NCBI RefSeq assembly: GCF_038595005.1
Contig: NZ_CP151997.1
Location: 1,550,001-1,614,000, forward strand
DNA: 64,000 nt
Origin: Chryseomicrobium sp. FSL W7-1435
GTDB taxonomy: Bacteria > Bacillota > Bacilli > Bacillales_A > Planococcaceae
Direction: 5' to 3'
In this document: one piece after another, positions 1 to 64,000 of the stretch
Layout: each line of letters starts with the position of its first letter
How positions within the stretch are numbered: position 1 is the first letter of the stretch
Position numbers and translations under genes: made by a program
The notes under the pieces: model-generated
The model's database searches: none
What the model was told of the DNA's origin: nothing
Seen by the model: the letters and a program-made list of their open reading frames with translations, nothing else

Positions 1-348
1 ATGCCTGCGGCTTTTGCGGCAGATGCATTGTTGATTGAAAAGGCACAAGAAGCAATCCAAGCAGTGGGTTTAAATGCAGCAACAGGATTGATTGCTACAG
101 GAGATTCGTTTATGCACATTCCACAGCGCGTACAAGAAACGCGTGAGCATTTTCCAACAATGGCTGCTTGTGAAATGGAAGCAGCTGCAGTGGCTCAAGT
201 GTGTCATCAATTTGAGACGCCGTTTGTTGTGATACGTGCACTGTCAGACATTGCTGGCCAAGAATCACCAATGAGCTTTGATGAATTTTTACCGACAGCT
301 GCTAAAAACTCGACCCAAGTAGTTCTTCATGTTGTAAACAGTTTATAA
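1..348 (+). CDS. mtnN: 5'-methylthioadenosine/S-adenosylhomocysteine nucleosidase, C-terminal part
   Basis: This is the last 115 codons of a cytoplasmic nucleosidase that cleaves adenine from 5'-methylthioadenosine and S-adenosylhomocysteine, feeding methionine salvage and the SAM cycle. The fragment keeps the family's substrate-binding segment EMEAAAVAQVC and the catalytic-Asp segment ALSDIAGQESPMSFDEF. The family is usually about 230 residues, so roughly half is missing. The ATG at position 1 matches an internal methionine of homologues, so the true start lies before the window. It converges on sigK across a shared hairpin terminator. The family assignment is clear; nothing can be said about the promoter. 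Confidence 0.93.
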   Translation: MPAAFAADALLIEKAQEAIQAVGLNAATGLIATGDSFMHIPQRVQETREHFPTMAACEMEAAAVAQVCHQFETPFVVIRALSDIAGQESPMSFDEFLPTAAKNSTQVVLHVVNSL

Positions 349-362
349 AGAACAACAAAAAT

Positions 363-419
363 TGGCTGACACTTTCTCGAGGGTCTGAGACAACTCCTCT
401 TAAAGTGCAGCCATTTTTT
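363..419. terminator. Bidirectional hairpin between mtnN and sigK
   Basis: Arms TGGCTGaCACTTT and AAAGTGcAGCCA (one mismatch) enclose a 26-nt loop and are followed by TTTTTT on the plus strand. On the minus strand the T-tract is weaker. It sits between two convergent genes and fits factor-independent termination of mtnN and possibly sigK. Confidence 0.7.
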
Positions 420-426
420 AATAAGA

Positions 427-1152
427 TTACTCTACTGTTGTTTTCGTTTTCATTAATTGATAGAGCTTTACTAAGGCTCGCTTTTCAATGCGTGACACAT
501 AGCTTCTTGAAATCCCTAACTTTTCAGCTAAAGCTACTTGTGTTAGTGGTGTGTATTGAAAGAGGCCGTAGCGGTGTTGAATGATTTCAGCTTCACGATC
601 ATCTAAGATGTGCAACCAAGCGTATAAGTGGTGAGTGAGTTCTTTATACGCCATCTGTTCATCAACTGGTGGGTCTGAGCTAGGAATCAAATCTGCGAGT
701 GTCAATGTACCGCCTTCAATGTCTTGACCAACTTGTTCATGCAGCGATGTCTCTTGTTTTTGCTTTTTTATCTTTCGCAAATGCATCAGTATTTCATTTT
801 CGATGCACCGGGCTGCATAAGTGGAGAGTTTCGTCTTCTTATCAGGCGTATAGCTGCTAACGGCTTTCAATAACCCGATGGACCCGATGGATATATAGTC
901 TTCGAGATCATCTGGGCGAGAGGTGTATTTTTTCGCAATGTGCGCAACAAGACGCATATTATGTTCAATTAACAAATGACGTGCTTGGACATCACCTGTA
1001 TGCATCTGTTGGAAAAGTTGTTGTTCTTTTTCTGGAGGAAGTGGTTGTTCAAATGCCTGGCTTCTAATGTAACCAAGGGCTAGGGGAATGTGCGCGAGGG
1101 TGCTGACCAACAGGGAGAACCAATGAATGTGTTTACCTCCTTGTAAGAGCAT
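427..1152 (-). CDS. sigK: Sporulation sigma factor SigK (late mother cell)
   Basis: This RNA polymerase sigma-70 family factor drives late mother-cell genes for cortex and coat. The hallmarks are region 2 with NMRLVAHIAKKYTSRPDDLEDYISIGSIGLLKAV, KLSTYAARCIENEILMHLR, and region 4 with LGISRSYVSRIEKRALVKL. The hydrophobic N-terminus ahead of GYIRSQAF looks like the pro-sequence removed from pro-SigK. The gene is one uninterrupted frame, unlike the skin-split B. subtilis gene. The ATG at 1152 has no upstream ribosome binding site. A strong AAGGAGGT (1142–1135) lies inside the ORF, six bases before an in-frame ATT (1128–1126), so translation may begin at AUU, giving 233 residues with an 18-residue leader like the known 20. 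CATATGCT (1154–1147) resembles a SigE/SigK -10, but no good -35 is seen. Confidence 0.95.
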   Translation of the reverse strand: MLLQGGKHIHWFSLLVSTLAHIPLALGYIRSQAFEQPLPPEKEQQLFQQMHTGDVQARHLLIEHNMRLVAHIAKKYTSRPDDLEDYISIGSIGLLKAVSSYTPDKKTKLSTYAARCIENEILMHLRKIKKQKQETSLHEQVGQDIEGGTLTLADLIPSSDPPVDEQMAYKELTHHLYAWLHILDDREAEIIQHRYGLFQYTPLTQVALAEKLGISRSYVSRIEKRALVKLYQLMKTKTTVE

Positions 1153-1179
1153 ATGCGGACGTCTATCTAGTCATAACAA

Positions 1180-1202
1180 AACCCGCTACAAATGAGCGGG
1201 TT
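1180..1202 (-). terminator. Hairpin terminator of pssA
   Basis: AACCCGCT and AGCGGGTT form a perfect 8-bp stem overlapping the pssA stop codon. On the minus strand it is followed by a short T-rich run (TTTTGTT). It separates pssA from sigK, implying sigK has its own promoter. Confidence 0.65.
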
Positions 1203-1740
1203 ATATCTTGCGTAATGAGAATGTAGAGATCATCATGAAGGACAACATCAACATGAAGAAAAGGTGGACTACTGGTGATACATAAGGCACTGCAAAATAG
1301 CTAAGTGTTAGTACAACACCGGCAGCCGTGATTGGCAAGCCTGTAAAAAAGCCATTTGCTTCAGAAATATTAAAGCGTGCAAGACGAAATGCACCAGATG
1401 CGATATAGATTACGGTACTCACCATTGCTACTGTACCGAGTTCGTTCGTTGCATAAGCATAGATTAGTAGAGCAGGTGCAATACCAAATGAGATGACATC
1501 ACTCATCGAATCTAGCTGTTTTCCAAGTTCGGATTCAATACCTAATTTGCGGGCCGTCATCCCGTCAAAACGATCTAAAAGTCCAGCAATAAAAATAAAT
1601 AGGACGGCTAGTGCAAAATGGTCGTTCATGGTCACCATGATTGCTGCGCCACCAAAAGCCAGGTTTAGTATGGTCAATAGGTTAGCAGCCTGGCTTTTAA
1701 GCCGCGACAAACGTTCAATTGTAGATTCTAAAAAGAACAA
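1201..1740 (-). CDS. pssA: CDP-diacylglycerol–serine O-phosphatidyltransferase
   Basis: This integral membrane enzyme makes phosphatidylserine from CDP-diacylglycerol and serine, the first step to phosphatidylethanolamine. The CDP-alcohol phosphatidyltransferase signature DGx2ARx8Gx3Dx3D is present as DRFDGMTARKLGIESELGKQ followed by LDSMSD, and several hydrophobic helices follow. At 179 residues it matches the short Bacillus-type PssA. The start is TTG at 1740, preceded by GAGGGG at 8-base spacing. It is divergent from psd, which performs the next step, so the two genes share a roughly 80-base control region with overlapping -10-like TATAAT/TATACT sequences around 1774–1781. Confidence 0.93.
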   Translation of the reverse strand: MFFLESTIERLSRLKSQAANLLTILNLAFGGAAIMVTMNDHFALAVLFIFIAGLLDRFDGMTARKLGIESELGKQLDSMSDVISFGIAPALLIYAYATNELGTVAMVSTVIYIASGAFRLARFNISEANGFFTGLPITAAGVVLTLSYFAVPYVSPVVHLFFMLMLSFMMISTFSLRKI

Positions 1741-1822
1741 TATGGTTTCCCCTCACGTATAGTTTATCCTAGTATTATACTCCAAAATGATGGAAATTGA
1801 TAGAGTGAAAGGAACGAATTCA

Positions 1823-2602
1823 GTGAAAAAGCAAATCTATCAGCGAATGATTGAGCTGACAAATCGACCGACTACTTCTCAGTTACTTAAAAGATTTACC
1901 ATGTCTCCAGTCAGTAAATTTATTGTTCCTTCGTTTCAGAAGACATTTCAAATTGATACAACTGTCGCTTCTAAGAAACAACATGAATACACTTCTTTAC
2001 ATGATTTTTTCACACGTCAACTTTTGCAACCAGCTCGACCAATAGATTCCTCTACCACATCCCTGGTCAGCCCTGTTGATGCAAAAATTGAATCACACGG
2101 GGTCATTTCAGAACAGGGAACATTTTTAGTGAAAGGCCAAGAGTACTCAGTAGATCGCCTAGTTGTTAGACAAGATATAAGCCAGCGATTTATTGGGGGA
2201 GAGTATACAGTACTGTATTTAAGTCCAGCTGATTACCATCGTATACATGCTCCTTTGTCTGCAGAAGTAACAGAGCAATATGCTTCAGGAGGGTTTTCTT
2301 ATCCCGTTAACCGACTTGGTTTGACCTATGGGAAGAAGCCTATCAGTGATAACTATCGCATTGTAAGTTTACTTGAACGGGACAACAAGCAGTTGGCTAT
2401 GATAAAAGTTGGGGCTATGTTCGTCAATACAATCGAACTTCTTGAAACAGACACCAAATGGACAAAAGGACAAGAAGTAGCTTATTTTGCCTTTGGCTCT
2501 ACTGTAGTTCTGTTAACAGAGAGAGATACGGTGAACTGGCGTGAAAACATGCAGGCCGGTCGAAAAGTGCAAGTAGGAGAGCCCCTTGGGGATATGCTAT
2601 AA
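1823..2602 (+). CDS. psd: Phosphatidylserine decarboxylase
   Basis: It converts phosphatidylserine to phosphatidylethanolamine at the membrane. The proenzyme cleaves itself before the Ser of a conserved GST motif, which becomes the pyruvoyl cofactor; here the motif is FGST near residue 226. YLSPADYHRIHAP is the conserved substrate-side segment. I chose GTG at 1823 because AAAGGA lies ten bases upstream and KKQIYQRMIELTN then aligns with the start of the Bacillus protein. The ATG at 1787 has no ribosome binding site and falls near the expected transcription start of TATACT (1776–1781). It is paired divergently with pssA. Confidence 0.93.
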   Translation: MKKQIYQRMIELTNRPTTSQLLKRFTMSPVSKFIVPSFQKTFQIDTTVASKKQHEYTSLHDFFTRQLLQPARPIDSSTTSLVSPVDAKIESHGVISEQGTFLVKGQEYSVDRLVVRQDISQRFIGGEYTVLYLSPADYHRIHAPLSAEVTEQYASGGFSYPVNRLGLTYGKKPISDNYRIVSLLERDNKQLAMIKVGAMFVNTIELLETDTKWTKGQEVAYFAFGSTVVLLTERDTVNWRENMQAGRKVQVGEPLGDML

Positions 2603-2638
2603 TGACGAAAGAGTAAGCAATAGAGTGGAGTGTAGCAC

Positions 2639-3160
2639 GTGTTAACTAATTTTATTCCATCACAATTCGTGAAGAGTGTTTTTCAAATTACACCACAGGA
2701 ACTAAAAGAAAAAGGTATCAAAGGAATCATCACGGACCTAGACAATACACTTGTCGAATGGGATCGTCCAGATGCAACTCCGCAATTAATTGAATGGTTT
2801 GCAGGTATGCAGCAAGCTGGAATTCAAGTAACGATCGTGTCAAATAACAATGAGTTACGAGTAAAATCGTTTGCTGACCCGATGCAAATTCCTTTCATTT
2901 ACAAAGCACGCAAGCCATTTCGTAAGGCTTTTTTGTCAGGCCTTCGTTTGATGGGGTTAAAAAGTAATGAAGTTGTGGTCATAGGTGACCAGTTACTCAC
3001 TGATGTGTTGGGTGGCAACCGGTTGAAACTCCATACCATTTTAGTGATCCCGGTCGCTAAATCCGATGGTTTCTTTACGCGGTTCAACCGACTTGTAGAA
3101 CGACGTATTTTTAGCTACTTAAAGCGCAAAGGACATATTATGTGGGGAGATGAAGCCTAA
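2639..3160 (+). CDS. yqeG: YqeG family HAD-IIIA phosphatase
   Basis: This is a haloacid dehalogenase superfamily phosphatase of the YqeG subfamily; its physiological substrate is not settled. Motif I is DLDNTLVEWD, motif II is VSNN, and motifs III/IV are around VVIGDQLLTDVLGGN. It is 173 residues, the usual length. The start is GTG at 2639 after GGAG. It overlaps yqeH by one base, and the yqeG-yqeH-aroE-yqeI-nadD order is conserved across Bacillales, which links it to ribosome and nucleotide housekeeping without proving a role. Confidence 0.92.
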   Translation: MLTNFIPSQFVKSVFQITPQELKEKGIKGIITDLDNTLVEWDRPDATPQLIEWFAGMQQAGIQVTIVSNNNELRVKSFADPMQIPFIYKARKPFRKAFLSGLRLMGLKSNEVVVIGDQLLTDVLGGNRLKLHTILVIPVAKSDGFFTRFNRLVERRIFSYLKRKGHIMWGDEA

Positions 3161-4260
3161 TGGAACAAATTCAATGTATCGGTTGTGGCGTGGCCATTCA
3201 AACAGAGGATCCTACTAAGTTAGGTTATGCACCTGCATCAAGCCTCGAAAAGGAAGAGGTTATTTGTCAGCGCTGTTTCCGACTAAAAAACTACAATGAA
3301 ATTCAACCTGTTGAATTAACAGATGATGATTTCCTAAAAATATTAAATGGCCTTGGTGACCAAAAAGGTCTGATTGTAAAAATCGTAGATATTTTCGATT
3401 TTAATGGAAGCTGGTTGCCTGGATTGCACCGTTTTGTCGGTAAAAATCCAGTATTACTAATTGCCAATAAAGCAGATCTTCTGCCAAAGTCTATCAACAA
3501 AAACAAAGTGATTAACTGGCTAAAGCGCGAAGCTAAATCTCTTGGGTTGCAAACAACAGATATTTTACTGGTTAGTGCAGCAAAAGGGCAAGGTATGTTA
3601 GAGGCTATGGATGCGATTGACGCTCTGCGCGACGGCGAGAATGTTTATGTAGTTGGTTCCACTAACGTAGGGAAATCTACATTTATCAACCGAATCATCA
3701 AGCAAGCGACTGGCGAAGAACAAGTCATTACGACTTCTCAATTCCCAGGAACAACACTAGACATGATTCAAATACCATTAGAAGATGGGAAGTTTATTTG
3801 CGATACACCAGGGATTATTAATCACCATCAACTGGCGCATTACGTTGACCCATCTGAACTCAAACTAATTTTACCGAAAAATGAAATTAAGCCTAAGGTA
3901 TACCAATTGAATGCAGAGCAAACGCTCTTTATTGGAGGGCTTGCTCGCTTTGACTTTATTCAAGGAGACCGGTCTGCGTTCACGGCTCATCTATCCAATC
4001 ATTTGACGATTCATCGTACAAAGCTTTCGAATGCGGATGCGTTGTATGCTGAACATAAAGGAGAGTTATTGTCTCCACCTGGTAAAGACTCAGCTGAAAA
4101 CTATCCAGAGTTAGTTCGTCATGAATTTTCGATTAAATCAGCGAAAACAGATATCGTCTTTTCAGGGCTTGGCTGGATTACGTGCCAGACGGCAAATGTA
4201 GTAGTGGCTGCCCACGTACCAAAAGGAGTTGCAGTGATGGTTCGTCCGTCACTGATTTAA
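3160..4260 (+). CDS. yqeH: Ribosome biogenesis GTPase YqeH
   Basis: YqeH is a circularly permuted GTPase needed for 30S subunit assembly. The N-terminal zinc finger CIGC…CQRC comes first. The GTPase motifs then appear in permuted order: NKAD (G4), SAAKG (G5), GSTNVGKS (G1) and DTPG (G3). The C-terminal domain is a putative RNA-binding region. The length of 366 matches the family. It starts at the last base of the yqeG stop codon and is followed after five bases by aroE, so it sits in a tightly packed operon. Confidence 0.95.
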   Translation: MEQIQCIGCGVAIQTEDPTKLGYAPASSLEKEEVICQRCFRLKNYNEIQPVELTDDDFLKILNGLGDQKGLIVKIVDIFDFNGSWLPGLHRFVGKNPVLLIANKADLLPKSINKNKVINWLKREAKSLGLQTTDILLVSAAKGQGMLEAMDAIDALRDGENVYVVGSTNVGKSTFINRIIKQATGEEQVITTSQFPGTTLDMIQIPLEDGKFICDTPGIINHHQLAHYVDPSELKLILPKNEIKPKVYQLNAEQTLFIGGLARFDFIQGDRSAFTAHLSNHLTIHRTKLSNADALYAEHKGELLSPPGKDSAENYPELVRHEFSIKSAKTDIVFSGLGWITCQTANVVVAAHVPKGVAVMVRPSLI

Positions 4261-4264
4261 TCAT

Positions 4265-5083
4265 ATGAAAAAATGGTTCGCTGTTCTTGGCAATCCCATT
4301 CATCATTCTATTTCGCCTAAGATGCACGAGCAGTGGTTTCGAACGCACCAGCTCGATGCCTCGTATGTTCCAATCCTTGTTGAACCTAGTCACTTAAAGG
4401 AATCTGTTGATTCACTTGCATTATTGGGGTGCAGTGGGTTTAATGTGACAGTGCCATTTAAAGAAGCTATTCTTCCCTTTCTCGATGTGTTAGATGAGTC
4501 TGCTCTGGCAGCTGGAGCCGTCAACACGGTCGTACGAGATCAGGAGAAGTGGATAGGCTACAACACTGATGGTTTAGGGCTTTTAGCTTCCATTCCACAA
4601 CTCACTCCTGAGACACGAGTATTGATTATAGGAGCAGGTGGGGCAGCGAAAGGCATTTTAGCCGCACTTCACCAGCGCAATGTCCAAAATATTACTATCA
4701 CGAATCGGTCGATTAATAAAATGGATCTACTAGCCAAACAGTACAGCACATCTGTTTTGGATCTTACAAAAGTGAACGAAAACTTGTCTCAGTTTGAAGT
4801 CGTCATTCAAACAACTTCTGTTGGGATGGACTCTACTGAAACACCTGTTGAGCTTACCAATTGGAACAGTGAAATGACGGCGGTGGATATTATTTACTCC
4901 CCACCAGAAACGCTGTTTTTACAACAAGCAAAGGCGCAAGGGGCTGCCACTATGAATGGATTGGCCATGCTAATCGGACAAGGAGCCCTCGCCTTTGAAT
5001 TATGGACGGGGATCAAACCGGACCAGCAAGAAATAAGAGAGACGATTTTTCGTCAAAAAGGAGAAACTCATGTTAACAAGTAG
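4265..5083 (+). CDS. aroE: Shikimate dehydrogenase (NADP+)
   Basis: It reduces 3-dehydroshikimate to shikimate in aromatic amino acid synthesis. The substrate-binding HHSISPKMH segment is at the N-terminus, the catalytic Lys lies in NVTVPFKE, and the Rossmann glycine-rich loop is IGAGGAAKGI. The conserved MLIGQGALAFELWTG is near the end. The 272-residue length is normal. Its 3' end overlaps yqeI by 14 bases, indicating translational coupling within the yqe operon. Confidence 0.96.
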   Translation: MKKWFAVLGNPIHHSISPKMHEQWFRTHQLDASYVPILVEPSHLKESVDSLALLGCSGFNVTVPFKEAILPFLDVLDESALAAGAVNTVVRDQEKWIGYNTDGLGLLASIPQLTPETRVLIIGAGGAAKGILAALHQRNVQNITITNRSINKMDLLAKQYSTSVLDLTKVNENLSQFEVVIQTTSVGMDSTETPVELTNWNSEMTAVDIIYSPPETLFLQQAKAQGAATMNGLAMLIGQGALAFELWTGIKPDQQEIRETIFRQKGETHVNK

Positions 5084-5366
5084 ACAAAAAAAGTTTTTAC
5101 GTAGCGAAGCACACCATGTGTCACCAATTTTTCAAGTGGGTAAAGGTGGCGTAAATGAACAATTGATTAAAAGTGTTCAAGAAGCACTTGAAGCACGCGA
5201 ATTAATTAAAATTTCTATTCTTCAAAATTGTGAAGAGGATAAGAATGAAGTGGCGGAAGAGCTAGCAAAGAAAACAGGTTCTGAACTTGTTCAGTTAATC
5301 GGCCTTACGATTGTTTTGTACAAGGAATCCAAAAAAAGCAAAAAACTTCTTTTGCCAAGAACGTAA
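5070..5366 (+). CDS. yqeI: CRM-domain RNA-binding protein (YhbY/YqeI)
   Basis: This small YhbY-type protein is a single CRM domain that associates with pre-50S ribosomal particles in other bacteria. The GKGG loop (FQVGKGGVNEQ) typical of the KH-like fold is present near residues 23–27, and the C-terminus is basic (KESKKSKKLLLPRT). AAAAAGGAGAAACTC ahead of the ATG supplies a ribosome binding site inside aroE. It lies between aroE and nadD as in Bacillus. Confidence 0.92.
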   Translation: MLTSRQKKFLRSEAHHVSPIFQVGKGGVNEQLIKSVQEALEARELIKISILQNCEEDKNEVAEELAKKTGSELVQLIGLTIVLYKESKKSKKLLLPRT

Positions 5367-5369
5367 GTT

Positions 5370-5939
5370 ATGAAAAAAATTGGTCTGTTAGGTGGCACTT
5401 TCAATCCGCCGCATTTTGGTCACCTATTAATAGCGAATGAAGTGAAAAATGCTCTACAACTAGATGAAATTCATTTTATGCCGGCTGCTCAATCGCCATT
5501 TAAGGCAAAAGAGACGCGTGTCACAGATGCACATCGAGTCGCAATGGTTGAACTTTTGACAGAGGAATTACCTGCTTCAAAAGTAGAAACGTTTGAAATA
5601 GAACGTGGAGGTGTTTCCTATACATTTGACACCTTGCAAGAGCTTGTCTCAAGAAATCCTGGGACACACTATTCTTTCATCATTGGCGCCGATCAAGTGG
5701 AAAAACTAGCAGACTGGTATAAAATTGATCAGTTAGTAAAGCTCGTTGAGTTAATAGGTGTTCCCAGACCGGGGTATAGCTTGGAAACGAATTATCCAAT
5801 CAACGTGTTGTCAATCCCTCAGTTAGAGGTGTCATCCACTGAACTTCGAGAGCGCTTAGCGCTCGGAGAGACAACTCGCTTTTTACTTCCTGAAAAAGTG
5901 GCAGCTTATTGTGAAAGGAATGAACTTTATGCTAACTAG
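5370..5939 (+). CDS. nadD: Nicotinate-nucleotide adenylyltransferase
   Basis: NadD adenylylates nicotinate mononucleotide to deamido-NAD in NAD synthesis. The nucleotidyltransferase signature GGTFNPPHFGHL is at residues 8–19, and the second motif SSTELRERL (ISSTxxR type) is near the C-terminus. The length of 189 residues is typical. It follows yqeI by three bases, and its last 11 bases overlap the preferred yqeK start. Confidence 0.96.
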   Translation: MKKIGLLGGTFNPPHFGHLLIANEVKNALQLDEIHFMPAAQSPFKAKETRVTDAHRVAMVELLTEELPASKVETFEIERGGVSYTFDTLQELVSRNPGTHYSFIIGADQVEKLADWYKIDQLVKLVELIGVPRPGYSLETNYPINVLSIPQLEVSSTELRERLALGETTRFLLPEKVAAYCERNELYAN

Positions 5940-6486
5940 AGCTGAACTTCTTCCGGTAATTCGCTCTCGCATGACAGAAAAGCGGTATGTGCATACAATT
6001 GGTGTTGCTGATACGGCAATGGAACTTGCTCGTAAGTACGGGGGAGATGTCAACAAGGCCGAACTCGCTGGATTGCTTCATGATATTTGCAAATATGCTG
6101 ATGCTGAATGGATGGCTGATCAAATTCGTCAGCATCAACTCGGTGATCAGTTACTTGGTTTTCACCAGGAGCTTTGGCACGGCCCGGTGGGGAGTGTCGT
6201 GGCACGCACAGAATTTCAGATAGAAGATGAGGATGTTTGCAATGCCATTCATTATCACACTTCTGGCCGAGCTGGCATGTCTAAACTTGAAAAAATTATC
6301 TACGTTGCCGATATGATCGAGCCATCTCGTCAATTTCCGAAAGTAGAAAAACTTCGAGAATTGGCCAATCAAGACCTTGAACTAGCGATGAAATTCGCAG
6401 TTCGCCATACGCTGCAACATTTACTAAAACAAAAACAAACGGTATACCCCGACTCACTGTCCTGTTACAATGATTGTTGGAAATAA
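5929..6486 (+). CDS. yqeK: HD-domain hydrolase YqeK (Ap4A hydrolase family)
   Basis: This HD-domain metal-dependent hydrolase belongs to the YqeK family, members of which cleave diadenosine tetraphosphate symmetrically in Gram-positive bacteria. The HD core is visible as H…LLHDICKYAD, with HYHTSGR and DMIEPSR further metal or substrate segments. I chose ATG at 5929 (MLTRAEL) because GAAAGGAA lies eight bases upstream and homologues start there; the upstream GTG at 5911 lacks a site. It overlaps nadD and precedes rsfS. Confidence 0.92.
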   Translation: MLTRAELLPVIRSRMTEKRYVHTIGVADTAMELARKYGGDVNKAELAGLLHDICKYADAEWMADQIRQHQLGDQLLGFHQELWHGPVGSVVARTEFQIEDEDVCNAIHYHTSGRAGMSKLEKIIYVADMIEPSRQFPKVEKLRELANQDLELAMKFAVRHTLQHLLKQKQTVYPDSLSCYNDCWK

Positions 6487-6501
6487 GAAAGGGAAGATAA
6501 A

Positions 6502-6855
6502 ATGAATTCTGAAAACCTAATGAAATTAGCAGCTCAAGCTGCTGACGATAAAAAAGCACAAGATATAGTTGTGCTAAACATGCAAGGTGTCTCTCCAATT
6601 GCGGATTATTTTGTCATTTGTCATGCAAACTCTGACCGTCAAGTGCAAGCTATTGCCAAAGAAATTAAAGACAAAGCAGATCAGCAGCAAATTTATGTGA
6701 AACGTATGGAAGGCTATGATGAGGGACGTTGGGTACTAATTGACCTAGGTGACGTGGTAGCTCACGTATTCCATCGCGACGAGCGCAGCTATTACAATCT
6801 TGAGCGCCTATGGGGCGACGCACCAATCGAGTTTATTGAATTGGCAGCCGAGTAA
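6502..6855 (+). CDS. rsfS: Ribosomal silencing factor RsfS
   Basis: RsfS binds uL14 on the 50S subunit and blocks 30S joining when nutrients are scarce. The 117-residue protein contains the conserved DYFVICHANSDRQVQAIA segment, with GRWVLIDLGDVVAHVF and the aromatic patch R(S)YYNLERLWGDAP near the C-terminus. An AAAGGGAAG site precedes the ATG. It corresponds to B. subtilis yqeL and is two bases from yqeM. Confidence 0.95.
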   Translation: MNSENLMKLAAQAADDKKAQDIVVLNMQGVSPIADYFVICHANSDRQVQAIAKEIKDKADQQQIYVKRMEGYDEGRWVLIDLGDVVAHVFHRDERSYYNLERLWGDAPIEFIELAAE

Positions 6856-6857
6856 CA

Positions 6858-7580
6858 ATGTATAACCGTTTTGCGCAAGTCTATGATGAACTCATGGCGG
6901 ACATTCCTTATGAAAACTATCTGGCATGGGTTGTCCATGAAGTTGGTAATTTGAAGGGGAAGCAGCTACTAGATTTAGGTTGTGGAACTGGTACATTGTC
7001 CATCCCGTTTGCTCATATGGGGGCACACGTCACAGCTGTTGATTTGTCTCAAGAGATGCTAGATCAAGCTTCAGAGAAAGCACAACAAGAGCAAGCTGAG
7101 CTGAACTTTGACTGTGTTTCTATGACAGACTTTGCTACGGATGAGCCAGTGGATGTAGCGATTATCGCTATCGATTCCCTCAACTATCTACAACATGCTG
7201 AAGAGGTTCAACAAACATTTGAACGCATTTTTTCCGTGTTACAAAATGAGGGGCACCTATTCTTCGATGTGCATTCTCTCGCCAAAATTGAGGCTTATTT
7301 ACAAGGGCCCTTCATTTACGAAGATGAAGAAGTGGCTTATATGTGGAGCACGGAAGCTGGTGAAGAGGGTCACTCTGTGTACCATGACATTACATTTTTT
7401 TTGAAAAATGAAGATGAGCGTTATGAGAGATTTGAAGAGCATCATTATCAGCGGACATTTCCTCTTGAAAAGTATATACAGTGGTTAAAACAAGCGGGTT
7501 TTACGACCGTCACGGTGGAAGATTCTATTTTTGGAGAAGACCACTTTGGCTTACGTCATTTTATCCACGCCAAAAAATAA
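6858..7580 (+). CDS. yqeM: SAM-dependent methyltransferase YqeM
   Basis: A class I SAM methyltransferase of unknown substrate. The motif I loop LLDLGCGTGTLSIPFA is near residue 36 and the acidic residue ends strand 2 in TAVDLSQEML. It is 240 residues, as usual for the family. It ends the rsfS transcription unit, and comEA begins only 27 bases later. In B. subtilis comER lies between these genes on the other strand, and that gene is absent here. Confidence 0.9.
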   Translation: MYNRFAQVYDELMADIPYENYLAWVVHEVGNLKGKQLLDLGCGTGTLSIPFAHMGAHVTAVDLSQEMLDQASEKAQQEQAELNFDCVSMTDFATDEPVDVAIIAIDSLNYLQHAEEVQQTFERIFSVLQNEGHLFFDVHSLAKIEAYLQGPFIYEDEEVAYMWSTEAGEEGHSVYHDITFFLKNEDERYERFEEHHYQRTFPLEKYIQWLKQAGFTTVTVEDSIFGEDHFGLRHFIHAKK

Positions 7581-7607
7581 ACCTTTCCGATGGGAGGGGA
7601 TTGCAGT

Positions 7608-8234
7608 ATGATGAGTTTAACTCCTGCGATTCCCCCAATTTGGGAGGTCTTTTTTATTCATGCAAAACCTTTCTACTTAACACCTAAGTTTTTTTTGAGT
7701 ATCGGCGGTGCCGGACTACTTCTACTTTTTCTACTGATCTCTTTTAATCAACCTTCGCAACAAACAGAACTACTACCTCTTGCTGAATCCAATCCCCAAG
7801 AAGCAGAGAACCCTTTACCCGAAACACAAACTCTAATAGTTGAAATTAAAGGCGCTATTGCTAATCCAGGTGTTTATGAAATGCCAGCAGCTAGTCGATT
7901 GGTCAACCTGATTGAAATTGCCGGTGGATTGCTGCCAGATAGTGATAGCAATCAAATCAATCAGGCGGCCTTGTTGACCGATGAAGACTCGATTTACATT
8001 CCGACGATTGGCGAAGAGACTATTGAGTCAGCGCAAGAGCAGAGCCTCATCGACATCAATTCAGCGGATTTAAATGCGCTTCAAACGTTGCCTGGAATTG
8101 GCCCTGCAAAAGCACAAGCTATTATTACTTTCAGAGAATCGACTCCTTTCACTAGCGTAGATGACTTGAATCAAGTTGACGGCATTGGAGACAAGACTCT
8201 TGAACAATTGCGGCCGTTAATTCGCGTTAAGTGA
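7608..8234 (+). CDS. comEA: Competence DNA-binding protein ComEA
   Basis: ComEA is the membrane-anchored receptor that binds incoming double-stranded DNA during transformation. One transmembrane helix (FFLSIGGAGLLLLFLLISF) is followed by an acidic linker, a SLBB domain (VEIKGAIANPGVYEMP…) and a C-terminal helix-hairpin-helix pair (LIDINSADLNALQTLPGIGP, DDLNQVDGIGDKTLEQL). The start at ATG 7608 has GGGAGGGG eight bases upstream. It leads the comEA-comEB-comEC cluster, so the organism at least encodes the uptake channel. Confidence 0.94.
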   Translation: MMSLTPAIPPIWEVFFIHAKPFYLTPKFFLSIGGAGLLLLFLLISFNQPSQQTELLPLAESNPQEAENPLPETQTLIVEIKGAIANPGVYEMPAASRLVNLIEIAGGLLPDSDSNQINQAALLTDEDSIYIPTIGEETIESAQEQSLIDINSADLNALQTLPGIGPAKAQAIITFRESTPFTSVDDLNQVDGIGDKTLEQLRPLIRVK

Positions 8235-8287
8235 GTTGACGCACTCTAAAATCTATAGGTAAACTGATAAAAAAAGGGGGAATCGTT

Positions 8288-8869
8288 ATGGAGCGAATAA
8301 CGTGGGATCAATTTTTTCTTGCCCAATGTCATTTGTTAGCACTTCGAAGTACATGTACGCGCTTGGCGGTAGGGGCGGTAGTAGTTAGAGACCGTAGGAT
8401 TATTGCAGGCGGTTATAACGGCTCTATTTCTGGAGGCGATCATTGTATAGATCAAGGGTGTTATGTCGTTGATAATCACTGTGTGCGTACGATTCACGCC
8501 GAAATGAACGCTCTTTTGCAGTGCGCGAAGTACGGGGTTTCTGTTAGCGGAGCTGATCTATACGTGACTCATTTCCCATGTCTTCCTTGTACAAAATCAA
8601 TCATACAGTCGGGCATCTCGCGACTCTATTATGCAATGGACTACAAAAACAACTCCTATGCAATCGAGCTTTTAAAACAAGCTGGCATAGAAGTGCTGCA
8701 TGTTCCGTTTGATGCTCGTAAAATTGATTTTTTATCGACTGAAAGAGAAGACTTAGCGAGAGATTTATTAGAAGAACTAGCATCTACACATACGGACCAA
8801 GGAACAATTGACGCTTACGCTCAAAAGGTGGATGCGTTATTTGGAAATCGTCAGAAGCTTTCAAAGTAA
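8288..8869 (+). CDS. comEB: dCMP deaminase ComEB
   Basis: A zinc-dependent deoxycytidylate deaminase that supplies dUMP for thymidylate synthesis. It lies in the com operon but is not known to be required for DNA uptake. The zinc and catalytic motifs are HAEMN (residues ~75) and PCLPC, with an N-terminal CTRLAVGAVVV segment. AAAAAGGGGGAAT precedes the ATG. The 3' end overlaps the comEC reading frame. Confidence 0.93.
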   Translation: MERITWDQFFLAQCHLLALRSTCTRLAVGAVVVRDRRIIAGGYNGSISGGDHCIDQGCYVVDNHCVRTIHAEMNALLQCAKYGVSVSGADLYVTHFPCLPCTKSIIQSGISRLYYAMDYKNNSYAIELLKQAGIEVLHVPFDARKIDFLSTEREDLARDLLEELASTHTDQGTIDAYAQKVDALFGNRQKLSK

Positions 8870-11123
8870 CTGGATTTACATAGCAGTAGCAGCCATAATC
8901 GGCTGCTTCTCCTCGTTTCACTCACCAATGCTTGCGGGCCTTGCTGTTGGACTCGCTATTTTCTGTTGGTTCAGAATTTCAAAAGTCATTGCGCCACTTG
9001 TGCTTTTGACTAGCGTCCTCTTCTTTACAATGACAGAATGGCGTATGCCTACCCCTCTAAACCTCACTGAAAAGCAATATGTGACAATCACCTCTAGCTA
9101 CAAGCAGCAGGGCGATCGATGGGCAGGCTTTGCCAAATTACCTTCGGGCGAGAAAATCTATCTGTCTTACCAAATTCAAGATGAAAACCAAGCGCAGGCA
9201 TTTTCTAACAGGAATTGGACTGGCAATGTCGTAGAAGTGATTCTAATGCCACAACCACAGCCACTCCGCAGTCATGCTTACGAATTCTCCTTTACAGACT
9301 ATCTCATGTCTAAAGGGGCTTCAGGCGCTTTTCAAGCTACTCACTTTGAAGTGGTGGGGAATAGAGAGGAACTGTCATGGAAACTAGCAGCAAGAGTTTC
9401 CCAGTGGCGACAAACGATTCATAGTGCTATTGTGAGAAGAATTCCGGAAGCTCTTCAAGATGAAATTCTTTCCCTTACCATAGGGGATCGTTCATTGGGA
9501 GACCAAGACACCAATCGTCTTTATCAAAAACTTGGCTTGTCTCATTTATTTGCCATTTCAGGACTTCACATTGCTCTCTTGACCGGTGCTATTTATTATC
9601 TGTTACTGCAACTGAATGTTCGGCTGCGAACAATCTACCTGCTTCTTCTTTTATTAGTACCCGTCTATATGCTACTTGCCGGTGGTGCACCTTCTGTAGT
9701 TCGTGCTTCGCTGATGGTATGGATCATCACTTTCTTGCTATTTTTTAAAAAGAAAGTAGATCCATCTGACCTTTTGGCCATCGTGCTGGTACTTACTATC
9801 AGTTACTTTCCGTTTTATCTGTTGCAACCTGGTTATCAACTCTCTTTTTTAGCAGTGTTCAGTCTGATTTATTCTAATCAATTACTTCAAACAACATCAT
9901 TTTGGTTATCCGCTTTTCTGACTACGGTTATCTGCCAATTGGCTGTTTTGCCAATTATCCTCCTTCACTTTCAACAAGTTTCAGTGATTTCATTGCTTGT
10001 GAATGTACTTGCCATCCCACTTTTCACATTTGTCATTCTACCGAGCAGCTTTTTCTATGCCATCTGTGCCCAACTACCGTTCGAGTGGGTACCCTTTATA
10101 ACAAGCTACAGTTATTTACGAGAACAATTACAAGTGTTATTCATCTGGATTGCTGCAATTCCTTTCAGTGTGTGGACACCACCGGCAATCAACAGCATTT
10201 TTTTAGTTGTCGTCGTTTTAGTGATCTTTGTTTTTTTACTATGGGAGCGGAAAGCTTTTATCAGTCTCCTTGTAGTTTTTATCTTGGCAGTTGGTTGGCA
10301 AGCCTTTCCTCGAGTAAACTCTGATGCAACGCTCTCCTTTTTATATGTAGGGCAAGGGGACAGTACACTCATTGAATTTCCTTACCGCAAGAAGACGGTT
10401 TTAATAGATGCGGGAGGAGTTACGCAATTTGCTAAAGAACCTTGGCAGCAAAGAAATTCCTATGAAATAGGTCGATCCATTGTAACGCCTTATCTTCGTT
10501 CGAAAGGGATTACTACAATTGACATTTTCATCTTGACTCATGCAGATGCGGATCACACAGAAGGAGCAGAAGAAATTTTAGAAGACTTCCTTGTGAAGCA
10601 AGTGATTGTTCCAAAAGAAATCACGGAGCTAGAAGAATTAGCAGCTGTTGTGGAGGTAGCTAAGAAGAAAAATATCCCTATACTAGAACTTGCAGAACCA
10701 TTACAAATCTCAACTGCGCAAGCAACACTTTATTTGTTGCCTGTACCGGGGAGTTACCAAGGAAATGATAGCTCGATTGTATCCGTGGTAGACATTTATA
10801 ATGTGAAAACGGTGTTGCCGGGAGATTTAGAAGAAGGAGGAGAAGGGACAATGGCAGCAATGCATCCAGAGATTCTTGCAGATGCTACCGTGTTGAAGCT
10901 CGGTCATCATGGCAGTAAAACGTCCACTACGGAATCTTGGCTTGAGCTATTGTCTCCCAAATTAGCAATAGGAAGTGCTGGGAAAGATAATCGCTATGGC
11001 CACCCGCATATAAGTGTGTTAGAGCGATTAGAGCTTGCGGAAATCCCTTATTTCGGGACGCATCAGAAAGGGACGATTGCTTTATCCATTACAAAAGAAG
11101 GGACACTACAAATGAAACCATAA
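8841..11123 (+). CDS. comEC: DNA translocation channel ComEC
   Basis: ComEC forms the inner-membrane channel for single-stranded DNA during competence. The N-terminal part is hydrophobic, followed by an OB-like extracellular region and the Competence domain containing LTIGDRS and LFAISGLHIALLTG. The C-terminal third is a metallo-beta-lactamase-like nuclease domain with THADADHTEG and KLGHHGSKTS. The start is uncertain: TTG at 8841 has AAGGTGG nine bases upstream and gives a short leader before the first helix. ATG 8832 abuts that site, and the frame is open back to 8808. The 29-base overlap with comEB implies coupled translation. Confidence 0.93.
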   Translation: MEIVRSFQSNWIYIAVAAIIGCFSSFHSPMLAGLAVGLAIFCWFRISKVIAPLVLLTSVLFFTMTEWRMPTPLNLTEKQYVTITSSYKQQGDRWAGFAKLPSGEKIYLSYQIQDENQAQAFSNRNWTGNVVEVILMPQPQPLRSHAYEFSFTDYLMSKGASGAFQATHFEVVGNREELSWKLAARVSQWRQTIHSAIVRRIPEALQDEILSLTIGDRSLGDQDTNRLYQKLGLSHLFAISGLHIALLTGAIYYLLLQLNVRLRTIYLLLLLLVPVYMLLAGGAPSVVRASLMVWIITFLLFFKKKVDPSDLLAIVLVLTISYFPFYLLQPGYQLSFLAVFSLIYSNQLLQTTSFWLSAFLTTVICQLAVLPIILLHFQQVSVISLLVNVLAIPLFTFVILPSSFFYAICAQLPFEWVPFITSYSYLREQLQVLFIWIAAIPFSVWTPPAINSIFLVVVVLVIFVFLLWERKAFISLLVVFILAVGWQAFPRVNSDATLSFLYVGQGDSTLIEFPYRKKTVLIDAGGVTQFAKEPWQQRNSYEIGRSIVTPYLRSKGITTIDIFILTHADADHTEGAEEILEDFLVKQVIVPKEITELEELAAVVEVAKKKNIPILELAEPLQISTAQATLYLLPVPGSYQGNDSSIVSVVDIYNVKTVLPGDLEEGGEGTMAAMHPEILADATVLKLGHHGSKTSTTESWLELLSPKLAIGSAGKDNRYGHPHISVLERLELAEIPYFGTHQKGTIALSITKEGTLQMKP

Positions 11124-11149
11124 AAAAAGACACCTTCGATTAGGTGTCT
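11122..11149 (-). terminator. Hairpin terminator of yqzM
   Basis: AGACACCT and AGGTGTCT form a perfect 8-bp stem. Read on the minus strand it is followed by TTTTTTT, ideal for ending yqzM. It also lies directly after the comEC stop codon. Confidence 0.8.
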
Positions 11150-11159
11150 AGGTGGTTAC

Positions 11160-11294
11160 TTAAGAAGCGACGTATTGTACGACTACTGCAACTAAGAACA
11201 TAGTTGAGAAAAATACAAAAGAGGCCACAAAACCTATGCCTGAGTCAATCGCATCGTTGCGCTTTGACTGCACGTTGTTCTCAAATTCATTCAT
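11160..11294 (-). CDS. yqzM: Small membrane protein YqzM
   Basis: A 44-residue protein that closely matches the YqzM family: MNEFENNVQSKRNDAIDSG, then one hydrophobic helix (FVASFVFFSTMFLVAVVVQYVA). The function is unknown. The start is set by GGAGGGG six bases before ATG 11294; the frame stays open further upstream but without a site. It is convergent with comEC and divergent from holA, as in B. subtilis. Confidence 0.88.
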   Translation of the reverse strand: MNEFENNVQSKRNDAIDSGIGFVASFVFFSTMFLVAVVVQYVAS

Positions 11295-11392
11295 TTTAAC
11301 CCCTCCTATGTTTTTTAAGTATAAACAATAACAGGCAAAAAATCTACACACAATGATGTGAACAATTTTTGTATAATAGAGGAGAAGGAGCG

Positions 11393-12406
11393 ATGCCTCG
11401 TATGATTACAAAACAATGGCAAGCCCTTGTCAACGATCCACTTGCTCCATTTTATGTGATTGTTGGTGAAGAAGGCTACCTACGTGATGAAACATTAAAA
11501 AGAATTCAGTCTCGTATAGATCCGGAAGAATGGTTCACAATCGATTTAGACCAGCACTCGATTGGAGATGTCATGCTAGAGACGGACACTTTACCTTTCT
11601 TCTCCGAAAAGAAAGCGATTATTGTGCACAACCCTCAATTTTTGCGCGCGGCAATGAAGGACAAAGACAAGGACAAAAAGGACACGTTTCCGCAGAAAGA
11701 ATTTCTCAATTGGTTACAGCATCCAACTGAAACGGCCACTGTCGTTTTTGTTGCACCTTATGAAAAATTGGATGATCGTAAAAAAGTGGTTAAAGAATTA
11801 CGCAAGTCTGCAATTGTGATTGAAGCCAATCCACTCTCAGAGCAAGATCAAAAGAGTTGGGTAGTTTCTCAATTTCGTGCGCATGACTGCAAACCGACAG
11901 ATGAGTTAGTCGATTGGGTAGCTGCCGCACCGCTCAGTCTTTCCTTTAAACGAAACGAGATAGCCAAAGCTGCCCTCTACGCAGAGGGCGCACAAGAAGT
12001 TACTCTTGCACATTATCAAGAAGTGGCCTCACCGATTTTGGAAGACAATGTTTTTGCATTAACAGAGGCATACTTAATGAATCACCGTGAAAAAGCAGTC
12101 ACTATCTACAATGAGTTGCTTAAACAAAAAGAAGAACCGTTAAAACTTGTGGCATTGTTAGCGGGCCAGTTGAGATTGTTGATTCAAGTGGGATACTTTA
12201 AAAAAATGGGGTATCACAATACGCAGATTGCCCAACAAGTTAAAGCGCATCCGTACCGAGTCAAATTGATGATGGACCATCCATTAGTGGACCGGGAAGA
12301 ATTGCTTGTGGGGAAATTGAAGATGTTGGCTGAAGTGGATATGCAGCTGAAATCTTCTCACATGAAGAAAGAGCGCATTCTAGAACTATATTTATTAGCA
12401 AATTAA
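11393..12406 (+). CDS. holA: DNA polymerase III delta subunit
   Basis: HolA is the clamp-loader delta subunit that opens the sliding clamp. The sequence has PFYVIVGEEGYLRDETL at the N-terminus and DVMLETDTLPFFSEKKAIIV, both family hallmarks, plus the C-terminal helical collar domain. It corresponds to B. subtilis YqeN. I chose ATG 11393 with AGGAG eight bases upstream; ATG 11402 is the alternative. TATAAT at 11372–11377 is a plausible -10 but would place transcription very close to the ribosome binding site. Confidence 0.93.
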   Translation: MPRMITKQWQALVNDPLAPFYVIVGEEGYLRDETLKRIQSRIDPEEWFTIDLDQHSIGDVMLETDTLPFFSEKKAIIVHNPQFLRAAMKDKDKDKKDTFPQKEFLNWLQHPTETATVVFVAPYEKLDDRKKVVKELRKSAIVIEANPLSEQDQKSWVVSQFRAHDCKPTDELVDWVAAAPLSLSFKRNEIAKAALYAEGAQEVTLAHYQEVASPILEDNVFALTEAYLMNHREKAVTIYNELLKQKEEPLKLVALLAGQLRLLIQVGYFKKMGYHNTQIAQQVKAHPYRVKLMMDHPLVDREELLVGKLKMLAEVDMQLKSSHMKKERILELYLLAN

Positions 12407-12413
12407 ACAGAAA

Positions 12414-12445
12414 GAGCTGTCCCATAAAGGGACAGCTCGTTTTCT
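12414..12445 (+). terminator. Hairpin terminator of holA
   Basis: GAGCTGTCCC, loop ATAAA, GGGACAGCTC is a perfect 10-bp stem followed by GTTTTCT. It lies between convergent holA and rpsT and may serve both. Confidence 0.85.
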
Positions 12446-12471
12446 GTAGGTGAACAATTGAATTACAAAAC

Positions 12472-12720
12472 TTACGCTTTTTTCATCAATTGAGATTTTT
12501 TGCGCGCAGCCGCGTTTTTGTGGATCAAGCCTTTTGAAGCAGCTTTTTCTACAGATTTGATAGCAGCTTTGATAGAATCACTTTTGTTTTCATCATTATT
12601 AGTCACAGCAGTTTCCGCACGCTTAACAGCAGTACGCATAGCTGATTTAGTTTGTGAGTTTTGAGCATTTGCAGAAGCATTTGTCTTCACACGTTTAATA
12701 GCTGATTTAATGTTTGGCAT
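12472..12720 (-). CDS. rpsT: Small ribosomal subunit protein bS20
   Basis: bS20 is a primary 16S rRNA-binding protein of the 30S subunit. The 82-residue basic protein begins MPNIKSAIKRVKT and contains the typical alanine/lysine-rich helices, ending KNAAARKKSQLMKKA. The start is ATG 12720 with AGGAGGTG six bases upstream; a longer frame from 12729 would start within that site. It has its own promoter (12790–12818) with a leader of about 60 bases. Confidence 0.97.
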   Translation of the reverse strand: MPNIKSAIKRVKTNASANAQNSQTKSAMRTAVKRAETAVTNNDENKSDSIKAAIKSVEKAASKGLIHKNAAARKKSQLMKKA

Positions 12721-12789
12721 TCCTTTCACCTCCTAGTAAGGATGAGATGATACTTGTTAATTGATTTCAGTTCAATTACAACAAGAATT

Positions 12790-12818
12790 ATTTTAACAAA
12801 CCTTGTTTGATATTGCAA
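12790..12818 (-). promoter_or_regulatory. SigA-type promoter of rpsT
   Basis: On the minus strand TTGCAA (12818–12813), a 17-base spacer and TAAAAT (12795–12790) form a good vegetative promoter pointing at rpsT. Confidence 0.7.
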
Positions 12819-12831
12819 TATTTAAATGCAA

Positions 12832-12861
12832 AGAATATTTACTTGACAGCAGACCAAACTA
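12832..12861 (+). promoter_or_regulatory. SigG-like forespore promoter of gpr
   Basis: AGAATA, 17 bases, CAAACTA resembles the SigG/SigF pattern (TGAATA / CATACTA) with one mismatch in each element. B. subtilis gpr is transcribed by SigF and SigG. The start point would fall only about 12 bases before the gpr ATG, close to the ribosome binding site, so the leader would be very short. Confidence 0.45.
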
Positions 12862-12879
12862 CTTCGAGGTGAAAATAAA

Positions 12880-13812
12880 ATGAGACCAAGTGATTTGGAA
12901 TTAGAAATCGTTGAAGCGACAACTGCCAGTCATCCTATTATGCAGGAAAAACACGGAGAAATCCAGGTTTCCACGTTCGCAAAGAAAAATAAAGATCAGA
13001 TGGACCAGTTCGTATCTATTGAACATGCAGATTTGGTTGTAGAAGACTTAACCGCTTTTGAAGAACTAGCAGGTCACATTACATCTGAACTAAAGAAGCT
13101 GCTTACAATTTCAAAAGGGAAAATTTGCATTGTAGGGCTAGGGAATCACTGGATGACGGCCGATGCTCTAGGTCCACGCATCATTCAAAAGCTCCAACAA
13201 CAGTACACGTTTCTTCAACAAGAGCGTGTCATTCTTTTGCAACCCGGAGTCAGCCTACAATCAGGGATGGAAACCACTCACTATGTAAAAGCCATTGTCG
13301 AATCAATGAAGCCTAGTGTGGTTTTAGCGTTTGATTCATTACGTGCAGCTACTCAATCGAGACTTTGTCGATTTGTTCAAATGACTAACGCCGGCATCCA
13401 ACCGGGATCGGGGATTTTGAGTAAACGGCAAGAACTACATTTTCGAACGTTAGGTGTACCAGTCATTGCGATAGGAGTCCCCACGGTTGTCTCGACATTG
13501 GATGTGACGCATCAGCAACTCGACTATGCCTTGCAGCATTTTTTAAATCGTTTAGAGGCAAAAGGAACAAAAAACCCACTAGCCAGTGTCGCGTACTGGC
13601 AGGCTGAAGACAAAGACCTTTCTTCTCTAGCTCATGTATTTGGGGAGTGGGCACGTATGTCCACAGAAGAAAGAAAGCAATTTATTTTTGAAAATGCAGG
13701 CCATACAGATCGTATTGTGACGCCTACCAATATTCATGAATGGATTGAGCGGTGGTCGGATTTATTCGTGTCCGTTCTACTAGACGTTCTAGCACAACCG
13801 GCTCCCTCATAA
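12880..13812 (+). CDS. gpr: Germination protease GPR (spore SASP-specific endopeptidase)
   Basis: GPR degrades small acid-soluble spore proteins during germination (peptidase family A25). The two conserved aspartate contexts are present: MTADALGPR and VLAFDSLRAA, followed by GIQPGSGI and LGVPVIAIGVPTVV. At 310 residues it is shorter than the usual ~370. The start is fixed by GAGGTG before ATG 12880, and the upstream frame contains no ATG, GTG or TTG before a stop at 12844. SDLELEIVEA near the N-terminus corresponds to the mature TDLAVE segment of Bacillus GPR, so almost no propeptide is encoded. spoIIP follows immediately, as in Bacillus. Confidence 0.9.
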   Translation: MRPSDLELEIVEATTASHPIMQEKHGEIQVSTFAKKNKDQMDQFVSIEHADLVVEDLTAFEELAGHITSELKKLLTISKGKICIVGLGNHWMTADALGPRIIQKLQQQYTFLQQERVILLQPGVSLQSGMETTHYVKAIVESMKPSVVLAFDSLRAATQSRLCRFVQMTNAGIQPGSGILSKRQELHFRTLGVPVIAIGVPTVVSTLDVTHQQLDYALQHFLNRLEAKGTKNPLASVAYWQAEDKDLSSLAHVFGEWARMSTEERKQFIFENAGHTDRIVTPTNIHEWIERWSDLFVSVLLDVLAQPAPS

Positions 13813-13835
13813 AGTAACAGTAAAGGAGGGGTCCT

Positions 13836-14612
13836 ATTCGAATTGCACAAGTTGTTTTCCTATCTATAGTCTGCTTATTTCTACTACCTATCGTACAGCA
13901 TGCATATGGAAGCCATGCTCCTCCTCTGAACGTAACACATGCAGATGAGTCTCTTGACCCCGCTTGGAAAGAAGAGACTATCACCATTCGTCAATCTGAA
14001 TCAAGTGTGCTTTTTTATTTCACGCACTCTCAAGAAGCGTACCCTGGTGTCGGGCAAGCAAATAAGAAGCTTCAGCCCGTCTATCATCCAACCGTAAATA
14101 TAACAAATTTTACGGACGCGATTGTAACGTCTTTTGCAAAACATCAAGTGGTTGCGCATTCTCTAGAAGTAGATACGATGCAACTCCTAACAAAACAACA
14201 AAAAGGGTTTGATCAAGCGTATGCAACGGTGCGACCTCATGTGAAAGACGCCCTGTAGAAGGAGTCTGTTCACTATGTCATCGACTTCCATCGGGATTCG
14301 GCAAAGCGCGCTGTTACTACATTGGAGACTGCAAATGGTGATTACGCAAAGCTGATGTTTATTGTAGGTGGCGAGCATGAAGGATTTGAAAAAAACAAAG
14401 CATTGGCAGAGGCTTTATCGAAACAACTTGAAAGGCAAGTACCGGGTATTTCTCGTGGCGTTCTAGTTAAAAAAGGAAGAGGTGTAGACGGTATTTATAA
14501 TCAAGACCTTCACCCGGCTTCACTTCTAATTGAACTAGGTGGTATTGAAAATCAACCACATGAAGTGGAAGCTGCAATCGAGCAAATTGCGCTTGCTATC
14601 GACAACCTGTAA
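13836..14612 (+). pseudogene. spoIIP: Stage II sporulation protein P, interrupted by an in-frame amber codon
   Basis: SpoIIP is a peptidoglycan amidase/endopeptidase that works with SpoIID and SpoIIM in forespore engulfment. Reading frame 3 gives a signal-like N-terminus (RIAQVVFLSIVCLFLLPIV), the metal motif YFTHSQEAYPG, YHPTVNIT and VRPHVKDAL, then TAG at 14256–14258. The same frame continues without a gap: YVIDFHRDS, DYAKLMFIVGG, GVDGIYNQDL and LLIELGG. Everything either side of TAG aligns with the family, so a one-base change at a codon that is Lys/Gln/Glu in homologues is the simplest cause. The apparent start is ATT 13836, six bases after AGGAGG. The N-terminal half is also shorter than in B. 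subtilis (~400 residues). Confidence 0.85.
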
Positions 14613-14651
14613 GAAACTCGTATGATTTGCGTATCACTTCGCGCCTGATTC

Positions 14652-14660
14652 TGCTATAAT
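14652..14660 (+). promoter_or_regulatory. Extended -10 promoter of lepA
   Basis: TGCTATAAT is an extended -10 element with a perfect TATAAT at 14655–14660. No convincing -35 is seen at 17 bases. It lies 30 bases before the lepA start. Confidence 0.6.
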
Positions 14661-14690
14661 TTGTTGTAGCTTAATTAGGAGTGGACAAAT

Positions 14691-16523
14691 ATGAATAACG
14701 AAGAACGATTAAATAGACAGAGCAGGATTCGGAACTTTTCCATCATCGCCCATATTGATCACGGAAAATCGACGCTTGCTGACCGTATTTTAGAAAAAAC
14801 ACAGACTGTTAGCAGTCGAGAGATGAAGAGCCAGCTTTTAGATTCGATGGATCTTGAACGCGAGCGAGGCATCACAATCAAATTAAACGCTGTGCAATTG
14901 CTATACAAAGCAAAAGACGGCGAGACGTATACGTTTCACTTAATTGACACGCCAGGGCATGTCGATTTCACGTATGAAGTATCACGTAGTCTAGCAGCAT
15001 GTGAAGGCGCTATTTTAGTAGTCGATGCAGCACAAGGAATCGAAGCGCAAACACTTGCCAACGTCTATTTGGCCTTAGACAATGACTTAGAAATTTTGCC
15101 AGTTATCAATAAAATTGATTTACCAGCTGCTGACCCTGAGCGCGTACGTGCCGAAGTTGAAGAAGTAATAGGTCTTGATGCTTCTGAAGCAGTACTTGCT
15201 TCTGCAAAAGCTGGGATTGGTATTGAAGAAATTTTAGAACAAATCGTTGAAAAAGTGCCAGCTCCTACTGGAGATCCAGAAGCACCATTAAAAGCATTGA
15301 TTTTTGACTCTTTATTTGATCCTTATCGTGGCGTAATTTGTTACGTGCGTATTGTACAAGGTAAAGTAAGCCCAGGAGATCGCTTGAAAATGATGGCTTC
15401 GGGCAAAGAATTTGATGTTGTTGAAACAGGTGTATTCACACCTAAAGCTACTCAACGTGCCGAGCTATCAGTTGGGGATGTTGGATTTATAACTGCATCT
15501 ATGAAAGACGTTGGAGATTCTGCAGTGGGGGATACAATCACACTGGCGAACAATCCTGCATCAGAAGCACTGCCTGGCTATCGTAAAATGAACCCAATGG
15601 TTTTCTGTGGTTTATACCCGATTGATAATTCAAGATACAACGACTTACGTGATGCGCTTGAAAAATTACAGTTAAACGATGCAGCTCTTGAATTTGAACC
15701 AGAAAGCTCACAAGCCCTAGGATTTGGGTATCGCTGTGGTTTCTTAGGCTTACTGCACATGGAAATTATTCAAGAACGTATTGAACGTGAATTTAAAATT
15801 GATTTAATCACAACGGCACCGAGTGTAATTTACAATGTCAACATGACAAATGGTGACGTGATTCGTGTAGATAACCCATCTATGATGCCTGATCCGCAAA
15901 AAATCAACAAAATGGAAGAGCCTTACGTGAAAGCATCTATCATGGTTCCAGAAGATTATGTAGGTGCTGTTATGGAATTATGTCAACGCAAACGCGGAAA
16001 CTTCTTAACGATGGATTATTTATCTTCCGCTCGTGTAAACATTCTTTATGAGATTCCTTTATCTGAAATAGTTTACGATTTCTTTGACTCCTTGAAATCT
16101 AGTACAAAAGGGTATGCATCTTTTGACTATGAATTGATTGGCTATAGAGAATCAAAACTTCAAAAAATGGATATCTTACTAAATGGTGAAAAAGTCGATG
16201 CATTGAGTTTCATCGTTCACAGTGATTTTGCATACGAACGTGGGAAACTGATTGTAGAGAAATTAAAAAGTTTGATTCCTCGTCAACAGTTTGAGGTTCC
16301 CGTTCAAGCAGCAGTCGGACAAAAAATTGTCGCTCGTTCTACCATCAAATCGATGGGGAAAAATGTTCTTGCTAAATGTTACGGTGGGGATATTTCTCGA
16401 AAACGTAAATTACTAGATAAGCAAAAAGAAGGTAAGAAACGTATGAAACAGGTCGGTTCCGTAGAAGTTCCTCAAGAGGCATTTATGGCTGTATTGAAAA
16501 TGGACGAAGATCAGAAAAAATAA
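14691..16523 (+). CDS. lepA: Elongation factor 4 (LepA)
   Basis: LepA is a translational GTPase that binds the ribosome and affects translocation and initiation. The G motifs are clear: [13 protein letters not shown] (G1), RGITIK (G2), DTPGH (G3) and NKIDLP (G4), followed by EF-G-like domains and the LepA-specific C-terminal domain ([21 protein letters not shown] segment). The length of 610 is standard. GGAG precedes the ATG, and it has its own promoter after the spoIIP remnant. Confidence 0.97.
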
Positions 16524-16528
16524 AAATC

Positions 16529-16560
16529 AGGAGGAGGCGCTCGTAGCTATCCTCCTTTTT
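16529..16560 (+). terminator. Hairpin terminator of lepA
   Basis: AGGAGG and CCTCCT arms, extendable by one base pair, enclose a 16-base loop and are followed by TTTTTG. It lies right after lepA. Confidence 0.7.
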
Positions 16561-16583
16561 GATTGATAGAAAGTTGGCGAATT

Positions 16584-17720
16584 ATGATTCAAGGTATTTA
16601 TATTCACATCCCATTCTGCCACCAGATTTGTAGCTATTGCGACTTCAATAAATTTTATTTTCATAACCAACCGGTTGATGAGTATCTTCAGAGACTCGAT
16701 AAAGAAATGGAGCTGTGGTCCCGTAAAACGGATTTATCTGAAGTGCACACGGTATTTTTAGGGGGAGGCACACCAACCTCATTAAGCCTGCGTCAATTGA
16801 GTCGCTTATTCGATTCAATTGCAACCCATTTTCCTATGCACCAGATCAAAGAATTTACTTCTGAGGCCAATCCCGATGAATTAACGTATGACAAAATGGA
16901 GTTAATGGCAGCACGTGGTGTTAATCGCTTTAGTATTGGTGTCCAAACATTCGATGCAAAACTATTAAAAGTGTTAGGCCGCACCCATTCTACTCATCAT
17001 GTAGAGCGAGTCATCCAACATGCCAATGATTTAAATTTCCCATCTATCAGTATGGATCTCATGTACGGGTTACCAGGGCAGACAATGAAGCAGTGGGAAC
17101 ATTCTTTAAATGAAGCATTCGCTATGCCGATCACACATATTTCAGCCTACTCGTTATTAGTTGAACCTAAAACCATCTTTTATAATTTGATGGCAAAAGG
17201 AAAACTAAAATTACCGACGCAAGACTTAGAAGCCGACATGTATGATGTGTTATTAACGCAAACTGCTAAAGCAGGCTTTGAACAATACGAGATTAGTAAT
17301 TTTGCTAAAAACAACTTGTTTTCAGAACATAACTCCATCTATTGGAGAAACGAAGAGTATCTTGGGCTTGGAGCTGGAGCGCACGGCTATGTTGATGGAG
17401 TGCGTTATTCCAATCACGGGCCGCTCAAAAAGTATATGACGGCGCTTGAGACAGGTACACTGCCTATTATTCATCAAACGGAAGTGACAAAAAAAGAAGC
17501 AATGGAAGAGCAAATGTTTTTAGGACTGCGCATGAACCAAGGCGTTAATCTAAAAAAATTCCAACAACGATTTAGTGAAGATTTAGAGGTTCTTTATCAG
17601 CAAAAAATCACACCACATGTGGAAAAAGGCTTTTTAGAACTAACGCCTGATGCAATTCGTTTAACGAGAAAAGGGCGTTTTATCGGCAATGAAGTGTTCC
17701 AAGATTTTTTACTCGATTAA
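16584..17720 (+). CDS. hemW: HemW-like radical SAM protein (coproporphyrinogen oxidase homologue, heme chaperone family)
   Basis: This radical SAM protein is of the HemN/HemW group. The iron-sulfur motif CHQICSYC (CxxxCxxC) is near residue 14, GGGTPTSL follows, and the C-terminal HemN domain is present. The 378-residue length lacks the N-terminal extension of true HemN, so heme insertion (HemW) is more likely than coproporphyrinogen oxidation. I chose ATG 16584 because MIQGIYIHIPFC matches homologues; the upstream TTG at 16563 overlaps the lepA terminator. The ribosome binding site is weak. It precedes hrcA as in Bacillus. Confidence 0.92.
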   Translation: MIQGIYIHIPFCHQICSYCDFNKFYFHNQPVDEYLQRLDKEMELWSRKTDLSEVHTVFLGGGTPTSLSLRQLSRLFDSIATHFPMHQIKEFTSEANPDELTYDKMELMAARGVNRFSIGVQTFDAKLLKVLGRTHSTHHVERVIQHANDLNFPSISMDLMYGLPGQTMKQWEHSLNEAFAMPITHISAYSLLVEPKTIFYNLMAKGKLKLPTQDLEADMYDVLLTQTAKAGFEQYEISNFAKNNLFSEHNSIYWRNEEYLGLGAGAHGYVDGVRYSNHGPLKKYMTALETGTLPIIHQTEVTKKEAMEEQMFLGLRMNQGVNLKKFQQRFSEDLEVLYQQKITPHVEKGFLELTPDAIRLTRKGRFIGNEVFQDFLLD

Positions 17721-17725
17721 ATTCG

Positions 17726-17754
17726 TTGACAGGATTTTCAACGTTTGATAACTT
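17726..17754 (+). promoter_or_regulatory. SigA promoter of the hrcA operon
   Basis: TTGACA (17726–17731), 17-base spacer, TAACTT (17749–17754). The expected start point lies just upstream of the CIRCE element, so HrcA bound there would block transcription. Confidence 0.8.
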
Positions 17755-17766
17755 TATAGGTGAGTA

Positions 17767-17793
17767 TTAGCACTCTCACAAGACGAGTGCTAA
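17767..17793 (+). promoter_or_regulatory. CIRCE operator
   Basis: TTAGCACTC, nine bases, GAGTGCTAA is a perfect match to the consensus CIRCE inverted repeat. HrcA binds it to repress class I heat-shock genes. It lies 14 bases upstream of the hrcA start codon. Confidence 0.97.
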
Positions 17794-17807
17794 CAGGGGT
17801 GATCAAC

Positions 17808-18839
17808 ATGTTAACGGATAGACAATTATTAATCTTGCAAGTTACTGTCGATGACTTTATCCAAACTGCTCAACCTGTAGGGTCTAGGCAGCTCTCTAAA
17901 AAAGAGGAGATGCCCTATAGTCCAGCAACGATCCGAAATGAAATGGCTGATTTAGAAGACATGGGCTTTTTAGAAAAAACCCATACTTCTTCAGGTCGTG
18001 TGCCCTCTCAAAAAGGCTATCGGTACTATGTAGACAACATGCTGTCTCCTAACCAACTCTCTTCAAGTGAAATTGCAAAATTGCAGTCCGTCTTTGCAGA
18101 ACGGCGCGTTGAATCGGAACAACTGATTCGACAGTCCGCTGAAATTCTAGCAGAACTGACCAATTACACGACAATTTTACTTGGAGATGATGTGCAGCGT
18201 CATCGTGTGCGCAAATTCTCGATGGTACCACTTTCCTCCGAGAATGCTGTGGCTATCATTGTCACTGACAACGGCCACGTGCAAAACAAGTTGGTCAATA
18301 TTCCTGTTGAAGTACGAATGGAAGAATTGGAACGCATGGTGGAAGAAATCAATTCACATGTCGTCGGATCCTATTTGTTCGAACTACCTACTATCTTGCA
18401 GCGTGTCATGCAAAGCTTGATTCACCAATCCCACTCTCGTTTAGTGGAAGTGTTTGAATCTTTGACTGCTCAGGTTGGAAGTGGTTCAGAACAAAAGGTC
18501 ATCTATGGCGGGAAGATGCAGCTATTTAACCAGCCTGAATTCAGTGACTGGCAAAAAGCGCGTAATTTACTTGAATTTATGCACCAGCTTGAAGAACATC
18601 CTCGGCTGATTGTGCCTCACTCAAGTGGGTTATCAATTCGCATTGGTTCTGAGAACGAGATGGATTCAATGGAAGCTTGCAGTATAATCACTGCAACGTA
18701 TTCTTTTGGAGAACAACAAAAAGGCCAGATCGCTATTATTGGACCGACACGAATGGATTATCGTCGGGTCATCTCGTTACTTGATTATGTAACCGGTGAT
18801 ATGTCTGCTGAGCTGGCAAAGATTTTCAATTCCAAATAG
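17808..18839 (+). CDS. hrcA: Heat-inducible transcription repressor HrcA
   Basis: HrcA is the repressor of the class I heat-shock regulon. An N-terminal winged helix (ATIRNEMADLEDMGFLEKTHTSSGRVPS) is followed by a GAF-like dimerisation domain. The start is ATG 17808 with AGGGGTGATC upstream; the open frame back to 17760 runs through CIRCE and is not coding. The 343-residue length is normal. It is autoregulated through CIRCE and leads hrcA-grpE-dnaK. Confidence 0.97.
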   Translation: MLTDRQLLILQVTVDDFIQTAQPVGSRQLSKKEEMPYSPATIRNEMADLEDMGFLEKTHTSSGRVPSQKGYRYYVDNMLSPNQLSSSEIAKLQSVFAERRVESEQLIRQSAEILAELTNYTTILLGDDVQRHRVRKFSMVPLSSENAVAIIVTDNGHVQNKLVNIPVEVRMEELERMVEEINSHVVGSYLFELPTILQRVMQSLIHQSHSRLVEVFESLTAQVGSGSEQKVIYGGKMQLFNQPEFSDWQKARNLLEFMHQLEEHPRLIVPHSSGLSIRIGSENEMDSMEACSIITATYSFGEQQKGQIAIIGPTRMDYRRVISLLDYVTGDMSAELAKIFNSK

Positions 18840-18851
18840 AAGGGCTTTGTG

Positions 18852-19418
18852 ATGATGACTGAAGAAAACAAACAAACTGTAGAACAACATGATGAAGATT
18901 CAAAAGTAGTATACACTGAAGCCACTGCTGTTGAGGTGGACCAACAACAAGAAACTGCTCCGGAACAATTATCAGAGCTTGAACTAGTGCAAGCTAAATT
19001 AGATGAGCAGGAGAACAGCTATTTGCGCCTCCGTGCTGATTTTGATAATTACCGCCGTCGCGTTCAAAAAGATACAGAAGCTGCTTCAAAATTCCGCGCA
19101 CAATCTCTGGTGACAGATTTATTACCTGTCTTAGACAACTTTGAGCGCGCCATTGATACGAATCCTCAAACTGAAGAAGCGCAAACCTTGTTAAAAGGTG
19201 TAGAGATGGTTTACCGCAGTTTGAAAACAGCTTTAGATTCAGAAGGCGTTCGCGAAATAGCGCCTGATGGAGATACATTTGATCCTAACTTCCATCAAGC
19301 TGTCATACAAGAAGCTTCTGAAGAACATGCTTCTGGCACGGTGATTCAAACCCTTCAAAAAGGGTATCAATTGAAAGATCGTGTGATTCGACCAGCGATG
19401 GTGAAAGTCAGCGAATAA
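18852..19418 (+). CDS. grpE: Nucleotide exchange factor GrpE
   Basis: GrpE releases ADP from DnaK. The N-terminus is acidic and low complexity, then a long coiled coil ([28 protein letters not shown]) and the beta-wing domain ([24 protein letters not shown]). The start is one of three tandem codons, GTG 18849, ATG 18852 and ATG 18855; 18852 gives seven-base spacing from AAGGG. It follows hrcA by 12 bases and is cotranscribed under CIRCE control. Confidence 0.96.
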
Positions 19419-19445
19419 CGTTACCTTATATCTCAAATCGTTTAG

Positions 19446-21281
<1,836 letters not shown>

Positions 21282-21293
21282 GATTTGTCATGG

Positions 21294-21326
21294 AAAAGTC
21301 AAAGGCACCATGTCTTTGGCTTTTTC
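21294..21326 (+). terminator. Hairpin between dnaK and dnaJ
   Basis: GTCAAAG pairs with CTTTGGC, with A-rich and T-rich flanks extending the stem, followed by TTTTTC. It ends the hrcA-grpE-dnaK transcript, possibly incompletely. Confidence 0.7.
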
Positions 21327-21340
21327 TATGTCAGTCAAAC

Positions 21341-21349
21341 ATGATACAA
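21341..21349 (+). promoter_or_regulatory. Extended -10 promoter of dnaJ
   Basis: TGATACAAT is an extended -10 (TGnTACAAT) located 27 bases before dnaJ, immediately after the dnaK terminator. No CIRCE is seen here, so dnaJ-prmA-rsmE-mtaB may be expressed constitutively as well as by read-through. Confidence 0.55.
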
Positions 21350-21375
21350 TAGTAGAGTTGTGAGGAGAGTGAATC

Positions 21376-22497
21376 ATGGAGAAACGAGATTATTACGAGG
21401 TGCTAGGCGTTTCGAAAACCGCCTCGCAAGATGAAATTAAAAAAGCGTATCGCAAACTATCAAAACAATTCCATCCAGATATCAATAAAGAAGCTGGAGC
21501 AGACGGTAAATTCAAAGAGATTTCTGAGGCTTATGAAACGCTCAGCGACCAAGAAAAACGCGCAAACTATGATCAATTTGGTCATGCAGGTCCTCAAGGA
21601 TTTGGTGGCGGATTCTCAGGTGGCGACGGTTTTGGCTTTGAAGACATCTTCAGTTCGTTCTTTGGCGGAGGCGGTGGGAATCGCAGACGTGATCCAAACG
21701 CTCCACGTAAAGGGAATGACTTGCAGTATTCAATGACGATCGAATTCGAAGAAGCTGTATTCGGTAAAGAAAAAGAAATCGAAATTTCTAAAGATGAGAT
21801 ATGTGATACATGTGATGGCAGTGGTGCCAAAGCGGGTTCTACACCAATCAAATGTACAACTTGTCAAGGTCATGGACAAGTGAACATCACGCAAGATACA
21901 CCATTCGGACGCGTTCAAACGAAGCGCACATGTCCTGTCTGTGAAGGTACTGGTAAAGAAATTAAAGAAAAGTGCCCAACTTGTTCAGGTAAAGGCAGAG
22001 TGACTAAACGTAAAAAAATCAAAGTTACGATTCCAGCTGGTGTAGATGATGGTCAACAATTACGTGTTTCTGGTCAAGGTGAGCCGGGAGTCAACGGCGG
22101 TCCAGCAGGAGATTTATATGTAGTGTTCCGCGTGAAGTCAGATGCTCGTTTTGAGCGAGATGGGGACGATATCTACTATTCATTACCTTTAACATTTGCA
22201 CAAGCAGCACTTGGTGATGAAGTGGAAATACCGACTGTCCAAGGAAAAGTGAAGTTGAAGATTCCTTCCGGAACACAATCAGCTACTAAGTTCCGTTTAA
22301 AAGGTAAAGGTGTAAAAAATGTGCACGGTTATGGTGTTGGTGATCAACACGTCATCGTAAAAGTAATGACACCAAAAAAACTTACCGAGAAACAAAAACA
22401 ATTACTGCGTGAATTTGCAGAAATAAGTGGTGATATTCCTGAAGAACAAGGAAGTTCCCTTTTTGACAAGATTCGAAATAAAATCAAAGGTGAATAA
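21376..22497 (+). CDS. dnaJ: Chaperone DnaJ (Hsp40)
   Basis: DnaJ is the co-chaperone that stimulates the DnaK ATPase. The J-domain carries HPD within [10 protein letters not shown], followed by a Gly/Phe-rich linker, four CxxCxGxG zinc repeats ([32 protein letters not shown]) and two C-terminal beta domains. It is 373 residues. TGAGGAGAG provides the ribosome binding site. prmA follows after 15 bases. Confidence 0.98.
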
Positions 22498-22512
22498 AGG
22501 AGTGAGTCGCAA

Positions 22513-23451
22513 GTGAAATGGATGGAATTGTCGGTCATCACAACCAATGAGGCAGTAGAACCGATCAGCAATATTTTACACGAAGCTGGGGCAAGTGGCG
22601 TCGTCATCGAAGATTCTCAGGAACTGGACAAAGAACGTGAGGACCAGTTTGGAGAGATGTACGAATTGAACCCACTGGACTTTCCAACGACAGGCGTTCG
22701 TGTGAAAGCCTATCTATCAGCGACAAGTTTTATTTATGAAACAGTTGAAGAAATTAAGCTTGCGATTGCAAACCTCCGCACTTTTGATATTTCTATTGGA
22801 GAGGGTACTGTCACTTTGCATGAAGTCGATGAAGAAGACTGGGCTACAGCATGGAAACAGTATTATCATCCAGTAAAAATTTCAAACCGTTTTACAATTG
22901 TCCCTACGTGGGAAGAGTATACACCGGTTCAATCAGATGAATTGATCATTGAGTTAGATCCTGGGATGGCATTTGGTACGGGTACTCACCCGACAACAGT
23001 GTTGTGTTTGCAGGCACTTGAAAAGCATGTGCAACCAGGAGACTCCGTGATTGACGTGGGAACTGGCTCTGGCGTATTGGCTATCGGCGCAGCATTATTA
23101 GGTGCTCAACATGTCCATGCACTGGATTTAGATGAAGTCGCGGTTAGAGCAGCTACTGAAAACGTCGAATTGAATAATGTGCAACACACAGTCCGAACTG
23201 TGCATGGCAATTTACTAGACTCTGTCGAATCTCAAGCAGATGTGGTAGTGGCGAATATTCTTGCAGATATTATTTTGTCATTCACTGCAGATGCTTACCA
23301 AATGGTAAAACCAGGTGGTGTGTATATTACGTCGGGAATTATAGGAGCTCGTAAAGATGATGTGAAGCAGGGTCTTCAAGCAGCCGGTTTTACAATCGAA
23401 GAAGTGATGATGATGGAAGACTGGGTTGCGATTAGTGCTCGTAAACAGTAG
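22513..23451 (+). CDS. prmA: Ribosomal protein L11 methyltransferase
   Basis: PrmA methylates lysines and the N-terminus of ribosomal protein uL11. An N-terminal substrate-recognition domain is followed by a class I methyltransferase with [26 protein letters not shown] and the NILADII motif (NPPY-like). The start is GTG 22513 with AAAGGAGTGAG upstream. It is 312 residues and sits in the dnaJ-prmA-rsmE-mtaB unit. Confidence 0.95.
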
Positions 23452-23463
23452 GAGGTAGCCACA

Positions 23464-24198
23464 ATGCAACGATATTTTGTAGAGGTTGTGAATTTTCCTC
23501 ATGCCACTATCACGGGTGAAGATGCTCGTCATATCCAACGAGTCATGCGTATGAAGGAGAAGCAACAGCTGATTGTAGTCTCCCAGCAACAAGCGTATAG
23601 TGCCGAAATCACTCAATTAGATGAACAATCTGTTGAAGTGTTGATAGGGGAAAAACTCGAGAGGTCCGTTGAGCTTCCCGTTCATGTCACGATTGCATGT
23701 GGCCTTCCAAAAGGGGACAAATTAGACCTAGTCATTCAAAAAGCGACAGAGCTTGGAATGGCTGGGTTTATTCCTTTTGAAGCAGAGCGTTCAATTGTGA
23801 AATGGGAGCCTAAAAAATGGGCAAAAAAGCAAGAACGGTTTGAAAAAATAGCAAAAGAAGCAGCAGAACAAAGTCACCGCACCGTGATTCCCACCATCGC
23901 AGATATACATACATTAAAGAACTTAGTTGAAAAAGCTAAAGGCTTCGACACAATTCTGATCTGTGATGAAGAAGAAGCGAAGAAAAGCGACCGGATTCGC
24001 TTTGCAGACCATATTAAAAACGTGTATCATAATAAAACAATACTAGTAGTTTTTGGTCCTGAAGGTGGTTTGACACGTTCGGAAGTAGAGCACTTAGTTG
24101 AGATAGGGGGCAAGGCTGTCACGCTCGGTCCTCGTATTTTACGAGCAGAAACAGCGCCGCTCTATGCTCTTGCTGCAATTTCCTATGAATTTGAATGA
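23464..24198 (+). CDS. rsmE: 16S rRNA m3U1498 methyltransferase RsmE
   Basis: RsmE methylates U1498 of 16S rRNA and belongs to the SPOUT (trefoil-knot) class. An N-terminal PUA-like domain includes HIQRVMRMK; the knot motifs are VFGPEGGLTRSEVEHL and LGPRILRAETAPLYALAAI. AGTAGGAGGTAG precedes the ATG. Its stop codon overlaps the open frame of mtaB, and the gene order is the same as in Bacillus. Confidence 0.95.
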   Translation: MQRYFVEVVNFPHATITGEDARHIQRVMRMKEKQQLIVVSQQQAYSAEITQLDEQSVEVLIGEKLERSVELPVHVTIACGLPKGDKLDLVIQKATELGMAGFIPFEAERSIVKWEPKKWAKKQERFEKIAKEAAEQSHRTVIPTIADIHTLKNLVEKAKGFDTILICDEEEAKKSDRIRFADHIKNVYHNKTILVVFGPEGGLTRSEVEHLVEIGGKAVTLGPRILRAETAPLYALAAISYEFE

Positions 24199-24212
24199 AA
24201 GAGGTGGCTAGT

Positions 24213-25553
24213 ATGGCTTCAGTAGCTTTCCATACCCTTGGTTGTAAAGTAAACCACTATGAAACCGAAGCGATTTGGCAACTGTTTAAAGAGCAAAATT
24301 ATGAGCGTACTGAATTTGAAAAGAAATCAGATGTCTACGTGATTAATACATGCACAGTGACAAATACCGGAGATAAAAAAAGTCGCCAAGTCATCCGTCG
24401 CGCTATTCGTCAAAATCCTGATGCGGTTATTTGTGTCACGGGTTGCTATGCGCAGACATCACCAGGTGAAATAATGGCAATTCCAGGCGTTGACATAGTA
24501 GTAGGTACTCAAGATAGACGCAAAATGCTCGACTACATTGAACAATACAAAGTAGAGCGTCAGCCGATAAATGCAGTAGGCAATATTATGAAAAATAGAG
24601 TGTATGAAGAGTTGGATGTGCCGAACTTTACAGATCGCACACGAGCGTCTTTAAAAATTCAAGAAGGCTGCAACAACTTCTGCACATTTTGTATTATCCC
24701 GTGGGCTCGAGGCTTGATGCGTTCACGAGACCCTCAAGAAGTTGTTCATCAAGCGCAGCAATTGGTGGCTGCTGGCTATAAGGAAATTGTATTGACGGGT
24801 ATTCATACAGGAGGCTATGGGGAAGATTTGAAAGACTACAATCTCGCTCAACTTCTTCGTGATTTGGAAACTCAAGTGCCAGGACTTAAACGTCTGCGCA
24901 TCAGTTCAATTGAAGCCAGCCAGCTGACAGATGAAGTGATTGAAGTTCTAAAACAATCCTCAATCGTCGTCCGTCATCTTCATATACCTATCCAGTCAGG
25001 ATCAGATACAGTGCTCAAACGTATGCGTCGTAAATACACGATGGCTTTCTTTGCGGATCGTCTTGTGCAACTTCGTAAAGCGTTACCAGATCTTGCAATT
25101 ACGTCGGATGTAATTGTAGGGTTTCCTGGGGAAACTGAGCAAGAGTTCATGGAAACTTATGAGTTTATCCGAACACATCGTTTCTCAGAGCTTCACGTAT
25201 TCCCTTATTCGAAACGAACTGGGACACCAGCAGCTCGTATGGATGACCAGGTCGATGAGGAAATTAAGAACGACCGTGTACATCGTCTCATCACATTGAA
25301 CGATCAGCTAGCAAAAGAGTATGCTTCAAGCTATGAAAACGAAGTGCTTGAAATCATTCCCGAGGAACGCTATCAAGTTGATGGACCAGGTGATTTTGTC
25401 GTAGGTTATACTGATAACTATTTAAAAGTTATCATTCCAGGTACAGAAGAATTAATCGGTCAATTGGTAAAAGTGAAAGTCACTAAAGCTGGATATCCCT
25501 ATAATGATGGACAGTTTGTCCGTGTCTTGGAAGACAATTTCGTTACAGTTTAA
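24213..25553 (+). CDS. mtaB: tRNA t6A37 methylthiotransferase MtaB
   Basis: MtaB converts t6A37 to ms2t6A37 in ANN-decoding tRNAs. The N-terminal UPF0004 domain has HTLGCKVNHYE and further cysteines in NTCTV and CVTGCYAQ; the radical SAM cluster is CNNFCTFC; a TRAM domain closes the protein. It corresponds to B. subtilis YqeV. ATG 24213 follows AAAGAGGTGG at about six bases; the frame from 24195 begins inside the rsmE stop region and has no site. Confidence 0.95.
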   Translation: MASVAFHTLGCKVNHYETEAIWQLFKEQNYERTEFEKKSDVYVINTCTVTNTGDKKSRQVIRRAIRQNPDAVICVTGCYAQTSPGEIMAIPGVDIVVGTQDRRKMLDYIEQYKVERQPINAVGNIMKNRVYEELDVPNFTDRTRASLKIQEGCNNFCTFCIIPWARGLMRSRDPQEVVHQAQQLVAAGYKEIVLTGIHTGGYGEDLKDYNLAQLLRDLETQVPGLKRLRISSIEASQLTDEVIEVLKQSSIVVRHLHIPIQSGSDTVLKRMRRKYTMAFFADRLVQLRKALPDLAITSDVIVGFPGETEQEFMETYEFIRTHRFSELHVFPYSKRTGTPAARMDDQVDEEIKNDRVHRLITLNDQLAKEYASSYENEVLEIIPEERYQVDGPGDFVVGYTDNYLKVIIPGTEELIGQLVKVKVTKAGYPYNDGQFVRVLEDNFVTV

Positions 25554-25566
25554 TAACGATTTAATG

Positions 25567-25596
25567 CGCCTCTTCTCAAAGGAAGGGGCGTTTTCT
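25567..25596 (+). terminator. Hairpin terminator of mtaB
   Basis: CGCCTCTT and AAGGGGCG pair over 8 bp (one G-U) around an 8-base loop, followed by TTTTCT. It ends the dnaJ-prmA-rsmE-mtaB unit. Confidence 0.6.
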
Positions 25597-25603
25597 CAGT
25601 TGC

Positions 25604-25632
25604 TTGCATTTCCCAGTTAAATTGCTTATGAT
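25604..25632 (+). promoter_or_regulatory. SigA-type promoter of deoC
   Basis: TTGCAT, 17 bases, TATGAT. It is located 40 bases upstream of the deoC ATG. Confidence 0.6.
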
Positions 25633-25671
25633 GAAGAGGTACGTACATCTCATTTGAAGGAGTGTTAGTAG

Positions 25672-26343
25672 ATGAAAAAATCCACTGCATCTTATATTGA
25701 TCATACATTACTAAAACCTGAAGCAACGCAATCACAAGTAGAAGTACTTTGCCAAGAAGCAGCAAAATATGAATTTGCTTCAGTTTGTGTAAATCCTACA
25801 TGGGTAGCATTCGCGGCAGAACAACTAAAAGATAGCCCTGTAAAAGTTTGTACAGTTATTGGGTTCCCACTTGGAGCTTCTACATCAGATACAAAATCAT
25901 TCGAAACAAAAGATGCCATTGCAAAAGGCGCTACTGAAATCGATATGGTACTAAATGTCGGCGCTTTAAAATCCGGTTTGAATGAGGAAGTACAAAAAGA
26001 CATCGAAGCAGTTGTTGAAGCTGCTAAAGGAAAAGCAATCGTGAAAGTAATTTTGGAAACATGCTTGCTGACTAAAGATGAAATCGTACTTGCTTCTCAA
26101 CTGTCGAAAAATGCTGGAGCTGACTTTGTGAAGACATCTACAGGATTCTCAACAGGTGGCGCTACTGCAGAAGACGTGGCACTTATGAAAAAAACAGTGG
26201 GTGACGATCTTGAAGTAAAAGCTTCTGGTGGAGTTCGCAGCATTGAAGATTTTAATGCAATGGTAGAAGCGGGAGCAACGCGTATTGGCGCAAGTTCTGG
26301 CGTGTTAATTATGGAAGGCCAAAAGAGCGATTCTGACTACTAA
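25672..26343 (+). CDS. deoC: Deoxyribose-phosphate aldolase
   Basis: DeoC cleaves 2-deoxyribose 5-phosphate to acetaldehyde and glyceraldehyde 3-phosphate in deoxynucleoside catabolism. The class I aldolase features are [10 protein letters not shown] at the N-terminus, [10 protein letters not shown], the Schiff-base lysine in [12 protein letters not shown], and VKASGGVRS. The length of 223 is typical. GAAGGAG precedes the ATG. It is monocistronic here, between mtaB and rpsU, where B. subtilis has yqeW, so it looks locally inserted by rearrangement. Confidence 0.96.
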
Positions 26344-26359
26344 TATTTCATTGCAGTAG

Positions 26360-26388
26360 TTGACGTTTCTTTGCGGATACGCTATAAT
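26360..26388 (+). promoter_or_regulatory. Strong SigA promoter of rpsU
   Basis: TTGACG, 17 bases, TATAAT: only one mismatch to consensus, as expected for a ribosomal protein gene. Confidence 0.85.
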
Positions 26389-26451
26389 TTTTAGGTAACA
26401 TAACTTTACTGTTATGTGCTTTGATGTGTGTTCGGAGGGAGGGAAAGAGAG

Positions 26452-26625
26452 ATGTCAAAAACTGTCGTTCGCAAAAACGAATCGCTTGAGGATGCTCTTC
26501 GACGCTTCAAACGTACTGTTTCTAAAAGCGGTACAATTCAAGAGGTACGAAAGCGCGAGTTTTATGAAAAACCAAGCGTAAAACGTAAAAAGAAATCAGA
26601 AGCTGCGCGTAAACGTAAGTGGTAA
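26452..26625 (+). CDS. rpsU: Small ribosomal subunit protein bS21
   Basis: bS21 is a small basic 30S protein that helps initiation. The sequence [20 protein letters not shown] through SEAARKRKW gives 57 residues, the usual length. ATG 26452 has a GGAGGGAGGG-rich site upstream; the frame from 26428 is leader. A strong promoter and a perfect terminator make it a single-gene unit. The yqeY gene that normally follows rpsU is absent. Confidence 0.96.
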
Positions 26626-26677
26626 TCTTCCCGATGCATCCCTGCGTTACTAACACTTGATGATTAAATCGAACACA

Positions 26678-26715
26678 AACCCGTAAGTTCCAATTGGAAC
26701 TTGCGGGTTTTTTAT
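26678..26715 (+). terminator. Hairpin terminator of rpsU
   Basis: A 16-bp near-perfect palindrome (AACCCGtAAGTTCCAA / TTGGAACTTgCGGGTT) followed by TTTTTTA. It is one of the strongest terminators in the window. Confidence 0.9.
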
Positions 26716-26746
26716 AGTCTTATAGATTCTTTCTATATCAAATAAC

Positions 26747-26799
26747 AAAAGAAATTATAAAGATAAGTCACAAAATAGACGTAGTTTATATAATTTCTT
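26747..26799. repeat. Long AT-rich inverted repeat upstream of nfeD
   Basis: AAGAAATTATAAA and TTTATATAATTTCTT form an imperfect inverted repeat with a two-base bulge around a loop of roughly 23 bases. It lies between the rpsU terminator and the SigW promoter. It lacks GC content and a T-tract, so it is not a normal terminator. The remaining 26716–26829 sequence is AT-rich with no gene. Confidence 0.45.
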
Positions 26800-26829
26800 G
26801 GTTATACAATCAAAAAACATGCAGACAAC

Positions 26830-26855
26830 TGAAACTTTTCGTTATGATGAACGTA
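26830..26855 (+). promoter_or_regulatory. SigW promoter of nfeD-floA
   Basis: TGAAAC, 16 bases, CGTA matches the ECF sigma factor SigW consensus exactly. The B. subtilis yqeZ-yqfA-yqfB operon is a known SigW target, so the match in the same place is strong evidence. Confidence 0.88.
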
Positions 26856-26891
26856 GAACAAGGAGACAGATAATGAAAGTGGGGTGAAAAG

Positions 26892-28214
26892 GTGAAAAAG
26901 CTGCGAATTGTTTGGGTAGTGATGCTCTTGGCAGGGTTATTGATGCCACTATTTTCGGTAACAGCTCAAAATGAAACCGTTTACCGTATTCCCCTTGATG
27001 ACGTTGTCGAAAAAGCTCTCTATACATTTTTAGCGCAGTCCATTGATGAGGCACAGGAGAACAATGCTGATGCGATTATCATAGAAATGAATACGCCTGG
27101 TGGATTGGTAGATGAGGCAGAAAACATTGCCAAACTCCTTGCCGATACCGAGGATATTGAAATTATTATGTATATCAATAATCGAGCATTATCTGCGGGT
27201 GCTTATCTAGCTCTCTATGCTGATCAAATCTACATGTCTCCAAACGCCACGATGGGTGCGGCAGCCGTTATTGATCAAACAGGGAACGCTGCAGATGAAA
27301 AGGCACGTAGTGCTTGGGCGGCTTCGATGCGCAATGCAGCTGAATACTCAGGACGTGATCCAGACTACGCGTTAGCGATGGTCGATGAATCGCTCGAGTT
27401 GCCAGACGTTGACGTCGAGGCTGGAGAGTTATTGACTCTTGCGGCATCAGAAGCGTTAGAAGTTGGGTATGCAGAGGGCATTGTAGAGTCGTTAGACGAA
27501 GTATTAGCAGCAATTGGGCTCGAAAATGCTGAAGTGATCTCAGTAGAAGAATCATTTTTGGTGAAACTTGCTCGTTTCGTTACCAATCCCATTATTGTGC
27601 CAATCCTGCTCTCTATCGGTAGTTTAGGCTTAGTGCTTGAATTGTATTCACCAGGATTTGGCTTGCCTGGTTTGGCAGGAATCAGTGCATTGGTGTTGTT
27701 CTTCTATGGACACATGATTGCGGGATTAGCAGGCTATGAAGCCCTCATGCTGTTTGCTTTAGGAGTCATCTTGCTTGTTGCAGAGATTTTTCTCCCCTTC
27801 GGCATTAGTGGTGTTCTTGGGGGACTTGCGATTATTGGAAGCTTGTATTTAGCTGGCGCTGATTTTACGCAAATTAGTATTTCAATCTTAATTGCATTAG
27901 CAGTTGCGATTATAGGAATGGTGATCATCATGAAGTTTTTTGGGAAAAAATTAAAATTGTTCAATAAAATTATTTTGAACGACTCAACCTCTACGGAGAA
28001 GGGCTATGTGTCCTCTATTGAGCGAAGAGAATTGATTGGTCAACTTGCAGACACCTTAACACCACTTCGTCCATCTGGTACTATTGTAATTGGTGATGAG
28101 CGATTGGATGCGGTTTCTGAAGGAAATTTTGTTGACCGTAATAAAAAAGTCATCATCAGAAAAGTAGAAGGCTCACGAATTGTTGTTCGTGAATATAAAG
28201 AGGAGGAAATTTAA
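26892..28214 (+). CDS. yqeZ: NfeD-type membrane serine protease (YqeZ)
   Basis: This is a long NfeD protein, the partner of flotillin-like FloA in membrane stress. A signal peptide ([22 protein letters not shown]) is followed by a ClpP-like protease domain with [11 protein letters not shown], the nucleophile segment [11 protein letters not shown] and a Lys in EKARSAW. Several transmembrane helices and a C-terminal OB-fold NfeD domain ([16 protein letters not shown]) come next. The start is GTG 26892. A better ribosome site (AAGGAG) lies upstream of ATG 26873, which opens a four-codon ORF ending at 26887, so coupling is possible. It overlaps floA by one base. Confidence 0.92.
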
Positions 28215-29218
28215 TGCTAGAAGGTTTAGGTGTCATTGGCTTAGTAGCCGTCATCGTTATTGTATTTATATTCTTAGCGGTGTTCTTCACATTCGTACCA
28301 GTTACGCTTTGGATCTCTGCTTTAGCAGCAGGCGTTCGAATCAGCATTTTCACACTAATCGGGATGCGTTTACGTCGCGTAATTCCAAACCGTATTGTGA
28401 ATCCTTTAATCAAGGCTCACAAAGCTGGTTTAGATGTTGGAATCAATCAATTAGAAAGTCACTATCTTGCCGGTGGTAATGTTGACCGTGTTGTCAACGC
28501 ATTGATTGCTGCTCATCGTGCTAACATTGATTTATCATTTGAACGTGCTGCAGCTATCGATCTTGCAGGTCGTGACGTATTAGAAGCTGTTCAAATGTCG
28601 GTTAATCCTAAAGTTATTGAAACACCATTTATTGCGGGTGTTGCAATGGACGGGATTGAAGTAAAAGCAAAAGCGCGTATCACGGTTCGTGCTAACATCG
28701 ACCGCCTTGTTGGGGGTGCTGGTGAAGAAACAATCGTAGCTCGTGTAGGTGAGGGGATTGTAAGTACAATCGGTTCTTCTGCAAACCATAAAAAAGTTCT
28801 AGAAAACCCAGATATGATCTCACAAACTGTTTTATCAAAAGGACTTGACTCGGGTACTGCCTTTGAAATTCTATCCATTGATATTGCGGACGTTGATATC
28901 GGTAAAAACATTGGTGCAGAACTTCAAACGGAACAAGCAGAAGCAGATAAGAAAATTGCGCAAGCTAAAGCCGAAGAACGTCGTGCAATGGCTGTAGCAA
29001 CAGAGCAAGAAATGAAGGCTCGTGTTGAAGAAATGCGTGCTAAAGTTGTGGAAGCTGAATCACAAGTACCACTTGCGATGGCTGATGCGCTTAAAGACGG
29101 TAACATCGGTGTAATGGATTACATGAACTATAAAAATATTCAAGCGGATACATCTATGCGTGATTCCATCAGTAAAGTTGGAAAGAAAGACACAAATGAT
29201 GGTCCAGTGGACTCGTAA
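28214..29218 (+). CDS. floA: Flotillin-like protein FloA
   Basis: FloA organises fluid membrane domains and contributes to cefuroxime and sublancin resistance in B. subtilis (YqfA). A membrane-inserted hairpin near the N-terminus is followed by the SPFH-like region ([35 protein letters not shown]) and a C-terminal helical part rich in Ala/Glu ([19 protein letters not shown]). It is 334 residues, matching the family. AGGAGG precedes the ATG. It is cotranscribed with yqeZ from the SigW promoter. Confidence 0.96.
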
Positions 29219-29243
29219 TTACGAGTAGAAGGGAGGAACGGGC

Positions 29244-29765
29244 ATGGAAGGATTATTGCTGATCGTGTTGTCGCTAATTATCAGTTCATTTTTTGGCAAC
29301 AAGAAAAAGGCAAGTCAAGAAACTCCACCTCCAGTTACACAGAAAAAACCGACACAAACTGTTCAGCAGACGCAAGCTCAGAGAACGGAACAAAAACCCA
29401 CTTCGCGGCCACGTTCACTCAAAGAGTTAGAAGATTGGACTCGTCAAATGCTCGAACAAAATGATGAAAAGATACCACCAAAAGCAAAAGAAGTGATCAA
29501 ACGAGCTGATACCGAAGTTCGTTCTCGTGTTCCTAACTCACGCCCAGCGACGACACGTCAAGAGCGTGCTCCGAAACTTGATCCTGTCATTGCAGCAGGT
29601 GAAATTTCAGAGCGCCGACCAGGTCGCTTATCTACGCACAACAAACAAGTAGAAAAGCCTGTTAAAGAAATTCCAGTGGCAAGGTTGATTAATTCACGAG
29701 AACAATTGGCTCATGCAATTGTGTTATCAGAAGTTTTGGCACCACCTATCTCAAAACGCAAGTAG
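29244..29765 (+). CDS. Membrane-anchored low-complexity protein of unknown function
   Basis: I do not recognise this family with certainty. A single N-terminal hydrophobic helix (MEGLLLIVLSLIISSFF) is followed by a basic stop (GNKKK), a Pro/Gln/Thr-rich linker to about residue 55, a helical charged stretch (LKELEDWTRQMLEQNDEK) and a conserved-looking C-terminal helix REQLAHAIVLSEVLAPP. The topology suggests a cytoplasmic tail tethered to the membrane. It follows floA by 25 bases with GAAGGGAGG upstream, so it belongs to the SigW operon at the position of B. subtilis yqfB, but at 173 residues it is much longer. Confidence 0.75.
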   Translation: MEGLLLIVLSLIISSFFGNKKKASQETPPPVTQKKPTQTVQQTQAQRTEQKPTSRPRSLKELEDWTRQMLEQNDEKIPPKAKEVIKRADTEVRSRVPNSRPATTRQERAPKLDPVIAAGEISERRPGRLSTHNKQVEKPVKEIPVARLINSREQLAHAIVLSEVLAPPISKRK

Positions 29766-29768
29766 TCT

Positions 29769-29816
29769 AAACACCTTTTCTCTCACATATTGTTGTGAGA
29801 GAGAGGTGTTTTTTTG
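29769..29816 (+). terminator. Terminator whose 3' arm contains the yqfC ribosome binding site
   Basis: AACACC…TCTCTCAC and GTGAGAGAgAGGTGTT form a stem of about 14 bp followed by TTTTTTTG. It ends the yqeZ-floA transcript. AGAGGTG in the 3' arm is also the only ribosome binding site for yqfC, whose TTG start lies at the end of the T-tract. CATATTGT at 29786–29793 in the loop matches the SigE -10 pattern CATAnnnT. Confidence 0.75.
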
Positions 29817-30038
29817 TTTGATTTATCTTATATAGAAACAAATTTGAGCACGTATCTTGTTATTAAATCACCGGTTCGGCTTCAGAGTGTTACTCCCCAT
29901 ACAAGTATGCTAGTTACCAACCAGTTTCATATTGATTTAGAAGCCTCCAGTATAATCATACGGCATTATAGTGAAGACTTACTTGAACTTACTTTTAAAG
30001 GACTGACAAAATTTGCGGTTCAAAAATTACAGGATTAA
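29814..30038 (+). CDS. yqfC: Sporulation protein YqfC
   Basis: This is a small mother-cell protein of unknown biochemical function, belonging to the YabP/YqfC family. The protein has 74 residues, with TNQFHIDLEASSIIIRHYSEDLLELTFKG typical of the family's beta-rich core. The start is TTG 29814, five bases after AGAGGTG, both sited at the end of a terminator hairpin. It overlaps yqfD by 26 bases. In B. subtilis yqfC-yqfD is SigE dependent, and a SigE-like -10 lies in the hairpin loop. Confidence 0.83.
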   Translation: MFDLSYIETNLSTYLVIKSPVRLQSVTPHTSMLVTNQFHIDLEASSIIIRHYSEDLLELTFKGLTKFAVQKLQD

Positions 30039-30948
30039 AGCTCGAATAGAAGGAACTGAACAACAACTTCAAAAATTTTTAACTTTGCTCTATGAACTAC
30101 AAAAAGTGCCTCTCTATAATCTCCAGAGACTTGATGGGTATTTGTATTTTGAAATGAATCAAACGGACATTTCAACGATTAAATCGATTCGTTTTCAAGC
30201 TGGGGTGCGCCTTTCCCTTACTCATACAAGCTTTCACCTTTTTCGAAATCCTCTTCTAATAGTGGCGCTGCTTATTTTTTTAGCACTGCCACTTGCTAGT
30301 CATTATTTTTATTTTTCTGTTTCGATTACGGGAGACGAGGCACATCAACAGGCAGTTGAAGACTATTTATTAAAAGAAAAGCTAACTTTTCCCTTACTTA
30401 AAAAAGAATTGCCACCAATTGAAAGAATCCGAAACGAACTTATGAAAAAACACGCCTCCATGGCATGGGTGATGATCGATAAAGAATCTGCCGAATTAAC
30501 AATTTCCATCGTGCCAGCTCCTGATCCAATAGATCCTCAAGATTGGCCTGAAGCCACAAAATTTGTAGCAGCTTATGACGGGCAAATTGAACGTGTGCAA
30601 CTGTTAGCTGGCGAGAGCTTAGTGGAGCGAAAATCTATTGTATCTAAAGGAGATATTTTGGCCATTGGAAGCAAAGGGGAAAAAGCGAAAGGGATTATAG
30701 TAGGGACGTATTGGCGAGAGATTGAATTTGAACTCCTAACCAAAGAGAAAAAATTTGATTTTGAGTCTAGCCACCTTTCAGAACTCATTCGGCAATTTGT
30801 AACTGAAAGTAAGGGGGAGACGACTATTCAAGGAGTAAAAGTTTTACAGGTGCAAAATGAAAATGGTAAAGTAAGAGGGAAGGTACTAGTCAAAATTCAA
30901 GGCATCATTACGAAACCTGAGTACCTTAAGGAGACATTGAATGACTGA
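30013..30948 (+). CDS. yqfD: Sporulation protein YqfD
   Basis: A membrane protein of the YqfD family, made in the mother cell during sporulation; its action is unknown. One transmembrane helix near residues 78–100 (FRNPLLIVALLIFLALPLASHYF) separates a small cytoplasmic part from a larger external domain (VSITGDEAHQQAVEDYLL…, DGQIERVQLLAGESLVERKSIVSKGDIL). At 311 residues it is well short of B. subtilis YqfD (398). The start is TTG 30013 with AAAGGACTGA upstream, inside yqfC. Its 3' end overlaps phoH by eight bases. Confidence 0.85.
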   Translation: MRFKNYRIKARIEGTEQQLQKFLTLLYELQKVPLYNLQRLDGYLYFEMNQTDISTIKSIRFQAGVRLSLTHTSFHLFRNPLLIVALLIFLALPLASHYFYFSVSITGDEAHQQAVEDYLLKEKLTFPLLKKELPPIERIRNELMKKHASMAWVMIDKESAELTISIVPAPDPIDPQDWPEATKFVAAYDGQIERVQLLAGESLVERKSIVSKGDILAIGSKGEKAKGIIVGTYWREIEFELLTKEKKFDFESSHLSELIRQFVTESKGETTIQGVKVLQVQNENGKVRGKVLVKIQGIITKPEYLKETLND

Positions 30949-31894
30949 GGAAAAACTCGAAATCAAAGTGAACGACCCAAATGAAGCCGTTCAGCTTCAT
31001 GGAAATGGGGACAAAAACTTTGCGCTTATTGAAGACAACTTTTCAGTCCAACTCATCTCAAGAGGAGATACTTTCCTCATTACTGGGCAAGAAGAAGACG
31101 TGAAAAAAGCGCAAGGTGTCATTAACGTGTTACTTGAATTGATTCGTAAAGGAATACTAATTAACGAGCGTGATGTAGTTGCTGCTCTAGAGATGGAGAA
31201 AGCAGGTACAATCGATTATTTTGTTCGCCTTTATGAAGAAGAAATTGCGCGTACAGTAAAAGGCAAAGTAATTCGTGCCAAGTCAATTGGTCAACGAGCT
31301 TACGTAAAAGGTATCAAGAACTTTGACCTTACATTTGGGATTGGGCCAGCGGGTACGGGGAAAACGTATTTAGCGGTTGTCATGGCTTCTCAAGCGTTAA
31401 AGAATGGTTTAGTAAAACGTATCATCCTGACTCGTCCTGCTGTTGAGGCTGGCGAGAGCCTTGGTTTTCTTCCGGGTGATCTTAAAGAAAAAGTAGATCC
31501 TTATCTGCGTCCTTTATATGATGCATTACATGACGTCATTGGAGCTGAGCAAACGGAACGGTTACTTGAACGAGGTGTTATTGAAATTGCGCCACTTGCC
31601 TATATGCGTGGACGTACACTAGATGATGCATTTGTTATTTTAGATGAAGCGCAAAACACGACACCTGCACAGATGAAAATGTTTTTAACACGTCTTGGAT
31701 TCGGTTCTAAGATGGTCATCACAGGCGATAAGACGCAAATTGATTTACCGAAAAATACGAAATCGGGATTAATGATTGCAGAAACAATGCTGAAATCAGT
31801 AAAAGGAATCCAATTTCATTATTTAGAACAAGGGGACGTCGTTCGTCATCCACTAGTTGCTAAAATTATACAAGCATATGAAGAAGGGCAGTAG
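30941..31894 (+). CDS. phoH: PhoH-like ATPase
   Basis: PhoH is an RNA-binding ATPase of the RecA-like fold. Walker A is GPAGTGKTYLA and Walker B is FVILDEAQN, followed by LTRLGFGSKMVITGDKTQIDLP. The KH-like N-terminal domain precedes it. The 317-residue length is usual. AAGGAG lies before the ATG. It overlaps yqfD and sits upstream of pgpH and ybeY, an arrangement conserved widely and linked to rRNA maturation. Confidence 0.95.
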   Translation: MTEEKLEIKVNDPNEAVQLHGNGDKNFALIEDNFSVQLISRGDTFLITGQEEDVKKAQGVINVLLELIRKGILINERDVVAALEMEKAGTIDYFVRLYEEEIARTVKGKVIRAKSIGQRAYVKGIKNFDLTFGIGPAGTGKTYLAVVMASQALKNGLVKRIILTRPAVEAGESLGFLPGDLKEKVDPYLRPLYDALHDVIGAEQTERLLERGVIEIAPLAYMRGRTLDDAFVILDEAQNTTPAQMKMFLTRLGFGSKMVITGDKTQIDLPKNTKSGLMIAETMLKSVKGIQFHYLEQGDVVRHPLVAKIIQAYEEGQ

Positions 31895-31917
31895 TCGGTT
31901 TCGACTACTGCTTTTTA
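31888..31917 (+). terminator. Hairpin overlapping the end of phoH
   Basis: GCAGTAGTCG, loop GTTT, CGACTACTGC is a perfect 10-bp stem followed by TTTTTA. It starts before the phoH stop codon. Confidence 0.85.
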
Positions 31918-31950
31918 CATGGTATACTAGTGGAAGATGGAGGGATGTTT

Positions 31951-34062
31951 GTGACTCGATTGGTAAACTTTTTAAAAACTATGCATGATAAAAAAGGCAT
32001 CTATGCAGGAATCTCTCTTTTAGGAGGAATTCTGCTCTTTTTCATGCTTACCTTTGTGACAAATGAAAATACATATACCATTGAACGCTTCCAGCTCTCA
32101 CCTGAAACCATTCGTTCAACTAAAACGGTAGAAGATCCATTGAAAACGGAGCAGGACCGCATTGCAGCGAGTGAAGCGGTAGATCCCGTCTATGTATTCC
32201 AAGAAGAGGCTAGTGATAATCAAGCTGCCTGGGTTTCTTCTGTATTTGAGACGATTGTTGTAGTGAAAGACGAAGCGCTTTCTGAAGAAGGGCAGATCGA
32301 ACCTACTCAACGTATTCGTCAAGAGTTGGAAACTTTATCACCTGAACTCACAGCGCAATTGACGGATGATGAACTCACTATACTTTTAAATCAACCTGCC
32401 TCCACTATTCGTACGGCAGATGAAGTGGTTACTGCTGAAATAGCCGACGTTTTAAATGAACCTATTCGCAGTTCCCAACTAAGCAATGTCCGTGATCAAA
32501 CCACTGATAGAGTAAACGAGCGATTGCCGTTCCCAACAAATTTTGAACAAATTGTAGAAAAGATAATTGCTGTGGCTATTATTGAGACAGAGCTTCTTGA
32601 TCAAGAGTTAACAGATCAACGTATTGGTCAGGCTATTGCGGCAATCGAACCCACTCGTATCTTACAAGGGCAACTACTAGTTCAAGAAGGGCAATATGTG
32701 GATAGAGAGATTTATCGGCAGCTTGAACTTACAGGCATGCTAGAGGATTCCATCCAATACAAGGCCTATGTTGGGCTTGCGGTATTAATTCTATTGACTG
32801 TGAGCATGCTTTATAGTGCTATTCATTTAACAGAGGGCAGCCGTAAAACTAGAATGACCTGGCTGACAGTTTCCTTACTCGTTTTAGTTGTTTCATCCTT
32901 ATTGATGCTATTAACATCTTTAATAGATGACAACTTTACGATTTCATTGGCTTTCTTGTATCCTACAGCATTTGTTGCGATGACCGTCTACTTATTGACT
33001 ACTGAACGAATGGCCTATATCACCTTGATTGCCAATGCATTTTTAACAGGTTATATCTTCCGTGAGGATTTTACCTCATTCCTGCAAACCGATGTGGCTC
33101 TCTATTCATTAGTGGGAGGGTTGTCTGGGATATTTGCCTTTAAATTCTTCTCTGGTAGAGCTCCTATCATGAAAACTAGTGGAATTGTCGCTTTGGTCAA
33201 TGTTCTGTTCATGGTAGCATACCTGTTGCTATCTACAAGCTCCTTAACCATGAACTACGCTTTACTTTCAATTGGTCTGGCCTTACTATCAGGACTAATT
33301 TCCGGAGCTTTCACATTCGGGACCTTACCATTCTTTGAGTCTGCATTTGGAATTTTGTCCACCATGAAATTGTTTGAACTTGCCAATCCAGGGCACCCTT
33401 TGCTAAAGAAATTGCTGATGGAGACGCCAGGAACTTATCACCACAGTGTAATGGTTGCCAATCTGTCGGAAGCTGCTTGTGAATCAATCGGCGCGAACGG
33501 GCTTTTTGCTCGCGTTGCTTGTTATTATCACGATATAGGAAAGACAAGGCGTCCTGGATTTTTCATTGAAAATCAAACAAATGGGTATAACCCACATGAT
33601 CACTTACCACCTGAGACAAGTGCATCCATCATACGTGATCACACAACAGATGGAGCTGCGATCTTACTTCAAAACCGTATTCCACGAGCTATCGTGGATA
33701 TTGCACTTCAACATCATGGAACTACGTGTATCAAGTATTTTTACCACAAAGCAAAAAAAGAAGAAGGCAACTGTGAAGAAGCAGATTTCCGCTACAATGG
33801 CCCAAAACCTCAATCAAAAGAAGCTGCTATCATTTCTGTTGCGGATAGTGTAGAAGCCGCTGTGCGATCGATGAAACAGCCAGACAGCACTAAAATCAAA
33901 GAGTTAGTATCTGCCATTATCAAAGACCGATTGAATGATGGACAGTTTGACGAGTGTGATATTTCTATGAAAGATCTTCAAATCGTAAAAGAGAGTATTT
34001 GTACAACCTTAAAAGGTTTTTACCATGAACGTATTCAATATCCTGAGGAGGACAAAAAATGA
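31951..34062 (+). CDS. pgpH: Cyclic di-AMP phosphodiesterase PgpH (7TM-HD)
   Basis: PgpH hydrolyses c-di-AMP and controls potassium and wall homeostasis. It has an extracellular 7TMR-HDED domain (~residues 50–270), seven transmembrane helices, and a C-terminal HD domain with HHSVMVANLSEAA, CYYHDIGKTRRP, HDHLPPETSA and LQHHGTTC. It corresponds to B. subtilis YqfF. I chose GTG 31951, six bases after GGAGGG; ATG 31945 abuts that site. Its last four bases overlap ybeY. Confidence 0.95.
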   Translation: MTRLVNFLKTMHDKKGIYAGISLLGGILLFFMLTFVTNENTYTIERFQLSPETIRSTKTVEDPLKTEQDRIAASEAVDPVYVFQEEASDNQAAWVSSVFETIVVVKDEALSEEGQIEPTQRIRQELETLSPELTAQLTDDELTILLNQPASTIRTADEVVTAEIADVLNEPIRSSQLSNVRDQTTDRVNERLPFPTNFEQIVEKIIAVAIIETELLDQELTDQRIGQAIAAIEPTRILQGQLLVQEGQYVDREIYRQLELTGMLEDSIQYKAYVGLAVLILLTVSMLYSAIHLTEGSRKTRMTWLTVSLLVLVVSSLLMLLTSLIDDNFTISLAFLYPTAFVAMTVYLLTTERMAYITLIANAFLTGYIFREDFTSFLQTDVALYSLVGGLSGIFAFKFFSGRAPIMKTSGIVALVNVLFMVAYLLLSTSSLTMNYALLSIGLALLSGLISGAFTFGTLPFFESAFGILSTMKLFELANPGHPLLKKLLMETPGTYHHSVMVANLSEAACESIGANGLFARVACYYHDIGKTRRPGFFIENQTNGYNPHDHLPPETSASIIRDHTTDGAAILLQNRIPRAIVDIALQHHGTTCIKYFYHKAKKEEGNCEEADFRYNGPKPQSKEAAIISVADSVEAAVRSMKQPDSTKIKELVSAIIKDRLNDGQFDECDISMKDLQIVKESICTTLKGFYHERIQYPEEDKK

Positions 34063-34544
34063 TCATCGATTTCTTAAATGAAGCAGGTAGTGCCAATGAA
34101 GAATCCCTCCAACTAGTAGAAGATGTCCTGCAATTTGTCGCCAAAAAAGAAGATGTCGCAGAACTAGCAGAACTCTCTGTTTCATTTGTGACGAATGATG
34201 AGATTCAAGAAATAAACAAGACGTACCGCAATAAAGATACGGTAACCGATGTTATTTCGTTCGCTATGCAAGAACAAGGAGAAGGGGAAGTTGCAGTGAT
34301 TGGAGAGCAGCCCTTATTACTCGGAGATATCATTATTTCAGTTGATCGTGCAGTGGAACAGGCAGCAGATTACGGGCACTCGATTGAGCGTGAACTTGCC
34401 TTTTTGGCTGCACACGGGTTATTGCACATTTTAGGCTATGATCACATGACTTCAGATGAAGAAAAAGTGATGTTCGCAAAACAAGAACAGTATCTGACGG
34501 AGTTTGGGTTACCTCGCTCTTTAGGTTCTAGTGAAAATGCGTGA
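34059..34544 (+). CDS. ybeY: Endoribonuclease YbeY
   Basis: YbeY is a zinc-dependent RNase involved in 16S rRNA 3' maturation and ribosome quality control. The metal motif HGLLHILGYDH is near residue 125, with the conserved NKTYRNKDTVTDVISF and LLGDIIIS segments. It is 161 residues. Its start overlaps the pgpH stop, and its end overlaps dgkA, so the group is translated as a coupled operon. Confidence 0.96.
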   Translation: MIIDFLNEAGSANEESLQLVEDVLQFVAKKEDVAELAELSVSFVTNDEIQEINKTYRNKDTVTDVISFAMQEQGEGEVAVIGEQPLLLGDIIISVDRAVEQAADYGHSIERELAFLAAHGLLHILGYDHMTSDEEKVMFAKQEQYLTEFGLPRSLGSSENA

Positions 34545-34893
34545 GGTGCAGTCTTTTAAAAATGCATTAGTTGGCGTGATGACGGCAACGAAAAATGAAC
34601 GGCACATGAAGTTTCATCTACTTGCCGCTATTTGTACAATCTTAGCAGCCTTTTTACTAAAGTTTACTGCAATTGAATGGATAGTCCTGCTGCTAACGAT
34701 TAGCGGGATGCTTACTCTTGAAATGATCAATACAGCAATAGAGCGATTCGTGGATCTTGTAGAACCGAATTGGAACGAAAAAGCGGGACAAGTGAAAGAC
34801 ATCGCAGCAGGTGCGTGTTTTATTTATGCGTGCGGCTCAGCAGTCATTGGGTGTATACTATACATTCCTAAAATTATTGAACTAGTTTTGTGA
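34537..34893 (+). CDS. dgkA: Undecaprenol/diacylglycerol kinase
   Basis: DgkA-type membrane kinases in Firmicutes phosphorylate undecaprenol to feed the lipid carrier pool. Three helices and the catalytic signature [14 protein letters not shown] are clear. I chose ATG 34537, nine bases after TTAGG, inside the end of ybeY; GTG 34531 is the alternative. The cdd gene that follows in B. subtilis is absent here, so era comes next. Confidence 0.93.
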
Positions 34894-34922
34894 AAGCAAA
34901 ACGAACGGAGGAAATTATTCTT

Positions 34923-35837
34923 ATGGAACAACCCACTAACAAATTTAAATCAGGTTTTATTTCAATCATTGGTCGACCAAACGTAGGGAAATCCACTTTC
35001 TTGAATCGAGTTATCGGTCAAAAAATTGCGATTATGAGTGACAAACCACAAACAACACGTAATAAAGTTCAAGGTGTTTTGACACAAGACTCAAGTCAAA
35101 TGATTTTCATCGATACACCAGGTATGCACAAACCAAAGCACAAATTGGGTGACTTCATGATGAAAGTAGCCAAGAACACGATGAAAGAAGTCGACGTCAT
35201 TTTATTCATGGTTAATGCATCTGAGCCAATTGGCGCTGGAGACAAAATGATCATCGAATTCCTTGAAGGAAATCAAACTCCTGTATTTTTAGTAATTAAT
35301 AAAATTGACGAAGTGCATCCTGATGAACTTTTTGGAATCATCGATTCGTATAAAGACCAGTATGATTTTGCAGAAATTGTACCTATCTCTGCTTTACAAG
35401 GCAACAACATTGAACGTTTATTGACGACAATTGAATCTTACCTGCCTCAAGGTCCGCAATATTACCCAGCAGACCAAGTGACAGATCACCCTGAACGTTT
35501 CATTATCTCAGAATTAATTCGAGAAAAGGTTCTGCATGTAACGCGGGAAGAAATTCCTCATTCTATTGCAGTTGTGATTGAACAAATTCGTAAAGAAGAA
35601 GGCAAAGAACTGATAAATGTCTCGGCAACTATTGTTGTGGAGCGAGACTCTCAAAAAGGTATCGTAATCGGGAAGCGGGGAGCATTGCTTAAGGATATCG
35701 GCACGAAGGCTCGACAAGATATTGAGATGCTTTTAGGGTCTAAGGTCTTTTTAGAGCTATGGGTAAAAGTTCAGAAAGACTGGCGCAATAAATCCACTCA
35801 GTTACGTGACTACGGCTTCCGGGATGATGAGTATTAA
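34923..35837 (+). CDS. era: GTPase Era
   Basis: Era binds the 3' end of 16S rRNA and checks 30S assembly. The G motifs are [12 protein letters not shown] (G1), QTTRNKVQG (G2), [13 protein letters not shown] (G3) and NKID (G4). The C-terminal KH domain carries [22 protein letters not shown] 34923 has GGAGGA ten bases upstream; the frame from 34890 is not supported. It lies five bases before recO. Confidence 0.96.
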
Positions 35838-35842
35838 TCACG

Positions 35843-36631
35843 ATGTTAGCTAAAGTAGAGGGCTATGTATTACGCGCTATACCTTACGGGGAAAACAACA
35901 AGATTGTTACGATATTGACAGAAGAGCTAGGGAAGAGAACCGCTATGGCTAGAGGTGCTAAAAAACCTGCAAGTCGGTTCTCTGCTGTCACCCAGCAATT
36001 TACGCACGGGCATTTCCTTATTCAACAAGGTAGAGGGATGGGCACATTGCAACAAGCGGAAATCGTTCAATCGATGCGCCACATTCGAGAAGACTTTTTA
36101 AAAACAGCTTATGCAAGTGTCATAACAGAATTAGTGGATAAATTGACTGAACAAGACACTCCTTCAAGTGGTATATATCAACTCCTGCATCAAGCGCTGC
36201 AGGCCATTGAAGAAGACCAAGACCCAGAAGCTGTCTTACTATTTGTAGAATGGAAGATGCTACTGGTAGCCGGCATTCGCCCACATCTTGACGGTTGTTC
36301 AAATTGTGGCTCAAAGGAAGGCGAATTCGCATTTTCTTTTCAACAGATTGGCTTTCTTTGTCATCGGTGCTTCTCGATTGATCCGTATATTATTCGCTTG
36401 TCGCCAGTTCAAGTTCGTTTGATTCGAACTTTCATGTTTACACCTCTGGAAGAAGTCAAGTCGATTCAACTAAAAAAGGAAACGAAACAATTTATGCGTA
36501 AAGTAGTGACGACTATCTATGAAGAGCAAGTAGGGATCCAACTGAAGTCACGAAAGTTTCTTACACAAATCGAAAGAAACCCATTATTGTTTTCTCCTGA
36601 AACGACAAAAAAGGATGATCCTGAAATCTAG
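35843..36631 (+). CDS. recO: DNA repair protein RecO
   Basis: RecO loads RecA onto SSB-coated gaps in the RecFOR pathway. An N-terminal OB-fold (LAKVEGYVLRAIPYGENNKIVTIL) is followed by a helical domain with the zinc cysteines CSNCGSKEG and CHRC. It is 262 residues. No strong Shine-Dalgarno is seen, so it probably relies on coupling with era. It is convergent with glyQS across a symmetrical hairpin. Confidence 0.95.
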   Translation: MLAKVEGYVLRAIPYGENNKIVTILTEELGKRTAMARGAKKPASRFSAVTQQFTHGHFLIQQGRGMGTLQQAEIVQSMRHIREDFLKTAYASVITELVDKLTEQDTPSSGIYQLLHQALQAIEEDQDPEAVLLFVEWKMLLVAGIRPHLDGCSNCGSKEGEFAFSFQQIGFLCHRCFSIDPYIIRLSPVQVRLIRTFMFTPLEEVKSIQLKKETKQFMRKVVTTIYEEQVGIQLKSRKFLTQIERNPLLFSPETTKKDDPEI

Positions 36632-36644
36632 GATCATCCTTTTT
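36607..36644. terminator. Bidirectional terminator between recO and glyQS
   Basis: AAAAAAGGATGATCC, nine bases, GGATCATCCTTTTTG: a perfect 9-bp GC/AT stem with A-tract and T-tract on each side, so it works for both convergent genes. The left arm overlaps the end of recO. Confidence 0.9.
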
Positions 36645-36661
36645 GTATGGAGTTCTGTTAC

Positions 36662-38038
36662 TTAAAACTCTAAATGTTTTTCGATATATGCTTTTACTTC
36701 AGCAAGTGGCATACGTGTTTGCTCCATGGAATCACGGTGACGAACAGTCACTTGCCCATCTTCAGCAGAATCAAAATCGTATGTGATACAGAAAGGTGTT
36801 CCGATTTCGTCTTGACGACGGTAGCGCTTGCCAATAGATTGTGATTCATCATAATCTACCATGAAATGCTTGCTCAACTCAGCAAATAATTCACCGGCTG
36901 GCTCACTTAATTTTTTAGAAAGTGGTAAGATTGCTGCTTTGAATGGCGCTAGGGCCGGATGGAAACGCATAACATTGCGTGTTTCATCGCCTTCTAGTTG
37001 TTCCTCTTCATACGCGTTGATTAAGAAAGCAAGAGTCACACGGTCAGCACCTAGAGAAGGTTCGATTACATAGGGCACGTAGCGTTCATTTGTTAATGGG
37101 TCGATGTACGTAAAGTCTTCATTTGAATGTTCCATATGTTGTTTCAAATCAAAGTCTGTACGGTCAGCGATGCCCCAAAGCTCGCCCCAACCGAATGGGA
37201 ATTTGTATTCTATGTCGACAGTCGCATTGGAATAATGGGAAAGCTCATCTTGATCATGCTCACGTAAGCGGATCGTCTCTTCCTTCATTCCTAGGTTCAA
37301 TAACCAATCTTTACAGAAATCTCTCCAGTAGGCGTACCACTCTAAATCTTCACCTGGCTTACAGAAAAATTCAAGTTCCATTTGTTCGAATTCACGTGTA
37401 CGGAATGTGAAGTTACCTGGTGTGATTTCGTTACGGAAACTTTTCCCGATTTGTCCAATTCCAAAAGGTACTTTTTTACGCATTGAACGTTGCACATTTT
37501 TGAAGTTAACGAAAATACCTTGTGCGGTTTCTGGACGTAAGAAGATTTCATTCGTTGAGCTTTCTGTAACACCTTGGAATGTTTTGAACATCAAGTTAAA
37601 CTGACGAATGTCCGTGTAATCAAACTTGCCACATGTCGGACAGACGATGTTGTGCTCGTCGATTAATTTTTTCATGTCTTCAAATGACAGACCATCTACA
37701 ATCATCTCAATACCTTTTGCATCTAGGGCATCTTCAATGATTTTATCTGCACGATGGCGAGACTTACATGCCTTACAGTCAATCATAGGGTCATTGAAGT
37801 TTCCGATATGTCCAGAAGCTACCCACGTTTTTGGGTTCATAAGAATAGCTGCATCGATTCCCACATTTGTTGGTGATTCTTGGATGAACTTTTTCCACCA
37901 AGCTTTTTTAATATTGTTTTTTAACTCGATACCAAGTGGACCATAATCCCATGTGTTTGCTAAACCACCGTAGATTTCAGAGCCGGGAAATACAAACCCA
38001 CGTTGCTTGGCAATGCTTACGATTGTCTCCATATTCAT
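36662..38038 (-). CDS. glyQS: Glycyl-tRNA synthetase (single-chain, class II)
   Basis: It charges tRNA-Gly. This is the dimeric single-polypeptide form rather than the alpha/beta form of B. subtilis. The class II motifs are visible: motif 2 [20 protein letters not shown] and motif 3 in [14 protein letters not shown]-like [23 protein letters not shown]…CPTCGKFD is a zinc-binding insert and the C-terminal anticodon-binding domain follows. AAGGAGGA precedes ATG 38038. It is controlled by the upstream T-box. It is inverted relative to its neighbours when compared with Bacillus. Confidence 0.96.
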
Positions 38039-38063
38039 GTGAAATTCCTCCTTTTTTCTACGA

Positions 38064-38267
38064 ACAAAGAAAAGACCCGCCCACGGGCAGCTAAGCCCGA
38101 GGACGAGTCGTTAAACCCGCGGTTCCACCTCGATTGACTGTTCATGAACAGTCCTCTTTGTCCGGATAAGACTCCTGGTTGCCGTTTCATACCGTTGCAG
38201 GCTCTCACCATTTCCTGCTCGCTTTTTTTGGTACTACTTATCGTCCATTCAACGTCTCTATTTGAAT
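38064..38267 (-). ncRNA. Glycine T-box riboswitch leader of glyQS
   Basis: The leader RNA senses uncharged tRNA-Gly. The T-box antiterminator core GGTGGAACCGCGGG lies at 38129–38116. Stem I contains the AG-bulge segment GGTGAGAGCC, and the likely specifier codon is GGC at 38183–38181 followed by A. The terminator is GACTCGTCCTCGGGC / GCCCGTGGGCGGGTC (38109–38074) with a T-rich run after it. The antiterminator shares sequence with the 5' side region. Specifier assignment is by position and identity with the downstream enzyme and was not folded computationally. Confidence 0.93.
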
Positions 38268-38273
38268 AAAATC

Positions 38274-38302
38274 AGTATAGCATGAGCAAGTTTACTTCGC
38301 AA
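38274..38302 (-). promoter_or_regulatory. SigA promoter of the T-box–glyQS transcript
   Basis: On the minus strand TTGCGA (38302–38297), 17 bases, TATACT (38279–38274) with an extended TGC before the -10. The start falls near 38267, at the 5' end of the T-box leader. Confidence 0.8.
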
Positions 38303-38319
38303 TCACTCGTTATGTGCGC

Positions 38320-38325
38320 TATAAT
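38320..38325 (+). promoter_or_regulatory. -10 of the ccpN promoter, overlapping the glyQS promoter region
   Basis: TATAAT on the plus strand. The best -35, TTCGCA near 38296, lies over the -35 of the opposing glyQS promoter, so the divergent promoters compete for the same face of DNA. Confidence 0.6.
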
Positions 38326-38355
38326 TAGACTGAAATTTTGATGAACTTTGAGGCG

Positions 38356-38994
38356 GTGGAAATAATCGAACTCAATAAACGACAAGTAGAAATACTCGAT
38401 ATCGTTAAGGAGAATGGACCGATTACTGGAGAACAGATTGCAGACCGATTAAGTCTGACCCGTTCAACGTTGCGGCCAGACCTCGCTATCTTGACGATGG
38501 CGGGATATTTAGATGCACGACCACGTGTCGGTTATTTTTATTCTGGAAAAAAGACAGGTCAAGCAATTTCCGATACGATGACAAAGTGGAAGGTAAAAGA
38601 TTTTCAATCGGTACCTGTTGTCATCTTAGAACACATATCTGTCTACGATGCTATCTGTCAACTGTTCTTAGAGGATGTTGGTTCCATGTTCGTAGTGAAC
38701 AAAACTGGCATTTTGACAGGTGTCGTTTCTCGTAAAGATCTTTTGCGCATATCGATAGGGAATCAAGATTTAAATAAAATGCCGGTGCACATGATGATGA
38801 CTCGCATGCCTAATATTACGGTGTGTCACAGAGAGGACTCGCTTCTCAGTGCAGCGCAGCTGCTAATGGACCGTCAAATTGACTCCTTACCTGTTGTCAA
38901 AGAACAGGCAAAGGGACTTGAAGTTGTAGGTAGGGTTACAAAGACAACGATCACTCGTGCCTTTTTAGCATTAGCAGAAGAACATGACATTTAA
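38356..38994 (+). CDS. ccpN: Gluconeogenesis repressor CcpN
   Basis: CcpN represses gapB and pckA in glycolytic conditions in B. subtilis (YqzB). An N-terminal winged helix ([40 protein letters not shown]) precedes two CBS domains ([17 protein letters not shown]…, [23 protein letters not shown]). The start is uncertain: GTG 38356 aligns with the B. subtilis Met (IELNKRQ follows), but GAGG is only two bases away; ATG 38341 has no site; ATC 38365 has GGCGGTGG five bases upstream. ppsR overlaps its end, as in Bacillus. Confidence 0.93.
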
Positions 38995-39007
38995 GGAGAG
39001 TGGTAAC

Positions 39008-39826
39008 GTGCAGATTTTTATCATTTCCGATTCAATTGGTGAAACAGGTGAATTAGTCGCAAAAGCAGCTTTGAGTCAATTTGAAGAAGTGTATCATAAA
39101 GCGCGCATTAAGCGATTTACTCATATTGATTCACTAGAGCATATTCAAGAGATTGTTGATTTAGCTAGTTCTCACCAAGCAATCATCATCTACACTCTTG
39201 TCCGCGATGATATGAAAAAACAAGTGGCTGAGTTGTCAAAAAAAGCAGGCGTTGAATCCATTGACTTAATGGGGCCAGTGATTGAAAAGTTTGAAAAAGT
39301 AATTGGCTCAAGTGCTATGCAAGAACCTGGGCTTGTCCGAAAATTAGACGAAGATTATTTCGCAAAAATAGAGGCGGTTGAATTTGCGGTTAAATACGAT
39401 GATGGACGTGACCCACGAGGTCTTTTGCAAGCTGATATTGTTTTAGTCGGGGTATCACGCACATCAAAAACTCCTCTTTCACAATATTTAGCTAACAAAC
39501 GCTGGAAGGTAGCCAATGTGCCTCTCGTACCAGAAGTTGAACCTCCAGAAGAGTTGTTTTCTATTGATCCAGCCAAATGCTTTGGCCTAGTGATTAACCC
39601 AGAAAAGTTAAATTCAATCAGACGTGAGCGTCTCAAGGCAATCGGCTTGAGTGATGAAGCAAACTACGCTAAAATAGAGAGAATACAAGAAGAGTTGGTC
39701 CATTTTCATCAAGTAGTTAATCGCATTGATTGCGATGTCATTGACGTAACAAATCGGGCTGTAGAAGAAACAGCCAATATCATTATTTCTAAACGACAAG
39801 AATCAATAAAAAATTATATACAGTAG
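39008..39826 (+). CDS. ppsR: Pyruvate phosphate dikinase regulatory protein (kinase/phosphorylase)
   Basis: A DUF299 bifunctional regulator that phosphorylates and reactivates PPDK or PEP synthase using ADP. It has [17 protein letters not shown] at the N-terminus and the P-loop-like [15 protein letters not shown] near residue 150. I chose GTG 39008 because AAGGAGAG lies eight bases upstream. It corresponds to B. subtilis yqfL and is cotranscribed with ccpN. Confidence 0.94.
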
Positions 39827-39835
39827 CAGAGAGAT

Positions 39836-39864
39836 AAATCCGGGCGATCATCGTCCGGATTTTG
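39836..39864 (+). terminator. Hairpin terminator of ccpN-ppsR
   Basis: AAATCCGGgCGAT and ATCGtCCGGATTT form an almost perfect stem with a one-base loop core, followed by TG and a weak T-run. Confidence 0.65.
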
Positions 39865-39982
39865 TTACGCTAAAAATAGGTATAAAATACGATTCTTGCA
39901 TAGCGAATCTTTGTGATTTAGTTTATAATAATGGTTTGTGATTACTAAATTTATGTTTTTCCAAGAAGTAATGTCGATTTAT

Positions 39983-40010
39983 GCAGGATTATCGTTTCAG
40001 TTTGTGGAAT
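39983..40010 (+). promoter_or_regulatory. SigH-type promoter of dnaG-rpoD
   Basis: GCAGGATTA, 12 bases, GTGGAAT fits the SigH consensus RnAGGAwww-N11/12-RnnGAAT at every defined base. The B. subtilis sigA operon has SigH promoters. A possible vegetative -10 TATAAT at 39924–39929 has no good -35. The rest of 39865–40042 is AT-rich and shows no gene. Confidence 0.75.
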
Positions 40011-40042
40011 AACTATAGAGTAGGCAAAGAGAAGGTGACATA

Positions 40043-41860
40043 ATGGCTAAACATGTGGAAGATGAAGTGATTGAACAAGTAAGGTCTTCTGTTGATATTG
40101 TGGATGTCATTGGTGAATATGTTCAGCTAACCAAACGAGGAAGAAACCACTTTGGTTTATGCCCGTTTCATGGTGAACAAACTCCTTCCTTTTCTGTTGC
40201 TCAAGAGAAACAAATATTTCATTGCTTCGGTTGTGGAGCAGGTGGAAATGTCATTACGTTTTTGATGGATATCGAAGGGTTGAGCTTTCAACAAACGATT
40301 AATCGACTGGCAGATCGCAGTGGGATGGAGCTTCATCTAGAAGAAGGAAATGCTGCAAAAGAAGTCGCAAAAAATCCATTGCAAGACAAATGGAAAAGTG
40401 CACACACATTTGCAGCGTCTTATTATCATCATCTTCTTCTCAACACGGTTGAAGGAGAGCAAGCACTCGCTTACTTAAAAAATCGTGGTATTGATGAAGA
40501 CACTATCAAAAAATTTCAGATAGGGTGGAGCTTGCCGGGCTGGGAAAATCTCGCAACACTTTTACAGCAACGTGACTACGATCTAGCTGAAATGGAGAAG
40601 TGTGGACTTGTCGTCCGTCAAGAACAAGCAGAGCGTTACTTTGACCGATTCAGAGGCCGCATTATGTTCCCTGTGGCAGATGATAAAGGTCAAACGATTG
40701 CTTTTTCTGGTCGAATTTTAGATAATTCAGCTGATGAAGCCAAATATCTAAACAGTCCAGAGAGCGAACTGTTTCAAAAAAATGATGTTCTCTACAATTT
40801 ACACAATGCACGAATGGCCATTCGACAGAAGAAGCAAGTGTTGTTGTCTGAAGGATTTTTGGATGTAATTGCTTTTGCGAGGTCGGGTGTTGATCATGTA
40901 GTGGGCACCATGGGAACTGCATTGACACAAAACCATATCACGCGATTGAAACGTTTGACGACAAATTTCGTCTTTTGTTTTGATGGCGATAAAGCGGGCA
41001 TGGAGGCTACCAAAAAAGCGTTCACCGCAACTGACGGTAAGCAACTCCAACGAACGGCACTTGTTTTGCCAAATCAAACAGATCCAGATGATTTTGTTGC
41101 ACAGCATGGTACAGAAGCACTTCAAAAATTTGCTACTGAAAAAGGACTGTCAGAAATGGCATTCGCCATGATGTATTACCGCAAAGGAATCAATTTGCAA
41201 AATGATTCCGATGTTCTTCACTACACAGATCAAGTAGTTGAAGTGCTCGCAAAATCTGACTCTCCAATTGAACAATCGTATTATACGAAACAATTAGCAG
41301 ATGAAGTGGGTATTGATCAAGGTGTGATTGAACATCAATTGCGCAAACTGCTGGCGCAGAGAGCGCGTTCAGAACAAGCACCTCGACGAGAGCAACGAGT
41401 TGTGGCACCTGAGAAAAAAACACAAAAGCTTGATGCTACTAGTAGAGCTGAGTATTTATTACTTGCGCATCTGCTGGATGATCCCACTGCACTTCATTCA
41501 CTCGGTATTGCAGAAGACATGGAATTGTTTGTGCATGATGAAATCATCGAATCCTTTATTCAATTGATGGCATTCTATGAAAGATATCCGCAGGGTGATT
41601 TTCAGAGATTACTTGAAGTGACAGAAAATGCAGATTTAAAGAAAATCTATATGTTTGCCACAATGATGGATAAAGACCCAGAAAGTAGCAAAAAAGAAAT
41701 AGAAGATAGTATGCGTCAACTACGCAAATATCGGGTAGAGAAACGTATTGAACAGTTAATGCACGAATCAAAAATAGCTGAAAAGCTTGCAGATTACACA
41801 AAAGCGTTAGAGCTTGCTAAACAAGCGATTGAACTCAAACGTACCATTCACACAGTCTAG
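40043..41860 (+). CDS. dnaG: DNA primase
   Basis: DnaG makes RNA primers for replication. The N-terminal zinc-binding domain reads CPFHGEQTPSF…HCFGCGAGGNV; the TOPRIM core includes LSEGFLDVIAFARSG and FCFDGDKAGMEA; the C-terminal helicase-interacting domain is divergent, as usual. It is 605 residues. AGAAGG precedes the ATG. rpoD follows, preserving the macromolecular synthesis operon, while yqxD, usually upstream in Bacillus, is absent. Confidence 0.97.
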   Translation: MAKHVEDEVIEQVRSSVDIVDVIGEYVQLTKRGRNHFGLCPFHGEQTPSFSVAQEKQIFHCFGCGAGGNVITFLMDIEGLSFQQTINRLADRSGMELHLEEGNAAKEVAKNPLQDKWKSAHTFAASYYHHLLLNTVEGEQALAYLKNRGIDEDTIKKFQIGWSLPGWENLATLLQQRDYDLAEMEKCGLVVRQEQAERYFDRFRGRIMFPVADDKGQTIAFSGRILDNSADEAKYLNSPESELFQKNDVLYNLHNARMAIRQKKQVLLSEGFLDVIAFARSGVDHVVGTMGTALTQNHITRLKRLTTNFVFCFDGDKAGMEATKKAFTATDGKQLQRTALVLPNQTDPDDFVAQHGTEALQKFATEKGLSEMAFAMMYYRKGINLQNDSDVLHYTDQVVEVLAKSDSPIEQSYYTKQLADEVGIDQGVIEHQLRKLLAQRARSEQAPRREQRVVAPEKKTQKLDATSRAEYLLLAHLLDDPTALHSLGIAEDMELFVHDEIIESFIQLMAFYERYPQGDFQRLLEVTENADLKKIYMFATMMDKDPESSKKEIEDSMRQLRKYRVEKRIEQLMHESKIAEKLADYTKALELAKQAIELKRTIHTV

Positions 41861-41891
41861 TTCCATTTAGGCACGTAAAGGAGGAATTCTT

Positions 41892-43016
41892 ATGGCAGAA
41901 AAATCAGATCAGATCAAAGAGGATTTGGAATTGTCATTAGATGAAGCAAAGAAACAACTTATCGAGTTAGGAAAGAAAAATGGGGAATTGACTTATCGAG
42001 ACATTGCTGAAAAGTTAGCAACGTTTGAATTAGAGTCGGACCAGATTGAAGAATTTATCGATCAACTTGAAGGTAAGGGTATTGAACTTGGCCGAAAAGA
42101 TGGCGATGAAGAAGAACTCGATCAGCTAATGACGAAAAAAACAACGGAAACCTTTGATCTTAATGATTTAAGCGTTCCTCCTGGTGTTAAAATCAATGAC
42201 CCTGTTCGTATGTATTTAAAAGAAATTGGTCGCGTTGAGCTTTTAAATGCCAAGCAAGAAATTGAGCTTGCGATTCGTATTGAGCTAGGAGATGAAGAGG
42301 CTCGCAAGCGTCTAGCAGAAGCTAACTTACGTCTAGTTGTAAGTATTGCAAAACGCTATGTTGGACGTGGGATGTTATTCCTTGATTTGATCCAAGAAGG
42401 AAACATGGGACTTATCAAAGCCGTTGAAAAGTTTGATCACCGCAAAGGGTTTAAGTTTAGTACGTATGCTACTTGGTGGATTCGTCAGGCTATTACTCGT
42501 GCGATTGCTGACCAGGCTCGTACAATTCGTATCCCGGTTCACATGGTTGAAACCATCAACAAACTGATTCGTGTGCAACGTCAGCTATTACAAGATCTTG
42601 GTCGTGAACCATCTCCAGAAGAAATCGGAGAAGAAATGGACTTATTAGCTGAAAAAGTACGTGAGATTTTAAAAATCGCTCAAGAACCAGTTTCTTTAGA
42701 AACACCAATTGGTGAAGAAGACGATTCACACCTCGGTGACTTTATTGAAGATGCAGATGCCCAATCACCATCTGATCACGCTGCTTATGAATTGTTAAAA
42801 GAGCAGCTAGAAGATGTTTTAGACACATTAACAGACCGTGAAGAAAATGTTTTACGTTTGCGTTTCGGTCTAGATGATGGTCGTACTCGTACGCTTGAAG
42901 AGGTAGGTAAAGTATTTGGTGTAACGCGTGAGCGTATTCGTCAAATCGAGGCGAAAGCTCTTCGAAAACTTCGTCATCCTTCTCGCAGCAAGCGCTTAAA
43001 AGATTTCTTAGATTAA
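41892..43016 (+). CDS. rpoD: RNA polymerase primary sigma factor SigA
   Basis: SigA directs vegetative transcription. Region 1.1-like N-terminus, region 1.2 ([16 protein letters not shown]), region 2 ([37 protein letters not shown] with [17 protein letters not shown]), region 3 and region 4 ([29 protein letters not shown]) are all present. It is 374 residues, the Firmicutes length. AAAGGAGGA precedes the ATG. It follows dnaG by 31 bases and ends at a strong terminator. Confidence 0.98.
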
Positions 43017-43023
43017 TGTAAGG

Positions 43024-43051
43024 CCCCTTAACTTCGGTTGAGGGGTTTTTT
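43024..43051 (+). terminator. Hairpin terminator of dnaG-rpoD
   Basis: CCCCTTAAC, TTCG tetraloop, GTTGAGGGG, TTTTTT. It has a 9-bp stem with one G-U pair. Confidence 0.9.
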
Positions 43052-43084
43052 AGTGTCAAAATAGTGACAGGTACCAAACAAAGG

Positions 43085-43427
43085 TACATTCGAAAATCAA
43101 TCGCACACACAGAGGCAAGAGCGCCTCTATGCGCACGCTTGATTCCCGAAGCATTTCTGAGCGAACGCCTTCCACATCTAACGCAATCGAGTTCCAGGCG
43201 TTAGAAATACATTCGAAAATCAATCGCACACACAGAGGCAAGAGCGCCTCTATGCGCACGCTTGATTCCCGAAGCATTTCTGAGCGAACGCCTTCCACAT
43301 CTAAGTACAATCGAGTTCCAGGCGTTAGAAATACATTCGAAAATCAATCGCACACACAGAGGCAAGAGCGCCTCTATGCGCACGCTTGATTCCCGAAGCA
43401 TTTCTGGGCGAACGCCTTCCACATCTA
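43085..43427. repeat. Tandem array of a 123/124-nt unit (2.8 copies)
   Basis: Copies begin at 43085, 43208 and 43332, each with TACATTCGAAAATCAATCG. Unit 1 is 123 bases, unit 2 is 124 (ACG versus GTAC change near 43302), and unit 3 stops at about 43427. Copies are almost identical. Each carries an inner hairpin AGAGGC-AAGAGC-GCCTCT. Both strands have open frames (for example LDVEGVRSEMLRESSVRIEAL on the minus strand), but there is no ribosome binding site and a frame change at the 124-base unit, so I do not call it coding. It fills the gap between rpoD and the acyl-CoA dehydrogenase promoter. Confidence 0.93.
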
Positions 43428-43459
43428 AAGGTATGTGTTTTATTTCACATTCATTTTTA

Positions 43460-43488
43460 TGCCAATTCACCAAAAAGTTCTGTATAAT
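43460..43488 (+). promoter_or_regulatory. Promoter of the acyl-CoA dehydrogenase gene
   Basis: TATAAT at 43483–43488 with a poor -35 (TGCCAA) 17 bases upstream. The expected start at about 43495 falls inside the cre site. Confidence 0.5.
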
Positions 43489-43493
43489 CAAAC

Positions 43494-43509
43494 ATGTAAG
43501 CGTTTACTA
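43494..43509 (+). promoter_or_regulatory. Candidate catabolite response element (cre)
   Basis: ATGTAAGCGTTTACTA matches the CcpA operator consensus WTGNAARCGNWWWCAW at all but one defined base. Its position at the start point predicts repression of the downstream fatty acid oxidation gene by glucose. Confidence 0.7.
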
Positions 43510-43532
43510 AAGGGTGTAAAGGGGATGTCAAC

Positions 43533-44672
43533 ATGAATTTTGATTTAACGCAAGAACACAAAATGTTAAAAAATATGATGCGCGATTTTGCTAATGAAAA
43601 AGTAGCACCAGGTGCCATTGAACGGGACAAGACAAAAGAGTTTCCTACTGAAATTTTTAAAGAGCTAAGCAACATGGGGATGATGGGCTTACCTTTTGAT
43701 GAAGAATACGGTGGTGCTGGAGCTGATACAGTAAGTTTTGCAATCGTTACAGAGGAATTGAGTCGCGCGTGTGCGTCGACAGGTATTACATATTCTGCGC
43801 ATATTTCATTAGGCGGTGCACCTCTGCATTTATTTGGCACGGAACAACAAAAGAAAAACTATTTAACACCGATCTGTGAAGGATCTTCCTTTGGTGCCTT
43901 TGGATTGACTGAGCCAAATGCTGGTTCAGATGCAGGTGGTACTCAGACGACAGCCAAGTTAGAAGGTGACGAGTGGGTAATCAACGGCAGCAAAGTGTAT
44001 ATCACAAATGCTAGCCATGCCAAGCACTTGGCCATCACAGCCATTACAGGGACCACTGACGGGCGTAAAGAGATTTCTGCGATAATTGTACCGACTAACG
44101 CTGAAGGCTTCACAATCATCGATAACTACGAGAAAATGGGGTTGAATGCTTCCAATACCACAGAACTAGTTTTTGAAAACGTCCGTGTACCAAAAGAAAA
44201 CCTTCTGGGTGTGCAAGGAAATGGCTTCCGCCAATTTTTGACGACGCTAGATGGTGGACGTATAGGTATTGGCGCGATGGCTGTGGGGATTGCACAAGCA
44301 GCATTTGATAAAGCACTACGTTATTCGAAAGAACGTAAACAGTTCGGGAAAACGTTGTCTGAATTCCAGATTACTCAATTCAAATTAGCCGACATGGCTA
44401 TGAAAATAGAATTAGCTCGTACAATGGTCTACAAAGCTTCTTGGTTAAAAGACCAAGGTCGCGCATTTGGTAAAGAAGCAGCGATGTGCAAATTGTATGC
44501 ATCTGAGATTGCCATGGAAGTAGCAAATGAGGCTATTCAGATTCATGGTGGATATGGCTATATGAAAGAGTATGAAGTGGAACGCTTCATGCGCGATGCC
44601 AAATTACTTGAAATTGGTGAAGGTACTTCAGAAGTTCAACGAATGGTCATTGCTCGTCATATTGGCTGTTAA
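43533..44672 (+). CDS. Acyl-CoA dehydrogenase (short/medium chain type)
   Basis: A FAD enzyme that introduces the alpha-beta double bond in acyl-CoA during beta-oxidation, passing electrons to ETF. FGLTEPNAGSDAGGTQTTA (signature 1) and the C-terminal QIHGGYGYMKEYEVERFMRDAK (signature 2) are present; the catalytic Glu is in IGEGTSEVQR. It is 379 residues, like MmgC and butyryl-CoA dehydrogenases; chain length cannot be read from sequence. AAAGGGG precedes ATG 43533. It is a single gene under a probable cre site. Which of the several Bacillus paralogues it matches is uncertain. Confidence 0.92.
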   Translation: MNFDLTQEHKMLKNMMRDFANEKVAPGAIERDKTKEFPTEIFKELSNMGMMGLPFDEEYGGAGADTVSFAIVTEELSRACASTGITYSAHISLGGAPLHLFGTEQQKKNYLTPICEGSSFGAFGLTEPNAGSDAGGTQTTAKLEGDEWVINGSKVYITNASHAKHLAITAITGTTDGRKEISAIIVPTNAEGFTIIDNYEKMGLNASNTTELVFENVRVPKENLLGVQGNGFRQFLTTLDGGRIGIGAMAVGIAQAAFDKALRYSKERKQFGKTLSEFQITQFKLADMAMKIELARTMVYKASWLKDQGRAFGKEAAMCKLYASEIAMEVANEAIQIHGGYGYMKEYEVERFMRDAKLLEIGEGTSEVQRMVIARHIGC

Positions 44673-44759
44673 AAGATTTGTCGAATTTGTCACAATGCAA
44701 CAAAACTTACCTCATTTCTCTTTTCGTTTTTTCGTCAATGGAGTACAATAATGATGTTG

Positions 44760-44774
44760 ACTAATGTTATTAGT
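44760..44774. promoter_or_regulatory. Inverted repeat upstream of cccA
   Basis: ACTAAT-GTT-ATTAGT is a perfect 6-3-6 inverted repeat between TACAAT (a possible -10 near 44744–44749) and the cccA ribosome binding site. It could be a regulator operator. I cannot name the regulator. Confidence 0.35.
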
Positions 44775-44803
44775 GATAGTGTGACCAAGAGGGAGGGTTA
44801 TTG

Positions 44804-45181
44804 ATGACAAAGAATCCAATCGTTCCGTACATTTTAATTATGCTTTTCGGGATCGGACTTATTTTCTTCCTTTCTGTTCAAGGTGTTGGAAACCAAGCAG
44901 AAATAGCTGAGTCAGGTGAACATGGTGAAGAAGGCGCTGAAGGTGGCGAAGAGGCATCAGCCGGCGAATTTGACCCTGAAGCTGTAGTTCAGCAAAAATG
45001 TATCAGCTGTCACGGAAGCAGCTACGAAGGCCAAGGCGCATTCCCTCCATTAGTGGGTACAGCTCTTTCTGAAGAAGAAATTGCTGACATCTTAGCTAAT
45101 GGTAAAGGTGCTATGCCAGGTGGTTTAGTAGAAGCAGAGAACATCGAAGCGATGGCTGCATGGGTTAAATCTTTAGAATAG
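44804..45181 (+). CDS. cccA: Membrane-anchored cytochrome c-550
   Basis: CccA is a small respiratory c-type cytochrome on the outer face of the membrane. One N-terminal transmembrane helix (IVPYILIMLFGIGLIFFLSVQG) is followed by an acidic Gly/Glu-rich linker and the heme domain with CISCHG; the axial Met is probably in GAMPGGL. It is 125 residues. I chose ATG 44804, six bases after GGGAGGG; the TTG at 44801 is less likely. It lies downstream of rpoD as in B. subtilis, with an acyl-CoA dehydrogenase gene inserted between. Confidence 0.93.
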   Translation: MTKNPIVPYILIMLFGIGLIFFLSVQGVGNQAEIAESGEHGEEGAEGGEEASAGEFDPEAVVQQKCISCHGSSYEGQGAFPPLVGTALSEEEIADILANGKGAMPGGLVEAENIEAMAAWVKSLE

Positions 45182-45190
45182 TTTAAAAGG

Positions 45191-45218
45191 GTCTCACTCT
45201 AACGAGTGGGGCTTTTTT
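45191..45218 (+). terminator. Hairpin terminator of cccA
   Basis: GTCTCACTC, loop TAAC, GAGTGGGGC pair over 9 bp (with G-U), followed by TTTTTT. Confidence 0.85.
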
Positions 45219-45281
45219 AGTTCCTAGTAGAATTCTTTCATCCCTATAGAGAAATCTGTATACTTAAGGCGAGGTGTTAAT

Positions 45282-45971
45282 ATGAATAGTGAACAATTAT
45301 CTGAACGACTAAAACAAGTCGGTTCGTACGTCAGACCTGGCGCACGGCTAGCAGACATTGGTAGTGATCATGCTTACTTGCCATGCTACCTGGCTCATCA
45401 AGCAATTATAGAATTTGCTATAGCTGGAGAGGTAGTTAAAGGACCATTCCAATCAGCGGAACGGCAAGTAAAATCAGAGGGATTAACCGATACAATCGAA
45501 GTTCGAATGGGTGACGGCCTCGATGTTGTGCGCGCAGAAGATGCCATTAGTGAAATAACGATAGCTGGAATGGGTGGTCCACTCATCGCCAAGATCTTAG
45601 AACGTGGCAAAGTGAAGGCTGACTTGGCTGAAAGGTTGATTTTGCAGCCAAATGTTCATGCTCGGGCCATTCGAGAATGGGCTTTACAAAACAATTGGAA
45701 AATTATCGCCGAAGAGATTTTAGAAGAGAATGAAAAGATTTATGAAATTTTAGTATTGGAAAAAGGCTTGATGGAGTTAACAGACCAACAAAAATTACTA
45801 GGTCCTTTGTTGATGCAGGATAAATCACTCGTGTTCCAAAAGAAGTGGAATCGTGAAGTTGTTGAATGGCAGCGTATTGTTGCAAATTTACCAACAACAG
45901 AACGACCAGACGTGCAACAAAAGGGGCAGGAGCTTGAACAAAAAATTCAGTATGTGAAAGAGGTTCTGTAA
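45282..45971 (+). CDS. trmK: tRNA (adenine22-N1)-methyltransferase TrmK
   Basis: TrmK makes m1A22 in bacterial tRNAs. The N-terminal Rossmann domain has LADIGSDHAYLPCYLA, AGEVVKGPFQSAERQ, and the catalytic-region AGMGGPLIAKIL; a coiled C-terminal domain follows. It is 229 residues. GGCGAGGTG precedes the ATG. It corresponds to B. subtilis yqfN and abuts yqfO with no gap. Confidence 0.94.
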   Translation: MNSEQLSERLKQVGSYVRPGARLADIGSDHAYLPCYLAHQAIIEFAIAGEVVKGPFQSAERQVKSEGLTDTIEVRMGDGLDVVRAEDAISEITIAGMGGPLIAKILERGKVKADLAERLILQPNVHARAIREWALQNNWKIIAEEILEENEKIYEILVLEKGLMELTDQQKLLGPLLMQDKSLVFQKKWNREVVEWQRIVANLPTTERPDVQQKGQELEQKIQYVKEVL

Positions 45972-47078
45972 ATGAACGGACATCGTGTGATTGAATTGTT
46001 TGAACAGTGGGCAAAGCCAACTCTTGCAATGGATGGCGACCCTATTGGTTTGCATATCGGAACTTTAAATAAGTCGGTAAGTCGCGTTCTCATTACATTA
46101 GACGTTACAAAAAAAGTGGTGGAAGAGGCAATAGAGCAAGGGTGCGAACTGATCATTGCTCATCATCCACCCATTTATCGCAAGTTAGCTTCAGTAGATA
46201 CGTCTACTCCACTAGGCTCATTAATCGAGATGTGTATCAAAAATGACATCGCTGTCTATGCAGCCCATACCAATCTGGACATTGCTCAGGGCGGGGTCAA
46301 TGATATGCTAGCTGAAGCACTTGAACTAGATGATATTAAAATTTTAACAGAAACCTATTCAGAACCTATGATGAAATTGGCAGTATTTACACCTGAAACG
46401 CATGTAGACCAAATGAGAACGGCACTTGCACAAGCAGGTGCGGGACAAATTGGCGATTATGAACATGTCTCCTATTCATTAAAAGGACAGGGACGTTTCA
46501 CGCCTACAGAAGGTGCCAATCCTTATTTAGGTCAGGTGGGGAAGCCTGAAATCGTAGATGAAGAAAAGATTGAAGTGGTCTTTCCAAAATCCATAAAATC
46601 AAAAGTCGAACGCGCTATGATCAAAGCACATCCCTATGAAGAAGTAGCTTATGATTTGTATACACTTGCCATTGAAGCGAATGAACATGGGTTAGGAAGA
46701 ATTGGATCTGTGAAAAACTTAACACTTGGTGAATTTGCAGAACAAGTGAAATCGAAACTTAATGTACCATTTGTTCGTGTTACTGGAGAGATGGATCAAG
46801 AAATCTCTCGAGTGGCTGTGATAGGTGGGGATGGCAATAAATATATTTACGACGCTAAGCGCGCAGGCGCAGATGTATTAGTGACCGGTGATATGTATTT
46901 TCATACAGCGCAAGATGCAGAAACAATCGGTCTGTCCATAGTTGACCCAGGTCATCACGTGGAATCCATTATGAAACAAGGAACCGTAAATTACCTGAGT
47001 AAACTCATGGAACAGGAGAAAAAAGCTCCGGTATTTATCGCATCACAATTATCAACAGAACCGTTTAAGGTTATTTAA
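45972..47078 (+). CDS. yqfO: Nif3-like dinuclear metal protein YqfO
   Basis: A NIF3/DUF34 family protein of unresolved function, often described as a GTP cyclohydrolase I type 2 homologue. Metal-binding segments are IIAHHPPIY, AAHTNLDIAQGGVND and the C-terminal TGDMYFHTAQDA…VDPGHHVES. The 368-residue length includes the PII-like insert (residues ~125–230), as in B. subtilis YqfO. It starts directly after the trmK stop, a conserved pairing. Confidence 0.93.
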   Translation: MNGHRVIELFEQWAKPTLAMDGDPIGLHIGTLNKSVSRVLITLDVTKKVVEEAIEQGCELIIAHHPPIYRKLASVDTSTPLGSLIEMCIKNDIAVYAAHTNLDIAQGGVNDMLAEALELDDIKILTETYSEPMMKLAVFTPETHVDQMRTALAQAGAGQIGDYEHVSYSLKGQGRFTPTEGANPYLGQVGKPEIVDEEKIEVVFPKSIKSKVERAMIKAHPYEEVAYDLYTLAIEANEHGLGRIGSVKNLTLGEFAEQVKSKLNVPFVRVTGEMDQEISRVAVIGGDGNKYIYDAKRAGADVLVTGDMYFHTAQDAETIGLSIVDPGHHVESIMKQGTVNYLSKLMEQEKKAPVFIASQLSTEPFKVI

Positions 47079-47097
47079 TAATTGGCTGAACAAAAAG

Positions 47098-47149
47098 AAA
47101 TCAGTAGTTTCTCTAGAGTTGAAATCCAGAGAATCTACTGATTTTTTTT
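47098..47149. terminator. Bidirectional terminator between yqfO and ispH
   Basis: AAATCAGTAG-t-TTCTCT and AGAGAA-t-CTACTGATTT form a 16-bp stem with one mismatch, then TTTTT on the plus strand. The arms resemble those of the hairpins at 53147 and 59022. Confidence 0.85.
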
Positions 47150-47153
47150 GTAT

Positions 47154-48128
47154 TTAGTTTGCGTACGGCTCAATACGTACAACTGGTTTTGGAATTTTAA
47201 TTTTTGGTAAAATCTTATCGTTTGTAACTTTTTTCGAAGTATCATGAGTGGTCGGATCAGCTGGATCATATTTCTCTAAAAACTGAATGACTTCTTTCAC
47301 AATTGGGGTAGGTGTAGATGCACCAGCTGTTACAGAGACAACGTCGATACCCTCTAACCATTCAAGATTCAACTCTGAAATATCTCCAATTCGATACGAA
47401 GGTGTATCAGCAATTTCTTCCGAAACTTGCGTTAAGCGGTTGGAGTTATTACTCATTGGGTCACCCACAACGATCAGTAACTCTGTTTCGCCCGCTTGTT
47501 CTGCAACAGCTTCTTGACGCACTTGTGTAGCTAAACAAATTTCTTTGTGAACTTCAATCGTTGGGAATTTTGCTTTTAACGCATCCATCAATTTGACAAC
47601 GTCCCATTGAGACATCGTTGTTTGATTGGTAACAAGAAGTTTTTCATTCGAAAGTGATAAATTGTCTACATCTTCTAGTCTTTCGATGAGATGGACATGA
47701 TCAGGAGCAACTCCAATAGCGCCTTCTGGTTCTGGATGTCCTTTTTTACCGATGTATAAAATGTCATAACCTTCAACAGTTTTTTCGGCAATTAGATCAT
47801 GTGTAACGGTAACATCGGGACAAGTAGCATCGATTGAAACTAGCCCTTTTTGTCTGGCCAACTCGCGAACCTGTGGTGAAACACCGTGAGCCGTGAAGAT
47901 AACGGTACCTGAATCTACCTGTTCAAGTATTTCTAAACGGTTTGGACCATCTAAGGTAATTATGCCATCCTCTTCAAAAGCATCTGTTACGTGCTTATTG
48001 TGTACGATCATACCTAAAATATATATCGGGCGCGGCAGGCTTGTATCAAGTGCCGCATTTCGCGCAATAACCATTGCATCGACAACACCATAACAATAGC
48101 CCCGTGGTGAGATTTTTTTTATTTTCAT
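47154..48128 (-). CDS. ispH: 4-hydroxy-3-methylbut-2-enyl diphosphate reductase
   Basis: IspH is the last MEP-pathway enzyme, making IPP and DMAPP with a [4Fe-4S] cluster. The three cluster cysteines are in [19 protein letters not shown] and [18 protein letters not shown] and QTTMS are conserved substrate loops. I chose ATG 48128 ([10 protein letters not shown]), eight bases after AAAGGAG; the frame from 48152 runs into that site. It is a single gene with its own promoter. Confidence 0.96.
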
Positions 48129-48161
48129 GGAGAAACTCCTTTCAAAACACATACTACTTTT

Positions 48162-48190
48162 ATTATAACGAAGGAACGCGATGGTAGCAA
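48162..48190 (-). promoter_or_regulatory. SigA promoter of ispH
   Basis: On the minus strand TTGCTA (48190–48185), 17 bases, TATAAT (48167–48162), about 35 bases before the ATG. Confidence 0.75.
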
Positions 48191-48197
48191 AGTATAG

Positions 48198-48431
48198 CTA
48201 TTTTGGCATAAATACTGTAGAATCACGAGAGTGTGTATTTTTTCGTTCCTGTGTTACCGGGGAGGAGAGTCCCTGGAGCAGGCTAGCTAGCATTGTGAAC
48301 TGTTGAAGCAACGGACTAACCTGCTTGATGAGAGGGGCAAGCTCATTTGCCACTTGTAACCATTCAAGCAGGTTATCTGTTTTTTTAGTGGATGGAGTTA
48401 TTTCAAATGGATAAAATTCTTTGTATTTCAC
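48198..48431 (-). CDS. Small YqfQ-like protein, probably a reduced form
   Basis: A 77-residue protein between ispH and cshB, the place of yqfQ (vrrA) in B. subtilis. The middle (LLEWLQVANELAPLIKQVSPLLQQFTMLASLLQGL) recalls the conserved 'APxVQQYGPxVKNLP' core of YqfQ, but the Gly/Gln-rich arms are missing and the match is short. The start GTG 48431 has AAAGGAGTGA about seven bases upstream, which supports expression. No transmembrane helix or known domain is seen. Assignment rests mainly on position, so the function is unknown. Confidence 0.6.
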   Translation of the reverse strand: MKYKEFYPFEITPSTKKTDNLLEWLQVANELAPLIKQVSPLLQQFTMLASLLQGLSSPVTQERKNTHSRDSTVFMPK

Positions 48432-48529
48432 TCGGTCACTCCTTTCATACTCAGTATATGAATGATAGGGAAAGACGTTAAAGACATGTTACAATAGATG
48501 AAGGTAGTTACCGGATAGGAGGGACAGCT

Positions 48530-49828
48530 ATGTCCAAATTTAGCGACTATAATTTTCAGCCATTTTTGATGGATGCCATCAACGAACTGAAATTTGACAA
48601 ACCAACACCAATTCAACAAAAAATGATCCCGTTAGTGATGAAAGGCAGAAGTGCCATTGGGCAATCCCATACAGGGACTGGCAAAACGCACAGCTTTTTA
48701 TTACCGATTGTTCAACAGATTCAAGCGGATCGCCAAGAAGTACAAGCCATCATTACATCACCAACACGTGAATTAGCAACACAAATTCACAAAACTCTTC
48801 AACAATTAATTGCCAACTCACCAATTCAATCTAAATTATTTATTGGTGGAACAGACAAGGCTCGTGCCATTTCAAAACTTTCAACGCAACCTCACATTGT
48901 AGTGGGTACGCCTGGTCGAATTAAAGACCTTATGGTTGAAGGCGCTTTGCATGTGCATACAGCCAATATACTTGTCATTGATGAAGCAGATTTAGCATTT
49001 GATTTAGGCTTTATCACAGACATTGATCAATTTGCAGGGAAAATGCCAGAGGATTTAAAGATGTATGTTTTCTCAGCAACAATTCCTGAAAAATTGCAGC
49101 CGTTCTTAAAAAAATATATGGCATCTCCAGAACATGTGAAAATTGGGGATAAAAAGCCTGTGGCTGAAGGTATCGAATTCTTAGCTGTTCCTGTTCGAGG
49201 GAAGTCTAAGAAAAATCGTTTAGTTGAAGTGTTAGAAGTGATCAATCCATATCTAGCCATTTTGTTTGTAAACACAAAAAAATATGCAGATAAAGTAGCT
49301 CACCACTTAAACGAGAACGGCTACAAAGTCGGCTTGATTCATGGGAACTTAACACCTCGGGATCGTAAAAAAGTGATGCAAAACATTCACGATTTAGAAT
49401 ATCAATACATCGTGGCAACTGATTTAGCTGCTCGTGGTATCGACATTCCAGGTGTATCCCATATCATCAACTTAGAGATTCCAGACGATTTAGAGTTCTT
49501 TGTTCACCGTGTCGGTCGTACAGCTCGTGCCGGTCTAGAGGGACAAGCCATCATCTTGTATCAACCGGAAGATGAAGATGCATTAAACCGTATTGAAAAA
49601 ATGGGCATTACTTTCAACCATGTCGACATCAAAGATGGCGAGTGGAGTGAATTGAAAGATCGTCACGCCCGTAAAAACCGTCCAAAACAAGAAAATGAAA
49701 TTGATGCGAAAGCAAAATCATTGGTCCGTAAACCTAAAAAAGTTAAACCGGGTTACAAACGTAACATGAAGTGGGAAATGGACAAAGTGAAAAGAAGAGA
49801 ACGTAAAATACGTAGTCGTAAGCGCTAA
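48530..49828 (+). CDS. cshB: DEAD-box RNA helicase CshB
   Basis: A DEAD-box helicase active in cold growth and RNA decay. The Q motif is FDKPTPIQQKMIP, motif I is SHTGTGKTHSF, motif II is DEAD, SAT is motif III, and RGIDIPG…HRVGRTAR are motifs V–VI. The C-terminus is basic (KRRERKIRSRKR). The length of 432 matches CshB rather than the longer CshA. GGAGGG precedes the ATG. It is followed by nfo after 12 bases. Confidence 0.95.
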   Translation: MSKFSDYNFQPFLMDAINELKFDKPTPIQQKMIPLVMKGRSAIGQSHTGTGKTHSFLLPIVQQIQADRQEVQAIITSPTRELATQIHKTLQQLIANSPIQSKLFIGGTDKARAISKLSTQPHIVVGTPGRIKDLMVEGALHVHTANILVIDEADLAFDLGFITDIDQFAGKMPEDLKMYVFSATIPEKLQPFLKKYMASPEHVKIGDKKPVAEGIEFLAVPVRGKSKKNRLVEVLEVINPYLAILFVNTKKYADKVAHHLNENGYKVGLIHGNLTPRDRKKVMQNIHDLEYQYIVATDLAARGIDIPGVSHIINLEIPDDLEFFVHRVGRTARAGLEGQAIILYQPEDEDALNRIEKMGITFNHVDIKDGEWSELKDRHARKNRPKQENEIDAKAKSLVRKPKKVKPGYKRNMKWEMDKVKRRERKIRSRKR

Positions 49829-49840
49829 GGGGGATCCGAA

Positions 49841-50725
49841 ATGTTAATTGGCTCTCATGTTTCCATGAATGGTAAAAAAATGTTACAAGGCGCTAGTGAG
49901 GAAGCTGCCTCATACGGCGCCACAACGTTTATGATTTATACAGGTGCACCTCAAAACACGCGTCGCAAGCCTATTGAGGAATTAAATATTGAGGCCGGTC
50001 AGGCCCATATGGCTGCTCATGGGATGTCGCATGTTGTTGTGCACGCACCGTATATTATAAACTTAGGAAATACGACAAAGCCCGAAACGTTTGCACTGGG
50101 TGTCGATTTTCTTCAAAGTGAGATTGAGCGAACAGCAGCACTTGGTTCTAATCAAATTGTCCTTCATCCCGGTGCCCATGTGGGTGCTGGCGCCGAAGTG
50201 GGAATTGCTCGTATTATCGAAGGTCTTAACCTGGTCCTTGAAAATCAGAGCGATGTTCAAATTGCTCTAGAAACAATGGCAGGTAAAGGTTCTGAGATTG
50301 GTAGAAGCTTTGAAGAGCTTGCCATGATTATCGATGGTGTTACGCATAATGAACGCCTTTCGATTTGTATGGATACCTGTCACGTTCATGATGCCGGCTA
50401 TGCAATACGTGAAGATTTTGACGGTGTACTGAATGAATTTGACCGAATTGTTGGACTGGACCGCTTAAAGGTTGTTCATGTGAATGATTCAAAAAATATT
50501 CTAGGTGCCGGTAAAGATCGTCATGCCAATATTGGTCATGGTGAAATCGGATTTGAAGCGTTGTCTTATATTGTGCACCACCCACAACTAGCGGCTTTAC
50601 CCAAAATTTTAGAAACACCTTTTGTTGGAGTGGATGCAAAATCTAAGAAAGCGCCTTACGCAATTGAGATTGAAATGCTGAAATCTGGCAAATTTAATCC
50701 CGACGCTTTAAATACATTACTTTAA
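49841..50725 (+). CDS. nfo: Endonuclease IV (AP endonuclease)
   Basis: Nfo cleaves abasic sites in base excision repair using three zinc ions. Typical segments are [64 protein letters not shown] and [10 protein letters not shown]. It is 294 residues. AAGGGGGATC precedes the ATG. It corresponds to B. subtilis yqfS and ends at a good terminator. Confidence 0.96.
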
Positions 50726-50750
50726 GATCGCCTATTGGCGGTCTTTTTTT
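50726..50750 (+). terminator. Hairpin terminator of cshB-nfo
   Basis: GATCGCC, loop TATT, GGCGGTC (7 bp with one G-U) followed by TTTTTTT. Confidence 0.85.
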
Positions 50751-50774
50751 TGAGTAACGGTACAGATTTATTTA

Positions 50775-50803
50775 TTTACATTCAATTTCAGTTGCCGTAT
50801 ACT
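50775..50803 (+). promoter_or_regulatory. SigA promoter of znuCB-zur
   Basis: TTTACA, 17 bases, TATACT; the expected start is near 50810, just ahead of the Zur box. Confidence 0.75.
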
Positions 50804-50814
50804 GAATCAAGTGT

Positions 50815-50835
50815 AAATCGGAATGATTATTACTT
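50815..50835 (+). promoter_or_regulatory. Zur box
   Basis: The 21-base site begins AAATCGGAAT, has G in the centre, and ends ATTATTACTT. It agrees with the Bacillus Zur operator (AAATCGTAAT-n-ATTACGATTT) at 16 of 20 positions. Lying directly downstream of the start point, it predicts zinc-dependent repression of the operon that encodes Zur itself. Confidence 0.75.
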
Positions 50836-50852
50836 AGGGAGAAGTGTTCACT

Positions 50853-51617
50853 ATGACTCCATATATTGAAATGAAAAATGTCAGTTTTTACTATGATAAA
50901 ACTGAAGCCCTTCAAAATGTATCGTTAACCATCAATGAAGGAGATTTCCTAGCTGTTATTGGTCCCAATGGGTCAGGGAAATCTACGCTAATGAAAATTA
51001 TTTTAGGGCTTTTACGACCTATGAAAGGTGAAGTGGCTCTTTTTGGCAAACCTGTGCAGGAATTTAAAGATCGCGCATGTATTGGTTATGTCTCTCAAAA
51101 ATCAACGAGTTTTAACAGTGGTTTTCCAGCTACAGTATTTGAAGTAGTGCGGAGTGGGCTAGCAAAAAAATCTGGACTTTTCACAAGATATCCTAAAAAT
51201 GTAGCGGATCAAATAAAAGAAGCGCTAATCTCTGTTGGAATGCAAGCGTATATCGATAGACCGATCAGTGCTTTGTCAGGTGGACAGCAGCAACGTGTGT
51301 TTATCGCCCGTGCTTTGATTAGTAAACCTAAGATCCTATTACTTGATGAGCCGACAGTGGGTATCGATCAACAAAACATGCAATCCTTTTATCGTATGTT
51401 GACGCATTTAAATAAGCATCACGGCATTACCATCATTTTGATTACCCATGATGTAGATGCAGTATCAAATAGCATTTCTCATGTGGCTTGCTTAAACCGC
51501 ACCATTCACTTCCACGGCTATCAAAAAGACATGGAAGCATTGTCAAACGAACAGTTAGAAGAATGGTACGGTCACCCAGTGCGTCGTGTCACACACGGAG
51601 GTAGTTCCCATGCTTGA
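50853..51617 (+). CDS. znuC: Zinc ABC transporter ATP-binding protein
   Basis: The ATPase of a high-affinity zinc (ZnuABC/AdcABC) importer. Walker A is GPNGSGKST, the ABC signature is LSGGQQQR, Walker B is ILLLDEPT and the H-loop is ITHD. I chose ATG 50853 with AGGGAG about 11 bases upstream; GTG 50844 is too close. It overlaps the permease gene by eight bases. No solute-binding lipoprotein lies next to it, so znuA must be elsewhere. Manganese transport is excluded only by the Zur context. Confidence 0.9.
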   Translation: MTPYIEMKNVSFYYDKTEALQNVSLTINEGDFLAVIGPNGSGKSTLMKIILGLLRPMKGEVALFGKPVQEFKDRACIGYVSQKSTSFNSGFPATVFEVVRSGLAKKSGLFTRYPKNVADQIKEALISVGMQAYIDRPISALSGGQQQRVFIARALISKPKILLLDEPTVGIDQQNMQSFYRMLTHLNKHHGITIILITHDVDAVSNSISHVACLNRTIHFHGYQKDMEALSNEQLEEWYGHPVRRVTHGGSSHA

Positions 51618-52452
51618 TGCGATCATGACCTATGATTTTTTAAGACAAGCTTTTATCTCGGGGATTTTAATCGGTATTATGGCCCCGCTACTTGGAGTGT
51701 TCATAGTCGTAAGACGGTTATCCTTGATTGCAGATGCGTTAAGCCACGTGACTCTTGCGGGAATCGCTGGCAGTCTATTTCTTAGTCAGTCGGTACCCGC
51801 GCTAGCCTTATTAAATCCTCTCTATCTAGGGATGGCTTCTGCTGTTGCAGGATCGACTTTGATTGAAAAATTGCGTTCTCTTTACAAACATTATGAAGAA
51901 TTAGCGATTCCAATAATTATGTCGGCCGGCTTAGGCTTAGCTGCCTTGTTTATCTCTCTAGCAGATGGATTCAGAACAGATTTATTTTCGTACTTATTTG
52001 GATCGATTTCTGCTGTAAGCTATCAAGATATGATGATTGTAGTTATAGTTACAGTGATTGTGGTCGTGTTTTTAGTTGCATTTTTCAAAGAATTATTTGT
52101 TCTGTCATTTGATGATGAGTATGCATCGGCTGTCGGATTACCTGCCAAATGGATTCATTTCTTATTCATGATTGTGACAGCACTTGTTATTGCAGCCTCC
52201 ATGCGAATCGTTGGAATATTGCTAGTCTCATCTCTTATGACATTGCCTGTAGCAGCTGCTATGCGTATTGCCAAAAGCTTTAAAGCAGCAATTCTCTGGT
52301 CTCTTCTATTTGGACAGCTGGCAGTTATTACAGGACTGATCACAGCATTTTATCTTGATTTGGCTCCAGGTGCTACAATTGTCTTAACATCTATTTTCAT
52401 CTTATTAGTCGTCATTGGAATTGTCGGGAATAGAAAGGGGAAGACTGCATGA
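51610..52452 (+). CDS. znuB: Zinc ABC transporter permease
   Basis: The integral membrane part of the zinc importer, of the ABC-3 family. Several hydrophobic helices and the coupling region RRLSLIADALSHVTLAG are seen near residue 40. It is 280 residues. ATG 51610 has GGAGGT seven bases upstream inside znuC. Its last four bases overlap zur, so all three genes are coupled. Confidence 0.92.
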   Translation: MLDAIMTYDFLRQAFISGILIGIMAPLLGVFIVVRRLSLIADALSHVTLAGIAGSLFLSQSVPALALLNPLYLGMASAVAGSTLIEKLRSLYKHYEELAIPIIMSAGLGLAALFISLADGFRTDLFSYLFGSISAVSYQDMMIVVIVTVIVVVFLVAFFKELFVLSFDDEYASAVGLPAKWIHFLFMIVTALVIAASMRIVGILLVSSLMTLPVAAAMRIAKSFKAAILWSLLFGQLAVITGLITAFYLDLAPGATIVLTSIFILLVVIGIVGNRKGKTA

Positions 52453-52859
52453 ATGAAACAAAGGCGTGGGATATTTTAAAAGAGAATGGCTTCAAGCGCA
52501 CAGACAAGCGGGAACGCTTAGTAGAGCTTTTGACAGAGACAGACAAATACGTCACTGCTAAAAGTCTAGCAACTGACCTTCGTGCTGAATATCCTTCTAT
52601 GAGCTTTGATACAATTTATCGAAACTTGCATACATTTGTAGAGCTTGGGATTTTGGAGGAGACGGAACTCTCAGGAGAGAAACATTTTCGAATGCATTGT
52701 GATGTCGATCATCACCATCACCACTTTATCTGTATGGATTGTGGAGATACCAAACAAATTGCTATCTGTCCGATGGATTCGATTAAAAGCGAAATACCTG
52801 GGTATCAAATCGAGAATCATAAGTTGGAAGTTTACGGAAAATGTCCAGAATGCCAATAA
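52449..52859 (+). CDS. zur: Zinc uptake regulator Zur (Fur family)
   Basis: Zur represses zinc uptake genes when zinc is plentiful. A winged helix (FDTIYRNLHTFVELGILEETE) is followed by the metal-binding HCDVDHHHHHFICMDCGD and a final CPEC; CxxC pairs hold structural zinc. It is 136 residues. Context supports Zur over Fur or PerR: it is the third gene of the zinc transporter operon under a Zur box. The gene order matches B. subtilis yqfV (zur) near its transporter genes. Confidence 0.93.
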   Translation: MNETKAWDILKENGFKRTDKRERLVELLTETDKYVTAKSLATDLRAEYPSMSFDTIYRNLHTFVELGILEETELSGEKHFRMHCDVDHHHHHFICMDCGDTKQIAICPMDSIKSEIPGYQIENHKLEVYGKCPECQ

Positions 52860-52870
52860 AAAAGAAGTAG

Positions 52871-53145
52871 GGACAAAATATAGTAATAAAGCTAAACTAG
52901 TTAAAAAGTTGAGTGGAGGAGTTGACTCCAGTGGGATCAAAAGTCGAAACGTGAGACCCCTTCTAGATCTGGAGAACGTCACGCTAGAAAGTCCGAGAAA
53001 ATCAGGCGTGCCAAGTGAGGCGCTCTTTGCCTCGGTTGGTGCGACTGATTTTGGAGCGTCTTTCTGACGTTCGCAACTCGATTACAATGAGTTGAAAATA
53101 GACGCGCCCACGGAACGCAGCCCCGGAGCGGAACTCAACACATAA
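52871..53145. repeat. Composite dispersed repeat: palindrome-like element with a nested second repeat
   Basis: The outer parts match the element at 58854–59015: GACAAAATATA, GTTGAGTGGAG, GACTCCAGTGGGAT, CGTGAG[A/G]CCCC on the left, and GACGCGCCCACGGAACGCAG, CCCCGGAGCGGAACTCAA on the right. TTGAGT and ACTCAA are inverted ends. The centre (about 52962–53100) is different: it is a divergent, reverse-oriented copy of the 43085 tandem unit. No coding evidence is seen in 52860–53210. Confidence 0.85.
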
Positions 53146-53146
53146 A

Positions 53147-53199
53147 AAATCAGCAAATTCTCTGGAATTCACCCTAGAGAACTTGCTGATTTATTTTTG
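53147..53199. terminator. Hairpin between the dispersed repeat and the nucleotidase gene
   Basis: AAATCAGCAA-a-TTCTCT and AGAGAA-c-TTGCTGATTT form a 16-bp stem with one mismatch, followed by TATTTTTG. It ends zur on one strand and probably the minus-strand nucleotidase. Confidence 0.8.
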
Positions 53200-53210
53200 T
53201 TCCAGCGTCA

Positions 53211-53777
53211 TTATTTTGTAGGGAAATGATTTCGAATCCATTCGTCGGCTTCCTGCCAGCTGTGGACTCGTATTACTTGCTTTGGAGTGGCACTGCGGTT
53301 ATACGGTGTATCAAATAATAACACAGGTATATCCAGTTCCTCTCCAATTTCTACAGCATTGTCATGTTTGTCTTCGAAAAAGGCATCTACTTGATGAATA
53401 CGAGCCGTTTCAACCTTATTGTGCGAGCCAATTAATTCAATATGATCATACTGCAACTCTTGTTGTTTAAACCAATCGAGAGTAATGTCTGTGGCATTCT
53501 CTCCACGAGCTGAAATAAAATAGAGTTCGTAATGTTTTTTCCACTCATCCAAAATGCGTTTAGCATTTTCTTGAATAGGTGAGTTTGCATAAATGATAGG
53601 TTCAGCTTCCTTAAACCAGGTATAGAATTTCGTGCGGTCGACTGGAAAAGCCGCTGTCAGGTCGTATTCTTTAATGTCATCTAATACTAAGTTTGTATTA
53701 AATGCTTGATTAATATGTGGTAGTAGGGAAGTTGGGCACGTTACAGTACCGTCAATATCGATTCCAAATCTAGCCAT
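53211..53777 (-). CDS. yqfW: HAD family nucleotidase (YqfW-like)
   Basis: A HAD-superfamily protein of the 5'(3')-deoxyribonucleotidase-like group. Motif I is GIDIDGTVT, motif II FISARGE and motif III/IV AFFEDKHDNAVEIG. It is 188 residues. I chose ATG 53777 because AGGAAG lies about six bases upstream; the frame back to 53861 overlaps ispG. It ends the ispG-yqfW unit as in B. subtilis. Substrate is unknown. Confidence 0.88.
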   Translation of the reverse strand: MARFGIDIDGTVTCPTSLLPHINQAFNTNLVLDDIKEYDLTAAFPVDRTKFYTWFKEAEPIIYANSPIQENAKRILDEWKKHYELYFISARGENATDITLDWFKQQELQYDHIELIGSHNKVETARIHQVDAFFEDKHDNAVEIGEELDIPVLLFDTPYNRSATPKQVIRVHSWQEADEWIRNHFPTK

Positions 53778-53778
53778 T

Positions 53779-54903
53779 TTAAACTTCCTGACTTGCTTCT
53801 TTTTGTTGTTTTTCAAGTTCTTGTTGCGCAAAATATTCTGCTGCAATTTTATCAATCTCAATTTTCAACTCATCTACCATTGTCGCTTCAGGCACTTTAC
53901 GCACTGTCTTCCCTTTACGGAACAGTAATCCCTCACCACGAGCTCCGGCAATCCCAATATCAGCTTCACGAGCCTCTCCAGGACCATTAACCGCACATCC
54001 TAGAACAGCTACTTTAATTGGTGCTTTAATTGTGGAGATATATTCTTCCACTTCATTAGCGATTGTAATCAAATCAATTTCAATACGCCCACATGTTGGA
54101 CAGGAAATCAAAGTAGCCGCATTTGATGAAAGAGCAAATACTTTCAATAGTTCACGTGCCACTTTCACTTCTTCCACTGGATCTGCAGATAAGGAGACAC
54201 GAAGCGTGTTACCAATACCCATACTTAACAGTGTTCCAAGACCAGCTGCACTTTTAATAGATCCTGCAAATAAAGTACCAGACTCAGTGATACCTAGATG
54301 TAATGGGTAATCAAATGCTTGAGAAGCTAAACGATAAGCGTCGATTGCTAGCGTTACATCAGATGCTTTCATCGATACGATGATGTCATGGAAATCTAAA
54401 TCCTCTAAGATTTTGATATGGTGAAGTGCACTTTCTACCATACCTTCTGCAGTAGGATAGCCATACTTTTCTAGAATTTTACGCTCAAGTGAACCGGCGT
54501 TGACACCAATTCGAATTGGAATGCCTTTAGCTTTAGCTGCATTAACAACAGCTTCCACTTTTTCACGACGGCCAATGTTACCTGGGTTAATACGTATTTT
54601 ATCTGCACCTTGTTCGATAGCGATCAAGGCAAGTTTGTAATCGAAATGAATGTCGACGACTAGTGGGATATTGATGCGTTCTTTGATGGCGCCAATTGAG
54701 TAGGCTGCTCGCTCATCTGGGCAAGCGACTCGCACCACTTGGCAACCTGCTTCTTCTAAACGAAGAATCTCAGCTACTGTAGCCTCGACATCATGTGTTT
54801 TTGTAGTGGTCATACTTTGAATAAATAGTTCGTTACTTCCACCAATGGTGATATCTCCAACACGTACTGGACGCGTGTTTGAACGATGGATCATTTCTGG
54901 CAT
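53779..54903 (-). CDS. ispG: 4-hydroxy-3-methylbut-2-en-1-yl diphosphate synthase (flavodoxin)
   Basis: IspG performs the penultimate MEP-pathway step with a [4Fe-4S] cluster. TIM-barrel segments [11 protein letters not shown] and IRINPGNIG precede the cluster cysteines in SCPTCGR and [10 protein letters not shown]. It is 374 residues, typical of the shorter bacterial form. GGAGCG lies before the ATG. It is transcribed with yqfW; ispH, the next enzyme, is 6 kb away. Confidence 0.96.
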
Positions 54904-54980
54904 TATATTCGCTCCTTTTGTTGTTGCGCTTCACTTCATTCTACCAATGTACCAGAGGGAAAGACAAGAAGGAAGCTTAT

Positions 54981-55253
54981 TCAACACTTGGTACTCCATT
55001 TAGGATAAACGAAAGGTTGCTCGGAAAAGTTCCAATCGTTTGGATTTAACTGACGAACCAGTGCTATCCATTCTAAATAAGAGATAGGTGCTTGAACTTG
55101 AGAATAAATTGATTCCAATGTAGAGGTAGGCAATGCCGTTTCTAAAGAATAGTCCTCAGAGTGAACGCATGGCGCAGAAGAGGACACTTCCCAATCCATT
55201 TGAATTGCGTAACAAAGTAAACAAATAGTCAATGAAGCTAGTATAAAACGCAT
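54981..55253 (-). CDS. YqfZ-like small secreted or anchored protein
   Basis: A 90-residue protein with an N-terminal hydrophobic signal/anchor (FILASLTICLLCYAI). The rest (STLESIYSQVQAPISYLEWIALVRQLNPNDWNFSEQPFVYPKW) has the spacing of a degenerate LysM domain: start helix, 'LNP' turn and final 'YP' strand. B. subtilis yqfZ lies at the same place next to ispG and also has a LysM-like domain, so orthology is likely but sequence identity is low. AGGGGG precedes the ATG by seven bases. Confidence 0.6.
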   Translation of the reverse strand: MRFILASLTICLLCYAIQMDWEVSSSAPCVHSEDYSLETALPTSTLESIYSQVQAPISYLEWIALVRQLNPNDWNFSEQPFVYPKWSTKC

Positions 55254-55295
55254 ATAAAAACCCCCTTCTTAAAGTTTATGAAGGAGGGAGGGAAG

Positions 55296-55805
55296 CTATG
55301 CTTTTTTTGGTAGTTTAGGATAGTAACGAAGGGCAAGTAGTACTATAACAAGTGTTAACGCATAGGAAATTCCATGAACAACAGGGGAATCTTCGAATAC
55401 TAGATAAGAAATGAGTAATAGTAAGAAGGACCAGGTGTTTGCGAATAATGTTGAACGCCAGAGAAAGCGATAATCTGCACGACGTTTCATGATAGGTGCA
55501 GCTAACCAAGCAACAGCTGCTACTAAACTAATCTGAGTGAAAAATAGTAGGGTCTGGATCACGAATAATAGTAAGAAAGCAAATGGGTACAATAACCAAT
55601 CAATTTCTTCAAAGTAATCGACTACACCATCTAGCTGGCCAGCACTCGTTCCGATTTGAGTTGTGAATTCGAGGAACGCTAATAGAGTAAAAAGAAAAAT
55701 GAAGAGAAATATGTATTGCATGGTTTTGCCCATTGGCATCAGGCGAAACGCAGCTATTTTTTTTATAGAAGTAAGACTTGAAGTGAATACCTTAAAGAGT
55801 GTCAT
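55296..55805 (-). CDS. DUF1189-like membrane protein (YqgB-like, short)
   Basis: A 169-residue membrane protein with about four hydrophobic segments. The N-terminus (FTSSLTSIKKIAAFRLMPMGKTMQYIFLF) resembles DUF1189 proteins such as YqgB, and the locus position fits. The large extracytoplasmic domain between the first two helices is reduced to about 30 residues, so it is much shorter than the usual ~260. AAAGGA lies about ten bases before ATG 55805. Function unknown. Confidence 0.6.
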   Translation of the reverse strand: MTLFKVFTSSLTSIKKIAAFRLMPMGKTMQYIFLFIFLFTLLAFLEFTTQIGTSAGQLDGVVDYFEEIDWLLYPFAFLLLFVIQTLLFFTQISLVAAVAWLAAPIMKRRADYRFLWRSTLFANTWSFLLLLISYLVFEDSPVVHGISYALTLVIVLLALRYYPKLPKKA

Positions 55806-55893
55806 CTGTCACGCGTCCTTTCGAACCGTATTGTACCATGTCAAAATTTAAAACTTCAATTATTAAGATATTGTAAATTTGTTGTGATTTCTC

Positions 55894-55915
55894 TTTACAA
55901 TAGGTTTATACTTTA
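55894..55915 (+). promoter_or_regulatory. Promoter of the Na/Pi transporter with possible weak PhoP half-sites
   Basis: TATACT lies at about 55907–55912. TTTACA (55894) and TTTATA (55905) have the 11-base period of PhoP repeats, but only two are recognisable and the second overlaps the -10. PhoP control is therefore only a suggestion. Confidence 0.35.
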
Positions 55916-55963
55916 AGCATAATAAGTGGCGTGTCAAAAAATTGTATGGGAGTTGACCTTTAC

Positions 55964-57595
55964 GTGGAATTAAACTGGCAGGAAATGCTGTTCACATTCT
56001 TTGGTGGGTTAGGTATTTTCTTATTCTCTATAAAATTCATGGGAGACGGTCTGCAAAAATCTGCAGGAGATAAGCTACGTGATATTTTAGATCGCTTTAC
56101 AACAAACCCGTTTATGGGAGTACTAGTCGGGATTGTCGTTACGATTTTAATTCAATCGTCTTCAGGAACTACCGTGCTAGTCGTCGGATTAGTAAGTGCG
56201 GGGTTCATGAATTTGCGCCAAGCGATTGGTGTCATCATGGGTGCCAACATTGGTACAACTGTTACAGCATTCATCATCGGATTTGATGTCGGTGCTTATG
56301 CACTACCAATCATGGCTGCGGGTGCGTTCGCAATTTTCTTCTTTAAAAACGCACGTATCCACAACATCGGAGAAGTTATTTTTGGATTTGGTGGACTGTT
56401 CCTCGGTTTAGAACTTATGGGTGAAGGGATGAAACCTTTACGCGAAGTACAGGCATTTACTGACTTAACTGTGGAAATGAGTACCAATCCAATTTTAGGT
56501 GTAGTTGCAGGTACACTATTTACGATTCTTGTTCAAAGCTCAAGTGCTACGATTGGTATTTTACAACAATTATATTCAGAAAATTTAGTGACGCTTGATG
56601 CAGCATTACCAATTCTTTTCGGAGATAATATCGGAACAACTATCACAGCTATCTTGGCTTCATTGGGAGCTTCTATTGTTGCTCGTCGCGCAGCAGCTGT
56701 TCACGTCTTATTTAATATTGTTGGAACTATTATATTCTTATTGATTCTTCCACTGTTTGAAACATATGTACTTTGGTTGTCAGGAGTACTTGGTCTAGAA
56801 GCTAAAATGCAAATTGCTTTTGCACACGGTTCATTCAACGTAGCAAATACAATAATCCAGTTCCCACTAATTGGACTGTGGGCATACTTAGTTACAAAAG
56901 TTATTCCAGGTGAAGAACTCTCAATTGAATATAAACCTAAACATCTAGATGAAAACTTCATTGAACAATCACCTTCGATTGCCATCGGGCAAGCAAAAGA
57001 AGAAATTCTGCGAATGGGTGGTATGAGTGTTCAAGGATTGGAACTATCTTATAACTACTTGAAAAATCGCAATAAGCGAGATGCAGAATTAACGCTTCAA
57101 ATTGAAGAAGCATTAAATAATCTAGATCACAAAATCACTGATTATCTTGTGAAGATTTCATCACAGTCTTTATCTGCACAAGACTCGACACGTCACAATA
57201 TGTTAATGAACACTGTTCGAGACATTGAGCGTATTGGTGATCATTTCGAAAATATTATTGAATTGATTCAATACCAGGATGCTCACAAGCTACATCTTAC
57301 AGAAGATGCTATGCAAGACGTATCTGAAATGTTTGAATTAACAATTGATACTGTTACTAAAGCAATGAAAGCTTTGGACGAAAACTCTGCTGAACTTGCA
57401 CGTGAAGTAGCAGAACAAGAAAATACTATTGATAAAATGGAGCGCAAGTTCCGTAAAAATCATATTGCTCGTCTTAATGAAGGTCGCTGCACAGGTCAAG
57501 CGGGTGTCATGTTCGTTGATATCCTTAGCAACTTGGAGCGTATTGGTGATCACTCAGTTAATATCGCAGAAGCTGTCTTAGGGAAGCGCGTATAA
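55964..57595 (+). CDS. Na+/phosphate cotransporter with C-terminal PhoU-like domain
   Basis: A sodium/phosphate symporter of the NptA (PF02690) family. The repeated transport motifs QSSSGTTVLVVGLVSAG…GANIGTTVTA and QSSSATIGIL…GDNIGTTITA are hallmarks. The C-terminal ~200 residues are PhoU-like helices (NTVRDIERIGDHFENI, SNLERIGDHSVNIAEAV). GTG 55964 (VELNWQEML) matches the usual start; GGGAG lies 11 bases upstream. The frame is open from 55931. Its closeness to pst suggests a phosphate role. Confidence 0.92.
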   Translation: MELNWQEMLFTFFGGLGIFLFSIKFMGDGLQKSAGDKLRDILDRFTTNPFMGVLVGIVVTILIQSSSGTTVLVVGLVSAGFMNLRQAIGVIMGANIGTTVTAFIIGFDVGAYALPIMAAGAFAIFFFKNARIHNIGEVIFGFGGLFLGLELMGEGMKPLREVQAFTDLTVEMSTNPILGVVAGTLFTILVQSSSATIGILQQLYSENLVTLDAALPILFGDNIGTTITAILASLGASIVARRAAAVHVLFNIVGTIIFLLILPLFETYVLWLSGVLGLEAKMQIAFAHGSFNVANTIIQFPLIGLWAYLVTKVIPGEELSIEYKPKHLDENFIEQSPSIAIGQAKEEILRMGGMSVQGLELSYNYLKNRNKRDAELTLQIEEALNNLDHKITDYLVKISSQSLSAQDSTRHNMLMNTVRDIERIGDHFENIIELIQYQDAHKLHLTEDAMQDVSEMFELTIDTVTKAMKALDENSAELAREVAEQENTIDKMERKFRKNHIARLNEGRCTGQAGVMFVDILSNLERIGDHSVNIAEAVLGKRV

Positions 57596-58074
57596 TGGAG
57601 ATCATCGGCTGGATTTTAATCATCGCAAGTTTTGTCATTGCCTATGTTGGGCTCGTATATCCCATCATTCCTTCAGTAGTGTTCTTGCTGATTGGTTACA
57701 TTCTGTACGGTGTATTCTTCTCATTTAGTGAACTTTCGATCTGGTTCTGGGTCATCCAAGTGTTCTTCGTCATTTTGATTTTCACGGCAGACACATTGGC
57801 AAACCTGGCTAGTGTAAAACGTTTTGGTGGAACAAAACCAGGACTTTACGGTAGTACAATCGGTCTTTTAGTTGGACCGTTTGTCATTCCGTTTGTAGGT
57901 ATCATTGTAGGTCCTTTCCTTGGTGCATTCCTTGCAGAGCTGTTGATTTCTAGAAAACCAGTTAAGCAAGCATTCCGAGCAGGAGTGGGCTCATTTGTAG
58001 GATTGCTCACTTCGACTATTGTGAAAGCTATCTTATTCACGGTAATGATCATTATCTTTATTTTCTTTATCTAA
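57595..58074 (+). CDS. yqgC: DUF456 membrane protein (YqgC-like)
   Basis: A 159-residue protein made of five to six hydrophobic segments with Gly/Pro-rich turns (TKPGLYGSTIGLLVGPFV, GPFLGAFLAELL), typical of DUF456. The function is unknown. It begins at the last base of the Na/Pi transporter stop codon, so the two are coupled, and it lies upstream of sodA as yqgC does in B. subtilis. Confidence 0.85.
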   Translation: MEIIGWILIIASFVIAYVGLVYPIIPSVVFLLIGYILYGVFFSFSELSIWFWVIQVFFVILIFTADTLANLASVKRFGGTKPGLYGSTIGLLVGPFVIPFVGIIVGPFLGAFLAELLISRKPVKQAFRAGVGSFVGLLTSTIVKAILFTVMIIIFIFFI

Positions 58075-58118
58075 TTTCAGTCAAAAGCCTGAAAAATGAA
58101 ACAATGAATAGTTTTTAT

Positions 58119-58147
58119 TTGATTGCCATTGTCTTCTTTGCTAATGT
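58119..58147 (+). promoter_or_regulatory. SigA-type promoter of sodA
   Basis: TTGATT, 17 bases, TAATGT, about 41 bases before the sodA start codon. Confidence 0.55.
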
Positions 58148-58188
58148 AAATAGTGGAAGTATCACTAGTACCTTAGGAGGAATTGACA

Positions 58189-58797
58189 ATGGCTTTTGAA
58201 TTACCGAAATTACCGTACGAATATGACGCACTTGAACCTCATATCGACAAAGAGACGATGAACATTCACCACACGAAACACCACAACACGTATATCACGA
58301 ACGTGAACAACGCTCTTGAAGGACATTCGGATCTTTCTTCAAAATCTGTTGAAGAGTTAATTGCTAACCTAGATGCAGTGCCTGAAGAGATTCGCACAGT
58401 AGTCCGTAACAATGGTGGCGGACATGCTAACCACTCATTATTCTGGGAAATCTTATCACCTAACGGTGGTGGCCAACCAACTGGTGCATTAGCAGAAGCA
58501 ATCGACAGCAAATTTGGTAGCTTTGATGCATTCAAAGAAGAGTTCGCTAAAGCAGCAACTACTCGCTTCGGTTCTGGCTGGGCTTGGTTATCTGTAGCAA
58601 ACGGTGAAGTTGAAGTTTCTTCAACTCCAAACCAAGATTCACCTATCATGGAAGGCAAAACGCCATTACTAGGTCTTGATGTTTGGGAACACGCTTACTA
58701 CTTGAACTATCAAAACCGTCGTCCTGACTATATTTCTTCTTTCTGGAATGTAGTAAACTGGGATGAAGTTTCAAAACGTTTCGAAGCAGCTAAATAA
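58189..58797 (+). CDS. sodA: Superoxide dismutase (Mn/Fe)
   Basis: It removes superoxide in the cytoplasm. Metal ligands appear as HHTKHHNTY (His26), [13 protein letters not shown] (His ~81) and [18 protein letters not shown] (Asp and His near 165). GGHANH and the Gln-type residues favour manganese, but metal choice cannot be proved by sequence. ATG 58189 has AGGAGG eight bases upstream. It is a single gene with promoter and terminator. Confidence 0.97.
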
Positions 58798-58805
58798 TAA
58801 CGATC

Positions 58806-58835
58806 AACCACAAACTTCGGTTTGTGGTTTTTTCT
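58806..58835 (+). terminator. Hairpin terminator of sodA
   Basis: AACCACAAAC, TTCG tetraloop, GTTTGTGGTT, TTTTTC: a perfect 10-bp stem. Confidence 0.93.
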
Positions 58836-58853
58836 TTGGGAAAATAGAAATTG

Positions 58854-59015
58854 CGACAAAATATACTTACTAAGTTTAGCGGATGAGAAGTTGAGTGGAG
58901 AGGAGGGGCTGACTCCAGTGGGATAAAGAGCGTTACGTGAGGCCCCGCAGGAGCGTATGCGACGAGGAGACTTACGACGCGCCCACGGAACGCAGCCCCG
59001 GAGCGGAACTCAATG
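58854..59015. repeat. Dispersed palindrome-like repeat (uninterrupted copy)
   Basis: The element runs from GACAAAATATA through GTTGAGTGGAG, GACTCCAGTGGGAT, a GC-rich middle (CCCCGCAGGAGCGTATGCGA), GACGCGCCCACGGAACGCAG and GGAGCGGAACTCAA. TTGAGT and ACTCAA at the ends can pair. It is GC-richer than its surroundings. The second copy at 52871 carries another repeat in place of the middle. Similar GTTGA…GGAGCGGAA…TCAA sequences occur repeatedly in many Bacillales genomes (recalled, not searched). No gene is seen in 58836–59150. Confidence 0.8.
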
Positions 59016-59021
59016 TAAAAG

Positions 59022-59075
59022 AAATCAGTGGATACTCTGAAAAGAAGCTTAGAAAATCTATTGATTTTATTTTTG
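59022..59075. terminator. Imperfect hairpin after the dispersed repeat
   Basis: AAATCAGTGGATaCTCT and AGaaaATCtATTGATTT pair with several mismatches, followed by TATTTTTG. The arms resemble those of the hairpins at 47098 and 53147. Confidence 0.55.
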
Positions 59076-59136
59076 ACTCAGATTGATTTATCTAACAAAA
59101 TGTCGAAACGCTGCAACATTTTTATGCTAAAAGACG

Positions 59137-59145
59137 TGTTATACT
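59137..59145 (+). promoter_or_regulatory. Extended -10 promoter of the PBP gene
   Basis: TGTTATACT is an extended -10 element with TATACT at 59140–59145, twenty bases before the start codon. No clear -35. Confidence 0.55.
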
Positions 59146-59164
59146 TGTAAGCGAGGTGCACGTT

Positions 59165-61384
59165 ATGAAAAAAACTAAACAACAAATGACAAGAAGTTCA
59201 AAATCCAAACAACGAGCGCATTTAGTCGTGCGCATGAATATTTTATTTTTCACCATTTTTCTTCTGTTTACAGCACTTATATTTCGACTAGGTTATTTAC
59301 AAATCGTGAAAGGTGAGGATTACACGCGAATTCTCGCTCGCACAGAAGAAGTTCCTGTAAACACAAGCGTGCCAAGGGGGCGCATTTTTGATAGCCAGGG
59401 GCGTATCTTAGTCGATAACCAAGCGGAAAGAGCTATTACTTATACGAAAATGCAAACGACCACAGGTGATGAAATGTGGGGGATTGCGGAACAACTTGCC
59501 CAATTGATTGAAAAAGATGATTCCCAAATCACGAAAAGTGATCTGCAAGACTATTGGTTACGTAAAAATGCAGATGATACCTATCAATATGTGGATGAAG
59601 CAGAACAAGATGCAATTGAACAAGATGATTCTCTCGACAATAGCCAAAAATCACGAGAGATGAACCGACTGATTCGTGCAAGCATTCCAGAAAGTGAATT
59701 AGAATCGTTCACTGAACAAGAACTTGAAAATATCGCAATCTACCGAGAAATGGTTTCTGGGTACGCCTTATCTCCACAAATCATCAAGGGAGAAGAAGTA
59801 ACTCCAGAAGAATTTGCGCGAGTTTCGGAACGACTAAACGAACTAAATGGTGTCAACACGACCACAGATTGGCGTCGAGTACGAAATTCTGACCTAGCTA
59901 TATTAGGTACGACAACCCTACCTAAAGAAGGTATTCCTCGTTCTGAACTTGACCATTATTTAGCGCGTGATTATTCTCGTAATGATCGTGTTGGACGAAG
60001 TTATATTGAACAATATTACGAAGAAATTTTACAAGGACAAAAGTCAGTCGTGAAAAATATCACGGATGGAAAAGGTCGTGTAATTGAGACCCAAACTGTC
60101 TATGATGGAGATCCAGGAAAAGACTTAGTTCTTTCTATTGATACGGAAGTGCAAGCAAGACTTGAAGAGATTGTGACGAATCGTTTGCTGGAAATGAAAC
60201 GTATGGGCGGGACGCGTCACTTAGACCGCATGTTCTTCACGATGATGGAACCAAACACTGGTGAGGTCATTGCAATGGTCGGTAAAATCTTACGACGTGA
60301 TGGGCAAACGGGTGAGTTTGCGCGTGACCCGGAAACGGGTGGCTATATCGTGGATGATTATGCTTTTGGAACTTTTACGACGGCATACGAGCCAGGATCT
60401 ACAATTAAAGCAGGTACTTTATTGACTGGTTATCGAGAAGGCGCAATTAACCCTGGAGATTCTAAAATAGACGAACCTATTCTAATTGCTCAAGATAGAC
60501 CAAAATCTTCTGTCTTTAACCGTACAGGTAGAATTCCAATGAATGATTTAACTGCCATAGAACGATCTTCTAACGTGTATATGTTTAAAACTGCATTTAC
60601 ACTTGCTGGTGAGACTTATGTCCCAAAAGAATCTGTTAATTTCAACCTCGATGCATTTGATCAATTAAGAAACGGCTATGCTCAGCTGGGTCTAGGAGTG
60701 CCGACAGGTATTGATCTTCCAGGTGAAGCAACAGGATTCAGTGACCCTACTAATGATGACGCAGGAAATCTTCTCAATTTAAGTATCGGGCAGTATGATA
60801 CCTATACACCACTTCAACTTACTCAGTTCATTGCAACTTTTGCAAATGGTGGAAAGCGAGTCCAACCACATGTCGTCAAAGAGATTCGGCAAGCCTCTGA
60901 AAATGGAGAGCAAATGGGCGTATTAGAAGCTGAAATTCAACCAAAAGTGTTGAATATTGTTGAAAATACTCCGAGTGAAATAGACCGTATGCGGGAAGGG
61001 ATGCGCCGTGTCTATCAAGGGGAGCAAGGGACAGCACGTGCGGCATTTGATGAATTCAAATACGACGGAGCTGGTAAAACGGGTACTGCAGAAACTAAAG
61101 CGTATGACCCTGTTGCAAAGCGGACGTATGATACCGTGACACTATCTCATGTAGGCTTTGCGCCATTCGACAATCCCCAGATTGCGTACTCAACTATGAT
61201 TCCTTGGGCTTCGACAATTGATGTTTATGAGACCAATACATCAACACCACTTACTCGCGAGCTTGTTGATGCGTATTTTGAAATTATTGAAAATCGTGCT
61301 AAAACAACAACAGAAGAAACTTTATATCCACAAATTATTCCTTCTGTTTCAGAAGATACAATCGATGAAGAAGATGAATCGTAA
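59165..61384 (+). CDS. pbpA: Class B penicillin-binding protein (transpeptidase, PbpA-like)
   Basis: A monofunctional transpeptidase that cross-links peptidoglycan, probably for cell elongation. A single N-terminal helix (ILFFTIFLLFTALIFRLGYL) anchors it; a dimerisation domain with VPRGRIFDSQGRIL follows. The active-site motifs are SxxK (EPGSTIKAG), SxN (RSSNVY) and KTG (GAGKTGTAET). It is 739 residues. ATG 59165 has AGGTG six bases upstream. It lies directly before pst, as yqgF/pbpA does in B. subtilis. Confidence 0.93.
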   Translation: MKKTKQQMTRSSKSKQRAHLVVRMNILFFTIFLLFTALIFRLGYLQIVKGEDYTRILARTEEVPVNTSVPRGRIFDSQGRILVDNQAERAITYTKMQTTTGDEMWGIAEQLAQLIEKDDSQITKSDLQDYWLRKNADDTYQYVDEAEQDAIEQDDSLDNSQKSREMNRLIRASIPESELESFTEQELENIAIYREMVSGYALSPQIIKGEEVTPEEFARVSERLNELNGVNTTTDWRRVRNSDLAILGTTTLPKEGIPRSELDHYLARDYSRNDRVGRSYIEQYYEEILQGQKSVVKNITDGKGRVIETQTVYDGDPGKDLVLSIDTEVQARLEEIVTNRLLEMKRMGGTRHLDRMFFTMMEPNTGEVIAMVGKILRRDGQTGEFARDPETGGYIVDDYAFGTFTTAYEPGSTIKAGTLLTGYREGAINPGDSKIDEPILIAQDRPKSSVFNRTGRIPMNDLTAIERSSNVYMFKTAFTLAGETYVPKESVNFNLDAFDQLRNGYAQLGLGVPTGIDLPGEATGFSDPTNDDAGNLLNLSIGQYDTYTPLQLTQFIATFANGGKRVQPHVVKEIRQASENGEQMGVLEAEIQPKVLNIVENTPSEIDRMREGMRRVYQGEQGTARAAFDEFKYDGAGKTGTAETKAYDPVAKRTYDTVTLSHVGFAPFDNPQIAYSTMIPWASTIDVYETNTSTPLTRELVDAYFEIIENRAKTTTEETLYPQIIPSVSEDTIDEEDES

Positions 61385-61412
61385 GACAGTTGCTTCGGCA
61401 GCTGTCTTTTTT
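61385..61412 (+). terminator. Hairpin terminator of the PBP gene
   Basis: GACAGTTGC, TTCG, GCAGCTGTC (one G-U-like mismatch) followed by TTTTTT. The T-tract runs into the first PhoP repeat. Confidence 0.88.
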
Positions 61413-61415
61413 GCG

Positions 61416-61465
61416 TTTACAATCTCTTAACATTCGCTTCATGATAGCTCAACAATGAGTTGATA
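61416..61465 (+). promoter_or_regulatory. PhoP box array of the pst operon
   Basis: Five six-base repeats at an exact 11-base period: TTTACA (61416), TTAACA (61427), TTCATG (61438), TCAACA (61449), TTGATA (61460). The known PhoP site is TT(A/C/T)ACA repeated every 11 bases, so phosphate-starvation induction is predicted. The -10 is not clear; TACTAG at 61470 is possible. Confidence 0.8.
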
Positions 61466-61514
61466 AAGTTACTAGTGTAAGAAAAAAACAAGAAAACGTA
61501 GGGGGACACACCTG

Positions 61515-62471
61515 ATGAAGAACTGGAAATACTTTATGGGAACAGCAATGCTTGGATCTGCACTTATTTTAGGAGCGTGTGGAGACGAAGCTGCGGAATC
61601 AGCAGAAGGTACAGATACAACAGATACTGGTAGTGAAGAAGCAGTCGTTGAAGGTTCAGTAGCAGGAGATGGTTCATCAACAGTAGCGCCAATCCTAGAA
61701 GCACTAGTTGAAGAATATTCTGCACAAAGTGAAGTACAAGTAACAGTTGGTGTATCAGGAACAGGTGGAGGATTTGAGAAATTTATCGCAGGAACTACAG
61801 ACTTCTCAAACGCATCTCGTCCAATCAAAGATGAAGAAGCAGCAAAATTAGAAGCAGCAGGAATTGACTTTACAGAATTCCTACTTGCTTATGACGGATT
61901 AACGGTAGTAGTAAACAGTGAAAATGACTGGGCATCTGATTTAACTGTAGAAGACTTGAAGAAGATTTGGGTAGAAGATGGCACAACAAAAATGTGGTCA
62001 GATATCAACCCTGAATGGCCTGAAGAAGAAATCGTGTTCTATTCACCTGGTTCAGACTCAGGTACTTACGATTACTTCAATGAAGTTATCTTAGAAGATG
62101 CTGACATGGTTTCAGCTGCAACTCTTTCTGAAGACGATAACATACTTGTACAAGGTGTACAAGGTGACGTCAATGCAATTGGATTCTTCGGGTATGCGCA
62201 CTACCTAGCGAACCAAGATACAATTTCTGCAGTGAGCATTGAGGGCGTTGAGCCAAACAACGAAACAATTGAATCTGGTGAATATTCACCACTATCACGC
62301 CCACTCTACACATATGCGAGCAACGCAGCTATTGCTGAAAATCCAGCAGTATATGACTTTATGAAATATGTGATTGAAAATGCAGGAGCAATGGCTGAGG
62401 CTGTTGGGTATGTAACTGCACCACAAGAAGAGTATGACGCAGATATGGAAGCACTTGAAGCTTTAAAATAA
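61515..62471 (+). CDS. pstS: Phosphate ABC transporter substrate-binding lipoprotein
   Basis: PstS captures phosphate outside the membrane. The lipoprotein signal ends in the lipobox ILGACG (Cys ~22), followed by an acidic Thr/Glu-rich linker. The binding protein fold shows GDGSSTVAPI, VGVSGTGGGFEKF, SNASRPI and SPGSDSGTYDYF, which form the phosphate pocket. It is 318 residues. GTAGGGGGACAC supplies the ribosome site. It heads pstS-pstC-pstA. Confidence 0.96.
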   Translation: MKNWKYFMGTAMLGSALILGACGDEAAESAEGTDTTDTGSEEAVVEGSVAGDGSSTVAPILEALVEEYSAQSEVQVTVGVSGTGGGFEKFIAGTTDFSNASRPIKDEEAAKLEAAGIDFTEFLLAYDGLTVVVNSENDWASDLTVEDLKKIWVEDGTTKMWSDINPEWPEEEIVFYSPGSDSGTYDYFNEVILEDADMVSAATLSEDDNILVQGVQGDVNAIGFFGYAHYLANQDTISAVSIEGVEPNNETIESGEYSPLSRPLYTYASNAAIAENPAVYDFMKYVIENAGAMAEAVGYVTAPQEEYDADMEALEALK

Positions 62472-62493
62472 TCACTGTTTATACGTGAAGAAC

Positions 62494-62520
62494 AAGAGTA
62501 GCGTCTTGCTACTCTTTTCT
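62494..62520 (+). terminator. Intercistronic hairpin between pstS and pstC
   Basis: AAGAGTAGC, loop GTCTT, GCTACTCTT is a perfect 9-bp stem followed by TTCTTCC. The broken T-run suggests partial termination or 3'-end protection, which would keep PstS in excess over the permease. Confidence 0.75.
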
Positions 62521-62548
62521 TCCGTCTAGTTGGAAAAGGGGGATCACG

Positions 62549-63484
62549 ATGGCTGAGCAACGTCCATCTGTTCAAGAGATGATTGCAAACGCAGGAGCAA
62601 AGCGAAACCGGAAAACACTTGAAAAAGCAATACCGGTTGTCCTTTTCATCATTGCAGCAATCTCTGTACTAACTACATTAGGTATTGTATTTACACTAAT
62701 AGTTGAAACATTTATCTTCTTTACAGAAGTACCTTTCTTCTCTTTCTTATTTGGTACAGAGTGGTTACCATTCTCCAATACAGAAGCGCGATTTGGGATA
62801 TTGCCCCTCATTGTTGGTACTTTAAAAGTAACATTCATAGCAGTAATTGTAGCAGTGCCACTTGGTCTATCGGCAGCTATCTACTTAAGTGAATATGCAA
62901 GTGATACTGCTAGAAGAATTATTAAGCCAATTCTAGAAGTACTTGCGGGTGTACCAACAATCGTATATGGCTACTTTGCATTAACATTTGTTACTCCAGT
63001 GCTTCAGCAGTTTATTCCTGAACTGAAGATCTTCAATGCAATCAGCCCTGGTATCGTAGTGGGTATCATGATTATTCCAATGATTGCTTCTTTATCTGAT
63101 GATGCGATGAGCGCAGTACCGAACAGCATTCGTGAAGGTGCACTTGGAATGGGATCAACTCGTCTTGAAGTGGCACTGAAGATTGTTCTTCCAGCTGCCC
63201 TGTCTGGAATTTTAGCATCGATTGTATTAGCGATGTCACGCGCAATTGGAGAGACAATGATTGTATCTCTAGCAGCAGGGTCAACGCCTCGATTTGATGG
63301 TCAATTCACAGACAGTATTCAAACCATGACAGCTTACATTGTGCAAGTATCAACAGGTGATGCTGGGTATGGCACAACAATCTATTATTCCATTTACGCA
63401 GTTGGGTTTACATTGTTCTTGTTCACACTAGTGATGAACTTGTTAGCACAACGAATTTCAAAACGTTTCAGAGAGGAGTATTGA
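62549..63484 (+). CDS. pstC: Phosphate ABC transporter permease PstC
   Basis: One of two membrane subunits of the Pst importer. About six hydrophobic helices and the coupling loop (AVPNSIREGALGMGSTRLEVALKIVLPAALSGI) of the binding-protein-dependent permease family are seen. It is 311 residues. AAAAGGGGGATCACG precedes ATG 62549. Its stop codon abuts the pstA start. Confidence 0.95.
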   Translation: MAEQRPSVQEMIANAGAKRNRKTLEKAIPVVLFIIAAISVLTTLGIVFTLIVETFIFFTEVPFFSFLFGTEWLPFSNTEARFGILPLIVGTLKVTFIAVIVAVPLGLSAAIYLSEYASDTARRIIKPILEVLAGVPTIVYGYFALTFVTPVLQQFIPELKIFNAISPGIVVGIMIIPMIASLSDDAMSAVPNSIREGALGMGSTRLEVALKIVLPAALSGILASIVLAMSRAIGETMIVSLAAGSTPRFDGQFTDSIQTMTAYIVQVSTGDAGYGTTIYYSIYAVGFTLFLFTLVMNLLAQRISKRFREEY

Positions 63485-64000
63485 TATGCGCTATATGAAC
63501 AATGAAGCCGTGATGAAAAAGATGAATTCACGTAAAATCGTCAATCTTATCTTCAAAGGCATCTTCTTATTTGCGACAATACTCGCTCTTATGACGCTTG
63601 CTGTGCTATTTTATCGAATTTTATCTCAAGGAATCGGCTATCTCTCTTGGGATTTCTTCAACAACTTTGCCTCACGCTTCCCAGAAAAAGCTGGTATTAA
63701 AGCGGCTTTAATTGGATCGATTTGGTTGATGGCTGTTGTCGCACCTGTTTCGATGTTCTTAGGTATCGGTAGTGCAATCTATCTAGAAGAGTATGCCAAG
63801 AAAAACAAAATCAATGATTTTATTCGAGTCAATATTTCAAATTTAGCCGGCGTACCTTCTGTTGTATTCGGTTTACTTGGTTTAACGATTTTCGTTCGTG
63901 CGCTTGCGCTTGGAAATAGTGTATTAGCAGCTGGATTTACAATGAGTCTTTTAATACTACCGGTGATTATTGTGGCATCTCAAGAAGCTATCCGTGCTGT
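63485..64000 (+). CDS. pstA: Phosphate ABC transporter permease PstA, N-terminal part
   Basis: The second membrane subunit of the Pst importer, cut by the window end after 172 codons. The frame from ATG 63485 (MRYMNNEAVMKKMNS) is open to base 64000 and gives helices (LIFKGIFLFATILALMTLAVLFY, ALIGSIWLMAVVAPVSMFLG) and SNLAGVPSVVFGLLGL, typical of PstA, with the start of the coupling loop (ASQEAIRAV) at the edge. AGGAG lies seven bases upstream in pstC. pstB is expected next, outside the window. Confidence 0.92.

Follow-up and report, generated by a model that had tools for sequence, protein, structure and literature searches.

SpoIIP is an amidase and endopeptidase that degrades septal peptidoglycan during engulfment, a step of sporulation; Bacilli have commonly lost the ability to sporulate, and this is usually seen once the genes are already gone. 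Spore-forming Planococcaceae encode a short form of SpoIIP, with gpr upstream and lepA downstream, an order common to the relatives of the strain studied here. Among 15 aligned relatives, 13 have proteins of 260-294 aa and two, from Jeotgalibacillus, are longer (372-373 aa). Across the taxonomic family, 203 of 261 genomes gave a SpoIIP match, and outside the genus Chryseomicrobium the matches listed in this search are free of internal stops. In C. difficile, neither the activity of SpoIIP nor sporulation is reported to withstand the loss of H142 or of H222 (PMC6221140). Asporogenous Bacilli have lost sporulation genes and kept Spo0A, and non-spore-formers positive for Spo0A have been tabulated (PMC3533761).

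The spoIIP locus of Chryseomicrobium sp. FSL W7-1435 lies in the window analysed here (the whole stretch of 64,000 nucleotides). It has the same gene order, falls in the same length class as the 13 shorter proteins and shares with Planococcaceae SpoIIP both catalytic-type histidines, the NQDL motif and the E-L-G-G segment. Unlike them, it has an internal TAG and lacks an ATG, GTG or TTG start, and it offers no single uninterrupted translatable frame. The features are as follows:

12880..13812, + strand: gpr, an open 310-aa frame, unusually divergent (TIGR01441, 197.1 bits)
13822..13829, + strand: ribosome-binding-like sequence AAAGGAGG, 6 nt before the spoIIP start position
13836..14612, + strand: spoIIP frame, short form, 258 codons from the start position to its own TAA (PF07454)
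13836..13838, + strand: ATT in the place of the spoIIP start codon, aligned with the first Met of three relatives
14025..14027, + strand: first conserved His (FTHSQEAY), H64, before the stop, invariant in the alignment with three relatives
14256..14258, + strand: in-frame TAG, codon 141 of spoIIP (frame reading and alignment with 15 relatives)
14289..14291, + strand: second conserved His (DFHRDS), H152, after the stop, invariant in the same three-relative alignment
14322..14324, + strand: TTG, the first in-frame ATG, GTG or TTG after the spoIIP TAG, past the second His
14691..16523, + strand: lepA, intact, the anchor for named relatives

We consider it likely that spoIIP is here an ordinary pseudogene, with its start lost and codon 141 turned into TAG, and not a case of special decoding.

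The identity of the gene is clear from its family match. A profile search of the whole genome, a single contig of 2,710,361 bases with a completeness of 100, gave one PF07454 match (142.5 bits) with one TAG inside. The same search of this 2.71 Mb genome returned no second SpoIIP, the intact copy on which the earlier note had thought its reading might founder. The 140-aa piece before the TAG scores 28.2 bits (profile positions 70-155) and the 117-aa piece after it 104.5 bits (159-268), each exceeding on its own the gathering cut-off of 24.4 bits; read through, the frame gives one match of 144.8 bits (71-268). Because both halves match the family collinearly and become one match when read through, we take this to be one interrupted spoIIP and not a chance frame. 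The C-terminal segment E233-L-G-G is also invariant in the alignment with three relatives, and going by the order of the motifs, unaligned, H64 and H152 would be the counterparts of C. difficile H142 and H222. A search of the genome contigs confirmed no relatives of the read-through protein, and among solved structures there was a chance-level match alone (5ap8, E 0.22). Two promoter-like and no terminator-like sites were found between 13700 and 14720, which is the chance level.

The earlier note had described an in-frame amber codon at this place, free of any insertion or deletion, with the quoted motifs on either side. The frame and the two PF07454 halves bear out the stop, all the motifs were found, and the alignment with 15 relatives has no gap at the TAG (an extra residue stands a few columns further on in two Jeotgalibacillus rows). 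The TAG parts the two conserved histidines, and the second half indeed has no suitable restart before its His. Seven different residues occupy the TAG column in the 15 relatives, none of which has a stop there. Directly 3' of the TAG stands AAGGAG, followed by an out-of-frame ATG at 14275 (14259-14277), probably a coincidence.

The start of the gene carries a second lesion, which the earlier note had missed. The spoIIP frame is closed upstream by an in-frame TAA at 13821, and from there onward it contains no ATG, GTG or TTG before the GTG at 14007, which lies past the signal peptide. The ATT stands at the same distance from the L-[LM]-P-I segment (L-L-P-I here) as the start codon of one relative (L150), so that the spoIIP start codon appears, from the alignment, to have been replaced by ATT. 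ATT is a listed start codon in translation table 11 and can act as a rare start; the ATT alone might thus be leaky, and together with the TAG it makes spoIIP best read as null. The gene in any case carries more than one disabling change.

A quite different reading is that spoIIP still works, with weak AUU initiation and UAG readthrough together yielding a little SpoIIP. We hold this to be extremely improbable, even with an intact frame after the stop, a start triplet that is listed in table 11 and a stop at a variable column, where many inserted residues should be tolerable. Conservation also speaks for it to some extent. In a leave-one-out count of invariant columns over 16 sequences (this strain and 15 relatives), which gives an advantage to sequences whose close neighbours are also included, the SpoIIP of this strain differs at three (positions 25, 71 and 176) of the 31 columns that are invariant in the others, and keeps 28. 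The other members have changed at 0-2 of 28-30, including Psychrobacillus (one of 29) and Paenisporosarcina (two of 30), which have no such close neighbours. These substitutions give little sign that SpoIIP was relaxed before its loss. Against a working gene, the two weak steps would multiply, SpoIIP is uninterrupted outside the genus among the matches listed, and no means of decoding the TAG was found. None of the 70 tRNAs read by ARAGORN, the Rfam matches obtained from 150 scored of 196 first-look candidates, has the anticodon CTA, and the amber suppressor tRNA that the earlier note had proposed to look for is therefore missing from this set. TAG is moreover a common stop, ending 10 of the 55 non-overlapping ORFs above 150 aa in the window, among them 5370-5939, 30941-31894 and 40043-41860, which the earlier note had named nadD, phoH and dnaG; its view that TAG is an ordinary stop in these genes and that genome-wide recoding is unlikely holds. 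It had also allowed for suppression of the codon as a way around the stop. Suppression alone would not restore spoIIP, because the start codon is gone as well.

If spoIIP is the pseudogene that we favour, little or no protein would be initiated at the ATT, and any SpoIIP that was initiated would end before the second catalytic-type His. As SpoIIP degrades septal peptidoglycan in engulfment, engulfment should then fail in this strain, if B. subtilis and C. difficile are a guide.

The analysis drew on one assembled genome of the species, from one strain, and the stop, for which a single base suffices, could also stem from an error in sequencing or assembly or from a mutation that arose only in the culture sequenced. 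We judge this unlikely: two separate places would need to be wrong (13836-13838 and 14256-14258), the assembly is one complete contig, and the same gene has decayed elsewhere in the genus. In the three other Chryseomicrobium genomes examined (G001, G002 and G003), only 3' scraps of spoIIP are left. The PF07454 match covers 44 profile positions in G001 and 51 in G002 and is interrupted by in-frame stops in both; G003 has no PF07454 match but keeps a piece of 37 residues next to a gpr that is itself broken. The earlier note had suggested a comparison with sister strains; in these three sister genomes of the genus spoIIP is decayed, and the amber site lies outside the surviving pieces and cannot be compared, since all of them come from the 3' end. 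These scraps (L002, L085 and L086) lie upstream of lepA and are perhaps kept for holding its upstream region.

Most of the sporulation genes tested in the sisters are likewise fragmentary. The gpr gene has no match in G001 and is in pieces with stops in G002 and G003. SpoIID, the sigma-F, -G, -E and -K type factors, SpoIVA and SpoIIE matched pieces or other proteins only, apart from one doubtful SpoIID-type frame in G001. We did not accept this open 519-aa match (in three pieces) as an ortholog, a matter of judgement, given its 27-36% identity to SpoIID of FSL W7-1435; the neighbours of the latter are also missing from the stretch examined around it. In G003, SpoIIQ is present in two parts (79-82% identity) and the match to SpoIIIAC is full length. 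As in asporogenous Bacilli, Spo0A is kept in Chryseomicrobium: it is full length and above the family cut-off in all four genomes of the genus (L092-L095), and therefore probably serves something besides spores. Each of the four also has one uninterrupted match to a small acid-soluble spore protein (SASP), although most of the tested sporulation genes of the sisters are fragmentary. In FSL W7-1435 this is:

1477-1683 of locus L217 (G000:C1 near 1371069): intact alpha/beta-type SASP of this genome

In FSL W7-1435 itself the remainder of the programme looks very different. We located further frames by gene order and by searching the stretches that surround sporulation hits, and assembled 22 sporulation frames including spoIIP, with 5,502 codons in all and a single stop inside; the other 21 are open, though the frames were picked because they were open and truncated genes could count as intact. 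They include sigF, sigE, sigG, sigK, SpoIIE, SpoIVA, SpoIID and SpoIIQ. From the chance that a random substitution creates a stop, and assuming neutrality since the loss, a single stop implies that each site has undergone about 0.0014 neutral substitutions since relaxation, and at most 0.0068 (one-sided 95%). By comparison, lepA shows a four-fold-site difference of 0.600 (240 sites; JC 1.21, near saturation) from its closest named relative, Chryseomicrobium aureum DSM 105437 (95%). The sisters keep only scraps, so they probably lost sporulation much earlier, and the loss here would therefore be late and separate. Because 21 other sporulation frames are still open, the spoIIP lesions seem to be recent and to have arisen separately from those of the sisters.

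Several of these frames are short or divergent although open. YqfD (29814-30948) is shorter, at 311 aa, than in two relatives (375-378 aa), and its C-terminal part is unmatched. The small frame before it, which occupies the position of yqfC, gave no Pfam match, and SpoIIGA matches only positions 2-199 of a profile of 284. In an NCBIfam scan of 27 proteins of this genome, 11 pass a sporulation family or subfamily cut-off, 10 match below it and six have no clear sporulation match. We rejected these cut-offs as a sign of decay: in a Sporosarcina-like control genome (G171), whose SpoIIP is nearly identical, by eye, to a named Sporosarcina record, five of seven proteins also fall below, and the cut-offs therefore cannot separate decay from divergence of the family.

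A similar caution applies to the spoIIIA operon, of which this genome has AC, AD, AE, AG and AH frames between efp and accB, and neither AA nor AB. SpoIIIAA is missing from all four genomes of the genus, where matches of 19-23 bits only, to parts of other proteins, were obtained. We do not take this absence as a sign of lost sporulation, because G171, G007 and G010 (the last two from another genus) and published spore-formers have an operon that is just as short. Spore-forming Sporosarcina and L. sphaericus are described with the same shortened operon or lack of SpoIIIAA (PMC7924749, PMC3533761), and the authors of one of these studies doubted the L. sphaericus sequence for its missing SpoIIIAA and short operon (PMC3533761). 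In G007 the efp-spoIIIAC segment occurs three times with unread bases at the joints (L224-L225, G007:C3 near 1582000-1587000), which looks like an assembly artefact. Proteins of the spoIIIA and spoIVB loci show greater divergence in this strain than two control lineages show from each other: SpoIIIAC (identity 0.40-0.43 against 0.61-0.76), SpoIIIAE (0.23-0.24 against 0.46-0.47), SpoIIIAH (0.46-0.47 against 0.58) and SpoIVB (0.33-0.35 against 0.47-0.49). SpoIIIAD was left out for G007 and G010, where the wrong frames aligned over 7-19 residues. Identities of accB, nusB and Spo0A are about equal to those of the control pair, and those of accC, efp and recN are somewhat lower.

The neighbouring gpr is strongly divergent. 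By the same leave-one-out count, Gpr of this strain has 26 changed and two missing of 66 columns that are invariant in the 15 relatives, against 0-1 changed of 38-39 in the other members (Psychrobacillus one of 39, Paenisporosarcina none of 38). Some of the altered residues (such as those in T-A-D-A-L and L-R-A) are common to this gene and the sister scraps, and it is for this reason that we think Gpr diverged before the sisters split; judging by these shared residues, it probably changed in an ancestor of the genus while still a gene.

The earlier note had further expected the strain to be blocked in sporulation. This was drawn from B. subtilis, and a survey that reports taxa without detected SpoIIP (PMC7924749) weakens it as a general rule. 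That survey detected no SpoIIP ortholog in nine of 97 Bacillus species, in Fictibacillus and in some other genera, and by its account a lack of SpoIIP need not always rule out sporulation. It is then conceivable that spoIIP is dead and the strain still sporulates, engulfing by means of another hydrolase. The 21 open sporulation frames and the intact SASP fit such spores, the surveyed taxa without detected SpoIIP include B. megaterium strains (PMC7924749), and seven of 62 loci that we tested have gpr with no spoIIP match. This nevertheless seems very unlikely to us, as the sisters have lost most of the tested sporulation genes and Gpr has failed to keep 28 of the 66 invariant residues. Two isolates assigned to the genus, whose 16S places them closest to C. 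amylolyticum and C. imtechense, were also among those scored as non-spore-forming, these being other strains than FSL W7-1435 (PMC8085925). A broader version, in which the remaining sporulation genes are still under selection, either for SpoIIP-free spores or for a use of sigma-F, -E, -G and -K free of engulfment, would mean that the sisters lost the programme and this lineage dropped the amidase only; we regard it as doubtful.

On the reading that we prefer, of an ordinary pseudogene, the strain differs from decayed asporogenous Bacilli in that most of the other sporulation frames examined are open. For that reason the decay looks early here, and FSL W7-1435 possibly represents an early stage of sporulation loss. 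A literature search found no publications joining sporulation loss, pseudogenes and Planococcaceae. The amber codon itself has an ordinary answer, and its context adds somewhat more interest: one species seemingly caught near the start of sporulation loss, beside sisters in which mostly fragments are left. If this timing holds, it would become possible to test directly in what order the parts of a developmental programme fail.
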